In this document: in pieces, positions 1 to 42,532 of the stretch
Layout: every line of letters starts with the position of its first letter
Numbering within the stretch: the stretch's first letter is position 1
Virus record (IMG/VR): IMGVR_UViG_3300035188_001338
Span: 1-42,532 of that record
Strand: one strand, 5' to 3'
Length of the DNA stretch: 42,532 nt
Source: a virus
The notes under the pieces: generated by a model
Seen by the model: the letters and a program-made list of their open reading frames with translations, nothing else
Told to the model about the DNA's origin: nothing
Database searches by the model: none
Program-made: the position numbers and the translations under genes

Positions 1-459
1 CTTTTAAAAGATACAGGCATCAAGACTAAAATTATTAAGCAATATTTGCCAATAATGAATAAGTTGATCAATAAGTATTTAACTGCAATGGACTTTTTTG
101 TTAATTTTAATCTGAATGAAAACTTCGAAGAAACTATTAAGTCAAGGCATCGTGACGTTTTTTCTTACGCTTCCTTTTCTGAGGGAGAAAAGATGCGAAT
201 TGACCTCGCTTTATTATTTACGTGGAGACAAATAGCAAAATTAAAAAATTCAACTAATACCAATTTGCTTATTCTAGATGAAGTTTTTGATTCTTCATTA
301 GATGGTGTTGGCACAGAAGAATTTATGAAGCTTTTGAATACACTAGATAATAACACTAACGTTTTTGTTATCTCACATAAGGGAGATCAACTGTTCGACA
401 AGTTTAGATCCGTAATTAGATTTGAAAAGAAAAATAATTTTTCACAGGTGGTAAAATGA
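1..459 (+). CDS. 46: Recombination endonuclease subunit gp46, C-terminal fragment (Rad50-like)
   Basis: The frame is open from base 1, so the start lies outside the window. The fragment of about 152 residues carries the C-terminal half of an SMC/Rad50-type ATPase: the signature FSEGEKMRIDLAL, a Walker B LLILDEVFDSSLD, and an H-loop region VFVISHKG. In T4, gp46 and gp47 form the Mre11/Rad50-like nuclease that resects ends for recombination-dependent replication. T4 gp46 is about 560 residues, so roughly three quarters is missing here. The last four bases (ATGA) overlap the start of the deformylase gene, which suggests translational coupling. The family call rests on the ATPase motifs plus the T4-like neighbourhood. 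Confidence 0.88.
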   Translation, partial: LLKDTGIKTKIIKQYLPIMNKLINKYLTAMDFFVNFNLNENFEETIKSRHRDVFSYASFSEGEKMRIDLALLFTWRQIAKLKNSTNTNLLILDEVFDSSLDGVGTEEFMKLLNTLDNNTNVFVISHKGDQLFDKFRSVIRFEKKNNFSQVVK

Positions 460-1103
460 CTGATGTAATTAAAGAAAACGATGTTATCCGAATTAATACA
501 GATCCATACAAAAATGAACCTTCCGTTATACAAGAAAAGATTCGTATTTTCGATCTGGTGCCTGAAGCCCATCCTGCTTTAAAAAAAGTTTTACCAGATT
601 TCGATTTTAAAAAACCACCAGTTGACCCCAATTCTTTCGCCAGTTCGTTGGTTGAAACCTGCAAACTTCATAATGGATTGGGGTTGTCAGCTAACCAATG
701 CGGATTTGAATATCGAGTGTTTGTGATGGGTTCTGGTGACAACTATGTGGCTTTTTTTAATGCAAAAATTTTAAAGTCTTCCGAACAGCAAAGTAAAATG
801 GAAGAAGGTTGCTTATCATACAAAGGTTTGTTTTTGAACGTAGAAAGACCAGCAGAAATTGAGGTAGAATACCAAGATTTTAATGGTATTTTAAGGCAAG
901 CAAAGTTTACCGGTATGACTGCTAGATGTTTTCAACATGAACTTGACCATATGAACGGAATCACGTATCATAGTCATGTAGGCACCGTATCAATACAACT
1001 TGCTCAGAAAAGACGAAGCAAGTATCTAAAACTATTGTCGAAATCTTTGAAAGAAACAAATAATGGAAACAATCGAAGCAGAAATTACGGAAACATTCGA
1101 TAA
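456..1103 (+). CDS. def: Peptide deformylase
   Basis: Metal-dependent enzyme that removes the formyl group from N-terminal formyl-methionine of nascent proteins. All three family motifs are visible in the 215 residues: GLGLSANQ (about 74-81, motif GxGxAAxQ), EGCLS (117-121, with the metal-binding Cys) and HELDH (161-165, the HExxH zinc or iron site with catalytic Glu). A 70-residue N-terminal segment before motif 1 is longer than in short phage deformylases, and a Lys/Arg/Asn-rich tail follows the HExxH motif. The start overlaps the gp46 stop as ATGA and has an AGGTGG-like RBS. Deformylases are known accessory genes of T4-like aquatic phages. Full motif retention suggests an active enzyme. 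Confidence 0.93.
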   Translation: MTDVIKENDVIRINTDPYKNEPSVIQEKIRIFDLVPEAHPALKKVLPDFDFKKPPVDPNSFASSLVETCKLHNGLGLSANQCGFEYRVFVMGSGDNYVAFFNAKILKSSEQQSKMEEGCLSYKGLFLNVERPAEIEVEYQDFNGILRQAKFTGMTARCFQHELDHMNGITYHSHVGTVSIQLAQKRRSKYLKLLSKSLKETNNGNNRSRNYGNIR

Positions 1104-2436
1104 AGAAAAATGGCCGGATTTTGTAAAAAAACAATGGGAAGATTGGAGTTCTAAAAACCCGTTTTCTAAATTTGAACACGTTGATACAAATCAGCTAACT
1201 GAAATACTCACTAGTGACCTGACATATGCGTCAAAAATGGATGTAAAAGAATACACGTTATATCAAAAGTGGTGTGAAATTCAAGAAAAGTATCCTGTAA
1301 AAGAAACTACGTCAGTTTTCGGTGACGTAGAAAAGCATCTTCTAGATTCATCTCAAGAGCAATATATTAATTTTGTTAAAAATAACATTTGGATTCCAGA
1401 ATCTCCTGATGATTTCATGAAACTTAAACCTGTCATGGAATACACCGATGATTCTGGTGAAATTTTTGTTACTGCTGTTGACGGGTCTAAAACAAAAAAA
1501 GATAAAAAAAGAACAAAAGATTTGCCTGTAATCTGGAATACAGCAAGAACATTTATTTCGACCATGAAAAACAATTCTAATATTGGAAGAAATTTGAATT
1601 TCATGGTAAAGGATGATGTAACAGGTAAATACTTGGGAGTTATTTGTATCTCATCCGACTTTCTCGACTTAACACCAAGAGATAAATTTATTGGTTGGGA
1701 ACGAGAAAAGAAGACACAAGGTGGCATGATTAATTACACTGCTATTGGTTCTTCGATAGTGCCATTTCAGCCTCTAGGGTTTAATTACATGGGTGGCAAA
1801 TTGCTTGCCCTTCTATGTCTCTCTGATGATGTACAGAGAATTTGGAAAGAAAAATACGGTAATACTTTGATCGGAGTGACCACAACTTCACTTTACGGAA
1901 ATACAAAAGCAAACGGATTGAGCCAATATGATGGGCTGGAGTATTGGCAAAAAATGGGATTTTCTTCAGGTTCAGTGGCGTTTGAACCAAGAAAAAGTAC
2001 GCTTCAAATGATTTGGAACTGGTTGAAAGAGAACCATACCGAAAAATATTTTGAATGGTGGGAAGCTAAGAACGCACAAGGGTTGCCGTTCAAACGTGAT
2101 CACAAGAATCGTTCTTTGCACTTTGCGTACCCAAAACTTGGTATTCCAAAAGAACTTACGAAAACGGATCATCAAAGAGGAATTTATTTTTCACCTCTGT
2201 ATAATAACACCTGCGAATTTTTGCGTGGTGAAATAACTGAAGATAAGCTTGTTAAATCTTTTGATACAAGCTGCGAAGCATTATCGGAAATCTGGAAAAC
2301 TAAGTATGCAAAACCCAGGATTTCTATGCTGAAGAAGAAAAATAATGTTTCCAAAGAATCTCTTTTCTATGATGATTTGATCTATCTTACATGGGAAGAA
2401 GCTAAACAAAAATATTTGCCTCAAGTTGGTAGGTAA
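1063..2436 (+). CDS. DUF4338 / DruA-like protein
   Basis: A 457-residue protein. The central region (about 185-310) resembles the DUF4338 family that includes DruA of the Druantia antiphage system: a strand ending YLGVICIS, then RDKFIGWER, an N-rich segment leading into a hydrophobic IVPFQPLGF stretch, a helix with LLALLCLSDDVQRIWKEKYG, then LIGVTTTSLYG and a tract ending YWQKMGF. This order matches the family as I remember it, but the similarity is remote and judged by eye. The start overlaps the deformylase gene by 41 nt and has no strong RBS, so translation may be coupled. The next internal Met is 58 codons later. No helicase partner such as DruE is present. The function is unknown; whether it is a conserved phage protein or a captured defence component cannot be settled here. 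Confidence 0.5.
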   Translation: METIEAEITETFDKEKWPDFVKKQWEDWSSKNPFSKFEHVDTNQLTEILTSDLTYASKMDVKEYTLYQKWCEIQEKYPVKETTSVFGDVEKHLLDSSQEQYINFVKNNIWIPESPDDFMKLKPVMEYTDDSGEIFVTAVDGSKTKKDKKRTKDLPVIWNTARTFISTMKNNSNIGRNLNFMVKDDVTGKYLGVICISSDFLDLTPRDKFIGWEREKKTQGGMINYTAIGSSIVPFQPLGFNYMGGKLLALLCLSDDVQRIWKEKYGNTLIGVTTTSLYGNTKANGLSQYDGLEYWQKMGFSSGSVAFEPRKSTLQMIWNWLKENHTEKYFEWWEAKNAQGLPFKRDHKNRSLHFAYPKLGIPKELTKTDHQRGIYFSPLYNNTCEFLRGEITEDKLVKSFDTSCEALSEIWKTKYAKPRISMLKKKNNVSKESLFYDDLIYLTWEEAKQKYLPQVGR

Positions 2437-2461
2437 TAATTAATGTTTACCTCACAACCTA

Positions 2462-2490
2462 TTGACAAATACACTACATAGTAGTATGAT
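2462..2490 (+). promoter_or_regulatory. Sigma70-type promoter upstream of the HTH gene
   Basis: A perfect -35 TTGACA (2462-2467) and -10 TATGAT (2485-2490) separated by exactly 17 bp lie in the 109-nt gap before the HTH gene. This is the form of a strong host-RNA-polymerase (early) promoter. A separate GGAG-type RBS sits just before the start at 2546. Confidence 0.8.
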
Positions 2491-2545
2491 GTGCGTACTC
2501 GTTTGATCGAGTTTTCTTTTTTATTTTTTGATATAGGAGTTAGTT

Positions 2546-2818
2546 ATGAGTAAGACCAGTGCAAAAGTGCGTATGATTAACACTTTGAAACAAACTAAAG
2601 GCTACAACACTTTCAGTGTTGCACAAGCTCGTGTTCGTTTTGGTGTTAAAAATGTTGCTGCTCGAATCCATGAACTTCGGAAAGAAGGGTATGCGATTTA
2701 CACCAATACTCGCACCCGTGGTGATGGTACCAAAGTTTCCATCTATCGCCTTGGAAAACCTTCAAAAACAATGAAAGCACAATGGCGTTCTATGGGTGTT
2801 CGCCCACAAACCGCTTAA
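2546..2818 (+). CDS. Small helix-turn-helix (winged-helix) DNA-binding protein
   Basis: A 90-residue basic protein. Residues about 22-50 form a clear HTH: FSVAQARVRFGVKNVAARIHELRKEGY, in which VAARIHELRKEGY matches the recognition helix and turn of the HTH_39-like phage family. A wing-like segment follows (IYTNTRTRGDGTKVSIYRL). It is alone between a strong sigma70-type promoter and an intrinsic terminator, so it forms its own early transcription unit. GGAG RBS 7 nt before ATG. It is probably a transcription regulator or DNA-binding accessory protein; the target is unknown. Confidence 0.8.
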   Translation: MSKTSAKVRMINTLKQTKGYNTFSVAQARVRFGVKNVAARIHELRKEGYAIYTNTRTRGDGTKVSIYRLGKPSKTMKAQWRSMGVRPQTA

Positions 2819-2833
2819 TAATGGTTTGATACA

Positions 2834-2867
2834 GGAGAGGCCATTAAATATGGCCTCTCCTTTTTTT
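2834..2867 (+). terminator. Rho-independent terminator after the HTH gene
   Basis: An 11-bp perfect stem, GGAGAGGCCAT (2834-2844) paired with ATGGCCTCTCC (2850-2860), with a 5-nt loop and followed by seven T. One of the two strongest intrinsic terminators in the window. Confidence 0.93.
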
Positions 2868-2881
2868 ATTTTGGAGTGCAA

Positions 2882-3700
2882 ATGGAAATTCAAATAAAAA
2901 CAGATGAACTTAGAAAAAAAAGTCTATTTGTTGCTACACCCATGTATGGCGGTATGAATCATGGTTTGTACATGAAAGCATGTCTTGATCTTCAAGGTAT
3001 GTGTATTCAATATGGCGTCAATGTTAAATTTTCTTTCCTATTCAATGAATCATTAATCACGAGGGCAAGAAATTACCTTGTAGATGAATTTTATAATCGT
3101 TCAGAGTGTACGCATCTACTGTTCATCGATTCGGATATTTGTTTCAATCCGCAAGATGTTATTGCTATGTTGGCTCTCGACAAAGATGTTATTGGTGGAC
3201 CGTATCCTAAAAAAGCAATCAAATGGAAGAGTATTCAAAAAGCCGCGCTTCTTCATCCTGATATGAAGCCTCATGAACTTGAAAAAGTTGCTGGCGACTT
3301 CGTGTTCAATCCAGTAAAAGGTACTGCACAGTTTCAAGTTTCTGAACCACTAGAAGTTATGGAAATTGGAACAGGATTCATGTTGATCAAACGTGAAGTA
3401 TTTCCAAAAATGGAAGAAGCATATCCTCAACTTCGTTACAAACCAGATCATGTTGGGCAACAACATTTTGACGGTTCACGTTACATTCATGCTTTCTTCG
3501 ATACTATTATTGACACAAAAGATTCTGCAACTGGTGGCGGTTCAGATCGTTATCTGTCAGAAGATTATATGTTCTGTCAACTTTGGAGAAAAATTGGTGG
3601 AAAAATTTGGCTCTGCCCATGGATGAGAACACAGCATATTGGAACTTATCACTTTCATGGTGATATGCCTGCCGTAGCCAACTTTGTTGGGGAAATGTAA
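2882..3700 (+). CDS. GT-A fold glycosyltransferase-like protein
   Basis: About 272 residues. The N-terminus has a short Rossmann-type strand (SLFVATPMYGGMN), then SLITRARNYLVDEF and HLLFIDSDICFNPQDVIAML, where DSD looks like the DxD metal/nucleotide-sugar motif of GT-A glycosyltransferases. The C-terminus has DRYLSEDYMFCQLWRKIGGKIWLCPW, typical of the acceptor-side half. I chose the ATG at 2882 over an in-frame GTG at 2876 because the GGAG at 2873-2876 is then properly spaced. It ends in a 1-nt overlap with the dNMP kinase gene. Such genes are common in T4-like aquatic phages; substrate unknown (phage DNA, virion or host glycan). Confidence 0.72.
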   Translation: MEIQIKTDELRKKSLFVATPMYGGMNHGLYMKACLDLQGMCIQYGVNVKFSFLFNESLITRARNYLVDEFYNRSECTHLLFIDSDICFNPQDVIAMLALDKDVIGGPYPKKAIKWKSIQKAALLHPDMKPHELEKVAGDFVFNPVKGTAQFQVSEPLEVMEIGTGFMLIKREVFPKMEEAYPQLRYKPDHVGQQHFDGSRYIHAFFDTIIDTKDSATGGGSDRYLSEDYMFCQLWRKIGGKIWLCPWMRTQHIGTYHFHGDMPAVANFVGEM

Positions 3701-4374
3701 TGATCGTTGGTGTAGTAGGGTTCATCGGTTCTGGAAAAGGAACCGTCGGCGATTTCTTAAAAACTGAATTTGGATTTCACTCTTTAAGTTTTGCCTCCCA
3801 CCTAAAAGATGTTGCTTCCGTTTTATTCGGTTGGGAAAGGCATCTTTTGGAGGGAGATACAGAAGAGTCTAGAAAATTTAGAGAAAAGCCGGATGGTTTT
3901 TGGTCTAAAAAAATCGGTGAACACTTTACACCACGATTAGCATTACAATTACTTGGTACTGAAGCTGGTAGGAATGTATTTCATGAAGATTTTTGGATTT
4001 TTTCTTTAGAAAATAAAATCAAAAAATTAGGAGACAATCAAAATGTGGTGGTAACCGACGTTAGATTTAAAAATGAAATAGAATGGCTGAAAAGCAAAAA
4101 AGGTATTTTGATAGAAGTTCGCAGAGGTGAAAGGCCGTCTTGGTTTCATATTGCCGCAGATGCGAATAGGTCAAATGGGTCCGCTTTCTCGGAAAAGTTT
4201 ATGTTAGAAAAAACTGGTGTACATGAATCCGAATGGAGATGGATAGGCAGCGGCGTGGATTATATTATTGATAATAATGATACTCTGGAAAAATTAAAAG
4301 GAAGAATCACAAACTGCTTGAAAGGCCATTACGGAAGTGATATAATTGAATCTCTTAAACAGAGGAGTTTGTAA
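3700..4374 (+). CDS. 1: Deoxynucleoside monophosphate kinase (T4 gp1-like)
   Basis: Phosphorylates dNMPs to dNDPs to feed phage DNA synthesis. The 224-residue protein starts with a P-loop, GFIGSGKGT (7-15). It continues with the family pattern LSFASHLKDVASVLFGW, a region around RLALQLLGTEAGR, and VVVTDVRFKNEIEWL followed by a basic VRRGERP segment, as in T4 gp1. Start and stop overlap the neighbours by one base each, so it is in a tight operon with gp45. Confidence 0.88.
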   Translation: MIVGVVGFIGSGKGTVGDFLKTEFGFHSLSFASHLKDVASVLFGWERHLLEGDTEESRKFREKPDGFWSKKIGEHFTPRLALQLLGTEAGRNVFHEDFWIFSLENKIKKLGDNQNVVVTDVRFKNEIEWLKSKKGILIEVRRGERPSWFHIAADANRSNGSAFSEKFMLEKTGVHESEWRWIGSGVDYIIDNNDTLEKLKGRITNCLKGHYGSDIIESLKQRSL

Positions 4375-5054
4375 TGAAGTTGACAAATAACACCATGAAT
4401 GTATTGAAGAATTTTTCTACAATTAATCAGAACATTTATGTTAAACCTGGTAATGTTATTGAAACTGTTTCAAAGCAGAAAAATATTTTGGCTAAAGCAA
4501 CAGTGGAAGAAAACTTTCCACAAGAGTTCGGAATTTACGATCTAAACAATTTTTTGGGTGTTCTATCTCTTTCTAAAGGTACTTTACCTGAACTTGATTT
4601 TGAAGATCAAAAAATTATTATCCGCAATCGAGTAGGCAAAAGTAGCACGACATATCATCAATCTAAAAAAGAACTTTTACTTCTTGCCCCTGAGAAAAAA
4701 GTCAGCATGGAAAATGCTGAAATTATTTTCACCATCACAGAAGAGGATCTTGATTGGTGTTTGAAAGCTGCATCCGCACTTAACTCGACCAATATCGCTT
4801 TTGTTTCTGATGGTGCAAATGTCACAGTTGATGTTTTTAATGTAAAAGATGATTCATCTAACGTAAATACAACAACAATTGCAGAAGGTGATGGCAAAAC
4901 TTTTAAAATGATTTTTGCTATAGAAAATTTTAAGTTTATTCTCGGATCATATGATGTTACGATTCATTCACGAGGAATTGGGCACTTTAAAAACAAGTCT
5001 GTACCAATTGAATATTGGGTTACGACCGAACCTGGTTCTACTTACGGAGTTTAA
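4374..5054 (+). CDS. 45: Sliding clamp gp45
   Basis: DNA polymerase processivity ring and, in T4, also the mobile activator of late transcription. Length 226 residues, against 228 in T4. The N-terminus MKLTNNTMNVLKNFSTINQNIYVKPGN and the later blocks GIYDLNNFLGVLSL and a strand-rich C-terminal half with VTIHSRGIGHFKN fit gp45. It lies directly downstream of dNMP kinase and upstream of the DsbA-like gene and the clamp loader, as expected in a T4-like replication cluster. Confidence 0.93.
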   Translation: MKLTNNTMNVLKNFSTINQNIYVKPGNVIETVSKQKNILAKATVEENFPQEFGIYDLNNFLGVLSLSKGTLPELDFEDQKIIIRNRVGKSSTTYHQSKKELLLLAPEKKVSMENAEIIFTITEEDLDWCLKAASALNSTNIAFVSDGANVTVDVFNVKDDSSNVNTTTIAEGDGKTFKMIFAIENFKFILGSYDVTIHSRGIGHFKNKSVPIEYWVTTEPGSTYGV

Positions 5055-5056
5055 TA

Positions 5057-5332
5057 ATGACTGATATCGTTACACAATATGGTACTTTTAAAGAAGAAGA
5101 TTTGAAATCGATCAAAGAAGCTTTGAATGAAATTTCAAATGAACTTGACATTATCTCTCAGCACAAAGATGCAATCAAAGATGTTATCAATGCAGTCTTT
5201 GACAATTACAAAATACCTAAAAAAGTAATTCGTCGTTTGGCAAAAGCGCATCATAAAAATTCTTTTCAGGAAGAACTTGCGCATGATAGTGAGTTTGAAA
5301 CTCTTTATATCGGGCTTACGGAGGCGAAATGA
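5057..5332 (+). CDS. dsbA: DsbA-like double-stranded DNA-binding protein
   Basis: A 91-residue, mostly helical, charged protein. Length and pattern (DLKSIKEALNEIS at the start, IKDVINAVFDNYKIPKKVIRRLAKAHHKN in the middle, acidic end with ETLY) match T4 DsbA, the small dsDNA-binding protein that modulates late transcription. I start it at the ATG at 5057, just after the gp45 stop; a longer in-frame extension would overlap the end of gp45 and lacks an RBS. The next gene overlaps by ATGA. The alternative is another small late-transcription factor such as gp33, but the sequence pattern fits DsbA better. Confidence 0.7.
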   Translation: MTDIVTQYGTFKEEDLKSIKEALNEISNELDIISQHKDAIKDVINAVFDNYKIPKKVIRRLAKAHHKNSFQEELAHDSEFETLYIGLTEAK

Positions 5333-5667
5333 ATCCAGAACGCAGAGGATTTGCTAAAGGATTAGGGCTAGCCGGATTTGTTGCTGTTGGTGTTGCTGGT
5401 TATAAAGAAGTTAAGGAGCGAATTGTATATAAACAAGATGAAGTTCCTAGCGCCGAGTTGGAAAAACAAATTGAAGGAAAACCAGTTCTAGCTTTGATGG
5501 CAACATATGGTGAAGAAATAAAAAAAGATTATCAACAAGGGCAGTATATATTTTCTAATGCTCCAACATACAAAGAGGGTACAGAAAAACATGTTGAGGT
5601 GAGAATTGTTCCTGGTCCTGATGGCAAACTATACGTAAAAGAAAACGATAGTTGGAGAAAAATATGA
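5329..5667 (+). CDS. Small exported or membrane-anchored protein, unknown
   Basis: A 112-residue protein with no family I recognise. The N-terminus reads RRGFAKGLGLAGFVAVGVAGYKEV: two Arg followed by a weakly hydrophobic Gly/Ala-rich stretch, similar to a Tat-like leader or an N-terminal membrane anchor. The rest is hydrophilic, with VRIVPGPDGKLYVKENDSW near the end, a small beta-rich motif. It overlaps its upstream neighbour by ATGA and its stop overlaps the next start, so it is co-translated between DsbA-like and a glycosyltransferase-like gene. Confidence 0.7.
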   Translation: MNPERRGFAKGLGLAGFVAVGVAGYKEVKERIVYKQDEVPSAELEKQIEGKPVLALMATYGEEIKKDYQQGQYIFSNAPTYKEGTEKHVEVRIVPGPDGKLYVKENDSWRKI

Positions 5668-6407
5668 ATATAGCAATGGTTGCTTCCGGGCAACCTCGAT
5701 ACACAAAATATATTTTCGATAATTATCATAGAATAAAAGATGCAACAAATATAGACCTTTATTTTTACATGTGGAATAATTATATTCTTCGTGATGAAGA
5801 TAAAAATATTTTTTATGGTGGAGGCCCAGTTGAGGAGCAAATAAAAAAAGGTCTACCTAAAAATTGCGTTATAAAAAAATTCGTAACTGAAAATGAACCT
5901 TCTATTGAAAAATTATTCAATAATGAACTGGAATTATTAATAGAAAAATCTCTTGGAGCAAATCATATATTTGAGCCTGATAAAATGAGAACCAGTCTTA
6001 CTGATCTATATTTTCAAAGATATTCAGCAATGAAAGCTTTTCAATTAATTGACAAAGAATATGATTGTGTTATAAGATATAGACCCGATTGTTTCCTTGC
6101 TGATGATGTTTACTTAAAACAAATAAATTTAGATGAAGGAATTTATGTTCCTCGGAACTTAGGAGGAGGAGGTATGAACGATCAATTCGCAATCGGCAAT
6201 ATGAAAAATATGAAAGTATATTTTGATGCGTTCAATAGTTTATTTGTCGATCAAATGAAAAATAAAGAGTTAGTTCAACAAGAATCTTCTTTAAAATATC
6301 ATCTAATAAAAAATAACATTAATATTCATGGACTACCTAGTAATGCACGATATTTTATAGTAAGAATAGAAAAGGGGGATGGTGGAAAAAAACTTCAAAG
6401 AATTTAA
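5664..6407 (+). CDS. Putative glycosyltransferase, SGQPR family copy 1
   Basis: About 247 residues. It is one of five related proteins in this window (others at 11681, 31657, 32368 and 33508). Shared features: an N-terminal strand plus loop (IAMVASGQPRY), an aromatic LYFYMW, then YDCVIRYRPDC in mid-protein (a D-containing strand end typical of GT-A-like enzymes) and MNDQFAIGNMKNMKVYFDAFN. The closest copy is the one at 31657, with which it also shares LPKNC and LKKF-like segments. ATG 5664 is chosen because GGAG lies 5-8 nt upstream. Probable role: sugar transfer in phage or host glycan modification; not provable from sequence alone. Confidence 0.62.
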   Translation: MNIAMVASGQPRYTKYIFDNYHRIKDATNIDLYFYMWNNYILRDEDKNIFYGGGPVEEQIKKGLPKNCVIKKFVTENEPSIEKLFNNELELLIEKSLGANHIFEPDKMRTSLTDLYFQRYSAMKAFQLIDKEYDCVIRYRPDCFLADDVYLKQINLDEGIYVPRNLGGGGMNDQFAIGNMKNMKVYFDAFNSLFVDQMKNKELVQQESSLKYHLIKNNINIHGLPSNARYFIVRIEKGDGGKKLQRI

Positions 6408-6438
6408 ATTATTTTATTTTACATTATGGAGACTGTGA

Positions 6439-7380
6439 TTGGAAAACAAACAAGTTTTATGGGTAGAGAAGTATCGCCCGAACAAAGTTGAAGATTGTAT
6501 CCTTCCCGAAAACATCAAAACTACCTTTCAAGAATATGTTAACAGAAAAGAAATCCCAAATTTGTTACTTGCTGGATCCGCAGGCGTTGGTAAAACAACA
6601 ATTGCTAAAGCCCTCTGCGAAGAAATTGGCTGCGATTATATCATCATCAATGGGTCAGACGAAAGCGGTATTGACACATTCCGCACCAAAATCAAAAACT
6701 ATGCATCAGCAATGAGTTTTTCTGGTGACCGAAGGGTCATCATCATTGATGAAGCAGACTATCTAAATCCCAATTCTACACAGCCTGCCCTACGCGGTGC
6801 TATTGAAGAGTTTTCAATTAATTGTTCTTTCATTTTCACTTGCAATTTTAAGAACAGGATTATTGAACCTCTTCATTCACGTTGTTCCGTTATTGAATTC
6901 AAACTTCAAAATGGGCAAAAGGCTAAGATGGCGGCTCAATTCTTTAAACGTGTTGAATGGATCTTAAAACAAGAAAACATTCCATACGAAAAAGATGTTG
7001 TTGCAGCCGTCATTACAAAATACTTTCCTGATAATCGACGTATTCTAAATGAATTACAACGATATTCAGTTTCAGGAGCAATCGATAAAGGTATTTTGTC
7101 AAATGTTTCAGACGTAAACATTGCAACGCTTATCAAATCCATTAAAGAAAAAGATTTTGGATCAGCAAGAAAATGGGTCACTTCGAATCTTGACAATGAT
7201 GCAGCAACCATAATCAGAAAAATATATGATTCGATGTATGAATATTTAACTCCTGACAGCATTCCACCTGCTGTTTTAATCTTGTCAAAATACCAATATC
7301 AATCTGCATTCGTGGCGGATCAGGAAATTAACTTAATGGCCTGTTTGACCGAATTTATGGTTGAATGTTCCTTTAAGTGA
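6439..7380 (+). CDS. 44: Clamp loader large subunit gp44 (AAA+ ATPase)
   Basis: With gp62 it loads the gp45 clamp on primer-template junctions. The 313-residue protein has Walker A GSAGVGKTT (45-53), Walker B IIIDEADYL (about 100-108) and the SRC arginine-finger motif (146-148) typical of clamp loaders. T4 gp44 has 319 residues. The start is TTG at 6439, well placed after GGAG at 6428-6431; there is no ATG alternative without losing the conserved N-terminus (VEKYRPNKVEDCILP). An endonuclease VII-like gene separates it from gp62. Confidence 0.95.
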   Translation: MENKQVLWVEKYRPNKVEDCILPENIKTTFQEYVNRKEIPNLLLAGSAGVGKTTIAKALCEEIGCDYIIINGSDESGIDTFRTKIKNYASAMSFSGDRRVIIIDEADYLNPNSTQPALRGAIEEFSINCSFIFTCNFKNRIIEPLHSRCSVIEFKLQNGQKAKMAAQFFKRVEWILKQENIPYEKDVVAAVITKYFPDNRRILNELQRYSVSGAIDKGILSNVSDVNIATLIKSIKEKDFGSARKWVTSNLDNDAATIIRKIYDSMYEYLTPDSIPPAVLILSKYQYQSAFVADQEINLMACLTEFMVECSFK

Positions 7381-7388
7381 GAAGGAAC

Positions 7389-7793
7389 ATGTTTCAAACG
7401 AAAATATATGATTTATTTGGTGATGAAATTCTTTTGAATAGTAAAAGCTGTGTTTATTGTGGAATACAGAAAAAAATAACAGAGTTTCCTAAACATATTC
7501 ATCGAAATGATGGATACGATTCTAGATGCAAAGAATGCAAAAATAAAAGAGGAAAACTTGTAGATCAAATAAGAAAAAATTCTCCACCAAAACCTGAAAT
7601 ATGTGATTGTTGTGGAAAAAAACCTAAGGAAGGCAATGGTAGAAGAAAAATTGGATTAGCACTTGATCATTGCCCTAAAACTAATACCTTTAGAGGTTGG
7701 CTTTGTTTTGATTGTAATCTTGGGATTGGTTTATTAGGTGACGATACTCAAGGATTAAAAAGAGCTTTAGACTATTTGGTGAAACATGACTGA
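7389..7793 (+). CDS. Endonuclease VII-like HNH nuclease inserted between gp44 and gp62
   Basis: A 134-residue Cys-rich protein. CxxC pairs lie at about 21-24, 47-50, 72-75 and 106-109. The catalytic block LALDHCPKTNTFRGWLCFDCNLGIGLL (about 90-115) is the signature of the recombination endonuclease VII family (T4 gp49, a His-Me finger nuclease acting on branched DNA). Two roles are possible: a gp49-type Holliday-junction resolvase, or a free-standing homing-type endonuclease using the same fold. Its position, splitting the normally adjacent clamp loader genes, and the extra N-terminal zinc knuckle (CVYCGIQKKITEFPKH) favour a mobile or homing origin. It ends with an 8-nt overlap with gp62. Confidence 0.82.
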   Translation: MFQTKIYDLFGDEILLNSKSCVYCGIQKKITEFPKHIHRNDGYDSRCKECKNKRGKLVDQIRKNSPPKPEICDCCGKKPKEGNGRRKIGLALDHCPKTNTFRGWLCFDCNLGIGLLGDDTQGLKRALDYLVKHD

Positions 7794-8166
7794 CCTATTT
7801 AAAGAAATCTTACCAAGCATTCTTCAAACGAAGAAAGACGTTCTAGAAAATGAATCTGATTATAAACCTTTTATCATAAATCGCTCACTCTCATATCATA
7901 TGGATTGTATTTTATATGCAAATCAAATGAATATGTGTGGAAATTTACCTCCAAAACTACAATACCAATATTTTCTAAATACCGTAAGACCAATGAAACG
8001 TAAGTTTCAGTCTTGGCAAAAGCAAGAGACCATCAAAAATTTAGATTGCGTTAAAGAATATTTTGGTTATTCAAATGAAAAAGCCAAAGAGGCCTTGCGT
8101 ATTCTAACCGATAAACAGATCGCTTTCATAAAAGAACAATTAGAAAAAGGTGGAGTGAAAAAATAA
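7786..8166 (+). CDS. 62: Clamp loader small subunit gp62
   Basis: Partner of gp44 in the clamp loader. The 126-residue helical protein (MTDLFKEILPSILQTKK..., with the block YQYFLNTVRPMKRKFQSWQK) matches the short gp62 of aquatic T4-like phages; T4 gp62 is longer at 187. It lies directly upstream of RegA, the canonical order 44-62-regA. Its ATG lies inside the end of the endonuclease gene, and its stop shares one base with the regA start. Confidence 0.85.
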   Translation: MTDLFKEILPSILQTKKDVLENESDYKPFIINRSLSYHMDCILYANQMNMCGNLPPKLQYQYFLNTVRPMKRKFQSWQKQETIKNLDCVKEYFGYSNEKAKEALRILTDKQIAFIKEQLEKGGVKK

Positions 8167-8576
8167 TGGTAAAAATAGAAAACATGGTAGAGGTGACTCT
8201 AAAGGAAAAAGATGACTTTTTAAAAGTTCGTGAAACATTAACGCGAATCGGTGTCGCTTCCAAAAAAGAAAAAGTTCTTTACCAGTCTTGTCACATTCTA
8301 CATAAGCAAGGTAGATACTACATCGTACATTTTAAAGAACTTTTTGCATTAGATGGTAAAAATACAGACTTTTCTGAAAATGATATTGCACGAAGAAACA
8401 CAATTGCAAAATTATTGGAAGACTGGGAACTATTAAAAATTGTTAATAAAGATATGGTAAGTGATCCGATTGTATCATTGTCACAAATTAAAATTCTTTC
8501 TCATAAAGAAAAAGATGATTGGGAATTAATTACCAAATATAATATTGGTAAAAAAGCACAGAACGTGAATAAATAA
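8166..8576 (+). CDS. regA: Translational repressor RegA
   Basis: RegA binds the initiation region of early phage mRNAs (in T4 including its own, gp44 and gp45) and blocks translation. The 136-residue protein has the family pattern VEVTLKEKDDFLKVRETLTRIGVASKKEKVLYQSCHILHKQGRYYIVHFKELFALDG. T4 RegA is 122 residues. Position after gp62 is canonical. A structured intergenic RNA follows. Confidence 0.93.
   Translation: MVKIENMVEVTLKEKDDFLKVRETLTRIGVASKKEKVLYQSCHILHKQGRYYIVHFKELFALDGKNTDFSENDIARRNTIAKLLEDWELLKIVNKDMVSDPIVSLSQIKILSHKEKDDWELITKYNIGKKAQNVNK
8568..8575 (+). promoter_or_regulatory. Possible late promoter (AATAAATA)
   Basis: Matches the T4-type late consensus NATAAATA and overlaps the regA stop, about 115 nt before Hsp20. 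The following structured RNA would be at the 5' end of the transcript. In such AT-rich DNA a chance match is quite possible. Confidence 0.35.
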
Positions 8577-8665
8577 CCATATCCCAATCGGGATGGGCTA
8601 GCCTACCGAGGTTAAGGCTAGTAAAATAAACCTCGGACCAACGCCTTATGGGTTGGTATTTTATT
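8577..8665 (+). ncRNA. Candidate structured leader RNA with H-type pseudoknot
   Basis: The 115-nt gap between regA and hsp20 is packed with complementary segments. ATCCC/GGGAT is a hairpin (8581-8585/8590-8594). CTAGCCT (8598-8604) pairs with AGGCTAG (8615-8621). The loop of that stem contains CCGAGGTT (8606-8613), which pairs perfectly with AACCTCGG (8629-8636): the geometry of an H-type pseudoknot. A third hairpin, ACCAAC/GTTGGT (8637-8642/8652-8657), abuts it and is followed by a T-rich stretch that may terminate. It could be a riboswitch, an RNA thermometer-like leader for hsp20, or a terminator of the upstream operon. No known class was recognised. Confidence 0.6.
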
Positions 8666-8691
8666 AACTCGCTTATTTTAAGGAGAAAAGC

Positions 8692-9135
8692 ATGACTCTT
8701 CAATACGGCAAATCTTTGCTGCCTGCAACCGTTGGTTTCGAACGTCTTCTTAGCACTTTTGAAGAATTTGATAGGGCGGTTAAACCTCAAACATATCCTC
8801 CATACAATCTTGTAAAAACAAACGATACGCACTGGACTATTGAAATTGCTATCGCAGGGTTTACACGTGACGAAATTGATATCACTCTAGATGATGGAAA
8901 ACTTTTGGTCACAGGTAAGAGTGCAGATAAAGATAATACCCGCGAATTCATTCATTATGGTATTGCAAAACGTGACTTCAATCATCGATTTATTTTGGCA
9001 CAAACAGTACATGTAAAATCTGCTAACATTGTCGATGGGCTTCTTGTGATTGAACTGGAAAATATTATTCCAGAAGAAAGAAAGCCAAAGAAAATTCAAA
9101 TCGGTAGCAAAAATACAACACTCTTGACAGACTAG
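8692..9135 (+). CDS. hsp20: Small heat-shock protein Hsp20 (IbpA-like)
   Basis: ATP-independent chaperone that holds unfolding proteins. The 147 residues carry an alpha-crystallin domain at about 40-135: YPPYNLVKTNDTHWTIEIAIAGFTRDEIDITLDDGKLLVTG, and a C-terminal LLVIELENIIPEERKPKKIQIG, including the I-x-I type tail. The N-terminal arm FERLLSTFEEF is IbpA-like. AAGGAG RBS. Hsp20 is a standard accessory gene in aquatic T4-like phages. The structured leader upstream suggests post-transcriptional control. Confidence 0.93.
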   Translation: MTLQYGKSLLPATVGFERLLSTFEEFDRAVKPQTYPPYNLVKTNDTHWTIEIAIAGFTRDEIDITLDDGKLLVTGKSADKDNTREFIHYGIAKRDFNHRFILAQTVHVKSANIVDGLLVIELENIIPEERKPKKIQIGSKNTTLLTD

Positions 9136-9152
9136 TAATTTTCATTTATAAT
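9124..9152 (+). promoter_or_regulatory. Sigma70-type promoter overlapping the hsp20 stop
   Basis: TTGACA (9124-9129), 17-bp spacer, TATAAT (9147-9152): a consensus promoter. It starts within the last codons of hsp20 and drives the small-gene operon beginning at 9172. Confidence 0.85.
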
Positions 9153-9171
9153 TTCGTTATTGGAGTTTGAC

Positions 9172-9303
9172 ATGGAAGCATATTTGACATTGACAACTTT
9201 TACTACCTTTGCTTTGGGTGCTTTTCTTGGTGCCCTAGTTGGAAGGCTGATAACATTTTGCCTTATGTCAATATGTTTCCTTTTTCTTCTGTTTAAGCCA
9301 TGA
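9172..9303 (+). CDS. Small single-span membrane protein, 43 residues
   Basis: ATG at 9172 with TTGGAG spaced 5-7 nt upstream, directly behind a consensus promoter. The product is almost wholly hydrophobic: residues about 6-42 form a long Ala/Leu/Phe-rich stretch (for example FALGAFLGALVG and LMSICFLFLLF) broken by a single Arg, so one or two membrane spans. It ends in an ATGA overlap with the next gene. Too short to assign. Early-expressed small membrane peptides in phages often act on the host envelope, but that is only analogy. Confidence 0.65.
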   Translation: MEAYLTLTTFTTFALGAFLGALVGRLITFCLMSICFLFLLFKP

Positions 9304-9491
9304 AAACAAATAATCAACCAATAAAGTTACGCAATCGTTACACTTTGACGGACATTTACTACACTTTTCCTCATTGGGCAACCAAAGAAATTGATGGAGT
9401 GACTTTTACTCCCGTAGTGAAAAATTATCCTACACATGAAACTCAAGTTTTACACTATGTTCGTAAAGATTCTTTGGAAAAAACTAAATGA
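9300..9491 (+). CDS. Small conserved-type phage protein, unknown
   Basis: 63 residues: basic N-terminus, then RYTLTDIYYTFPHWATKEIDGVTFTPVVKN, and a charged end. I recall similar short proteins in aquatic T4-like phages but know no function. It overlaps the upstream membrane peptide by ATGA and the phosphoesterase gene by ATGA, so it is translated within the same early operon. Confidence 0.65.
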   Translation: MKTNNQPIKLRNRYTLTDIYYTFPHWATKEIDGVTFTPVVKNYPTHETQVLHYVRKDSLEKTK

Positions 9492-10267
9492 AAATTGCAC
9501 TCGCATCTGATGTACATTTGGAATTCGGCAACATTCTTTTCGATAATGCTGAGAATGCAGAAGTTCTGATACTGTCTGGTGATATTTGTGTCGCCAACAA
9601 GTTTCATCCTACAGACAAAGAATTTTTCCGTACTTGCTCAGAAAAGTTTCCAAATGTAATCTATATCATGGGAAACCATGAACATTACAATGGTGACTAT
9701 ACGTTGACTGAGAATCTTCTCCGTGATGAACTAGAAGAATTTAAAAATATTCATCTTCTAGAAAAGCAAACGGTCGAGATTAATGGCTACACTTTTATTG
9801 GTGCTACTCTTTGGACCGATATGAACAAAAACGATCCAAACACTTTGTGGCATGTTAGTCGTGTAATGAACGATTTTCGTATTATTCGTAATAGTGGAGC
9901 GATTGAAGATCGAGAAAAACTTACTCCAATGTTTGTGTATAATGAGCACGTGAATACGATGCATTATATCAAAAGTGTCATTGATGCTAAACCTGAAGGT
10001 AAGTTCGTAGTTGTTGGGCATCATGCGCCATCAAAGCAGTCAGTGAAACCTGATTATCATGGTGATCACCTCACCAATGGTGCATATTCTTCAGACTTGT
10101 CGGAGTTTATTCTTGACCGCCCACAAATCAAACTGTGGACGCATGGGCATACTCATGATGTTTTTGACTATATGATTGGTGATACTCGTATATTGTGTAA
10201 TCCTCGTGGATATGCTCTATACGAAGAGCGCGCTGATGAATTTGAATTGCTTTTTACGGAGATTTAA
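9488..10267 (+). CDS. Calcineurin-like metallophosphoesterase
   Basis: A 259-residue two-metal phosphoesterase. The ligand motifs appear in order: DVH (8-10), SGDI (30-33), GNHEH (62-66), GHHAP (about 178-182) and GHTH (about 219-222). The core is a full MPP domain with no extra domains. Substrate unknown: members include nucleotide phosphodiesterases, 2',3'-cyclic phosphodiesterases and protein phosphatases. In the early operon it could act on nucleotides or signalling molecules. All metal ligands seem present, so it is likely active. Confidence 0.88.
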   Translation: MKIALASDVHLEFGNILFDNAENAEVLILSGDICVANKFHPTDKEFFRTCSEKFPNVIYIMGNHEHYNGDYTLTENLLRDELEEFKNIHLLEKQTVEINGYTFIGATLWTDMNKNDPNTLWHVSRVMNDFRIIRNSGAIEDREKLTPMFVYNEHVNTMHYIKSVIDAKPEGKFVVVGHHAPSKQSVKPDYHGDHLTNGAYSSDLSEFILDRPQIKLWTHGHTHDVFDYMIGDTRILCNPRGYALYEERADEFELLFTEI

Positions 10268-10268
10268 A

Positions 10269-10550
10269 ATGCCTATTTTTATGATTGATACTGTTCACAC
10301 TTTTCGCCATAAGTGGCTGATTGAAGCAGAGACATTGGAACACGCTTACGATGAAATGGTGATGACTGAACATGATCGTAAGTTTGATGAACTGACACAA
10401 AAATGTCTCGGTGAAATGATTATTGATGGGCGTGAAGTGACACGTGAAGAAATTGATAAAGTAGTTGCAACTCTTAAAGAGGACAAGGATGAATGGGTAA
10501 ATCATTGGCTTGTGGATAAATGTATTCATAAAGTCGATTATTCTAAATAA
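10269..10550 (+). CDS. Conserved-type phage protein, unknown
   Basis: 93 residues, mostly helical and acidic (MPIFMIDTVHTFRHKWLIEAETLEHAYDEMVM...). Pattern familiar from aquatic T4-like phages, function unknown. I take the ATG at 10269, preceded by ACGGAG; a longer in-frame opening would overlap the phosphoesterase gene extensively. It ends just before the tRNA-Arg gene. Confidence 0.7.
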   Translation: MPIFMIDTVHTFRHKWLIEAETLEHAYDEMVMTEHDRKFDELTQKCLGEMIIDGREVTREEIDKVVATLKEDKDEWVNHWLVDKCIHKVDYSK

Positions 10551-10555
10551 TATTT

Positions 10556-10630
10556 CTGGCCGTCGTTCAATGGATAGGACAGCATTCTTCTAAAGTGCGA
10601 ATGGGGGTTCGATTCCCTCCGGCCGGGCCA
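10556..10630 (+). tRNA. tRNA-Arg (anticodon TCT)
   Basis: 75-nt cloverleaf: acceptor CTGGCCG/CGGCCGG, D-arm GTTC/GGAC, anticodon loop CTTCTAA, T-loop TTCGATT, encoded CCA. It is isolated between two coding genes, 2 kb ahead of the main tRNA bank. It decodes AGA, which is frequent in this AT-rich genome. Confidence 0.95.
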
Positions 10631-10647
10631 AACAATTTCGAGGTTTT

Positions 10648-11106
10648 GTGAAAGAAAAATTTATTAATGCATATATGAAGGTAGCCGAAACGTTTGCCAA
10701 ATTGTCATCGGCTCGGCGTCTTCATGTTGGTGCGATTATTGTAAAAGATGATCGCATCATCTCTATTGGTTACAATGGAATGCCCTCTGGTTGGGACAAT
10801 GATTGTGAGGATTTAGTTGTCTATAGAAAAGAAATCGAACCTGGCCTTTTTAACAACGAATATAAACATGAATGGAAAACTAAACCAGAGGTGCTTCATG
10901 CTGAAACGAATGCAATTGCTAAGTTAGCTAAATCTACCGAATCTGGAAACGGCGCAACTTTATTTGTTACGCATGCACCTTGTATGGATTGTGCAAAACT
11001 AGTTTATCAAAGTGGCATTAGTTCAGTTTACTATAGAAATACTTACCGTTCCGAAGATGGTATTAATTTTTTAAATGCCGCTGGAGTGAACGTAAACAGA
11101 GTATAA
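10648..11106 (+). CDS. cd: dCMP deaminase
   Basis: Zinc enzyme converting dCMP to dUMP for dTMP synthesis. The 152 residues show HAETNAI (84-90; zinc His and catalytic Glu) and PCMDC (111-115; two zinc Cys). An N-terminal block, SSARRLHVGAIIVKDDRIISIGYNGMPSG, is typical of phage dCMP deaminases. Start is GTG at 10648 with CGAGG upstream. It follows the tRNA-Arg by only 17 nt and was probably co-transcribed with it. T4 Cd is 193 residues; this shorter form is close to the bacterial ComEB size. Confidence 0.93.
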   Translation: MKEKFINAYMKVAETFAKLSSARRLHVGAIIVKDDRIISIGYNGMPSGWDNDCEDLVVYRKEIEPGLFNNEYKHEWKTKPEVLHAETNAIAKLAKSTESGNGATLFVTHAPCMDCAKLVYQSGISSVYYRNTYRSEDGINFLNAAGVNVNRV

Positions 11107-11110
11107 TTCA

Positions 11111-11158
11111 CCAGGTGAAAAATTCATTGCTCTAAATAAAATGGAGCACACCTGGAGG
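11111..11158 (+). promoter_or_regulatory. Hairpin abutting the RBS of the SprT-like gene
   Basis: CCAGGTG (11111-11117) pairs with CACCTGG (11149-11155), and inside it GCTC (11129-11132) pairs with GAGC (11144-11147). The outer stem ends directly against the AGG of the RBS (CTGGAGG) for the gene at 11164, so folding could control ribosome access. The loop holds CTAAATA, a possible late-promoter variant. Confidence 0.45.
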
Positions 11159-11163
11159 ATTAT

Positions 11164-11679
11164 ATGCATCTTAGAGTGATCAATAGTCCAGAAAAAAATT
11201 TCACTCCGTTTGTACGAAAAGCGGCACTTTTTTATGTTGAATATCTGATACCAAGCAAAAGGCTCAGAGAAAACGTACATCTAAAAATAAAGTTTAATAA
11301 AAAAAGCAGTTATTGGGGTTTGGCATACATAGATGATAATAATGATGCTAAAAAACCTAGAAAATTTGTAATAGAATTACATCCTTGGATTGGCGCCAGA
11401 GAAATATTTATTACCTTGGCGCATGAAATGGTGCACATTCGACAATATGTCAAGGGTGACACCAATGAAAATTTATCAAAATGGAAAGGTGAAAGAATCA
11501 ATTCAGAAGTGATGGATTATTACCATCATCCATGGGAAATGGAAGCTTATAGTTTAGAGACTTGTCTATATACCAAGTTCGCTATAAAAGAACAATTATG
11601 GTATGTTTTTAAAGACATAGGTAATCCAGAATTACCAATCAAAGAAGAAAAAATAAAATGGAGAAGTAAACCAATTTGA
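11164..11679 (+). CDS. SprT-like zinc metalloprotease domain protein
   Basis: 171 residues with a zincin motif, LAHEMVHIRQY (HExxH at 87-91), and a likely third-ligand region HHPWEMEAYSLE downstream. The order is that of SprT-like/WSS1-type domains found in many aquatic T4-like phages. It lacks a zinc-ribbon tail and any signal peptide, so it is cytoplasmic or virion-associated. Cellular SprT proteins cleave DNA-protein crosslinks; whether the phage protein does so is unknown. Strong RBS (GGAGG). Confidence 0.78.
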   Translation: MHLRVINSPEKNFTPFVRKAALFYVEYLIPSKRLRENVHLKIKFNKKSSYWGLAYIDDNNDAKKPRKFVIELHPWIGAREIFITLAHEMVHIRQYVKGDTNENLSKWKGERINSEVMDYYHHPWEMEAYSLETCLYTKFAIKEQLWYVFKDIGNPELPIKEEKIKWRSKPI

Positions 11680-11680
11680 T

Positions 11681-12424
11681 ATGAAAACTGCATTGTTATT
11701 GACAGGTAATCCAAGATTTTCAAAAGACTTTGATTCACAGATACATAATCTAAAAAATAGCGAAATAGATTGGTATATTTGTTTTTGGAAAAGAGAAGAA
11801 GGTTTTGATCCAAAAATATCCAAAAATTGGCATGTGAAAAATTCTTGGCAAGTGTTGGAAAAAATAAAACCTTTTCTTCCACCTGGGCATAGAATTAAAT
11901 ATATTGAACTTCTCGATCCTAACGATTACTCCGTTTTGCCTTACGATTATCAAGACTATTATAGTAATCCAATAAACATCTGGCAACAATATAAAATATT
12001 ACAATATTGTGATAGGTGGAGAAGAGAATTAGACTCTTATGATTTAGTTATTCGTTCAAGAACAGATTTAGGGCTTAGTGAAAATATCGATTTAAAATTG
12101 GCATACAGTTGTTTGTCTAAAGATTCAAAGGTCATTTATACACCTAATAATCAGAGAAACGGCTACATAGCAAATGTTGGTGGTTATCAAACCGGATTTT
12201 GTGACCAATTTGCAATAGGGTTACCACACATAATATCGGCATATTGTGATTCTATAGATAAATTTCATGAGTTGTATATGTCAGGCACAAAATACAATCC
12301 GGAATATCTTTTACAAACCGCACTGATGAACGAAGGTATAACTTGGCCTCCAACTTCTTTTGAGATAATAAGAGAAAATATACACTGGCAACCTATTGAC
12401 CATGGAAAATGGGCGAACGTGTAA
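11681..12424 (+). CDS. Putative glycosyltransferase, SGQPR family copy 2
   Basis: 247 residues, starting one base after the preceding stop. It belongs to the same family as the copies at 5664, 31657, 32368 and 33508: N-terminal TALLLTGNPRFSKDF, a DWYICFW strand, YDLVIRSRTDLGL (D-containing strand end) and FCDQFAIGLPHIISAY. It is more divergent from copy 1 than copy 3 is. It lies alone next to the tRNA bank, away from the glycan cassette. Function is probably sugar transfer. Confidence 0.6.
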   Translation: MKTALLLTGNPRFSKDFDSQIHNLKNSEIDWYICFWKREEGFDPKISKNWHVKNSWQVLEKIKPFLPPGHRIKYIELLDPNDYSVLPYDYQDYYSNPINIWQQYKILQYCDRWRRELDSYDLVIRSRTDLGLSENIDLKLAYSCLSKDSKVIYTPNNQRNGYIANVGGYQTGFCDQFAIGLPHIISAYCDSIDKFHELYMSGTKYNPEYLLQTALMNEGITWPPTSFEIIRENIHWQPIDHGKWANV

Positions 12425-12491
12425 ATATTTTTATAAAAAAATTAATAAAAAGCCTATATACCTGTATATTAAATTTTTTACGGAGATTTTT

Positions 12492-12596
12492 GTGTTAGTC
12501 TTATCCAAACCTACCTTTACAACATGCGAGTATCGCCCAAGCATTGCCGGCGATAATCTGTCATGGATACAAGGTACAAGGGGTTTGATGAGTTAA
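12492..12596 (+). CDS. Possible 34-residue peptide
   Basis: A GTG-started frame preceded by ACGGAG with 6-7 nt spacing: MLVLSKPTFTTCEYRPSIAG... ending RGLMS. It is followed within 30 nt by an intrinsic terminator. The RBS and position are good, but length and lack of homology knowledge keep this weak. The 321-nt gap 12425-12745 otherwise holds only AT-rich sequence, the terminator, a hairpin, a promoter and a leader. Confidence 0.3.
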   Translation: MLVLSKPTFTTCEYRPSIAGDNLSWIQGTRGLMS

Positions 12597-12623
12597 AGTT
12601 CCAAAAAGTTCCAAAAATTCTCA

Positions 12624-12654
12624 AACCCCTAGATCGAAAGACTAGGGGTTTTTT
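12624..12654 (+). terminator. Rho-independent terminator ahead of the tRNA bank
   Basis: AACCCCTAG (12624-12632) pairs with CTAGGGGTT (12642-12650), loop ATCGAAAGA, followed by a T tract. It separates the upstream genes from the first tRNA promoter. Confidence 0.88.
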
Positions 12655-12656
12655 GT

Positions 12657-12708
12657 TGTTGTAAAAAAACAACAGTGTATTGCCAAGACAAGCAAATGCT
12701 ACTATAAT
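12657..12708 (+). promoter_or_regulatory. Hairpin-promoter module 1 of the tRNA bank
   Basis: GTTGT (12658-12662)/ACAAC (12669-12673) hairpin with an A6 loop, then TTGCCA (12680-12685), 17-bp spacer and TATAAT (12703-12708). It transcribes the first tRNA group. The leader 12719-12735 carries GTTCTTTAAAAATTAG, like a boxA-containing rRNA leader. Confidence 0.8.
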
Positions 12709-12745
12709 ACACATATACGTTCTTTAAAAATTAGATGTAACTTGT

Positions 12746-12819
12746 TGGGGTGTGGTGAAATGGTATCACACAGGATTTTGATTCCCGTATCCTTGGTTCG
12801 ATTCCAAGCACCCCTGCCA
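12746..12819 (+). tRNA. tRNA-Gln (TTG)
   Basis: Acceptor TGGGGTG/CACCCCT with an open U1-U72 end (weak 1-72 pairing is usual for tRNA-Gln), G73, anticodon loop TTTTGAT, T-loop TTCGATT, encoded CCA. Confidence 0.92.
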
Positions 12820-12826
12820 AAATTTA

Positions 12827-12918
12827 GGAAGCGTGGCAGAGCCCGGTTTATTGCACTAGTCTTGAAAACTAGCGATCCTGCGAGGGGTCCGTGAGTTCGA
12901 ATCTCACCGCTTCCACCA
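12827..12918 (+). tRNA. tRNA-Ser (TGA)
   Basis: 92-nt type II tRNA: acceptor GGAAGCG/CGCTTCC, anticodon stem CTAGT/ACTAG with loop CTTGAAA, long variable arm, T-loop TTCGAAT, CCA encoded. Confidence 0.95.
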
Positions 12919-12926
12919 AATTTAAT

Positions 12927-13016
12927 GGAGTGATCCCATAATGGTATTGGAGCGGATTGCTAATCCGTCGGTTTGCGAAAGCAGGCTTCTGGGTTCGAGT
13001 CCCAGTCACTCCGCCA
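12927..13016 (+). tRNA. tRNA-Ser (GCT)
   Basis: 90-nt type II tRNA: acceptor GGAGTGA/TCACTCC, G73, anticodon loop TTGCTAA, variable arm around GCGAAAGC, T-loop TTCGAGT, CCA. Confidence 0.95.
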
Positions 13017-13018
13017 AC

Positions 13019-13113
13019 GGTAGGTAGCACTGGTGTGCGGCTGAGTCTTATAAGCTCGGGAGATCGGTCAGATGGGCTGAAACGGAAGGGTTCGAATCCC
13101 TTACCTACTACCA
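13019..13113 (+). tRNA. Atypical type II tRNA-like gene, apparent anticodon TAT
   Basis: 95 nt with acceptor GGTAGGT/ACCTACT, A73, CCA and a normal T-arm (AAGGG/CCCTT, loop TTCGAAT). The best anticodon stem, TGAGT/GCTCG, gives loop CTTATAA, i.e. anticodon TAT (Ile, AUA). But the variable region is about 27 nt, as in Leu/Ser/Tyr, and the D-arm is degenerate (GCAC/GTGC with only TGGT between). Isoleucine tRNAs are normally type I. It could be a degenerate gene, a tRNA-Ile with an unusual arm, or another specificity. Confidence 0.6.
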
Positions 13114-13120
13114 ATAATAT

Positions 13121-13198
13121 GCACAGGTGGCAGAGCGGCCCAATGCAAGAGTCTGCAAAACTCTAAAGCCGTCGGTTCGAATCCGACCCTGTGCTCCA
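13121..13198 (+). tRNA. tRNA-Cys (GCA)
   Basis: Acceptor GCACAGG/CCTGTGC, U73 (a Cys identity base), anticodon stem AGAGT/ACTCT with loop CTGCAAA, T-loop TTCGAAT, CCA. Confidence 0.95.
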
Positions 13199-13214
13199 GT
13201 TGCAATAAAACAAC

Positions 13215-13268
13215 GTTGTAAAAATACAACAAAATCAAAGTTGACAACGGTAACAATACCTGTATAAT
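13215..13268 (+). promoter_or_regulatory. Hairpin-promoter module 2 of the tRNA bank
   Basis: GTTGTA/TACAAC hairpin (13215-13220/13225-13230), then TTGACA (13241-13246), 16-bp spacer, TATAAT (13263-13268). The leader has GATCTTTAAAAAATAG at about 13303-13318, the same boxA-like element as in module 1, just ahead of tRNA-Glu. Confidence 0.8.
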
Positions 13269-13327
13269 TGATTCTGTTGTCGATGCGGTAGTGATAACAA
13301 ACGATCTTTAAAAAATAGCTGTTCATT

Positions 13328-13402
13328 GCACGGTTCGTCTATCGGTTAGGACGCTAGCCTTTCACGCTGGAAAGACGGGTTCGATTCCCGTACCGTGTAC
13401 CA
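13328..13402 (+). tRNA. tRNA-Glu (TTC)
   Basis: Acceptor GCACGGT/ACCGTGT (G1-U72), anticodon stem CTAGC/GCTGG, loop CTTTCAC, T-loop TTCGATT, encoded CCA. The CCA is also the start of a 15-bp inverted repeat with 13464-13478. Confidence 0.94.
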
Positions 13403-13478
13403 TATTGAAACACATTAGAACCCACCCCTAGTAGCAAAAGCGAATCAAGGGTGTAATATTGAGTGTGTTTCAATATGG
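13400..13478 (+). ncRNA. Structured spacer RNA 1 closed by a 15-bp helix that includes the tRNA-Glu CCA
   Basis: CCATATTGAAACACA (13400-13414) is perfectly complementary to 13464-13478. The loop has a smaller stem CACCC/GGGTG and a CAAAAGCG element. A related module follows tRNA-Leu at 13899-13996. It may guide tRNA 3'-end processing, or be an independent small RNA comparable in location to the RNAs C and D of the T4 tRNA cluster. Confidence 0.5.
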
Positions 13479-13652
13479 TAATAGGGTTCTGTCCCATAAG
13501 GGAATGGTAACGAAAGTGCCTTCCAATATGTTCGGTGGCCAACGAGCATAGATGCGGAATGTATGAGTAGAGAGGTGAACGAAAGTTTGCGATAAAGCCC
13601 CGGTAGGCCTAAGCATGTAATGTGTACAAAATACATCCCTATACCAATTTTC
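13479..13652 (+). ncRNA. Unassigned structured interval ending in ACCA
   Basis: 174 nt with no convincing gene. ATAGGG (13481-13486) pairs with CCCTAT (13637-13642), which is directly followed by ACCA, and inside it a 5-bp stem ATGTG/TACAT with 7-nt loop (13620-13636) sits where a T-arm would be. Other small hairpins (GGG/CCC near 13484, GAAA-looped stems) occur. The T-loop is not tRNA-like. It could be a large tRNA-like or CCA-ended small RNA. Confidence 0.35.
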
Positions 13653-13739
13653 GGGTGCGTAGCCAAATGGTTGACGGCAGCAGACTGTAAATCTGTGACA
13701 TAAGAAACGCTGGTGGTTCGAATCCATCCGCACCCACCA
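13653..13739 (+). tRNA. tRNA-Tyr (GTA)
   Basis: 87-nt type II tRNA: acceptor GGGTGCG/CGCACCC, A73, anticodon stem GCAGA/TCTGT with loop CTGTAAA, T-loop TTCGAAT, CCA. Confidence 0.95.
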
Positions 13740-13741
13740 AT

Positions 13742-13815
13742 GCGGGTATAACTTAGTGGTAAAGTAGCTGGCTTTTAACCAGCAAATCCGAGTTCGATTC
13801 TCGGTGCCCGTACCA
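13742..13815 (+). tRNA. tRNA-Lys (TTT)
   Basis: Acceptor GCGGGTA/TGCCCGT, anticodon stem GCTGG/CCAGC with loop CTTTTAA, T-arm CCGAG/CTCGG, CCA. It decodes AAA, heavily used here. Confidence 0.95.
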
Positions 13816-13824
13816 AAGAAAAAA

Positions 13825-13901
13825 GCCCCTTTGACGGAATAGGTATACGTGCCATGCTTAGAACTTGGATTTTGTGGGTTCGAATCCCACGAGGGGCACC
13901 A
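13825..13901 (+). tRNA. tRNA-Leu (TAG) with unusually short variable region
   Basis: Acceptor GCCCCTT/GAGGGGC, A73, Leu-like D-arm (ACG/CGT), anticodon stem CCATG/CTTGG, loop CTTAGAA, T-arm GTGGG/CCCAC, CCA. Only ATTTT separates anticodon and T stems, whereas bacterial and phage tRNA-Leu normally have a long variable arm. Confidence 0.85.
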
Positions 13902-13996
13902 TATTGAAGCATTCTAAACTGGACGCAGGATCGGGGAAAGTCAAAAGCGGGTTGATCACCACAAGTAGACTGGAGATCAAGAGTGCTTTAATATGG
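13899..13996 (+). ncRNA. Structured spacer RNA 2, related to spacer RNA 1
   Basis: CCATATTGAAGCA (13899-13911) pairs with TGCTTTAATATGG (13984-13996) with one G-U pair. The helix contains the CCA of tRNA-Leu and the first two bases of tRNA-Asp, so it would bring both tRNA ends together. The loop shares CAAAAGCG with spacer RNA 1. Confidence 0.5.
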
Positions 13997-14069
13997 TTCC
14001 ATAGTATATCGGCGAGTATAGCGCCCTGTCACGGCGCAGGAACGGGTTCGAATCCCGTTGGGACCGCCA
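13995..14069 (+). tRNA. tRNA-Asp (GTC)
   Basis: Acceptor GGTTCCA/TGGGACC, G73, anticodon stem GCGCC/GGCGC with loop CTGTCAC, T-loop TTCGAAT, CCA. Confidence 0.95.
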
Positions 14070-14071
14070 AT

Positions 14072-14145
14072 ACCTGATTAGCTCAAAGGTAGAGCATCCG
14101 GCTGATAACCGGAAGACACTGGATCGTTACCAGTATCAGGTACCA
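14072..14145 (+). tRNA. tRNA-Ile (GAT) with altered T-loop
   Basis: Acceptor ACCTGAT/ATCAGGT, D-arm GCTC/GAGC, anticodon stem TCCGG/CCGGA, loop CTGATAA, CCA. The T-loop is ATCGTTA rather than TTCGANT; bases 54 and 58 appear swapped (A54, U58), which may keep the tertiary pair. Confidence 0.9.
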
Positions 14146-14146
14146 A

Positions 14147-14196
14147 GTTGTTTATATACAACGCATATTGCCAAGTTAAATATATATCTGTATAAT
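14147..14196 (+). promoter_or_regulatory. Hairpin-promoter module 3 of the tRNA bank
   Basis: GTTGT/ACAAC hairpin (14147-14151/14158-14162), TTGCCA (14168-14173), 17-bp spacer, TATAAT (14191-14196). The leader to tRNA-Ala contains small hairpins, including AGTC/GACT and TATC-TTCG-GATA. Confidence 0.8.
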
Positions 14197-14273
14197 TACT
14201 TATATCAAGTCGGGAGACTTTACGTAGTTCGCCGCTATCTTCGGATAACCCTGTATACGGTAAGCAGGAAATT

Positions 14274-14348
14274 GGGCTGCTAGTGATAATGGGAGCACGC
14301 CGCCTTTGCACGGCGGAGGTTGGAGTTCGATCCTCCAGCGGTCCACCA
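14274..14348 (+). tRNA. tRNA-Ala (TGC)
   Basis: Acceptor GGGCTGC/GCGGTCC with G-U pairs, anticodon stem CCGCC/GGCGG, loop TTTGCAC, T-arm TGGAG/CTCCA, CCA. Confidence 0.93.
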
Positions 14349-14354
14349 AGTTTC

Positions 14355-14428
14355 GCCCCTATAGTTAAATGGTATAACAGTTGACTTGTAATCATCAATT
14401 TCCAGTTCGATTCCGGGTGGGGGCACCA
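14355..14428 (+). tRNA. tRNA-Thr (TGT)
   Basis: Acceptor GCCCCTA/TGGGGGC, A73, anticodon loop CTTGTAA, T-loop TTCGATT, CCA. Anticodon and T stems each carry one mismatch. Confidence 0.9.
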
Positions 14429-14436
14429 GTTTTAAA

Positions 14437-14514
14437 CCGAGTGTAGGATAGTCCGGTCATTCCGCCTGCTTTGGGAGCAGGAAATCGTGTGTTCGAATCA
14501 CACCACTCGGACCA
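14437..14514 (+). tRNA. tRNA-Pro (TGG)
   Basis: Acceptor CCGAGTG/CACTCGG, A73, anticodon stem CCTGC/GCAGG with loop TTTGGGA, T-arm GTGTG/CACAC, CCA. Confidence 0.95.
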
Positions 14515-14520
14515 GTTTAT

Positions 14521-14596
14521 TCCGGAGTAGCACAGAGGTAGTTGCGTCTGACTGTTAATCAGAATGTCGTTGGTTCGATCCCAGCCTCCGGAGCCA
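14521..14596 (+). tRNA. tRNA-Asn (GTT)
   Basis: Acceptor TCCGGAG/CTCCGGA, G73, anticodon stem TCTGA/TCAGA with loop CTGTTAA, T-loop TTCGATC, CCA. Confidence 0.95.
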
Positions 14597-14602
14597 GTTG
14601 AA

Positions 14603-14677
14603 GGTAATGTAGCATAACGGTAGTGCGCCTCCTTCATACGGAGAAAAGTGTTGGTTCAACTCCAACCATTACCACCA
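14603..14677 (+). tRNA. tRNA with CAT anticodon (elongator Met or Ile2)
   Basis: Acceptor GGTAATG/CATTACC fully paired, A73, anticodon stem CCTCC/GGAGA, loop TTCATAC, T-arm GTTGG/CCAAC, CCA. A lysidine-modified tRNA-Ile2 reading AUA is possible. Confidence 0.9.
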
Positions 14678-14689
14678 AAGGAGATTATT

Positions 14690-15577
14690 ATGTTGTTGGA
14701 TGAAATTATTTCTGTTCCATATACTACTCATCCTAAGATGACGAAAAATAAAGGCACTATTTTCAACAAAACTCCAAATTTAGATTATATTCGTTCTAAA
14801 GAAAAAGAGTTAAAAGAATTTGCTCCTGATTTGTGTGCCGAGACATTTGAAAATATCTCAAAGCAACTTGTTCGAAAAAGTTCAATCTACTGTGGTGTAC
14901 CACAAACAGATTCAATGATTGAATTTGCAATGAATTTTGAAGAAGATGTTGCAATTATGCATAACGGAAAATTATCAGGAATTTGTTTCTGTTTTCCGAG
15001 TAGTTGGATTCCTAAAAAACGCATAGGTATGTCTCTAGAAGATATTCATTCACCAGTTGCGGATAATGAAAGACTTGTGAAAATGAGTGCAAAAATTGCA
15101 CATACAATGGCGGATCCTGTTCTTGGGTCCTTTCGAAGATATGTATGGACGATTACAAATAATCCTGAATTGAGTAATCATCCTAAAAGAAAAAGTATGG
15201 TTGTACCTAAAAGTTTAGATGATTTGTATTTTAGACTTGAAACTCAAACAACTGCACCTATAGGTGACTGTGTGACAAGTTTGTTCTTTGTTAAAGTTCA
15301 AGTAATTCCTCTTAGTCATGTTTGGGGAAGTTACGGTAAACTAATTACTGACAGTGTAAATTCTATGAGTGATGCAATTTTGGAATACAAAAATCTAAAA
15401 CATATTAAAACGGTCCTTAGTTCAATGGATCAGAACACCGGGCTACGAACCCGTGAGGTTGGGAGTTCGAATCTCTCAGGACCGGCCAACTATAATTTGA
15501 AAGATGAGTATTATGATATCCTTACAACTGAAGATTGTTTAGTTAAAGATTCTCCCAGTGGTGTAAAGGCAACATAA
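14690..15577 (+). CDS. DUF3445-like (heme-dependent oxidative N-demethylase-like) protein whose frame runs into two tRNA genes
   Basis: ATG 14690 with AAGGAG upstream. Residues 1-240 resemble DUF3445 proteins: NGKLSGICFCFPSSW, IHSPVADN, RYVWTITNNPELSNHP, YFRLETQTTAPI and SLFFVKVQVIPLSHVW appear in family order. Members include heme-dependent enzymes that demethylate methylamines. The recognised domain ends about residue 225. The frame stays open through the whole tRNA-Arg (ACG) gene (from codon 241) and stops at 15575-15577 inside tRNA-Trp. Either the tRNA genes inserted at the 3' end and the tail is extra, or RNA processing truncates the message. The tail (GPANYNLKDEYYDIL...) has no recognised domain. 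Family call by eye. Confidence 0.6.
   Translation: MLLDEIISVPYTTHPKMTKNKGTIFNKTPNLDYIRSKEKELKEFAPDLCAETFENISKQLVRKSSIYCGVPQTDSMIEFAMNFEEDVAIMHNGKLSGICFCFPSSWIPKKRIGMSLEDIHSPVADNERLVKMSAKIAHTMADPVLGSFRRYVWTITNNPELSNHPKRKSMVVPKSLDDLYFRLETQTTAPIGDCVTSLFFVKVQVIPLSHVWGSYGKLITDSVNSMSDAILEYKNLKHIKTVLSSMDQNTGLRTREVGSSNLSGPANYNLKDEYYDILTTEDCLVKDSPSGVKAT
15411..15488 (+). tRNA. tRNA-Arg (ACG), inside the 3' part of an open frame
   Basis: Acceptor CGGTCCT/AGGACCG, G73, D-arm GTTC/GAAC, anticodon loop CTACGAA, T-loop TTCGAAT, CCA. It lies wholly within the frame of the DUF3445-like gene. Confidence 0.93.
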
Positions 15578-15625
15578 GAGTCTCCAAAACTTTTGATTGC
15601 GGTTCGAATCCGTACTGGGAGGCCA
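15552..15625 (+). tRNA. tRNA-Trp (CCA)
   Basis: Acceptor CTCCCAG/CTGGGAG, G73, anticodon stem AGAGT/ACTTT with loop CTCCAAA, T-loop TTCGAAT, encoded CCA. The DUF3445-like frame ends inside it. Confidence 0.92.
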
Positions 15626-15643
15626 TTTTATCAGAGGTGGATT

Positions 15644-16114
15644 ATGTACAACAAAAAAATTAATCTAGAAGAAGTAAAATCGTTTATTGAAAGCTGTGGT
15701 CCTAATACCAAAGTTTATCTTGGTTGTGACTCGGAAAAAGTTAAAATGAATGGTGTTTGGCATGCTGATTATATTATAGCCATTGTTGTGCATATGAATA
15801 GCAAAAATGGTTGTAAGATTTTCGGGCAAATCACTCGTGAACGTGACTACGATCAAGCTCGGAACAAGCCACGTATGCGTCTGATGAATGAAGTTTATAA
15901 AGTTGCAGAAATGTATCTGAATCTTGCGGCAATCATTGATGTAGATATTGAAGTACATCTTGACATTAACCCAAATGAAGAGTACAATTCAAATATCGTA
16001 ATTAATGAAGCAATTGGCTATATAAAAGGCATGTGTAATGTTGTTCCTCTTGTAAAACCAAATGCTTTTGCTGCGTCTTATGCAGCAGATAGATTGAAGA
16101 GTCTTGCAGCATAG
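15644..16114 (+). CDS. RNase H-fold protein, DUF458/YkuK-like
   Basis: 156 residues starting at ATG 15644, preceded by GAGGTGG; an upstream in-frame start would lie inside tRNA-Trp. KVYLGCDSEKV near residue 25 is the first strand with the catalytic-type Asp. This is followed by YIIAIVVHM, an RERDYDQARNKPRMRLMNEVYKVAEMY helix block, and VDIEVHLDINPNEEYNSNIVINEAIGYIKGM, as in DUF458 (YkuK) ribonuclease H-like proteins. Cellular function of the family is unclear. It sits within the tRNA bank, seven bases from tRNA-Gly, which makes an RNA-processing role attractive but unproven. Confidence 0.72.
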   Translation: MYNKKINLEEVKSFIESCGPNTKVYLGCDSEKVKMNGVWHADYIIAIVVHMNSKNGCKIFGQITRERDYDQARNKPRMRLMNEVYKVAEMYLNLAAIIDVDIEVHLDINPNEEYNSNIVINEAIGYIKGMCNVVPLVKPNAFAASYAADRLKSLAA

Positions 16115-16120
16115 AGTAAA

Positions 16121-16195
16121 GCGGGTATGATGTTAACGGTAGCATGACAGCCTTCCAAGCTGATCGAATCGGTTCGAATCCGATTACCCGCTCCA
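16121..16195 (+). tRNA. tRNA-Gly (TCC)
   Basis: Acceptor GCGGGTA/TACCCGC, U73 (a Gly identity base), anticodon loop CTTCCAA, T-loop TTCGAAT, CCA. Confidence 0.95.
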
Positions 16196-16201
16196 AAATT
16201 T

Positions 16202-16278
16202 GCGGCTATGGTGTTTAACGGTTAGCACGAGACCTTGCCAAGGTTTAGGTTCCAGTTCGAATCTGGATAGCCGCTCCA
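16202..16278 (+). tRNA. tRNA-Gly (GCC)
   Basis: Acceptor GCGGCTA/TAGCCGC, U73, anticodon stem AGACC/GGTTT with loop TTGCCAA, T-loop TTCGAAT, CCA. Confidence 0.95.
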
Positions 16279-16287
16279 AAATTCAAT

Positions 16288-16362
16288 GGTGTCTATGGTG
16301 TAGTGGAAGCATTACTCTCTGTGAAAGAGTAGGTACGAGGTCGGTACTCGTTAGACACCCCA
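16288..16362 (+). tRNA. tRNA-His (GTG) with altered T-loop
   Basis: Encoded G-1 (16288) opposite C73, acceptor GTGTCTA/TAGACAC, anticodon loop CTGTGAA, CCA. The T-loop is GTCGGTA (stem ACGAG/CTCGT) instead of TTCGANT. Confidence 0.9.
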
Positions 16363-16363
16363 G

Positions 16364-16437
16364 GCTTCGTTAGTTTAATGGTAGAACACCGCCCTTACAA
16401 GACGGTTACGGCAGTTCGATTCTGTCACGAAGCACCA
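16364..16437 (+). tRNA. tRNA-Val (TAC)
   Basis: Acceptor GCTTCGT/ACGAAGC, A73, anticodon stem CCGCC/GACGG with one mismatch, loop CTTACAA, T-loop TTCGATT, CCA. Only 1 nt after tRNA-His. Confidence 0.93.
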
Positions 16438-16441
16438 ATTT

Positions 16442-16517
16442 GCCGCTTTAGCTGATGTGGTCATAGCAACGGTCTGAAGAGCCGTGGAACTTGGTTCGAT
16501 CCCAGGAGGCGGCACCA
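16442..16517 (+). tRNA. tRNA-Phe (GAA)
   Basis: Acceptor GCCGCTT/AGGCGGC, A73, anticodon stem ACGGT/GCCGT with loop CTGAAGA, T-loop TTCGATC, CCA. Confidence 0.93.
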
Positions 16518-16518
16518 C

Positions 16519-16547
16519 TTGACAAGTTACATTTAATTTGATATAAT
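16519..16547 (+). promoter_or_regulatory. Sigma70-type promoter of the last tRNA group
   Basis: TTGACA (16519-16524), 17-bp spacer, TATAAT (16542-16547), immediately before tRNA-Leu at 16558. Unlike modules 1-3 it lacks the GTTGT/ACAAC hairpin. Confidence 0.88.
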
Positions 16548-16557
16548 GTTTTATAAT

Positions 16558-16645
16558 GCGGATGTGGCGAAATTGGTGAACCGCAACAGACTTAAAATCT
16601 GTCACATTAGAAACGATGCGGGTTCGAATCCCGCCATCCGCACCA
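16558..16645 (+). tRNA. tRNA-Leu (TAA)
   Basis: 88-nt type II tRNA: acceptor GCGGATG/CATCCGC, A73, anticodon stem ACAGA/TCTGT with loop CTTAAAA, long variable arm, T-arm GCGGG/CCCGC, CCA. Confidence 0.95.
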
Positions 16646-16652
16646 AGTTTAA

Positions 16653-16731
16653 GGGCCTCTAGCTCATGCATGGTTAGAGCAGCGAACTCATAATTCGTTG
16701 GTGCGGGGTTCGACTCCCCGGGGGCCCACCA
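16653..16731 (+). tRNA. tRNA-Met (CAT), elongator type
   Basis: Acceptor GGGCCTC/GGGGCCC, D-arm AGCTC/GAGC, anticodon stem CGAA/TTCG with loop CTCATAA, T-arm CGGGG/CCCCG, CCA. Confidence 0.93.
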
Positions 16732-16739
16732 GATTCAAT

Positions 16740-16813
16740 CGCGGGTTAGAGAAACGGTATCTCAGAAGCCTCATAAGCTTCAGTTGTTGGTTCGACTCCA
16801 TCACCCGCTACCA
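16740..16813 (+). tRNA. tRNA with CAT anticodon, initiator-like acceptor
   Basis: Acceptor CGCGGGT/ACCCGCT leaves C1 opposite U72 unpaired, the hallmark of formyl-methionine initiator tRNAs (usually C1-A72); A73, loop CTCATAA, CCA. But the anticodon stem GAAGC/GCTTC lacks the three G-C pairs of initiators. The last bases overlap the stop of the convergent minus-strand gene. Confidence 0.85.
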
Positions 16814-17326
16814 CTTTCCTGCTTCTCTACCAAAATCAAAAAACCAAACACAAAAACGTATTGCAACTGTTAATGTTATAACAAGAATTATTCCCCAAAA
16901 AACATTTTCGACAAATCTCTTTCTTCTAATCGCCTGATCACGAATCATCCTTTCTCTTTTTTCACGTATATCTCTTCTTAAATGAAGAAATTGACTATGA
17001 CCTTCTGCTCCCAAGTGTTGAAGTTCACCATAGTAAAACATATGATGTATTTCTGCTTCCATTTCACGAAGTTTTTGTTGTGCAATGATAATATCAAATG
17101 CTTCGGCTGTTTCGCTTTGCCCGAAGCCCATCTTTTCAAATAAACCTAATTTTCTCTCGCCAGTGTCAGTTTTACTATTGTTTATAAGTTGCTGTAATTG
17201 CCCAGCAGCGTCAGCCCATTTTGAAAGCTGTCGATAAACACCTTCGATTTCTTGCCCAACTTTAACCGCAGCTTTTAGCCCATTGAAAGCTGCGGTAACC
17301 GTTCCCATTAACGTTATTGGATCCAT
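16808..17326 (-). CDS. C-terminally membrane-anchored helical protein (minus-strand cassette gene 4)
   Basis: 172 residues, no family recognised. The N-terminal part is helical with Ala-rich stretches (MDPITLMGTVTAAFNGLKAAVKVGQEIEGVYRQL). The middle is highly charged (HLRRDIREKRERMIRDQAIRRKRF). A single membrane span, about residues 140-160 (NVFWGIILVITLTVAIRFCVWFF), lies near the end. With Arg-rich sequence before the span, the bulk is probably cytoplasmic. The start overlaps the previous gene's stop (TAATG). The stop lies in the acceptor end of the last tRNA on the other strand, so the two units converge. Confidence 0.72.
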   Translation of the reverse strand: MDPITLMGTVTAAFNGLKAAVKVGQEIEGVYRQLSKWADAAGQLQQLINNSKTDTGERKLGLFEKMGFGQSETAEAFDIIIAQQKLREMEAEIHHMFYYGELQHLGAEGHSQFLHLRRDIREKRERMIRDQAIRRKRFVENVFWGIILVITLTVAIRFCVWFFDFGREAGKW

Positions 17327-17991
17327 TAATTCGCCAGAGGATTGTCCAATGCTTTCTTAATCTTATCATCCACTTCACGGCGAATAGTTCTAAGTTCAGC
17401 ATTTGTTTCACGCTCAATACGATTGACACGTTCATTAACATTTTGTACGGTAGAGTCAACTTGCTTTTGCATCTCTCTTACTTGTGAATCAGCACTGCGG
17501 CGAATCTCTTTTATTTCTGCTTCAGTACCAAGTCTAATTTCTTTTATTTCACTGTCAATCTGTCTTCTAATTTGGTTTATATCTTTTTCAACTTCACGTT
17601 GAGCAACTTTCGATCCGCGTTCAACACCTTCCAGTACAGTCTCAGTTCTACGAATATCACCTTTTAAATTTTGATTAATATCACGGGTATACCCGACAAC
17701 TTTTTCGCTGTTCTCTTCTAATTTAATAATACGTGCTTCATACTCACTGAAGTCTGGTGCAACATAATTCGCAATTTTCTTCTTCATACTTTCGTAATCT
17801 TTATATGCTTCAAATACACCATACATGCCACCTATCACAGAAGAAACAATACCAAAAGCAATCATAAGTTTTGCAGGTGTAAAACTATAACCACCAATAC
17901 TGATAACAGTATCTTTACTAGCATACTTCTTCATTGCATCTTGAAGTTCATCGACTTTTTTATCAACGTTTTTATCTTCTGTACTGCTCAT
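17326..17991 (-). CDS. Membrane-anchored long coiled-coil protein (minus-strand cassette gene 3)
   Basis: 221 residues: a short charged N-terminus, one membrane span at about 40-62 (AKLMIAFGIVSSVIGGMYGVF), then a continuous predicted coiled coil to the end. The coil includes heptad-like repeats such as EIKEIRLGTEAEIKEIRRSADSQ and ERVNRIERETNAELRTIRREVDD. Strong AAGGAG RBS. It overlaps gene 2 by 20 nt and gene 4 by 4 nt. The shape suggests a stalk or tether from the inner membrane. Spanin-like or superinfection-exclusion roles are possible; no catalytic motif is seen. Confidence 0.75.
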   Translation of the reverse strand: MSSTEDKNVDKKVDELQDAMKKYASKDTVISIGGYSFTPAKLMIAFGIVSSVIGGMYGVFEAYKDYESMKKKIANYVAPDFSEYEARIIKLEENSEKVVGYTRDINQNLKGDIRRTETVLEGVERGSKVAQREVEKDINQIRRQIDSEIKEIRLGTEAEIKEIRRSADSQVREMQKQVDSTVQNVNERVNRIERETNAELRTIRREVDDKIKKALDNPLAN

Positions 17992-19663
17992 CTACCATCT
18001 CCTTATGGATTCTATCTGATCTTTGATTGAGTTGTCGTAATGCTCTTGCGTTATCTGCAATAGTTGCTCGGCGATAAATATCTTCGACCTTGTAAAAAGG
18101 AATGTCAGGCAATTTCGCCTGCTCATAAGCACTGAAACCAGGAACAGTCGATAATGAAGCCATCACAGCATCTTGCGGGTCCTTTTGAGCGTCTTTTTGG
18201 GATGCTTGTTGACTTCTTTGTTGAGCATCCGCGCGTCTTTGTTGTTGTTGCGTTTGCGCTCTTTGTGACTGGGGGGATTGTGGTGAAGCATTACGACTTG
18301 TTATACCAGTTCCTAGTTGCTGCGATTGTTGGTTAGAACTCAGGGCTTGATTAACAATTGGATCGCTTGTTACTTGTGGTGTGGTTAATAACTTTGCAAC
18401 ATCTTCATTACCCACCGAAGGCACAGGTAATGATGTTGTTGTAGTTACTGTGGTAATTTGCTGTGCAGTGGTATAACCTGGGCACTGTGGATTGCTTTGT
18501 GGGTTTGCAGAACATGCATCAGCAATTTGTTTCTTTCTAAAAGCGTCTGCATATCCTGGGCAACCAGAATTGTATAATGGGTTTGCCGTGCATTGCTGAT
18601 TGAAAAATGCCTGTTGGTACAGAGGGCAAGATGTAGAAAAAAGGGGATTAGAAGTACACTGTTGGTTTAAATATGCTGATTCATACAATGGGCATGATGT
18701 GTTTGAAAGTGGATTCTCATTACATGTTTTATCAAACAAAGCCTTAGCATATCCTGGGCAACTCGAATTGTATAGGGGATTGATTGTGCATTGCTGATTG
18801 AAATACGCCTGTTGATATTGTGGGCATTGTGGAGAAAATAACTGATTCAAATTGCACTGTTGTACTTGATAAGCAGCCGCATAACCTGGGCAATTTGATC
18901 CGAATAGAGGATTTGCTGAACACTGTTGATTGAACCATGCTTGTTGCCATCCTGGGCAAGACTGACTGTACAACGGGCTAATTGCACATTGTTGTTGAAG
19001 AAATGCTTGTTGATAACCCTCGCATGTAGGTGATGCAAGGGGGTTAGCACCGCAAGGATCAACAGAATATCTCAATCTTACATCAATATTATTGATTTCT
19101 GCACCGTAATAGCCTGCCCAATATCCTGCGTCTCTACCTACCATTGAAACTTCTAAATTGCCTACCGAAGATAAACTGTATGGGTTAGAAAAATTTTCTG
19201 TGCCAGAAAATCTAGTCCAATCATTTATTCTTCTATTGTAATCGTAATTTTTTGTTTCAATTATATTTTTGTTGGTATTGTCATATAATCTAATGGTGAT
19301 ATTTAAAGGATCGTAAGAAGGATTTTGATTTGCACCAGCATTTGCATTCTTAATAGTCCATCCATAATCGTATCCTCTGACCTGTATGCCTGTACCCAAT
19401 AGAGCCCGATTTACTGCTACATTTTGATACAGGAAACCACTGCCATAACTGAACAGAATCGCTCCATCACCCGAGCGTTGAACTGGGCAAGGACCTCCTG
19501 TTGTACCACCCCAAATCATTCCGTTATGCTGAGTTAAACATCCCTGCCAACCTGTTTGGTTGATTATGTTTGAGGATGTTTGTATATCCTGAGCGTTACA
19601 GAAGAAGGAGAAGAACAGCCAAGACGCCAAGCCCAGCAGAAACTTTTTGCCAGAAACTTGCAT
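17972..19663 (-). CDS. Secreted Cys-repeat protein (minus-strand cassette gene 2)
   Basis: 563 residues. N-terminal signal peptide (KKFLLGLASWLFFSFFCNAQ, cleavage after NAQ or nearby). Residues about 25-200 form a beta-rich domain (GWQGCLTQHNGMIWGG, VRGYDYGWTIKNANAGANQNPSY). Then about nine tandem repeats of 23-25 residues follow: the pattern C-x2-NPL-x4-CPGY/LYxxAxxxQQ, two Cys each, at about 205-410. The C-terminal third is Gln-rich and low-complexity. The Cys pattern implies an oxidising (periplasmic or extracellular) location. No enzyme motif. Start overlaps gene 1 by 68 nt. Confidence 0.8.
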   Translation of the reverse strand: MQVSGKKFLLGLASWLFFSFFCNAQDIQTSSNIINQTGWQGCLTQHNGMIWGGTTGGPCPVQRSGDGAILFSYGSGFLYQNVAVNRALLGTGIQVRGYDYGWTIKNANAGANQNPSYDPLNITIRLYDNTNKNIIETKNYDYNRRINDWTRFSGTENFSNPYSLSSVGNLEVSMVGRDAGYWAGYYGAEINNIDVRLRYSVDPCGANPLASPTCEGYQQAFLQQQCAISPLYSQSCPGWQQAWFNQQCSANPLFGSNCPGYAAAYQVQQCNLNQLFSPQCPQYQQAYFNQQCTINPLYNSSCPGYAKALFDKTCNENPLSNTSCPLYESAYLNQQCTSNPLFSTSCPLYQQAFFNQQCTANPLYNSGCPGYADAFRKKQIADACSANPQSNPQCPGYTTAQQITTVTTTTSLPVPSVGNEDVAKLLTTPQVTSDPIVNQALSSNQQSQQLGTGITSRNASPQSPQSQRAQTQQQQRRADAQQRSQQASQKDAQKDPQDAVMASLSTVPGFSAYEQAKLPDIPFYKVEDIYRRATIADNARALRQLNQRSDRIHKEMVDEQYRR

Positions 19664-20144
19664 TCGAATTCTCGCTTATAGGTTTAGGTTTACGATCTGG
19701 AGATGATTCCCAAATTCTTTTAGCATCCTCACCTATTCTACCATCAACTGGGCATGGGGTTCCAGCATTCATCATGGCATCAAAAACCCTATCATCTTGG
19801 CATAAAGTAGCCACGGCGGCCACTTTCATACCCATATCGTATAGATTTTTAGCTAATTTTAATCGTTCGCAATTTAAATCACGAACCATTGTTCCCCCAG
19901 AAATACCTAGAATTTGTGTTTGGACGGCACCACCCACTCCTACGGTACATAAATCATTATTGAGTACATTAAAAGAAGGAGAGATAGCCGAAGCTGGAGG
20001 AGACCTAACAGTGGTATCATTCACACTATTAGAATTTGTAGTTACTGTGCTGGTACTTTTCGAATCAGTAACTATCACATCAGATTGCGCGGACGCTAAT
20101 GAAGAAATTACAAAAAGAATCATAAAGGATATCTTTTTGTACAT
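19596..20144 (-). CDS. Secreted protein with C-terminal membrane anchor (minus-strand cassette gene 1)
   Basis: 182 residues: signal peptide MYKKISFMILFVISSLASAQS, a Ser/Thr-rich linker, and a domain (about 45-130) with four Cys (NNDLCTVGVG, RDLNCERLKLAKNLYDMGM, AVATLCQDDRVFDAMM, NAGTPCP). A final hydrophobic span (KVSAGLGVLAVLLLLL) ends the protein. I recall proteins with the same NDLCTVGV...GAVQTQI...NCERLKL pattern in other aquatic phages, without known function. RBS AAGGA. It heads the four-gene minus-strand operon. Confidence 0.78.
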   Translation of the reverse strand: MYKKISFMILFVISSLASAQSDVIVTDSKSTSTVTTNSNSVNDTTVRSPPASAISPSFNVLNNDLCTVGVGGAVQTQILGISGGTMVRDLNCERLKLAKNLYDMGMKVAAVATLCQDDRVFDAMMNAGTPCPVDGRIGEDAKRIWESSPDRKPKPISENSNASFWQKVSAGLGVLAVLLLLL

Positions 20145-20157
20145 AATTTTCCTTTTA

Positions 20158-20185
20158 TTGACTTTTTTTTCTTTTGTGATATAAT
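20158..20185 (+). promoter_or_regulatory. Sigma70-type promoter for the gene at 20225
   Basis: TTGACT (20158-20163), 16-bp spacer, TATAAT (20180-20185) in the 80-nt divergent intergenic region. Confidence 0.7.
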
Positions 20186-20186
20186 T

Positions 20187-20194
20187 TATTTATT
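20187..20194 (-). promoter_or_regulatory. Possible late promoter (AATAAATA) of the minus-strand cassette
   Basis: Minus-strand NATAAATA about 43 nt upstream of the first cassette gene, in the divergent region. If used, the envelope cassette would be late while the plus-strand neighbour is early. Confidence 0.45.
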
Positions 20195-20224
20195 AATAAT
20201 TAAAACTATATAAAAGAGGTTAAA

Positions 20225-20785
20225 ATGACACCAACTATTATGGTATTTGATAATTTTTATGCGAATCCAATGGACGTAAGAAATTACGCTTTAAGCATGC
20301 CATTTAACGTTTCTGGTAATTTTCCTGGATTTAGAACTAAAGCACTTGACGGTGAAAATAATGAAAACGCCAAACTTTTAATGGAAAATATTGTCCGTAA
20401 GAAAATTGTTTGGTGGCCAGAAGAATACAATACCGCATTTCAATATACAACAGAAAACGACGAAACCTGGATTCATTACGATCCAACCAACTGGGCAGGT
20501 GTTCTTTATTTGACTCCAGATGCACCATTAGATTCTGGAACAGCTATCTACATGCATAATAAAACAAAAATTTATATGCTTGATAGAAGCGATTCATCGA
20601 CTGATTTAAATGAATATGGTAGAGATTTATCACAATGGTCTCCAATCATGCAAGTGGCAAATATTTTTAACAGGCTAATTATGTACAGGGGGCATTATTA
20701 CCACAGAAGTGTCAAACCAGGGTTTGGGCAAAACCAACACAATGGTAGACTTTTTCAAACTTTCTTTTTCAATACTGAGGATTAA
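20225..20785 (+). CDS. DUF6445-like protein, 2OG-Fe(II) oxygenase fold suspected
   Basis: 186 residues. Blocks typical of a double-stranded beta-helix oxygenase are visible: TWIHYDPTNWAGVLYLTPDAP with an H-x-D pair, SGTAIYMHN, and later NRLIMYRGHYYHRSVKPGFG with the distal His and Arg, then GRLFQTFFF. The pattern matches the DUF6445 family common in aquatic T4-like phages; their substrate is unknown. AAAGAGG RBS. It is the first gene of the gp43 transcription unit. Confidence 0.65.
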   Translation: MTPTIMVFDNFYANPMDVRNYALSMPFNVSGNFPGFRTKALDGENNENAKLLMENIVRKKIVWWPEEYNTAFQYTTENDETWIHYDPTNWAGVLYLTPDAPLDSGTAIYMHNKTKIYMLDRSDSSTDLNEYGRDLSQWSPIMQVANIFNRLIMYRGHYYHRSVKPGFGQNQHNGRLFQTFFFNTED

Positions 20786-20788
20786 AAA

Positions 20789-21100
20789 ATGAATATTTTA
20801 GGAATTAAACTTGTGACTGGTGAAGAAATCGTTGCAGATGTAACTTTCACTGAAGATGGTAGATTCAAATTAACAAACAGTGTTCAACTCAGGCTTATGC
20901 CACCGCAAAGACCTGGAACTGAACCGTCGATGGGATTTGCACCGTTTCCTGCTCTAGCAAAACAAGGTAAAGATGTTACGACCGTTATTGAACCTTTACA
21001 TATTGTGTATACTTATGAGCCAGAAGATGTTATAATTGACAATTATCGGGCAGCTTTTTCAGGCATCGTAACTCCAACCAAACAGATTATTACAGGATAA
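20789..21100 (+). CDS. Small conserved-type protein upstream of DNA polymerase
   Basis: 103 residues: GIKLVTGEEIVADVTFTEDGRFKLTNSVQLRLMPPQ, then a Pro/Gly-rich stretch and a second strand-rich half (EPLHIVYTYEPEDVIIDNY). The small beta-barrel look, with a strand-turn KLVTGEEIVADV, recalls Sm-like or SH3-like folds, but I cannot assign a family. Its stop overlaps the gp43 start by one base, so it is translationally coupled to the polymerase. Confidence 0.75.
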   Translation: MNILGIKLVTGEEIVADVTFTEDGRFKLTNSVQLRLMPPQRPGTEPSMGFAPFPALAKQGKDVTTVIEPLHIVYTYEPEDVIIDNYRAAFSGIVTPTKQIITG

Positions 21101-23634
21101 TGACAAACTTTTACACAAATGTGCAAGCCGTTGGTAGCAACATACTTTTCAGAGGTGTTGTAAACGGCAAAAAAATCAAAAATAAGATCGCCTATCAACC
21201 AAGACTTTTCGAACTTGCAAAAAAGGTTACACCATATACCACTTTAAATGGTGAATATCTTCAAGAAATAAAATTCGATTCGATGAGAGAAGCCCGAGAT
21301 TACCTTCGTCAATTTGAAGGTGTCTCTGGCAAAAAAATCTATGGCAATTCAAGATTCGAATATGCATTCATTGCTGACCAATATAAAGGTATGATCGAAT
21401 GGGATTTAGATAAAATTTCAATCGCTATTCTAGATATTGAGGTCGGATCAGAGAATGGATTTCCAGATCCATATCAAGCAAATGAACCAGTTACAGCAAT
21501 TTCTGTCAAGTATGTAAATGGGGATATTTACGTTTTTGGTTGTGGTGACTATAAAGTAAAGGGTGAAGAACGATACACTAAATGTGTAGATGAATATAAT
21601 CTTCTAAAGTTCTTTTTGAAATTGTGGGAACAGAAATGCCCAGATATTCTAACAGGCTGGAATACTAAGTTTTTTGATATTCCATATCTTGTTAATCGCA
21701 TGAGGAAAATTCTAGGTCCTGATGAAGCAAAAAAGCTTTCACCTTGGAATATGATTTCTGAACGGGAAGCATATGTCATGAATCGAAAAATGACTGTGTA
21801 TGAATTGGTTGGTATTGGTGATTTTGATTATCTTGAACTATACAAGTGGTATTCACCCAGTGGTAAATCACAGGAATCATACCGTTTAGATAATATTGCA
21901 AACGTAGAAATTGGTGAAAAGAAGATTGATTATTCAGAATATGAATCATTACATCAACTTTATAGACTCGATTTTCAAAAGTTCATTGAATATAACATTA
22001 AAGACGTAGAGCTTATTCTAAAGCTGGATGATAAGTTAAAGTTGCTTGAACTCGGTATTACTCTTGCATATGACACAAAGTGCAACTACGATGATGTGTT
22101 TGCACAAACAAGAATGTGGGATGCACTGACGTATAATCACCTTCTTGAAAATAAAATTATAGTTCCGCCGAGGGTAATTAAAGAAAAAGATGCGGCATTT
22201 GAAGGTGCTTATGTAAAAGAACCTCAAGTCGGAATGCATGAGTGGGTTGCATCATTTGACCTTAATAGTCTTTACCCACACCTCATGATGCAATATAATA
22301 TTTCACCAGAAACTCTTATCGAGCCAGAGAAATACACTCAAGAAATGAGAGATGTACTATCTCAAGGTGTTTCTGTCGATAAACTTTTGCATAAAAAAAT
22401 CGATACATCAAGTTTGGAAAATGTGACTTTGACTCCGAATGGGCAATTTTTTAGAACTGATTTTCAGGGCTTTCTACCAAAAATGATGGAAGAAATGTAC
22501 GAAGACAGGAAAAAATTTAAGAAGTTAATGTTGACCGCAAAACAAGAGAAAGAAAAAGAAACAAATGAAAGCAAAAAATATGAGATTGAAAAGCGTATTG
22601 CTCGTTACAACAATCTACAACTTGCAAAAAAAGTTTCTCTAAACTCCGCTTACGGTGCTTTGGGGAGTCAGTATTTTCGTTTCTATGATTTGCGCATGGC
22701 TCTTGGTGTTACAACTGCTGGGCAATTAAGTATTCGTTGGATCGAAAAGAAGATGAATGAATACATGAACAATCTGTTGAAGACGGATAAAGATTTCATA
22801 ATTGCTTCCGATACTGATTCAATTTATCTAAGATTGTCAGAACTTGTGTATAAAGTTTATGGTGCTGAAAACAAGATTGAATTACCCAAAAGCAAAGTCA
22901 TAGAGTTTATGGATCGCGTATGTGAACAAAAGATTCAACCTTTTATTGATAAATCATATGAAGAATTGGCACATTACGTTCATGCATATGCACAAAAAAT
23001 GCAAATGAAGCGTGAAGCTTTGGCTGACAAAGGTATCTGGACGGCAAAGAAACGGTACATCATGCATGTATACAATAATGAAGGTGTACAATATTCTGAG
23101 CCTGACATGAAAGTGATGGGTCTAGAAATGATTAAATCTTCCACGCCCGCGCCTGTGCGTGGTAAAATGAAAGAGGCTTTGCAGATAATGATGAAAGGTA
23201 AAGAAAGTGATATTCACCTTTTCATCGAGAACTTTAGGAAATATTTTAAAACATTGCCACCAGAAGATATTTCATTTCCCAGAGGTATAAATGGTTTGAA
23301 GGAGTACCATAACAAAACCACAATTTATTCAAAAGGTACGCCAATTCATGTTAAGGGTGCATTACTATATAATAAGTATCTTGAAGAAAAATCATTGACA
23401 AAAAAATATCCTTTTATTCAAGAAGGTGAAAAGATAAAGTTTGCATATTTAAAACAGCCAAATCCAATTAAAGACACCGTAATTTCTTTTCCAAATATTT
23501 TACCACCCGAATTCAATCTTCAAAGCTTTATTGATTATGATATGCAATTCGAAAAAACTTTTTTAGATCCAATTAAAGTTGTTTTGGAATGTATGGGTTG
23601 GTCTACACATAAAACCGTTTCATTATTTGACTAA
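21100..23634 (+). CDS. 43: DNA polymerase gp43 (family B)
   Basis: 844 residues, against 898 in T4. The N-terminal 3'-5' exonuclease has ILDIEVGS (D112, E114). Polymerase motif A is SFDLNSLYPHLM (D387), motif B LAKKVSLNSAYGALGSQYF (about 510-525) and motif C SDTDSIYL (D571, D573). The C-terminal end is the clamp-binding region, expected to touch gp45. The gene is uninterrupted; no intron or split as in some relatives. uvsX follows after 9 nt. Confidence 0.98.
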   Translation: MTNFYTNVQAVGSNILFRGVVNGKKIKNKIAYQPRLFELAKKVTPYTTLNGEYLQEIKFDSMREARDYLRQFEGVSGKKIYGNSRFEYAFIADQYKGMIEWDLDKISIAILDIEVGSENGFPDPYQANEPVTAISVKYVNGDIYVFGCGDYKVKGEERYTKCVDEYNLLKFFLKLWEQKCPDILTGWNTKFFDIPYLVNRMRKILGPDEAKKLSPWNMISEREAYVMNRKMTVYELVGIGDFDYLELYKWYSPSGKSQESYRLDNIANVEIGEKKIDYSEYESLHQLYRLDFQKFIEYNIKDVELILKLDDKLKLLELGITLAYDTKCNYDDVFAQTRMWDALTYNHLLENKIIVPPRVIKEKDAAFEGAYVKEPQVGMHEWVASFDLNSLYPHLMMQYNISPETLIEPEKYTQEMRDVLSQGVSVDKLLHKKIDTSSLENVTLTPNGQFFRTDFQGFLPKMMEEMYEDRKKFKKLMLTAKQEKEKETNESKKYEIEKRIARYNNLQLAKKVSLNSAYGALGSQYFRFYDLRMALGVTTAGQLSIRWIEKKMNEYMNNLLKTDKDFIIASDTDSIYLRLSELVYKVYGAENKIELPKSKVIEFMDRVCEQKIQPFIDKSYEELAHYVHAYAQKMQMKREALADKGIWTAKKRYIMHVYNNEGVQYSEPDMKVMGLEMIKSSTPAPVRGKMKEALQIMMKGKESDIHLFIENFRKYFKTLPPEDISFPRGINGLKEYHNKTTIYSKGTPIHVKGALLYNKYLEEKSLTKKYPFIQEGEKIKFAYLKQPNPIKDTVISFPNILPPEFNLQSFIDYDMQFEKTFLDPIKVVLECMGWSTHKTVSLFD

Positions 23635-23643
23635 GGGCACAAA

Positions 23644-24693
23644 ATGAGTATTCTTGAAAAAATTAAGAAAAATTCTAGCATTAAAGAATCTGCTATTCTT
23701 TCTAAGTCAAAATTTTTTACACAGAAAGATATGATTCCTACTTCTATTCCTATCATCAATGTGGCTTTGAGTGGGCGACTTGATGGTGGGCTAACACCTG
23801 GGCTAACGATGTGGGCAGGTCCATCAAAACATTTCAAGACGGCTTTTAGTTTACTGATGGCAAAATCTTATTTGGAAAAATATGAAGATTCCGCACTATT
23901 GTATTATGATTCAGAATTCGGTACGCCTCAATCGTATTTCGACACTTTTGGCATCAATACTGATAGAGTTTTGCATACTCCCATCACAGATATTGAACAA
24001 CTAAAATTCGATATTATGAACCAACTTCAAAATTTAGAACGAGGTGAACATCTAATTATTGTTGTCGATTCAATTGGCAATCTTGCTTCGAAGAAAGAAG
24101 TTGAAGATGCTTTAGAACAAAAGTCTGTTGCAGATATGAGTAGAGCAAAACAAATCAAATCTCTTTTTCGTATGGTAACCCCTCACCTTACGATGAAAGA
24201 CATTCCAATGGTAGTTGTCAATCACACGTATAAAGAAATTGGAATGTTTCCTAAAGATATTGTTGGTGGCGGAACAGGCTCTTATTATTCTGCTGACAAT
24301 ATTTTCATTATTGGCCGACAACAAGAGAAAGAAGGAACAGAAATTGTCGGGTACAATTTTATCATCAACGTCGAGAAATCAAGATATGTCAAAGAAAAAT
24401 CTAAAATACCTGTTACTGTATCTTTTGATGGTGGCATTAGTAAGTGGTCTGGCCTTTTGGATATCGCATTGGAATCCGGGCATATTATCAAGCCCTCAAA
24501 TGGTTGGTATTCAAAAGTAGACATGGAAACTGGAGAAGTGGAAGATCAAAAATTTCGTGAAAAGGATACAAACACGAGAGACTTTTGGATGCCAATACTA
24601 AAACAAGAATCATTTCAAAATTTTATTAAAAACAAATATCAAGTTGCAGCCGGTGAAATAATCCAAACTGAAGAGGAAGAAAATGCAATTTAA
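23644..24693 (+). CDS. uvsX: Recombinase UvsX (RecA-like)
   Basis: Strand-exchange protein for recombination-dependent replication and repair. 349 residues with a Walker A of the T4 UvsX type, GPSKHFKT (about 59-66), Walker B region IVVDSIGNLA, and the nearby VADMSRAKQIKSLFRMVTPHL. The N-terminal VALSGRLDGGLTPGLTMWAG is typical of the family. The acidic tail (QTEEEENAI) fits UvsX. It overlaps the following gene by 11 nt. Confidence 0.95.
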   Translation: MSILEKIKKNSSIKESAILSKSKFFTQKDMIPTSIPIINVALSGRLDGGLTPGLTMWAGPSKHFKTAFSLLMAKSYLEKYEDSALLYYDSEFGTPQSYFDTFGINTDRVLHTPITDIEQLKFDIMNQLQNLERGEHLIIVVDSIGNLASKKEVEDALEQKSVADMSRAKQIKSLFRMVTPHLTMKDIPMVVVNHTYKEIGMFPKDIVGGGTGSYYSADNIFIIGRQQEKEGTEIVGYNFIINVEKSRYVKEKSKIPVTVSFDGGISKWSGLLDIALESGHIIKPSNGWYSKVDMETGEVEDQKFREKDTNTRDFWMPILKQESFQNFIKNKYQVAAGEIIQTEEEENAI

Positions 24694-25006
24694 AGAAGGT
24701 GTTGATTACAACTATGTAATTCCGGAAAACGAAGATACAACAGTTGGTATAAGGTTGTTAACAGGTCCTTTTACAGACGTTGTTTATCAATATGGTAAAG
24801 TAAAGTTTGAAGAGGGTGTTAATGATGACATTTATCTAGGATTCATTTATAATATCATAGAGTCACCTTATGAGAAAGATTATTTGGGTGAAAATTTCAA
24901 AAATTATATTGGTGACATTCTTGTAGCAATCATGTCACAAAACATTGAAAAAGGACTTCTAGATGAGGCTGGAACAGACTATATTGAGGACTCTGATACA
25001 AAGTGA
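24683..25006 (+). CDS. 40: gp40-like protein between uvsX and gp41
   Basis: 107 acidic residues: DYNYVIPENEDTTVGIRLLTGPFTDVVYQYGKVKFEEG..., then YLGFIYNIIESPYEKDYLG. Size (T4 gp40 is 114) and position between uvsX and gp41 match T4 gp40, the head vertex assembly chaperone. The sequence resemblance is moderate. It overlaps uvsX by 11 nt and gp41 by 44 nt. Confidence 0.6.
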   Translation: MQFKEGVDYNYVIPENEDTTVGIRLLTGPFTDVVYQYGKVKFEEGVNDDIYLGFIYNIIESPYEKDYLGENFKNYIGDILVAIMSQNIEKGLLDEAGTDYIEDSDTK

Positions 25007-26342
25007 AGATTTCCTTAGAAAAGTTCTTCCGTTTATTAAAGATGAATATTTTTCCGATAGAGTTGAAAAGTATATCTTTAAACAAATAAATGAATATGCA
25101 AATCAATACAATACCACTCCGTCTGTAGAAGCTTTAATACTTGCCTCAAAAGAGAGTAAGAACATCACTGATGAGGAATTTAAAAATTGTGAAGAATATC
25201 TAAATGAAATACAAAAACATAATCGAGAGTTGGAAAAGCCAAATCAAGAATGGTTAATTGACAAAACCGAAAAGTTTTGCCAGGAAAAAGCAATTTATAA
25301 TGCAGTTAGAAATTCAATCACAATCTTAGAGGGTAAAGATAAAACCAACGACAAAGGTTCAATACCAAAACTATTGTCAGATGCTCTTGCTGTAAGCTTT
25401 GACAATTCAATTGGGCATGATTATTTGGAGAACTCCGATGAACGATATGAATTCTATCACCGAAAAGAGGAACGAATCCCGTTCGACCTTGAATTTTTCA
25501 ACAAGATCACCAAAGGAGGTCTCCCTGCCAAGACACTTAACATTGCTCTTGCTGGGACCGGTGTTGGTAAGTCTCTTTTCATGTGTCATGTTGCCGCTGG
25601 TTGTATGTCGCAAGGAAAAAATGTTTTATACATCACCCTTGAAATGGCAGAGGAAAAAATAGCAGAACGTATAGATGCAAATCTTTTGAACGTCTCTATA
25701 GACAATCTAATGGAATTACCAAAAGATATATATGATAAGAAAGTGAAACGTGTCAAAGAAATGACAACAGGCAAATTGATTATCAAAGAATATCCAACGG
25801 CATCAGCTTCAGCAATCCACTTTAGAACACTTCTGAATGAACTCAACCTTAAAAGGAATTTTGTTCCTGATATCATTTTTATTGATTATCTTAACATCTG
25901 CTGTTCTTCACGAATTAAAGCGGGAGCGAATGTTAACTCTTATACTTACGTCAAATCTATTGCAGAAGAGTTACGAGGATTGGCTGTTGAGTTTGGGGTG
26001 CCAATTGTTTCAGCTACCCAAACAACACGAAGCGGATACACAAACTCAGATCCAGGGCTTGAAGACACCAGTGAAAGTTTTGGTTTGCCGGCTACAGCAG
26101 ACCTGATGTTTGCTTTGATTTCATCAGAAGAACTTGAGGCCCTTAATCAAATCATGGTCAAACAGTTGAAGAATCGGTATTCTGATCCGACAACACACAA
26201 AAGGTTTGTTCTTGGTATTGATAGGTCTAAGATGAAGCTATATGATGTTGAACAGGATGCGCAGATGGGTATTGCGGATGCTGGGCAACAATATGTGCCA
26301 CAAGAAAAACCAAAAAATAAATTTGGAGGATTCAAAGTATAA
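24963..26342 (+). CDS. 41: Replicative DNA helicase gp41 (DnaB family)
   Basis: 459 residues, as in T4 (475). An N-terminal helical domain (LRTLIQSEDFLRKVLPFIKDEYF) is followed by a DnaB-type ATPase: Walker A AGTGVGKSL (about 197-205), VLYITLEMAEEKIAERI, Walker B DIIFIDYLNIC, and SATQTTRSGYTNSDPG. The C-terminus has LKNRYSDPTTHKRFVLGIDRSKMKLYD. The ATG at 24963 lies within the preceding gene and preserves the N-terminal match. Confidence 0.96.
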   Translation: MRLEQTILRTLIQSEDFLRKVLPFIKDEYFSDRVEKYIFKQINEYANQYNTTPSVEALILASKESKNITDEEFKNCEEYLNEIQKHNRELEKPNQEWLIDKTEKFCQEKAIYNAVRNSITILEGKDKTNDKGSIPKLLSDALAVSFDNSIGHDYLENSDERYEFYHRKEERIPFDLEFFNKITKGGLPAKTLNIALAGTGVGKSLFMCHVAAGCMSQGKNVLYITLEMAEEKIAERIDANLLNVSIDNLMELPKDIYDKKVKRVKEMTTGKLIIKEYPTASASAIHFRTLLNELNLKRNFVPDIIFIDYLNICCSSRIKAGANVNSYTYVKSIAEELRGLAVEFGVPIVSATQTTRSGYTNSDPGLEDTSESFGLPATADLMFALISSEELEALNQIMVKQLKNRYSDPTTHKRFVLGIDRSKMKLYDVEQDAQMGIADAGQQYVPQEKPKNKFGGFKV

Positions 26343-26345
26343 ATA
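26338..26345 (+). promoter_or_regulatory. Late promoter (TATAAATA)
   Basis: A perfect T4-type late promoter -10 box overlapping the gp41 stop codon, 31 nt before the gene at 26376. It marks a switch from early to late genes. Confidence 0.7.
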
Positions 26346-26375
26346 TGCAGACCATATATGATTTAAGGAATTTAA

Positions 26376-27125
26376 ATGGCTGCACAACAAGGATTTCAAT
26401 ATGAAATTAATGCTGCTAATGTTTTAAAACCAATGGGATTTGTACCAAAAAATTTCATGCCTGCCGGTGCTGGACACAATCAACCTGATTTAATGTTAGA
26501 ACATAAAGGTAAAAAGTCTGGTTGCGAGTTAAAAATAACAGCAGCATCCGCAGGATCATTAGTATTAAAATACAACATAAAAAATAAAAATAGCCCCTGG
26601 TCTTTTGGTGAAATATCAGACGATGATGCAGAAAAAAAATTTATTAAAGATTTGGCAGATGAAATAGATTTATTTAAGATTTTAAAAAAAGAATGGAAAG
26701 AAATTCCTTTTAAAAGAGAAAAAGATGCTCTTTGGAACGCAACGGCAGGAAAACTAACAAAGAAACAACAATACGAAAGAGACAGAGATACCTTTCCTGA
26801 TGTAAGAGGTGAAATACCTGCTAATAAAATAGAACAGTATTACAATAAAAAAGATACATATTATGTAAATGTGGGTACGCATGGTTTTTATTTAATGGGT
26901 TCCAAAAATCCTCTTGATCTAAAAGATGTTCCGACATTTGGTTCTTCAGCAAAAGCAATATATCGAGCAAGGGTACAATACAAAGGAAGCGATAACTACC
27001 AATTCACTTTCGAGATGCAATTTTCAATACCGGCAGCAAAAAAATCTCCTTTTAATATAGCACCTGTAGACGGTAAAACAGTTAATATTATCAAAAATAA
27101 ATTAGATTTATCCTGTTTCATTTAA
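26376..27125 (+). CDS. PD-(D/E)XK nuclease-like protein
   Basis: 249 residues. The N-terminal part reads GFQYEINAANVLKPMGF, then HNQPDLMLEHKG and KSGCELKITAASAGSL: a D38-x12-E51-L-K53 arrangement, the PD-(D/E)XK core of restriction-like nucleases, with a preceding alpha helix and Glu. A second half (HGFYLMGSKNPLDLKDVPTFG...) is strand-rich. Substrate unknown. Behind a late promoter it could act on DNA during packaging or on host DNA. No HNH or partner methylase nearby. Confidence 0.55.
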   Translation: MAAQQGFQYEINAANVLKPMGFVPKNFMPAGAGHNQPDLMLEHKGKKSGCELKITAASAGSLVLKYNIKNKNSPWSFGEISDDDAEKKFIKDLADEIDLFKILKKEWKEIPFKREKDALWNATAGKLTKKQQYERDRDTFPDVRGEIPANKIEQYYNKKDTYYVNVGTHGFYLMGSKNPLDLKDVPTFGSSAKAIYRARVQYKGSDNYQFTFEMQFSIPAAKKSPFNIAPVDGKTVNIIKNKLDLSCFI

Positions 27126-27139
27126 GGAAAACAATTGTT

Positions 27140-27877
27140 ATGAAACCTTTGATCACAATAATTACTCCAACAACCGGTAATGTACACTTAGCAAAAGCTG
27201 TTCGGTCCATAGAAAGCCAAACATACGACAAAATACAATATCTGATTGTAGTGGATGGTAAAACAAGAGAAGAAAAAACCTCTCAGATATTATCAACACT
27301 TGATTGTAAACGATTTGATACCATTGTTTTACCCCAACCAACAGGGTTCGATCAATATAACGGGCACAGAATTTATGGTGCTATGACATATATTGCGGAA
27401 GGTGACTTCTTGTGTTTTTTGGATGAAGATAACTGGTATGAACCAAATCATATTGAAACTCTTGTCGAATCTGTTCAAGGAAAAACCTGGGCTTATTCTT
27501 TGAGAAAAATTGTCGACCAAGAAAATAATTTCATTTGTAATGATGATTGTGAATCATTAGGTATATGGAAATCAGTTTTAAATGATCATTTTGTAGATGT
27601 TGGTTGTTACATGTTACCCAAAAAATTAGCACTTCAATTTTCTCCTGGATGGTATAGGAGAGCCAGACACCCGCAAGAGCAGCCAGAGGTTGATAGGCTA
27701 TTGTCACACATTTTATTCACTCAATTGCCACATGAACAAGCAGCAACTAATGGGCAATATACATTAAACTACAGAGTTGCCAGTAGAGGTGACTCTGTTC
27801 AAGGATCTTTTTTTGAAAAAGGTAATGAACACATGAAAAATATTATGAATGGAGAATACCCATGGAGAAAGATTTAA
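27140..27877 (+). CDS. Family 2 glycosyltransferase (GT-A)
   Basis: 245 residues: LITIITPTTGNVHLAKAVRSIESQTY at the start is the classic GT2 opening, LIVVDGKT follows, and EGDFLCFLDEDNWYEPNHIETL (DED at about 95-97) is the metal/nucleotide-sugar motif. First of the glycosyltransferases in the cassette. Its 3' end overlaps the next gene by 16 nt. Donor and acceptor unknown; the cassette context suggests glycan decoration of virion or host surface. Confidence 0.85.
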   Translation: MKPLITIITPTTGNVHLAKAVRSIESQTYDKIQYLIVVDGKTREEKTSQILSTLDCKRFDTIVLPQPTGFDQYNGHRIYGAMTYIAEGDFLCFLDEDNWYEPNHIETLVESVQGKTWAYSLRKIVDQENNFICNDDCESLGIWKSVLNDHFVDVGCYMLPKKLALQFSPGWYRRARHPQEQPEVDRLLSHILFTQLPHEQAATNGQYTLNYRVASRGDSVQGSFFEKGNEHMKNIMNGEYPWRKI

Positions 27878-28746
27878 TTATAGGAGCATTCACAAATTAC
27901 ACAGATTATGATGTGTTGAAGCCGTGGGTGCAATCAATTAAAGACACAGGTTTTGATGGTGACATTGTATTATCAGCAATCGATGCTACCGACACGATTG
28001 TTCAAAAACTAGAGTCGGAAGGCGTAAAAGTCATAAGAGCCGGTAATCCTCAAAAGATGATGGTTCACATGTTGAGATTCCTTTCAATTTATGATTATCT
28101 AAAAAGTAATAAAAACAAATACCGTTTTGTGGTGACAACAGATGTAAGAGATGTTATTTTTCAAAGCAATCCAATTGATTTCATTAAAACAAAATTTTAT
28201 AATATTGGATTAATTGCGGCATCTGAAGCAATTAAAATAAAAGACGAAAAATGGAATCGTGAAAACATTATTAAAAATTTTGGGCAGTATTTTTATAATG
28301 ATGTTTCTGAGAGAGAAGTTTTAAATGTGGGGCTAATTGCAGGAAAAGCCGAACTCGTGAAAGACCTTTGTTTCACACTCTTTCAAATGTCTTCAAATCG
28401 CCCAGACTGGGTAGCCGATCAAGCCGCATATAATATGATACTTTCATTTGAACCTTGGAAAACAAAGTGTGCCATTTTGAAATTGAGAGATGCGTGGGCA
28501 CTCAATGCCCACGTTACAAATAAACCCGATCAAATGGAAGAATTCGGTCCATATTTATTAGAAGATCGCCCCTATATGAATGAGAATGGTAAAGTTGTAA
28601 ATTCAGAAGGAAAACCTTTTGTTATTGTTCATCAATATGATAGAATTCCACAATGGATGGAATATTTCTCTAAAAAATATGGAATAAAAATTACAAAAGA
28701 TACAAATACTGGCACATCACCTAAATACTTCCTATACAAATCATAA
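27862..28746 (+). CDS. Putative glycosyltransferase with TTDVRDVIFQSNP motif
   Basis: 294 residues. LIIGAFTNYTDYDVLKPWVQSIKDTGFDGDIVLSA begins a Rossmann-like half, and the segment RFVVTTDVRDVIFQSNPIDFI contains the D-x-D-like site seen in glycosyltransferases that act on exposed glycans. Later: NVGLIAGKAELVKDLC and WVADQAAYNMIL, an acceptor-side pattern found in the same enzymes. Family assignment is by pattern only. Confidence 0.65.
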   Translation: MEKDLIIGAFTNYTDYDVLKPWVQSIKDTGFDGDIVLSAIDATDTIVQKLESEGVKVIRAGNPQKMMVHMLRFLSIYDYLKSNKNKYRFVVTTDVRDVIFQSNPIDFIKTKFYNIGLIAASEAIKIKDEKWNRENIIKNFGQYFYNDVSEREVLNVGLIAGKAELVKDLCFTLFQMSSNRPDWVADQAAYNMILSFEPWKTKCAILKLRDAWALNAHVTNKPDQMEEFGPYLLEDRPYMNENGKVVNSEGKPFVIVHQYDRIPQWMEYFSKKYGIKITKDTNTGTSPKYFLYKS

Positions 28747-28749
28747 TTT

Positions 28750-28757
28750 TATAAATA
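28750..28757 (+). promoter_or_regulatory. Late promoter (TATAAATA)
   Basis: Perfect late box in the 23-nt gap before the gene at 28770, giving a very short leader. Confidence 0.65.
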
Positions 28758-28769
28758 TGAGGCTTTGAA

Positions 28770-29600
28770 ATGAATAAAATCACATTAGTTACCGCTTTCT
28801 ATGATATTGGGCGCGGTGACTGGTCAACAAATGTCCACAAAAATGGTGGGCCTCTTCCGCATTATCTCCAACGATCCGTTGACAAATACATCGAACATTT
28901 CACGAGAATGTGTGAAATTGAAACTGAAATAATTGTTTACACTTCACCGGATTTGGTTGAACGTCTTTCAAATGTTTCTCCTAACGTAAAAGTTGTTTCA
29001 TATGATTACGAGAATGAACAACAGGAACTAAGAGAAAAAATTCACAACATTCAAAGTTCTCCAGAATTTACAAGGAGAATCAATCCTTATCAAGTTCGAA
29101 ATCCTGAATATTGGTCAAAAGATTATGTTGGAGTTACCTCACTCAAAGCTTTTTATGTTTATGACGCTTTTGAAAAGGGGCTCATTACTAATGATTGGGC
29201 ATCATGGATCGATTTTGGATATTGTAGAGATGATGAACATATTCCTAAATCAAAAAAATGGGAATACGATTTTACTCCAGGAAAAATGCATTTCTTTAAT
29301 TACAGGGAACCTGTATTGTCAAGAGCGATGGAGCAAATTCAAACGGCCGTTCTGAATAACCTTGTTTATATTATTGGTGGAGTTTTTGTAGGAGAAAAAG
29401 AACAATGGTGCATGCTCAAAACACACATGGAAAAATCTTTAAACGTTCTTTTTGAAAACAACTTGGTCGATGATGATCAGGGGCTTTTGCTCATGTCCTA
29501 CTTCAGAAATCCCGAAAAATATGAACTTCATAAAATGCCTCTAGATCAGGATATTGAGCAAGTTCGTTCGATTTTGAGGAGATTTAACAAACATGAATAA
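28770..29600 (+). CDS. HtrL/YibB-family glycosyltransferase-like protein
   Basis: 276 residues with the family opening LVTAFYDIGRGDWS, then YLQRSVDKYIEHFTRM, TEIIVYTSPDLVERL and WASWIDFGYCRDD, which are the hallmark blocks of the HtrL_YibB family (putative glycosyltransferases, some in LOS/capsule clusters). A late promoter lies right before it. It overlaps the following gene by 8 nt. Confidence 0.8.
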   Translation: MNKITLVTAFYDIGRGDWSTNVHKNGGPLPHYLQRSVDKYIEHFTRMCEIETEIIVYTSPDLVERLSNVSPNVKVVSYDYENEQQELREKIHNIQSSPEFTRRINPYQVRNPEYWSKDYVGVTSLKAFYVYDAFEKGLITNDWASWIDFGYCRDDEHIPKSKKWEYDFTPGKMHFFNYREPVLSRAMEQIQTAVLNNLVYIIGGVFVGEKEQWCMLKTHMEKSLNVLFENNLVDDDQGLLLMSYFRNPEKYELHKMPLDQDIEQVRSILRRFNKHE

Positions 29601-30975
29601 GTTAGTCATATTTGATCTCGATGGTGTGTTAATTGATTCTAGAGAATTACATTATGATGCATTGAACAAAGCTCTTGAAAAGATTGATCCGAAATATGTG
29701 ATTTCTAGAGATGAACATCTAAGCATTTACGATGGGTTAAACACAACAAAAAAACTTAAAATGTTGACTGAAAGAAAAGGTCTACCCACATCTTCATACG
29801 ATAAGGTTTGGGCTGATAAACAAGAAGCAACATTTAATTTAGTTCGTGGTTTTATGCCTAATTATTTTTTATCTGCATTGTTTTCGGATATTAAAAAAAG
29901 AGGATATAAAATTGCCGTTGCATCAAATTCAATTCGTGAAACAGTAAAATTGTCATTACTAAGTATTGGCGTACTAGATTCAGTAGACTATTACGTTAGT
30001 AACGAAGATGTTTCAAGGACAAAACCATATCCAGAAATGTACTGGAAATGCATGACGGCTTTGAACGCTCTTCCAAAAAACACTATTATAGTAGAAGATA
30101 GCCACATCGGAAGACAAGGCGCCATGGATTCAGGAGCGCATTTATTACCAGTTGAAAATTCACATGAAGTAAATTCTGATAGATTTTTAAAAAGGTTGAC
30201 TGATATGATTCAAACGATTGAAGGAAAAAGTAAAAAATCATTACCTTGGAGGGACAGTAGGCTTAATGTTCTGATTCCAATGGCGGGTGCTGGCTCAAGG
30301 TTTGCATCTGTTGGTTATACTTTTCCAAAACCTCTAATTGAAGTTCGTGGAAAGCCAATGATTCAAGTAGTTGTTGAGAACTTAAACATTGAAGCAAACT
30401 ATATTTTTATTGTACAAAAAGAACATTATGAAAAATATAATTTAAAATATCTGCTTAATGTCATTGCACCTGACTGCAAGATTGTACAGGTTGATGGGCT
30501 CACTGAAGGTGCAGCATGTACAACTTTACTCGCAAAAGAATTTATTGACAATGATTCTCCTTTAGTAATGGCCAATTCAGATCAATTCGTCGAGTGGAAT
30601 TCGAATGAATGTTTATATGCATTCACTGCTGATTCAATCGATGGCGGAATCGTCACATTCGAAGCAACACATCCCAAATGGTCATATGCAAAACTTGGTG
30701 AAGATGGATTTGTTTGTGAAGTTGCAGAGAAACGCCCTATTAGTAATCTTGCAACAGTTGGCATTTATTATTGGAAACAAGGATCCGATTATGTTAAATA
30801 TGCTGAACAAATGATTCAAAAAAATATTCGTGTCAATAATGAATTTTATGTTTGCCCAGTTTTCAATGAAGCAATTCAGGATAACAAAAAAATACGTATA
30901 AAAAATATCGAACGTATGTGGGGAATTGGAACACCAGAAGATTTAAATTATTTTTTGGATAACTACAAAGAATAA
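29593..30975 (+). CDS. Fusion of HAD-family phosphatase and sugar-1-phosphate nucleotidyltransferase
   Basis: 460 residues with two enzyme domains. Residues 1-210 are a HAD hydrolase of the beta-phosphoglucomutase/phosphatase type: FDLDGVLIDS (Asp nucleophile D8), VASNSIRETV, and EDSHIGRQGAMDSGA. Residues about 222-460 are a nucleotidyltransferase: VLIPMAGAGSRFASVGYTFPKPLIEV with the GxGxR...KP signature, then LVMANSDQF in place of the usual D-containing catalytic strand. A single protein could dephosphorylate a sugar phosphate and activate a sugar-1-phosphate, giving the nucleotide-sugar donor for the neighbouring transferases. Which sugar is not predictable. Confidence 0.85.
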   Translation: MNKLVIFDLDGVLIDSRELHYDALNKALEKIDPKYVISRDEHLSIYDGLNTTKKLKMLTERKGLPTSSYDKVWADKQEATFNLVRGFMPNYFLSALFSDIKKRGYKIAVASNSIRETVKLSLLSIGVLDSVDYYVSNEDVSRTKPYPEMYWKCMTALNALPKNTIIVEDSHIGRQGAMDSGAHLLPVENSHEVNSDRFLKRLTDMIQTIEGKSKKSLPWRDSRLNVLIPMAGAGSRFASVGYTFPKPLIEVRGKPMIQVVVENLNIEANYIFIVQKEHYEKYNLKYLLNVIAPDCKIVQVDGLTEGAACTTLLAKEFIDNDSPLVMANSDQFVEWNSNECLYAFTADSIDGGIVTFEATHPKWSYAKLGEDGFVCEVAEKRPISNLATVGIYYWKQGSDYVKYAEQMIQKNIRVNNEFYVCPVFNEAIQDNKKIRIKNIERMWGIGTPEDLNYFLDNYKE

Positions 30976-30994
30976 CCTATAGAGAGAATGTAAT

Positions 30995-31660
30995 ATGTTA
31001 GAATCATTATTTCAAAATCATTATAATGATTGGAGGGAAAAGAGAATAAAAAAAATAGAAAATCTTTTGTCTGTTGATTTTATCAAAAATAAATCTATTT
31101 TGGAAGTAGCATGTGGGCTAGGTGATATAGGAAATTATTTTAGAACTACACATAATTGTAGTATTACATTCACAGAAGGCAGAAAAGAATATCTACCTAT
31201 AATTCGGTCAAAAAATCCAAATAGTGAAATACATCAATTAAATCATGAAGAAAACTGGAACCTAAACAAAAAATTTGATATTGTGATAAATTTTGGATTA
31301 CTTTATCACCTTTATAATTGGAAACAAGATTTAATTTGTTCACTGAATCATACTGACATTTTGGTTTTAGAAACGGAAGTAGCAGATTCGGATAAGCCCC
31401 TCTTCGAATATGAATTTACCGATAGAAATGGTTACGACCAATCGATAACAGAAACTAGAAGAGTTAAAAGAGTTTCTGCAAACCACATAGAACATGTTTT
31501 AGAAGAAAACAATTTTTCGTTTGTTAGGTATGATGATGAAGATTTAAATTCAACAATGCACATTTATGATTGGAAAGTATCAGGATCATCTGAAAAAGAA
31601 AATTTGGATCCCAATAATGACATGGGTAGAAGAAGATTCTGGATAGCAAAAAGAAAATGA
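30995..31660 (+). CDS. Class I SAM-dependent methyltransferase
   Basis: 221 residues. Motif I is SILEVACGLGDIGNYF (about 35-50), followed by an acidic strand end (TFTEGRKEYL) and FDIVINFGLLYHLYNW (motif IV-like). This is the pattern of a small-molecule or sugar methyltransferase (Methyltransf_11/12-like), with no DNA-methylase signature. It lies between glycan genes and shares 4 nt with the next one, so glycan O-methylation is the likely role. Confidence 0.8.
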   Translation: MLESLFQNHYNDWREKRIKKIENLLSVDFIKNKSILEVACGLGDIGNYFRTTHNCSITFTEGRKEYLPIIRSKNPNSEIHQLNHEENWNLNKKFDIVINFGLLYHLYNWKQDLICSLNHTDILVLETEVADSDKPLFEYEFTDRNGYDQSITETRRVKRVSANHIEHVLEENNFSFVRYDDEDLNSTMHIYDWKVSGSSEKENLDPNNDMGRRRFWIAKRK

Positions 31661-32364
31661 AAATAGCGATGGTTACTGGCGGTCAACCAAGATTCAGAGG
31701 TGCATGGACAACAAATTTTACATCATTATCAAGTGACAATGAACTATACCTTTACATGTATCTATGGAAAGATTATGGTAAAGCCAAAAAATTTGACAAT
31801 GACGAAAAAGAAATAACTGAAGATAATATTGAAAAATTAATTGTAAAAAATCTGCCTAAAAATTGCTTGTTAAAAAAATTTATTCAATGCGATATGCCAA
31901 AATATGAAGAAATAGTACCAGAAGATATCAATTCATTTTCAAGAGCAAGTGGTTCTGTTCCTTCAGATAAGCATTATACGGAAAGATTGTATATGCAGCA
32001 TTATTCTCTTCATAAAGCTTTCTGTTTGATTGACGAAGAATATGATTGTGTGATAAGATATAGATTGGATGGAAACACAGAATATAAAATTGATTTAAAT
32101 AAATTTAATTTAAATGAGGCCATTTACATACCTGATAGTATGAGATTTTCTGAATATCGTGATTTTTGTCCGGAAATTAATGACCAGTATGCAATTGGAA
32201 GTATGAAATCTATGAAAGTTTATTTCGATCTTTATAACAAACTCTCTCAATATATAAGAGAAGATTCAAAATGTTTTCATTTCGAAACAATACTAAGTTA
32301 TCACATGGTTAAAAATTCTATAAACGTAAAATCGGCTGAATTCCAATACAGGTTAGAAAGGTGA
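31657..32364 (+). CDS. Putative glycosyltransferase, SGQPR family copy 3
   Basis: 235 residues, closest paralogue of the copy at 5664. Both have IAMV.xGQPR, a LYLYMYLWK / LYFYMW strand, a LPKNC..KKF segment, EYDCVIRYR, an EAIYIP-type strand, and INDQYAIGSMKSMKVYFDLYN. The two are 26 kb apart, so one was probably copied or moved. It starts 3 bases before the methyltransferase stop, as ATGA. Confidence 0.62.
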   Translation: MKIAMVTGGQPRFRGAWTTNFTSLSSDNELYLYMYLWKDYGKAKKFDNDEKEITEDNIEKLIVKNLPKNCLLKKFIQCDMPKYEEIVPEDINSFSRASGSVPSDKHYTERLYMQHYSLHKAFCLIDEEYDCVIRYRLDGNTEYKIDLNKFNLNEAIYIPDSMRFSEYRDFCPEINDQYAIGSMKSMKVYFDLYNKLSQYIREDSKCFHFETILSYHMVKNSINVKSAEFQYRLER

Positions 32365-32367
32365 AAA

Positions 32368-33084
32368 ATGAAAGTTGCTATTGTACTTACCGGGCATATG
32401 AGGTGTTGGAAACAAGTTTATCCAAATTTCAAACAACGTCTTGTTGAGAGGTATGATCCAGATATTTTTATTGAGACATGGGAAGATGAGGCGTATTGGG
32501 ATCCACATAGTCAACATGGAATAGTTAAAGATGCCCCAAAAGTAAACTTTGACGATCTAAGAAATATTTACAGGCCGATTGCAATGAGATTTGACTCATA
32601 TGAAAAATATCAAACTTCATTCGAAGAAAGATCAAAGCAATATTCAAACTTCTACCATGTTCCTAAAAACATCATATCAATGTTGTTTAAATTGGGGCGA
32701 GGAATTTTAATGTTAGAAGATTATATGTTTCTAACAGGTAAAACCTATGATCTTGTTATAAGAATGCGCCCAGATTTGATTTTTAATGAACCTCTTCCTC
32801 AATTCGACCCAAATAAATTTTATACATTAGGATATAGAAATCATATGGGGCAGGGTACCTCAGACATGATTCAAGTGGGCAATTTTTTCACAATAAGTCT
32901 TTTTTCTAAATTGTTACATCATCTTCCTCAGATTTATAGAGAAACAGGACTACTTTGCCCACATGTTGTATCGGAACATTTTATAAAAAGATTGGGTTTT
33001 CCATGGGAAGAATTCATGATTGATAAAACTATTATGCATACACCTCTCGGTGAATATAAACGAAAGGAGATGTATTTGAAATGA
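32368..33084 (+). CDS. Putative glycosyltransferase, SGQPR family copy 4
   Basis: 238 residues, a divergent member: VAIVLTGHMRCWKQVYPNF at the start, a DIFIETWED segment, YDLVIRMRPDLIFN in the middle and SDMIQVGNFFTISLF where the others have NDQFAIG. A long insert (about 60-120) replaces the LPKNC segment. It lies 3 nt after copy 3, suggesting tandem duplication and divergence. Confidence 0.6.
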   Translation: MKVAIVLTGHMRCWKQVYPNFKQRLVERYDPDIFIETWEDEAYWDPHSQHGIVKDAPKVNFDDLRNIYRPIAMRFDSYEKYQTSFEERSKQYSNFYHVPKNIISMLFKLGRGILMLEDYMFLTGKTYDLVIRMRPDLIFNEPLPQFDPNKFYTLGYRNHMGQGTSDMIQVGNFFTISLFSKLLHHLPQIYRETGLLCPHVVSEHFIKRLGFPWEEFMIDKTIMHTPLGEYKRKEMYLK

Positions 33085-33572
33085 GATACATAGCACATAG
33101 AGGTCTAATAAATGGGCCCGATAAGACTCTCGAAAATGATCCGGAACAAATAAAAAAAGTTTTGAACAAAGGTTTTGATTGCGAAATAGATGTATGGGCA
33201 ATTTATGATAAGTGGTTCCTTGGCCACGATGAACCTCAATACGAAGTACCTGTTAGTTTCTTAGGTAAACAAGGTCTTTGGATACACTGCAAAAATCTGG
33301 ATGCATTGTATAAACTTAATGACTTACCTATCCATTATGAATACTTCTGGCATCAAAATGACGATTTTACATTAACTTCAGGTAATCTCATATGGACATA
33401 TCCCGGTAAGCATTTAACAAGGAAATCTATTGCTGTATTACCTGAAATAAATCAAGAATATTGGGATTATGTAAAAAGTTTAAATATTTTTGGAGTTTGC
33501 ACAGATTATGTCGAAAAATTCATTTCCGAAACTAGCTCTTTGCCTGTCGGGTCAACCAAGAAGTTATTTTGA
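33081..33572 (+). CDS. Short glycerophosphodiester phosphodiesterase-like protein
   Basis: 163 residues with the GDPD signature pieces: YIAHRGL (His-Arg, about 4-10), CEIDVWAIYDKWFLGHDEP (E-x-D followed by GHD). Cellular GDPDs are about 240 or more residues, so this is a minimal version; the later TIM-barrel ligands are hard to place. It might cleave a glycerol- or choline-type phosphodiester on an envelope glycan. It overlaps the next gene by 65 nt, which is long for this genome. Confidence 0.72.
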   Translation: MRYIAHRGLINGPDKTLENDPEQIKKVLNKGFDCEIDVWAIYDKWFLGHDEPQYEVPVSFLGKQGLWIHCKNLDALYKLNDLPIHYEYFWHQNDDFTLTSGNLIWTYPGKHLTRKSIAVLPEINQEYWDYVKSLNIFGVCTDYVEKFISETSSLPVGSTKKLF

Positions 33573-34242
33573 TGCGTATCAATATGTTAAAAAGAATCTT
33601 TTAGATCATTTCAGTGTTGATGTTTTTGCACACTCTTGGAAAAGTTCAAATCAATTAAATCAACTAAAAATATATGAAGAAATAAACGCAATTTATTCTC
33701 CATTGCTGTTATTGTTTGACAAGCCTTTGAATACCAACATCAATAGTGATATGTTAGTCACTAATTCGTCACATCCAGCAAATTTCTGTACCTCGATGTT
33801 TTACTCGATACAAAAGGCTGACCATTTTAGGGTTGTCACCGAAGCTACTTTGAGTAAAAAATATGATTTCGTAATTCGAAGTAGATTTGATTTGGCCTTG
33901 AATTCTGTTATAGATTTCACAAAATTAGAAAAAGGTAAAATTTATGTTTCAAAAGATGGAGACGGTCCAAATCCTCTGTTAAACGATCAATTTGCAATAG
34001 CTGATCCAGATACAATGAACATATACTCCAGCACTTATCTTTTCCTGAGATATCACTATGATAGAGGTGTTCCACTTTGTGGGCACTCTATGTTGGAAGC
34101 ACAATTGAAGTTGTTTAATATTCCTGTAGAAAGGATTGACATTAATCACCCATTTCAAGACGGTAAGTTTAATATAGGAAGGCATTCACTTATCAGATCA
34201 GATATGGACAAATGGGTGGATATTAAAATCTGGGGTTACTAA
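33508..34242 (+). CDS. Putative glycosyltransferase, SGQPR family copy 5
   Basis: About 244 residues: PKLALCLSGQPRSYFDA, FAHSWKSS, YDFVIRSRFDLALN and LLNDQFAIADPDTMNIY are the family motifs. I take ATG 33508 (MSKNSFPKLAL), which lies inside the 3' end of the GDPD-like gene, because the first motif strand starts directly after it; the open frame extends slightly further upstream to TTG 33490. Last gene of the glycan cassette. Confidence 0.62.
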   Translation: MSKNSFPKLALCLSGQPRSYFDAYQYVKKNLLDHFSVDVFAHSWKSSNQLNQLKIYEEINAIYSPLLLLFDKPLNTNINSDMLVTNSSHPANFCTSMFYSIQKADHFRVVTEATLSKKYDFVIRSRFDLALNSVIDFTKLEKGKIYVSKDGDGPNPLLNDQFAIADPDTMNIYSSTYLFLRYHYDRGVPLCGHSMLEAQLKLFNIPVERIDINHPFQDGKFNIGRHSLIRSDMDKWVDIKIWGY

Positions 34243-34279
34243 ATACCAAATAGTCGCAGTGTACTAAAATCGAGGTATA

Positions 34280-35476
34280 ATGATTTCGTTTTCAAAATTC
34301 TTACTGGAACAACAAGATCCAGAAGAAGGCGCAAGCCGCCAAATAAAACACTTAACACATGTTGAAGACAGACCTCTCCAAACAGGAGAGAAAGGTGCTT
34401 TGCGCTCTCTATCCGTTCTAAAAGCTGCTGCTGATCACATTGCTTCAGGTAAAAAAAGCTCAGAATTGACAACAAAATATGATGGTTCTCCTTCAATCGT
34501 TTATGGGCATCACCCAGACAGTGGTAAGTTTTTTGTTGCATCCAAGTCAGCTTTCAATAAAACACCTAAGATTAATTATACCGAAAACGACATAGAAAAA
34601 AATCACGGGCATGCACCTGGGCTTGTTGAAAAATTAAAACACGCTTTGAGGCATTTACCAAAAACAACTCCAGAAACAGGAGTGTATCAAGGTGATATGA
34701 TGTTTTCACCTGAAGACAAAAAAACTTCCAAAACAGGTGGTGTGTCTTTTAATCCTAATCCATCAGGTTTAACCTATACTGCACATGGTGATTTAGGTAA
34801 AAAAGCTAAAAGAGCAAAGATTGGTGTCGTAACTCATATAAAATATGAAGGAAAAGATTCTGGTAGTTTAAACGCCTCGCATAAAGTTGACCATGAAAAT
34901 TTTAAAGAACATTCTGATGTTTTTACTGTAAATCCTCAGATGGACACCTCAAAGGTACATTTTGGTCCAAAAGAAAGAGCAGAGTTCAATAAACATATAG
35001 CAGCCGCAGAAGCCGTACATAACACTCACGGTGATGACATGTATGCTGGAACCAGCACACACCATGGTATAGGTGGGCATCTTGAGTCCTACATAAATCA
35101 TACTGTAAGGAGTGGTGAAACACCGAATCATCAGAACTTCAAAAATTGGCTAGAAACAAAGAAAAATAAAGAAATTGATAAGCTAAAAGTTGAAAAAAAT
35201 AAAAAAGCAAAGTCAGAAGAATTAGGAAAAGAGCTTTCAAAGATAGAATCAAACAAAAAACATTATAATAATTTATTTAAAATTCATGGGCACCTACAAA
35301 AAGCAAAAAATGTTCTTATTAATGTTATGAATCAGCATCAACAATTTCAACACCAACATGCAGGCGAGAATGCTAATCCTGAAGGATATGTGTTTCACCA
35401 TAAAAACGACACCGATAAATTTGTAAACAGACAAGAATTCTCCAAAAGGAATTTTGAGGGAATAAGAAACATATGA
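34280..35476 (+). CDS. DUF6267-like protein with nucleic acid ligase (covalent nucleotidyltransferase) motifs and a capsid-targeting-like N-terminus
   Basis: 398 residues. TTKYDGSPSIVYG at 64-76 contains K66-Y-D-G, the KxDG adenylylated-Lys motif of DNA/RNA ligases and capping enzymes. VYQGDMMF (135-142) lies where motif III is expected. EGYVFHHKNDTDKFV (368-382) combines an EGxV-type motif IV with a Lys for motif V. DUF6267 is widespread in T4-like aquatic phages. The N-terminus MISFSKFLLEQ resembles the T4 internal-protein start MKTYQEFIAE, with LLE/Q as a possible prohead-protease site. Inference: a packaged ligase-like protein. Motif spacing is unlike classic small ligases, so activity is unproven. 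Confidence 0.65.
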   Translation: MISFSKFLLEQQDPEEGASRQIKHLTHVEDRPLQTGEKGALRSLSVLKAAADHIASGKKSSELTTKYDGSPSIVYGHHPDSGKFFVASKSAFNKTPKINYTENDIEKNHGHAPGLVEKLKHALRHLPKTTPETGVYQGDMMFSPEDKKTSKTGGVSFNPNPSGLTYTAHGDLGKKAKRAKIGVVTHIKYEGKDSGSLNASHKVDHENFKEHSDVFTVNPQMDTSKVHFGPKERAEFNKHIAAAEAVHNTHGDDMYAGTSTHHGIGGHLESYINHTVRSGETPNHQNFKNWLETKKNKEIDKLKVEKNKKAKSEELGKELSKIESNKKHYNNLFKIHGHLQKAKNVLINVMNQHQQFQHQHAGENANPEGYVFHHKNDTDKFVNRQEFSKRNFEGIRNI

Positions 35477-37374
35477 AAACTTTCCTAGAAAAAGTGGAAG
35501 ACGATAACAGAACTGAAAAGCCAGTTGTAATGGCTTTCGGGCGCATGAATCCACCAACAATCGGGCATGAAAAATTAGTAAATAGAGTACGAGATATTGC
35601 TCGGGATTACAATGCGCCGCATCACATAATCTTATCACATTCAACGGACTCAAAAAAGAATCCCTTACCTGTCAACAGAAAACTGGTACATGCAAAAAGA
35701 TTTTTTCCTGGAGCAAACATAACATCTTCAAGTAAAGAGTTTCCGACTTTCTTACAGCATGCCGCTAGATTGAATCAAATGGGTCATGATCATTTAATCA
35801 TGGTCGGAGGTTCAGACCGTGTTGATGAATACCATGAAAAACTTCATCAGTATAATGGCAAACTTTACAACTTCAAAAAAATAGAAGTTAAGTCTGCCGG
35901 AGAAAGAGATCCTGATGCAGAGGGTATTGAAGGTATGTCTGCTTCTAAAATGAGAGAGCATGCTAAAAACAATGACTTTGCATCCTTTAAACAAGGTGTA
36001 CCTGCACATTTACCAGAAAAACATGCGAGAGAACTATTTAAAGATGTTAGAGGTGGAATGGGTATACATGAAGATGTAAATCATGGCTTGTTTAAAGCTA
36101 TATTTGTGACAGGAGGTCCAGGTTCTGGTAAAGATATTATCATTCGTGAATGCATATCACAGCAAAATGCAGTCGAATTAAACGCCACTTTAGCCATCTC
36201 AATATTGAATGATAAACACAAATTATATGAACAAACCAGTGATATTCGCAGAGAAGCAATACGTAAACGTAGACCGTTAATTATAAATGGAACAACAAAC
36301 GAAGAATTTAAAATTGTAGAGATAAAGAATGAATTAGAAGAATTAGGTTATGAAACAATGATGGTATTTGTTAATACCACAAATGAGTCTTCGAAAAAAA
36401 GAAATATGAGCTTGACGCGAATGATGTTAGAGTCTGTTCGTCAAGAGCGTTGGGAATTAACTCAGATTATTGCCGGAAAATTCAAAAATATTTTTACAAA
36501 GTTCATCGAATTTGACAATTCAATTGATTTAAAAGAATGCACTGAAATTGAATTGGTTAAAAAAGAAGAGGATATTACTCTAGTAAACGAACTGACAAAT
36601 TGGTTTTTTGATATTCCAGTCGAAAATGATATTTCGAATAAATGGTTGATGAGAAATAAAAAAATCAACATGAACAGTTTATTCGAACAAGCTTTCTTAA
36701 AAAATAATATGGGAGAAAATTATGTTTCAAAAAATAAAACAAATAGCAAGACTTTTAATGCCGAAGCAGAAAAGTGCACCTGTGGAACCTCAAAGGCACC
36801 CTCTAGACTCTTTAGTGGATTCCCAAGAAAGAAAGGTCAACGCATTCTTGACAACATCTGCCCCTCTTGCCAACTCACAGCCAAAGCAGGAAGAATCGAT
36901 GATGTCCGTGACGGAGATATCGCGTCAAACACCAAGTACACCTTCAGAACCTATCACGAAGGAAGTCAGCCAACCTCTCCTACAGTTACAAGAGCCCCAG
37001 AAGCCAAAGAAACGAAGTTCCAACAAGACGCAGACAAAATCAAAGCCAAGAAACAAAAGGCAAACAACTCAGAAGCAGGGAAAGTAATGAAAGTTTCGGG
37101 TATATCACCCGAGTATGATACACGAGGTTCAGGTACCGTATATCCAATGTCTGGGCTTGGAATGGTAACATATAGAGAACAAAAAGAAGATAAATATACC
37201 AGTGCCGCAGAGGTAAAGCAAAAATCTTTTAATAAATTTAGAAAAGAAGCAATTGATTCTCCTGGCATAGATATGGGTGTCACTGGTACAGCCCACGGGC
37301 CAACTAATAAAGAACCTTTAGAAACTTTAAATAAGATTGAAACAAATCCTATAATAAAAAAGAAGAAAAAATGA
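35473..37374 (+). CDS. Nucleotidylyltransferase plus P-loop NTPase fusion protein
   Basis: 633 residues. Residues 15-190 are a cytidylyltransferase/NMNAT-type HIGH-fold domain: VVMAFGRMNPPTIGHEKLV (the T/HxGH site), LIMVGGSDRVDEY and IEGMSASKMREHAK (equivalent of the ISSTxxR signature). Residues 205-375 are a P-loop NTPase (FVTGGPGSGKDIIIREC; PLIINGTTNEEF), kinase-like. The rest is charged and probably disordered, with CTC and CPSC pairs and an end conserved in related phages (YREQKEDKYTSAAEVKQ). N-terminus MKTFLEKVEDD is capsid-targeting-like. Overlaps both neighbours by 4 nt. Reactions could be NAD-related or nucleic-acid-end kinase activity; substrate unknown. Confidence 0.72.
   Translation: MKTFLEKVEDDNRTEKPVVMAFGRMNPPTIGHEKLVNRVRDIARDYNAPHHIILSHSTDSKKNPLPVNRKLVHAKRFFPGANITSSSKEFPTFLQHAARLNQMGHDHLIMVGGSDRVDEYHEKLHQYNGKLYNFKKIEVKSAGERDPDAEGIEGMSASKMREHAKNNDFASFKQGVPAHLPEKHARELFKDVRGGMGIHEDVNHGLFKAIFVTGGPGSGKDIIIRECISQQNAVELNATLAISILNDKHKLYEQTSDIRREAIRKRRPLIINGTTNEEFKIVEIKNELEELGYETMMVFVNTTNESSKKRNMSLTRMMLESVRQERWELTQIIAGKFKNIFTKFIEFDNSIDLKECTEIELVKKEEDITLVNELTNWFFDIPVENDISNKWLMRNKKINMNSLFEQAFLKNNMGENYVSKNKTNSKTFNAEAEKCTCGTSKAPSRLFSGFPRKKGQRILDNICPSCQLTAKAGRIDDVRDGDIASNTKYTFRTYHEGSQPTSPTVTRAPEAKETKFQQDADKIKAKKQKANNSEAGKVMKVSGISPEYDTRGSGTVYPMSGLGMVTYREQKEDKYTSAAEVKQKSFNKFRKEAIDSPGIDMGVTGTAHGPTNKEPLETLNKIETNPIIKKKKK
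36722..37087 (+). CDS. Possible overprinted gene inside the 633-residue frame
   Basis: A 121-codon frame in another phase, within the disordered part of the nucleotidyltransferase/P-loop gene. ATG 36722 follows GGGAGA at 36711-36716 with good spacing. The product would be Lys/Gln/Pro/Ser-rich (MFQKIKQIARLLMPKQKSAPVEP...), with an amphipathic N-terminus. The host frame continues with recognisable sequence on both sides, so this is either a true overlapping gene or a chance open frame in a Lys-rich region. Confidence 0.25.
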   Translation: MFQKIKQIARLLMPKQKSAPVEPQRHPLDSLVDSQERKVNAFLTTSAPLANSQPKQEESMMSVTEISRQTPSTPSEPITKEVSQPLLQLQEPQKPKKRSSNKTQTKSKPRNKRQTTQKQGK

Positions 37375-37691
37375 AAAGTTTCAAACAGTTTATCAGCGAA
37401 GAAGTAATAAATGAAGCCACACCTGCTTGGCAAAGGAAGGAAGGTAAGTCCCAATCTGGTGGGTTGAATAGAAAAGGTATTGCTTCATATCGAAGAGAAA
37501 ACCCAGGTTCAAAGCTTTCGATGGCAGTTACAACTAAACCATCAAAGCTTAAAAAAGGTTCTAAAGCATGGAACAGACGTAAATCATTTTGTTCTAGAAT
37601 GACGGGGATGAAGAAAAGATTGACTTCTGCTAAAACGGCAAGAGATCCTAATTCAAGAATTAATAAATCACTTAGAAAGTGGAACTGCTAA
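37371..37691 (+). CDS. DUF6321-like basic protein with capsid-targeting-like N-terminus
   Basis: 106 residues, very basic: TPAWQRKEGKSQSGGLNRKGIASYRRENPGSKLSMAVTTKPSKLKKGSKAWNRRKSFCSRMTGMKKRL... and the ending SLRKWNC. This is the DUF6321 pattern. The start MKSFKQFISEE is very close to the T4 capsid-targeting sequence MKTYQEFIAE, including an ISE/E site that would fit the prohead protease. Probably a DNA-binding internal head or virion protein. Overlaps the upstream gene by ATGA. Confidence 0.78.
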   Translation: MKSFKQFISEEVINEATPAWQRKEGKSQSGGLNRKGIASYRRENPGSKLSMAVTTKPSKLKKGSKAWNRRKSFCSRMTGMKKRLTSAKTARDPNSRINKSLRKWNC

Positions 37692-37703
37692 ACGGAGAAA
37701 AAG

Positions 37704-38576
37704 ATGTTCACAAATAATAAATTTGCCAAAATGGATTCTATTGCGAACCTGGTTAAAAATATCCTTGAGGCCGACACAAAGGCTAAAATGGAAGAATTAA
37801 AAGGTAATCAGCATAAGATCGATAAGAATAAGAATAACAAAATCGATGCACAAGATTTTGCAATTCTCCGTGGGCAGAAGAAGGGTATGAAAAAAGAATC
37901 CGAACAGGTTGATGAAGCAAGTCATCAAGCTAAAACTACAATGAAGCATATCACCAAGCCAACAGCAGGGGAGAAAAAGGCTTCAAAAGATATTAAGCCA
38001 GGAGTAGCCGGTTATCGTGATCGGATTGCAATGCTTAAATCTGCTGAAGCTCGTGGTGCTTTGAAGAAAGAAGAAGCAGAACAAGTTAATGAAGCAAGAG
38101 TCAAGGGCAAAGGTTACGATAACCCTGAAAATGAGCGCAAAGCTCCTGAGGGTCATGTATCAATGACAAGTTTAATGCCTGGGCACGATGAACGTGCAGC
38201 CAAGTTTCTAGCTCGTCAAGCTAAAGGTAAATTGGTTAAAGGTAAAGCACAAAGCGCACCACAAAAAGAAGAAACTGATCCAAATAAAACCACCACAGAT
38301 ACATTGAAGGGTAGAGAAAAATCCTCCTCTAATCCTTTCCTTTCAAAGAAAGTTATGATGGATGTTCCTGATAATGTCAAAGAAGAAGTGGAACAGGTTG
38401 ATGAACGTAAAATGACAAAGCCAGAAGCAGCAGAAAAAGAGCGTATCGTAAAGGGTATGAAAAAGAGTCTTGCTGGGTTCAAATCTCGTTACGGAGAAAG
38501 AGCAAAAAATGTGATGTATGCAACGGCCACCAAGCAAGCCATGAAGTCAGAGGAAGTTCACGAAAAAAAAAAGTAA
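37704..38576 (+). CDS. Lys/Glu-rich beads-on-a-string protein, zero-frame product
   Basis: 290 residues. An early NILEADTK (ILE/A, 20-23) is a possible protease site. An EF-hand/dockerin-like loop DKNKNNKIDAQDF follows at about 40-52. Then come basic segments punctuated by EQVDE/A (69-72), EQVNE/A and EEVEQVDE/R. This resembles beads-on-a-string head proteins of T4-like aquatic phages. The gene ends HEKKK-stop at a slippery A AAA AAG directly before TAA; a coding domain continues in the -1 frame. AGGAG-type RBS (GGAGAAAAAG) 6-9 nt upstream. Likely an internal, processed virion protein. Confidence 0.75.
   Translation: MFTNNKFAKMDSIANLVKNILEADTKAKMEELKGNQHKIDKNKNNKIDAQDFAILRGQKKGMKKESEQVDEASHQAKTTMKHITKPTAGEKKASKDIKPGVAGYRDRIAMLKSAEARGALKKEEAEQVNEARVKGKGYDNPENERKAPEGHVSMTSLMPGHDERAAKFLARQAKGKLVKGKAQSAPQKEETDPNKTTTDTLKGREKSSSNPFLSKKVMMDVPDNVKEEVEQVDERKMTKPEAAEKERIVKGMKKSLAGFKSRYGERAKNVMYATATKQAMKSEEVHEKKK
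38551..38576 (+). promoter_or_regulatory. Predicted programmed -1 ribosomal frameshift site
   Basis: AGGAAG (38551-38556), then A AAA AAG (38567-38573; the A run is 10 nt, 38563-38572), then TAA in zero frame (38574-38576). The heptamer, its phase and the 10-nt SD spacing match the E. coli dnaX frameshift signal. A homopolymer sequencing error is the alternative. Confidence 0.65.
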
Positions 38577-38839
38577 ATGAATCCGAAGACAAATTCTTAG
38601 GTGCTGGTTTAAAAAGAGCGGTTAAAGGAGCAGAATTTCGAAAGGAGCTTGGGCATGAAGACCGACCAGCGCGTCGATCAAGCCGTAGTTATGGACGCAC
38701 AGATGTTTACGGCAATAAAATAGAAGTGCCACATTCTGTTCATATCAACGGTAAAAAGTGGAAGACCTTCGGATCATTCAGTCATGCTAATAATGTGGCA
38801 AAAAAGATTAAAGGTGCAACTGTTCATTATGAAGGATGA
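38573..38839 (+). CDS. C-terminal domain reached by -1 frameshift from the gene at 37704
   Basis: In the -1 frame the sequence reads VNESEDKFLGAGLKRAVKGAEFRKELG, a basic DRPARRSSRSYGRTDVYG linker, then VHINGKKWKTFGSFSHANNVAKKIKG to a TGA at 38837-38839. No good start codon or RBS lies inside it. The VNE/S junction repeats the EQVNE/A site pattern of the zero-frame protein, and HINGKKWKTFGS...AN.VA resembles a small domain I recall from structural proteins of related phages. So this 88-residue piece is best read as a frameshift extension rather than a gene of its own. It also explains the 290-nt gap between genes. Confidence 0.65.
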   Translation, partial: VNESEDKFLGAGLKRAVKGAEFRKELGHEDRPARRSSRSYGRTDVYGNKIEVPHSVHINGKKWKTFGSFSHANNVAKKIKGATVHYEG

Positions 38840-38866
38840 AGTAAAATCAAAACAAAAGGTGTTTCT

Positions 38867-40804
38867 ATGAGTGAACGCAAAAAACAGATATTTTTAGAAG
38901 CAATTAAAAAATCTAAAAAAGAATCTGTTATGGGTAAATTAGCAAACGGTGATACCGATCCGATGGAGCCATGGTCTAAAAAACATGCTCCATTGGATGA
39001 AGTCAACACTCAAGTCCTTTGGAAATATATCAAAGCTATGGGTCGTGATCCAAAAACTATACCACTTGCCGACAGACTCAATCTAGCAAGAACAGATAAA
39101 TTTAAGAAGTTCTCAAGAGATCATGCTAAATTTACAGATGTAGGTGAAAGTGTTGAACAAATCGATGAAGCCGGCACAGGTTTACTTATGTCATTCATCA
39201 AAGCAAAGGGATTAGATCCTAGATCGATGGACGGAAATCAGAAAAACAAATATTCAAAATCAAGTGAATATAAAACTTTTAAGCACAGAAGAGTCGAAGC
39301 ATCCGGTATGGGTGAACGCGGTGAGGATTGGAATGAAGAAAAGAAACCTGTAAAAGAAGCCGTAGATGCAAAAGATACTGTGACAATGGACATTCCATTG
39401 CTGATTCGTGTTCTTGAATATGCTCGTGAAGATGCAAAGACAGATATGGATCTCCACAAAGTTGTAGAAAATCTTATCAATATGAGAAAAGACACTTTGA
39501 CAATGCATGACTATGATTCAATAGTCAGCATCAAAGAAGAAGTTGAAATTCAAGAAGCGTTTGATGGATCGAAAGTTCGTATTCATTCTCCTGGGCACGA
39601 AATGCATGGTAAAATTGGTAGAGTGTTTGACCGCCACGAAGATGGTCGTGTAAATGCTCAATTTGAAATGGGGCCTAAAAAACATCAAGTCCGAAACTAT
39701 ACACTTAAACCTGGTCAATTTAAAGAAGTTACAAATGAGGACGTTGAACAGATTGATGAACTTAAAAAGCAATCTGATACACAGGATTTAGATTCACATA
39801 TTACGAAAGAAGATTTAAGAAAGTGGTTTAATCCAAAACATCCAGAAGGTGGCTGGAAAAGAATCAATAGTAAGGGTGAAGCTATCGGTCCATGCGCCCG
39901 TGAGCCAGGTGAACCAAAGCCTAAATGTATGTCTAATGAAAAAAGAGCAAAGCTGTCAAAAAAAGAAAGAGCTTCAGCAGTAGCAGCAAAACGTAAACAT
40001 GATCCTGTTGCTGATAGAGCAGGTAAAGGTGGTAAACCAGTTAATGTTTCAAACTTTGGTAAAGGTAAAATTTCCGAAGAAGAAACAAATGAAGCTTGCT
40101 GGGATACACACAAACAAGTTGGAATGAAGAAAAAAGGTAATAAAATGGTACCGAATTGTGTACCAAAAAATGAAGAAGTTGAAATGATTGATGAAAAGAA
40201 TTCACCAACAAATCCTAAACTTTGGGCTAGAGCAAAATCACTAGCACGTTCGAAGTTCGATGTTTATCCATCCGCTTATGCAAACGGCTGGGCATCCAAA
40301 TGGTATAAATCAAAGGGTGGCGGTTGGAAAGCAACAAAAGAAGAAGTTGAAATAGAAGAACAAAGAACATCAAATGATCCACGTAAATCAGGTACTTTTG
40401 AAAAGCAGCCAGACGGATCATTTAAGAGGGTTTCAAATCTTGATAAACTCAAAAGAAGATTAATGCAAAAGCATGGTGATAAATTAAAAAAGAAAATAAA
40501 TGAGGGCATTTATGGTATAGAAGACTCACCAATGTCCGCAACAAATTCTGTAAAAGCTATGGAATCTAGAATGGCTAAAGAGAAATCTAAATCCGCCAGA
40601 ATTATAAAAGCTATTTACAGGAAAAAAGGCATCAAAGAAACACTGTACGATTGGGAAAAATCAGAAAAAGGTGGTTCAAAAGAAGCTGATGCAAAAATTA
40701 TCATTAAAGGTGGTAAAACTATGACTGGTCAAGAAAGAGATACGGTTGAAATCGACCCTGTACTCAAGACCAAATTGAACAGCCCGAATGGTAGACCCAA
40801 TTAA
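38867..40804 (+). CDS. Large beads-on-a-string basic protein with repeated protease-like sites
   Basis: 645 residues built from small domains separated by acidic EEVE(Q/M)IDE-type linkers. Sites: IDE/A (99-102), IQE/A (228-231), IDE/L (296-299), TNE/A (407-410), IDE/K (441-444) and IEE/Q (496-499). Beads between them: two related copies with WKYIKAMGRDP and MSFIKAKGLDP; an SH3/KOW-like bead (VRIHSPGHEMHGKIGRVFD); DLRKWFNPKHPEGGWKRIN...GPCAREPGEPKPKC (DUF5872-like); ACWDTHKQVGMKKKGNKMVPNC; and ARAKSLARSKFDVYPSAYANGWASKW (DUF5872-like). Most (I/L)xE sites fit the T4 gp21 prohead protease consensus. I infer an internal head polyprotein or scaffold-associated DNA-binding protein. Confidence 0.72.
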   Translation: MSERKKQIFLEAIKKSKKESVMGKLANGDTDPMEPWSKKHAPLDEVNTQVLWKYIKAMGRDPKTIPLADRLNLARTDKFKKFSRDHAKFTDVGESVEQIDEAGTGLLMSFIKAKGLDPRSMDGNQKNKYSKSSEYKTFKHRRVEASGMGERGEDWNEEKKPVKEAVDAKDTVTMDIPLLIRVLEYAREDAKTDMDLHKVVENLINMRKDTLTMHDYDSIVSIKEEVEIQEAFDGSKVRIHSPGHEMHGKIGRVFDRHEDGRVNAQFEMGPKKHQVRNYTLKPGQFKEVTNEDVEQIDELKKQSDTQDLDSHITKEDLRKWFNPKHPEGGWKRINSKGEAIGPCAREPGEPKPKCMSNEKRAKLSKKERASAVAAKRKHDPVADRAGKGGKPVNVSNFGKGKISEEETNEACWDTHKQVGMKKKGNKMVPNCVPKNEEVEMIDEKNSPTNPKLWARAKSLARSKFDVYPSAYANGWASKWYKSKGGGWKATKEEVEIEEQRTSNDPRKSGTFEKQPDGSFKRVSNLDKLKRRLMQKHGDKLKKKINEGIYGIEDSPMSATNSVKAMESRMAKEKSKSARIIKAIYRKKGIKETLYDWEKSEKGGSKEADAKIIIKGGKTMTGQERDTVEIDPVLKTKLNSPNGRPN

Positions 40805-40805
40805 T

Positions 40806-40813
40806 AATAAATA
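40806..40813 (+). promoter_or_regulatory. Late promoter (AATAAATA)
   Basis: NATAAATA box 29 nt before the start of the Ig-like virion gene, just after the preceding stop; a strong AAGGAG RBS follows. The gene ends in a strong terminator, so this is a separate late unit. Confidence 0.7.
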
Positions 40814-40841
40814 GTAAATAGATTCTTTTAAGGAGTTAAAA

Positions 40842-41528
40842 ATGTCCTCATGGGGAAATTACGATAATGCAGCAAATGCACCATACTGGGCTGTAAGCAC
40901 AGTATCTACAGGTGTCAATAAAGCCGCTGCCGCTCCTACAGCGGCAAACGTTGCGTTACTTTACGGAAATACTACATCCGATGTTTATGTAACAAATGAA
41001 ACTGTTGGCCTTTTCATGGCTGACAAGTTTGAAGTTCAAGCCGCCGATAGTTCTATCCCAGCAACCGGCTGGGTACTCAAAACAACGGGAAGTGGTGGGC
41101 GCGCAGGGCGTGTAACATGGGAAGTTCTGGCTTGTGTTGCAGAAGTTCAAAATGATACCTCTGCAACAGAAGATGCAACTCTTGTTGATACAACTCTGAC
41201 CTTCCTAACTTCGCCAACAGCAGTTCAATATGTTGCAGGCGCAGGAAATAATGGATCGTTCACTGTTACAACAGATGTTGTTCCTCCAAATGCTTCTCTT
41301 GCATATCTGTGGCAATATTCGACAGATGGTACAACATATGCAACAGCAGCAAATGGTGTAACAGCAAATACAACATATGTTGGAAACACAACAGGTTCGC
41401 TAACAGTGTATGCAACAAACAAAGATGCAAATCTTTATTACTATCGCGTACAAGTTACTGCAAGCAACAACTTGGCAAATTCCAACACAGTTTACACCTC
41501 TTCAAATGCACGTATAACTCTACTTTAA
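40842..41528 (+). CDS. Virion structural protein with Ig-like C-terminal domain
   Basis: 228 residues, Ala/Thr/Asn/Val-rich, with almost no Lys: quite unlike its neighbours and typical of abundant surface proteins. The N-terminal domain (MSSWGNYDNAANAPYWAVSTV...GWVLKTTGSGGRAGRVTWEVL) resembles small head or decoration proteins of aquatic T4-like phages. The C-terminal part (FTVTTDVVPPNASLAYLWQYSTDGTTYATA...YYYRVQVTASN) is an Ig-like beta sandwich, as used to bind surfaces. Late promoter before it and an intrinsic terminator after it support high late expression. Confidence 0.8.
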   Translation: MSSWGNYDNAANAPYWAVSTVSTGVNKAAAAPTAANVALLYGNTTSDVYVTNETVGLFMADKFEVQAADSSIPATGWVLKTTGSGGRAGRVTWEVLACVAEVQNDTSATEDATLVDTTLTFLTSPTAVQYVAGAGNNGSFTVTTDVVPPNASLAYLWQYSTDGTTYATAANGVTANTTYVGNTTGSLTVYATNKDANLYYYRVQVTASNNLANSNTVYTSSNARITLL

Positions 41529-41540
41529 TATAATATAGGA

Positions 41541-41564
41541 CCGCTCCTTCGGGAGCGGTTTTTT
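41541..41564 (+). terminator. Rho-independent terminator after the Ig-like virion gene
   Basis: CCGCTCC (41541-41547), TTCG tetraloop, GGAGCGG (41552-41558), then six T. Confidence 0.95.
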
Positions 41565-41568
41565 AATA

Positions 41569-41955
41569 ATGTTTGAGGATTTGAACGAAGATAATTTTAT
41601 ACTATACGCAATGAAAGCGTACAATTCACCTCACTGTATCATGAGTGAATTTGAAGGAGATTTAAAGAGGACCAAGTATTTAAAAAGGCTCTTTAGAAGA
41701 TATAAGATTACAAAAGTATTAAAAGAGAGATTGATTCTGAATCATTTAATACTACTTTACAATGTTTTTGGTGTCGAAGCAGCAACAAGAATTTTATTTT
41801 TCAGAGTAGATGAAATTGACTATGACATATTAAAAACATTTTTAATATATTTGAATTACATGCCTGAAAAAGTTAAAGGTATAAAAGGAAAAGACATTCA
41901 CTCTTCTGATATATTAATTGACATGAATGTTGCAGAAGTTTTGAGGAAAATATGA
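41569..41955 (+). CDS. Conserved-type T4-like phage protein, unknown
   Basis: 128 residues, helical: MFEDLNEDNFILYAMKAYNSPHC..., EFEGDLKRTKYLKRLFRRYKITKVLKERLILNHLILLYNVFG, then ILFFRVDEIDYDILKTFLIYLNYMP. I recall this pattern as a conserved gene of aquatic T4-like phages in a structural neighbourhood, function unknown. The ATG lies 4 nt after the terminator's T run, so it must be read from read-through or from a promoter not seen. ATGA overlap with the next gene. Confidence 0.75.
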   Translation: MFEDLNEDNFILYAMKAYNSPHCIMSEFEGDLKRTKYLKRLFRRYKITKVLKERLILNHLILLYNVFGVEAATRILFFRVDEIDYDILKTFLIYLNYMPEKVKGIKGKDIHSSDILIDMNVAEVLRKI

Positions 41956-42134
41956 AAACATTCAAACAATTCAATGAAGATGCAATGGCATCAGCAGGAC
42001 CTACAAACGTAGTATCTACGGGTGCTATAGCCGGTTCTGGTGAAAAAGGTGGTGAACCTGGTGTGCATTTAAAAAGAAAAAGAGCAGTAATAATTCAACC
42101 AATGGCTAAGAGAAAGCCACCAAAAATAGCATAA
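41952..42134 (+). CDS. Small protein with capsid-targeting-like N-terminus
   Basis: 60 residues: MKTFKQFNEDAMASAGPTNVV..., Gly-rich middle, basic end (KRKRAVIIQPMAKRKPPK). The start MKTFKQF repeats the capsid-targeting-like motif of the genes at 34280, 35473 and 37371 and resembles T4 MKTYQEF. Very short basic proteins with this start are common in aquatic T4-like phages and are good candidates for internal head peptides. Confidence 0.72.
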   Translation: MKTFKQFNEDAMASAGPTNVVSTGAIAGSGEKGGEPGVHLKRKRAVIIQPMAKRKPPKIA

Positions 42135-42135
42135 A

Positions 42136-42532
42136 ATGTGGATACTGCAATGGTTACCAAATTGGTTATTTTATGTGATACTTCTTTTAGGTTTGATAGC
42201 GTTTTTAGTAACCTATCTTCTTAAATTTATTCCAATTCCTGCATTATACATTTACAGAACACCTATACAAATTGTTTCGGTGATAATGATCGTGTTTGGT
42301 GTTTATATGGCCGGTTCAATAGCAAATAATGAATCATGGTTGGCGAAAGTGAAAGAAGTAGAAAAAAAACTAGCTGAAGCTGAAGCAAAAGGTGCGCAAG
42401 AAACTATTAAAATTGTTGAAAAAGTTGTAGTGCAAAAACAAGTTATAAAAGAGAGAGGTCAAGACATAGTTAAGTATGTCGATAGAGAAGTTGTTAAATA
42501 TGATAATAGATGTGAGATACCTCCACCTTTTG
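42136..42532 (+). CDS. Membrane protein with coiled coil, i-spanin-like, cut by the window end
   Basis: ATG 42136, frame open to the end (132 codons). Two hydrophobic spans at about 5-30 (LFYVILLLGLIAFLVTYLL) and 45-62 (IVSVIMIVFGVYMAGSI), then a heptad-rich helix (KVKEVEKKLAEAEAKGAQETIKIVEKVV) and KYVDREVVKYDNRCEIPPPF. The order membrane span - coiled coil - Cys-Pro region resembles inner-membrane spanins (Rz-like) of T4-like aquatic phages. Two spans rather than one is unusual. The C-terminal end is not in the window. Confidence 0.55.
   Translation, partial: MWILQWLPNWLFYVILLLGLIAFLVTYLLKFIPIPALYIYRTPIQIVSVIMIVFGVYMAGSIANNESWLAKVKEVEKKLAEAEAKGAQETIKIVEKVVVQKQVIKERGQDIVKYVDREVVKYDNRCEIPPPF

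Follow-up and report, generated by a model that had tools for sequence, protein, structure and literature searches.

Gene A of the window (the whole stretch of viral DNA analysed here, 42,532 nucleotides) probably ends in a -1 recoding junction, at which most expression would stop at the TAA codon to give a protein of 290 aa, while some would pass, by slippage on A10-G, into a 378-aa protein (290 + 88) whose C-terminus would be a small domain encoded in the -1 frame. In the mechanism we propose, the two Lys-tRNAs on A_AAA_AAG would re-pair one base back, helped by the adjoining stop codon and, perhaps, the AGGAAG stretch upstream; slippage of RNA polymerase on the run may contribute, and the peptide would be identical. 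The making of both products here, and any fixed ratio or use of them, are predictions. Recoding is the best reading of the site, over an assembly error. In uncultivated phages, comparison suggested that three gene families carry conserved frameshift junctions, and a gene caller blind to frameshifts would end such a gene at its stop, so that the C-terminal domain would be lost.

The junction at the 3' end of gene A

The layout put forward in the original prediction, with A AAA AAG abutting the zero-frame stop (38567-38576) and AGGAAG 10 nt upstream (38551-38556), was confirmed (Table 1). The product of gene A ended in ...EEVHEKKK, with GAA AAA AAA AAG TAA as the last codons. The -1 frame was likewise open for the expected stretch of about 88 codons (38573-38836) and domain-like, with homologues in IMG/VR. 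Read from G38573, its 88 codons gave VNESEDKFLGAG...ATVHYEG, beginning with V-N-E, and that many open codons would occur by chance with p ~0.003 under a first-order Markov model of the window. As the frame stayed open to TGA, the gap downstream of gene A would be coding up to 27 nt before gene B (38867). The VNE linker that the extension was said to share with the upstream protein was present there once (EEAEQVNE), the linkers otherwise being mostly of the VDE kind.

Table 1. Positions of the junction, its predicted signals and the neighboring genes in the window.
Feature	Position	Strand	Remarks
Gene A, zero-frame ORF, short product of 290 aa	37704-38576	+	Small modules with EEVEQVDE-like linkers between them
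SD-like AGGAAG, 10 nt 5' of the heptamer	38551-38556	+	
A10 run (10 A)	38563-38572	+	Followed by G38573; of equal length in L002 and L003
Putative slippery heptamer A_AAA_AAG, zero frame	38567-38573	+	
Zero-frame stop TAA, with the heptamer directly before it	38574-38576	+	
-1 frame extension, 88 aa plus stop TGA (38837-38839)	38573-38839	+	Conserved core HINGKKWKTFGS..HANNVAKKIKGATVH
Gene B, next downstream of gene A	38867-40804	+	Synteny marker
Cytidyltransferase-like gene, 5' of gene A	35473-37374	+	Synteny marker

AGGAAG fell within a GAG GAA pair, the only one among the 12 Glu-Glu codon pairs that genes A and B contain. The window had SD-like purines at 10 nt, but Glu-rich linkers yield such stretches, and of two relatives described below, L190 had GAGGT 5' of its run and L053 had nothing similar. 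No significant hairpin was found 3' of the window site (z -0.17 over 45 nt and z +0.51 over 107 nt). Runs of at least nine A or T were scarce in the window, with one found in 42.5 kb where the first-order Markov model expected ~8.5.

The window-type site was present in three contigs that were 99.94-100% identical, namely the window, L002 (the same as L046) and L003 (the same as L047). L047 was identical to the window over 10,134 bases, and L046 showed 5 differences in 8,855 bases, all within 25 bases near its contig end; L046 was rejected as an independent strain. The original prediction had named a run of 9 or 11 A as the sign of a false frame, and the run was A10 in 3 of the 3 contigs. Both L046 and L047 were weak as independent evidence, because their reads may be common with those of the window. 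A sequencing or assembly error in the homopolymer, which shared reads could carry into all window-type contigs, is nonetheless very improbable, as A10 agreed in three assemblies and the arrangement was repeated in 27 distinct related junctions.

Homologues of the extension and relatives of gene A

A scan of IMG/VR placed the domain of the window's -1 peptide at 44 viral loci, where, two near-identical window copies excepted, the homologues were found at E 9e-26 and weaker. The domain lay in an open frame with an upstream start in 42 of the 44, the other two being the window copies with the run. A run of at least 7 A in the 90 nt before the domain match occurred in 0 of the 42 in-frame loci, so the long run of the window does not descend from the in-frame linker that usually precedes the domain. 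The proteins that held the domain varied: some were modular, with EEVEQVDE-like linkers, gene B itself was the host in L011-L013, and in some loci, such as L035 and L036, the domain formed the main part of short genes of its own. In L043 and L044 it was the C-terminus of an unbroken protein that also held the RYG..MYATATK module of gene A, in the module order of gene A with other modules in between. The refuting case named in the original prediction, in which homologues always have the parts as separate genes, therefore does not hold. The diverse protein contexts, including the short genes, indicate that the domain is a mobile module and not a fixed tail of gene A.

Across 33 codons of the core, 12 synonymous bases and 2 changed codons separated the window from L004; read in either of the other two frames, every differing codon (14 in one, 13 in the other) was changed. 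In the predicted structure of the -1 domain, with a mean pLDDT of 69 over its full length, only residues ~51-88 were confident, and these formed a beta-beta-alpha-beta core; the model had no match among solved structures at E <= 0.001.

With gene A as the query, 19 loci were recovered, and the start of gene B recovered 29. In the five closest relatives (L048-L052), the gene ended shortly before gene B with neither the run nor an extension. Such an extension was missing from 25 of the 29 loci of the gene B set, the rest being the two window copies, L191 (the same contig as L053) and L190. In L053, the gene ended in CGA AAA AAA AAG TGA (A9), and the -1 frame, beginning with a GTG that overlapped the zero-frame stop, continued as VNEELIDEKSVSQAQQKFMG... 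for 128 codons and matched DUF3008. L190 carried the L053-type extension in frame after A10 (GAA AAA AAA AAG ATA AGT GAA), where a -1 slip would hit a stop at the third codon. Over 57 codons of extension, the two differed by 14 synonymous versus 3 changed codons, so the out-of-frame copy of L053 was without a sign of decay. This change of default frame at one junction amounts to a natural experiment on selection for the run and for both product lengths. The hairpin downstream of the L053 site was not significant (z -0.97), and that of L190 had z -2.35. In the 93 sequences of relatives (776 kb, redundant), 5 distinct runs of at least nine A were found and 3 of them stood at the junction (window, L053 and L190); when the set was enlarged to 173 sequences (1.34 Mb), a large part of them chosen for DUF3008, the junction accounted for 3 of 13.

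Wider relatives were collected with a gene A alignment query built from four out-of-frame members and with two peptide patterns upstream of the site. Among the best 80 of 140 loci, 52 had a zero-frame stop immediately preceded by an A run and a G, and a -1 extension behind it, 9 had an A9 run with the long frame as the default, in which a -1 slip would lead to a stop at the third codon, 17 had a junction without the run, and 2 ran off their contigs. In 51 of the 52 out-of-frame loci (best 80 of 140) the run was A7, the exception being L361 (A10 with TGA), and the 52 comprised 27 distinct 160-nt junctions. Among 17 distinct A7 sequences, the -1 frame gave a median dN/dS of 0.122 (132 pairs), and the same bases in the other frames gave 1.81 (24 pairs) and 1.11 (55 pairs); the zero-frame part before the stop gave 0.176 (130 pairs). 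These values indicate that in the A7 clade the -1 frame is the coding frame and the interrupted state is maintained. As the window's domain lies outside the A7 set, this extends to the window by analogy of site and gene position. A hairpin with z <= -2 followed the site in 2 of the 18 out-of-frame relatives tested (L294 and L304) and in 1 of 6 in-frame A9 relatives (L341).

Among the matches listed by a blind pattern scan were relatives of gene A whose extension was of a third kind (L080, L087, L101 and L146), as well as the two families F2 and F3 described below. Gene order in the L080 type was cytidyltransferase, gene A and gene B, as in the window, with 56% identity to the window over 64 aa at the N-terminus of gene A and 40% over 126 aa in gene B. 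The first examples had been selected by motif, and so the later protein searches were the actual test, although their queries also favored loci of this kind; a scan for the heptamer returned mostly ordinary neighboring genes. Sequence comparison shows, among syntenic relatives of gene A, A-run junctions that lead into conserved -1 extensions, with varied domains behind them. The original prediction, of a short and a long form from a -1 site, drew support from this conservation of the site in relatives, although the closest orthologues lack it, the forms themselves being predicted.

The recurrence of the junction bears on a recent frameshift mutation, in which an indel in the A run would have cut off an in-frame extension and left a -1 part unexpressed and not yet decayed. 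Such an event would fit a version limited to three near-identical contigs and missing from the closest orthologues, long A runs are indel-prone, and a core intact relative to L004 is equally expected after a recent break. We consider it unlikely even so, as out-of-frame A-run junctions recurred in L053 and in the 52 of 80 loci (best 80 of 140), where the extensions are of other kinds, the -1 frame was under purifying selection in the tested subset of relatives, and none of the 42 in-frame domain homologues had at least 7 A before the domain.

Several other features were seen among these sequences. Between gene A and gene B, L197 had an ORF of ~190 aa (3893-4468) with repeated GDNHWSKR motifs, which we would guess to be a homing endonuclease insertion. 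Gene A of L208 (3869-4458) was broken mid-way in comparison with the similar L209, by mutation or by an assembly fault. In-frame A9 runs lay inside long proteins in L022 (7921), at a KKKVAE linker, and in L276 (3981), just 5' of a DUF3008-like stretch.

Parallel junctions in other proteins

F2 (L374-L453) was collected with two patterns, one of them [SP]KKKVNE, and the best 80 of 372 loci were kept. The zero-frame protein ended in SKKK with A9, as in L374 (base after the run 1298), and the -1 extension was ~101-129 codons long; the family matched the 'virion structural protein' family phrog_14154 (E 3e-7). Among these best 80 of 372, 8 loci had no run, 1 was cut short, and the remaining 71 reduced to 48 distinct sequences, whose runs were A9 in 42, A10 in 3, A8 in 2 and A11 in 1. 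The zero-frame stop of the same loci stood 0 to 22 nt after the run, which makes the run the constant element and the stop a variable one. In 547 kb of F2 sequence (best 80 of 372), the site accounted for 40 of the 43 distinct runs of at least nine A. A hairpin with z <= -2 was found at 26 of 46 sites (best 80 of 372); in a subset of 10, 93% of cells were paired versus 27-50% in slid controls, and covariation was modest, with one pair changed on both sides. The dN/dS of 0.47, against 0.99 and 1.31 in the shifted frames, was weak evidence, as dS was near saturation.

In the 8 F2 relatives without the run (best 80 of 372), the downstream part seemed to be a separate gene with its own ATG. These loci would favor a separate gene with its own start for the window's -1 part as well, as would the occurrence of its domain in the short genes of L035 and L036 and the GTG of the L053 extension. 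The earliest ATG, GTG or TTG in the window's -1 frame was a GTG at codon 52, inside the conserved part, and we regard a separate gene as highly improbable.

F3 (L454-L488, and also L077, L083, L104 and L148) was a protein of ~104 aa ending in KKK, with a -1 extension of ~137 aa that contained a hydrophobic, membrane-like stretch. Of 34 scorable loci recovered with the -1 part itself as the query, 33 showed the -1 arrangement, and in 29 of these the run abutted the stop; 1 locus did not fit and 1 was cut. None of the -1 parts (those of gene A, F2, the L080 type and F3) had a match among annotated phage records, in which the zero-frame part of F2 had one partial match, in a Sinorhizobium phage. 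No phage in the records tested convincingly held both the F2 and the gene A types; the weak matches (E 5e-7 and 2e-5) were stretches of the gene A region that share a module. As they were not found together in those records, the two types are parallels and not one gene. Two further arrangements were noted: another modular protein in L065 (4435) and L096, whose junction reads A7-G-TAA and whose -1 VNE extension is 53 aa long, and a different protein of ~529 aa in L079 (3176-4762), with an NVKKK end, A9-G-TAA and a -1 extension of 81 aa.

The run lengths of the two larger sets also bear on phase variation, in which the run would change length during replication and the population would switch between the short and long forms. 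Run and default frame do vary, as illustrated by the out-of-frame A9 of L053, the in-frame A10 of L190 and the in-frame A9 runs in 9 of 80 loci (best 80 of 140). Nevertheless, A10 was kept in all three window-type contigs, and A7 in 51 of 52 (best 80 of 140) and A9 in 42 of 48 F2 sites (best 80 of 372) were steadier than a switch would be, making this quite improbable.

Transcriptional slippage alone would have the polymerase stutter on A10, altering some mRNAs while the ribosome keeps its frame. It has a precedent in the Thermus dnaX gene with nine A (PMC1088944), and the window's run exceeds nine A; the same source reports selection against runs of nine A, one base shorter than A10, as evident in a large share of bacterial genomes (PMC1088944). 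The under-representation of long runs in the window and the lack of a significant hairpin there would also suit it. However, 51 of the 52 out-of-frame relatives (best 80 of 140) had only A7, which we infer is probably too short for polymerase slippage; strong hairpins accompany the run at many F2 sites, and the spacing of AGGAAG is favorable, and these two features suit ribosomes. Slippage by the polymerase alone therefore strikes us as rather unlikely. Ribosomal slippage, perhaps with a transcriptional share, seems to us more likely, given the efficient motif, the adjacent stop, the placement of AGGAAG, the A7 kept in many relatives and the hairpins of F2. Combined with a stimulator, A_AAA_AAG is one of the most efficient -1 motifs in E. 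coli (PMC4066793). Sites with strong hairpins, as in F2, and sites without them, as in the window, are both open to experiment.

We tentatively suggest, at somewhat less than even confidence, that A-run slip junctions are both recurrent and portable. A7-A11 would encode a linker of the form KKK|V(N/D/T/S)E between an N-terminal protein and an interchangeable C-terminal domain, selection would keep both lengths with either the short or the long form as the default, and this would hold in at least three unrelated families from different phage lineages.

Phage context and known systems

The window encoded T4-type replication genes, with a clamp loader (phrog_168), a DNA polymerase (phrog_262), a UvsX-like protein (phrog_97) and a DnaB-like helicase (phrog_19), which by homology mark it as part of a T4-like phage. 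Its DNA relatives among annotated records were mainly cyanophages and pelagiphages, and 8 cyanophage records matched the short part of gene A over 14-32% of its length. For the prediction that gene A encodes a head-type protein, homology gave no support: gene A matched no head protein family above threshold, only families of unknown function. The neighboring ORF at 37371-37691 matched an internal head protein family, but below threshold (E 0.062). The linkers of gene A could be prohead-protease sites, and the N-termini of its neighbors may resemble capsid targeting sequences; from these we would guess that the head takes up the gene A product. A candidate overlapping gene, an ORF of 121 aa (36722-37087), was nested out of frame within the cytidyltransferase-like gene; open frames of 111-130 codons were present at the matching place in L049-L053, and L080 had a nested ORF of 115 aa (339-686).

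The class of mechanism is already known. The known programmed frameshifts of phages occur mainly in tail chaperones and in a few capsid genes. Nothing describing the present genes was found by title or start of abstract in the literature searched, which covered subscription papers thinly.

In E. coli, dnaX undergoes -1 programmed ribosomal frameshifting with an SD-like stretch ~10 nt upstream, giving a short and a long product, of which the long one is the zero-frame form. The dnaX-type layout originally proposed for gene A held in part, for the in-frame heptamer and, less clearly in view of the Glu-rich linkers, for the SD-like spacing, to which two product lengths can be added by inference. 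It did not hold in two respects: the zero frame of the window is the short form, with the stop abutting the heptamer, and the hairpin of the window was not significant, whereas F2 and a few gene A relatives have one. The dnaX gene of Thermus thermophilus, with transcriptional slippage on nine A (PMC1088944), resembles the window in its long A run and in the two product lengths per gene that are predicted here. It differs from most gene A relatives, which have A7, and from F2, which adds hairpins.

Tail assembly chaperones of phages are cited as -1 frameshift genes (in PMC3711429), and the major head protein of phage A2 as a frameshift gene (by a title cited in PMC10885494). For the tail chaperones of T4-like phages, two gene copies and not frameshifting are reported (PMC10885494). 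The genes concerned are unlike gene A, but the tail chaperones and the A2 head protein share with the proposed junction a -1 frameshift that would yield a C-terminally extended minor form.
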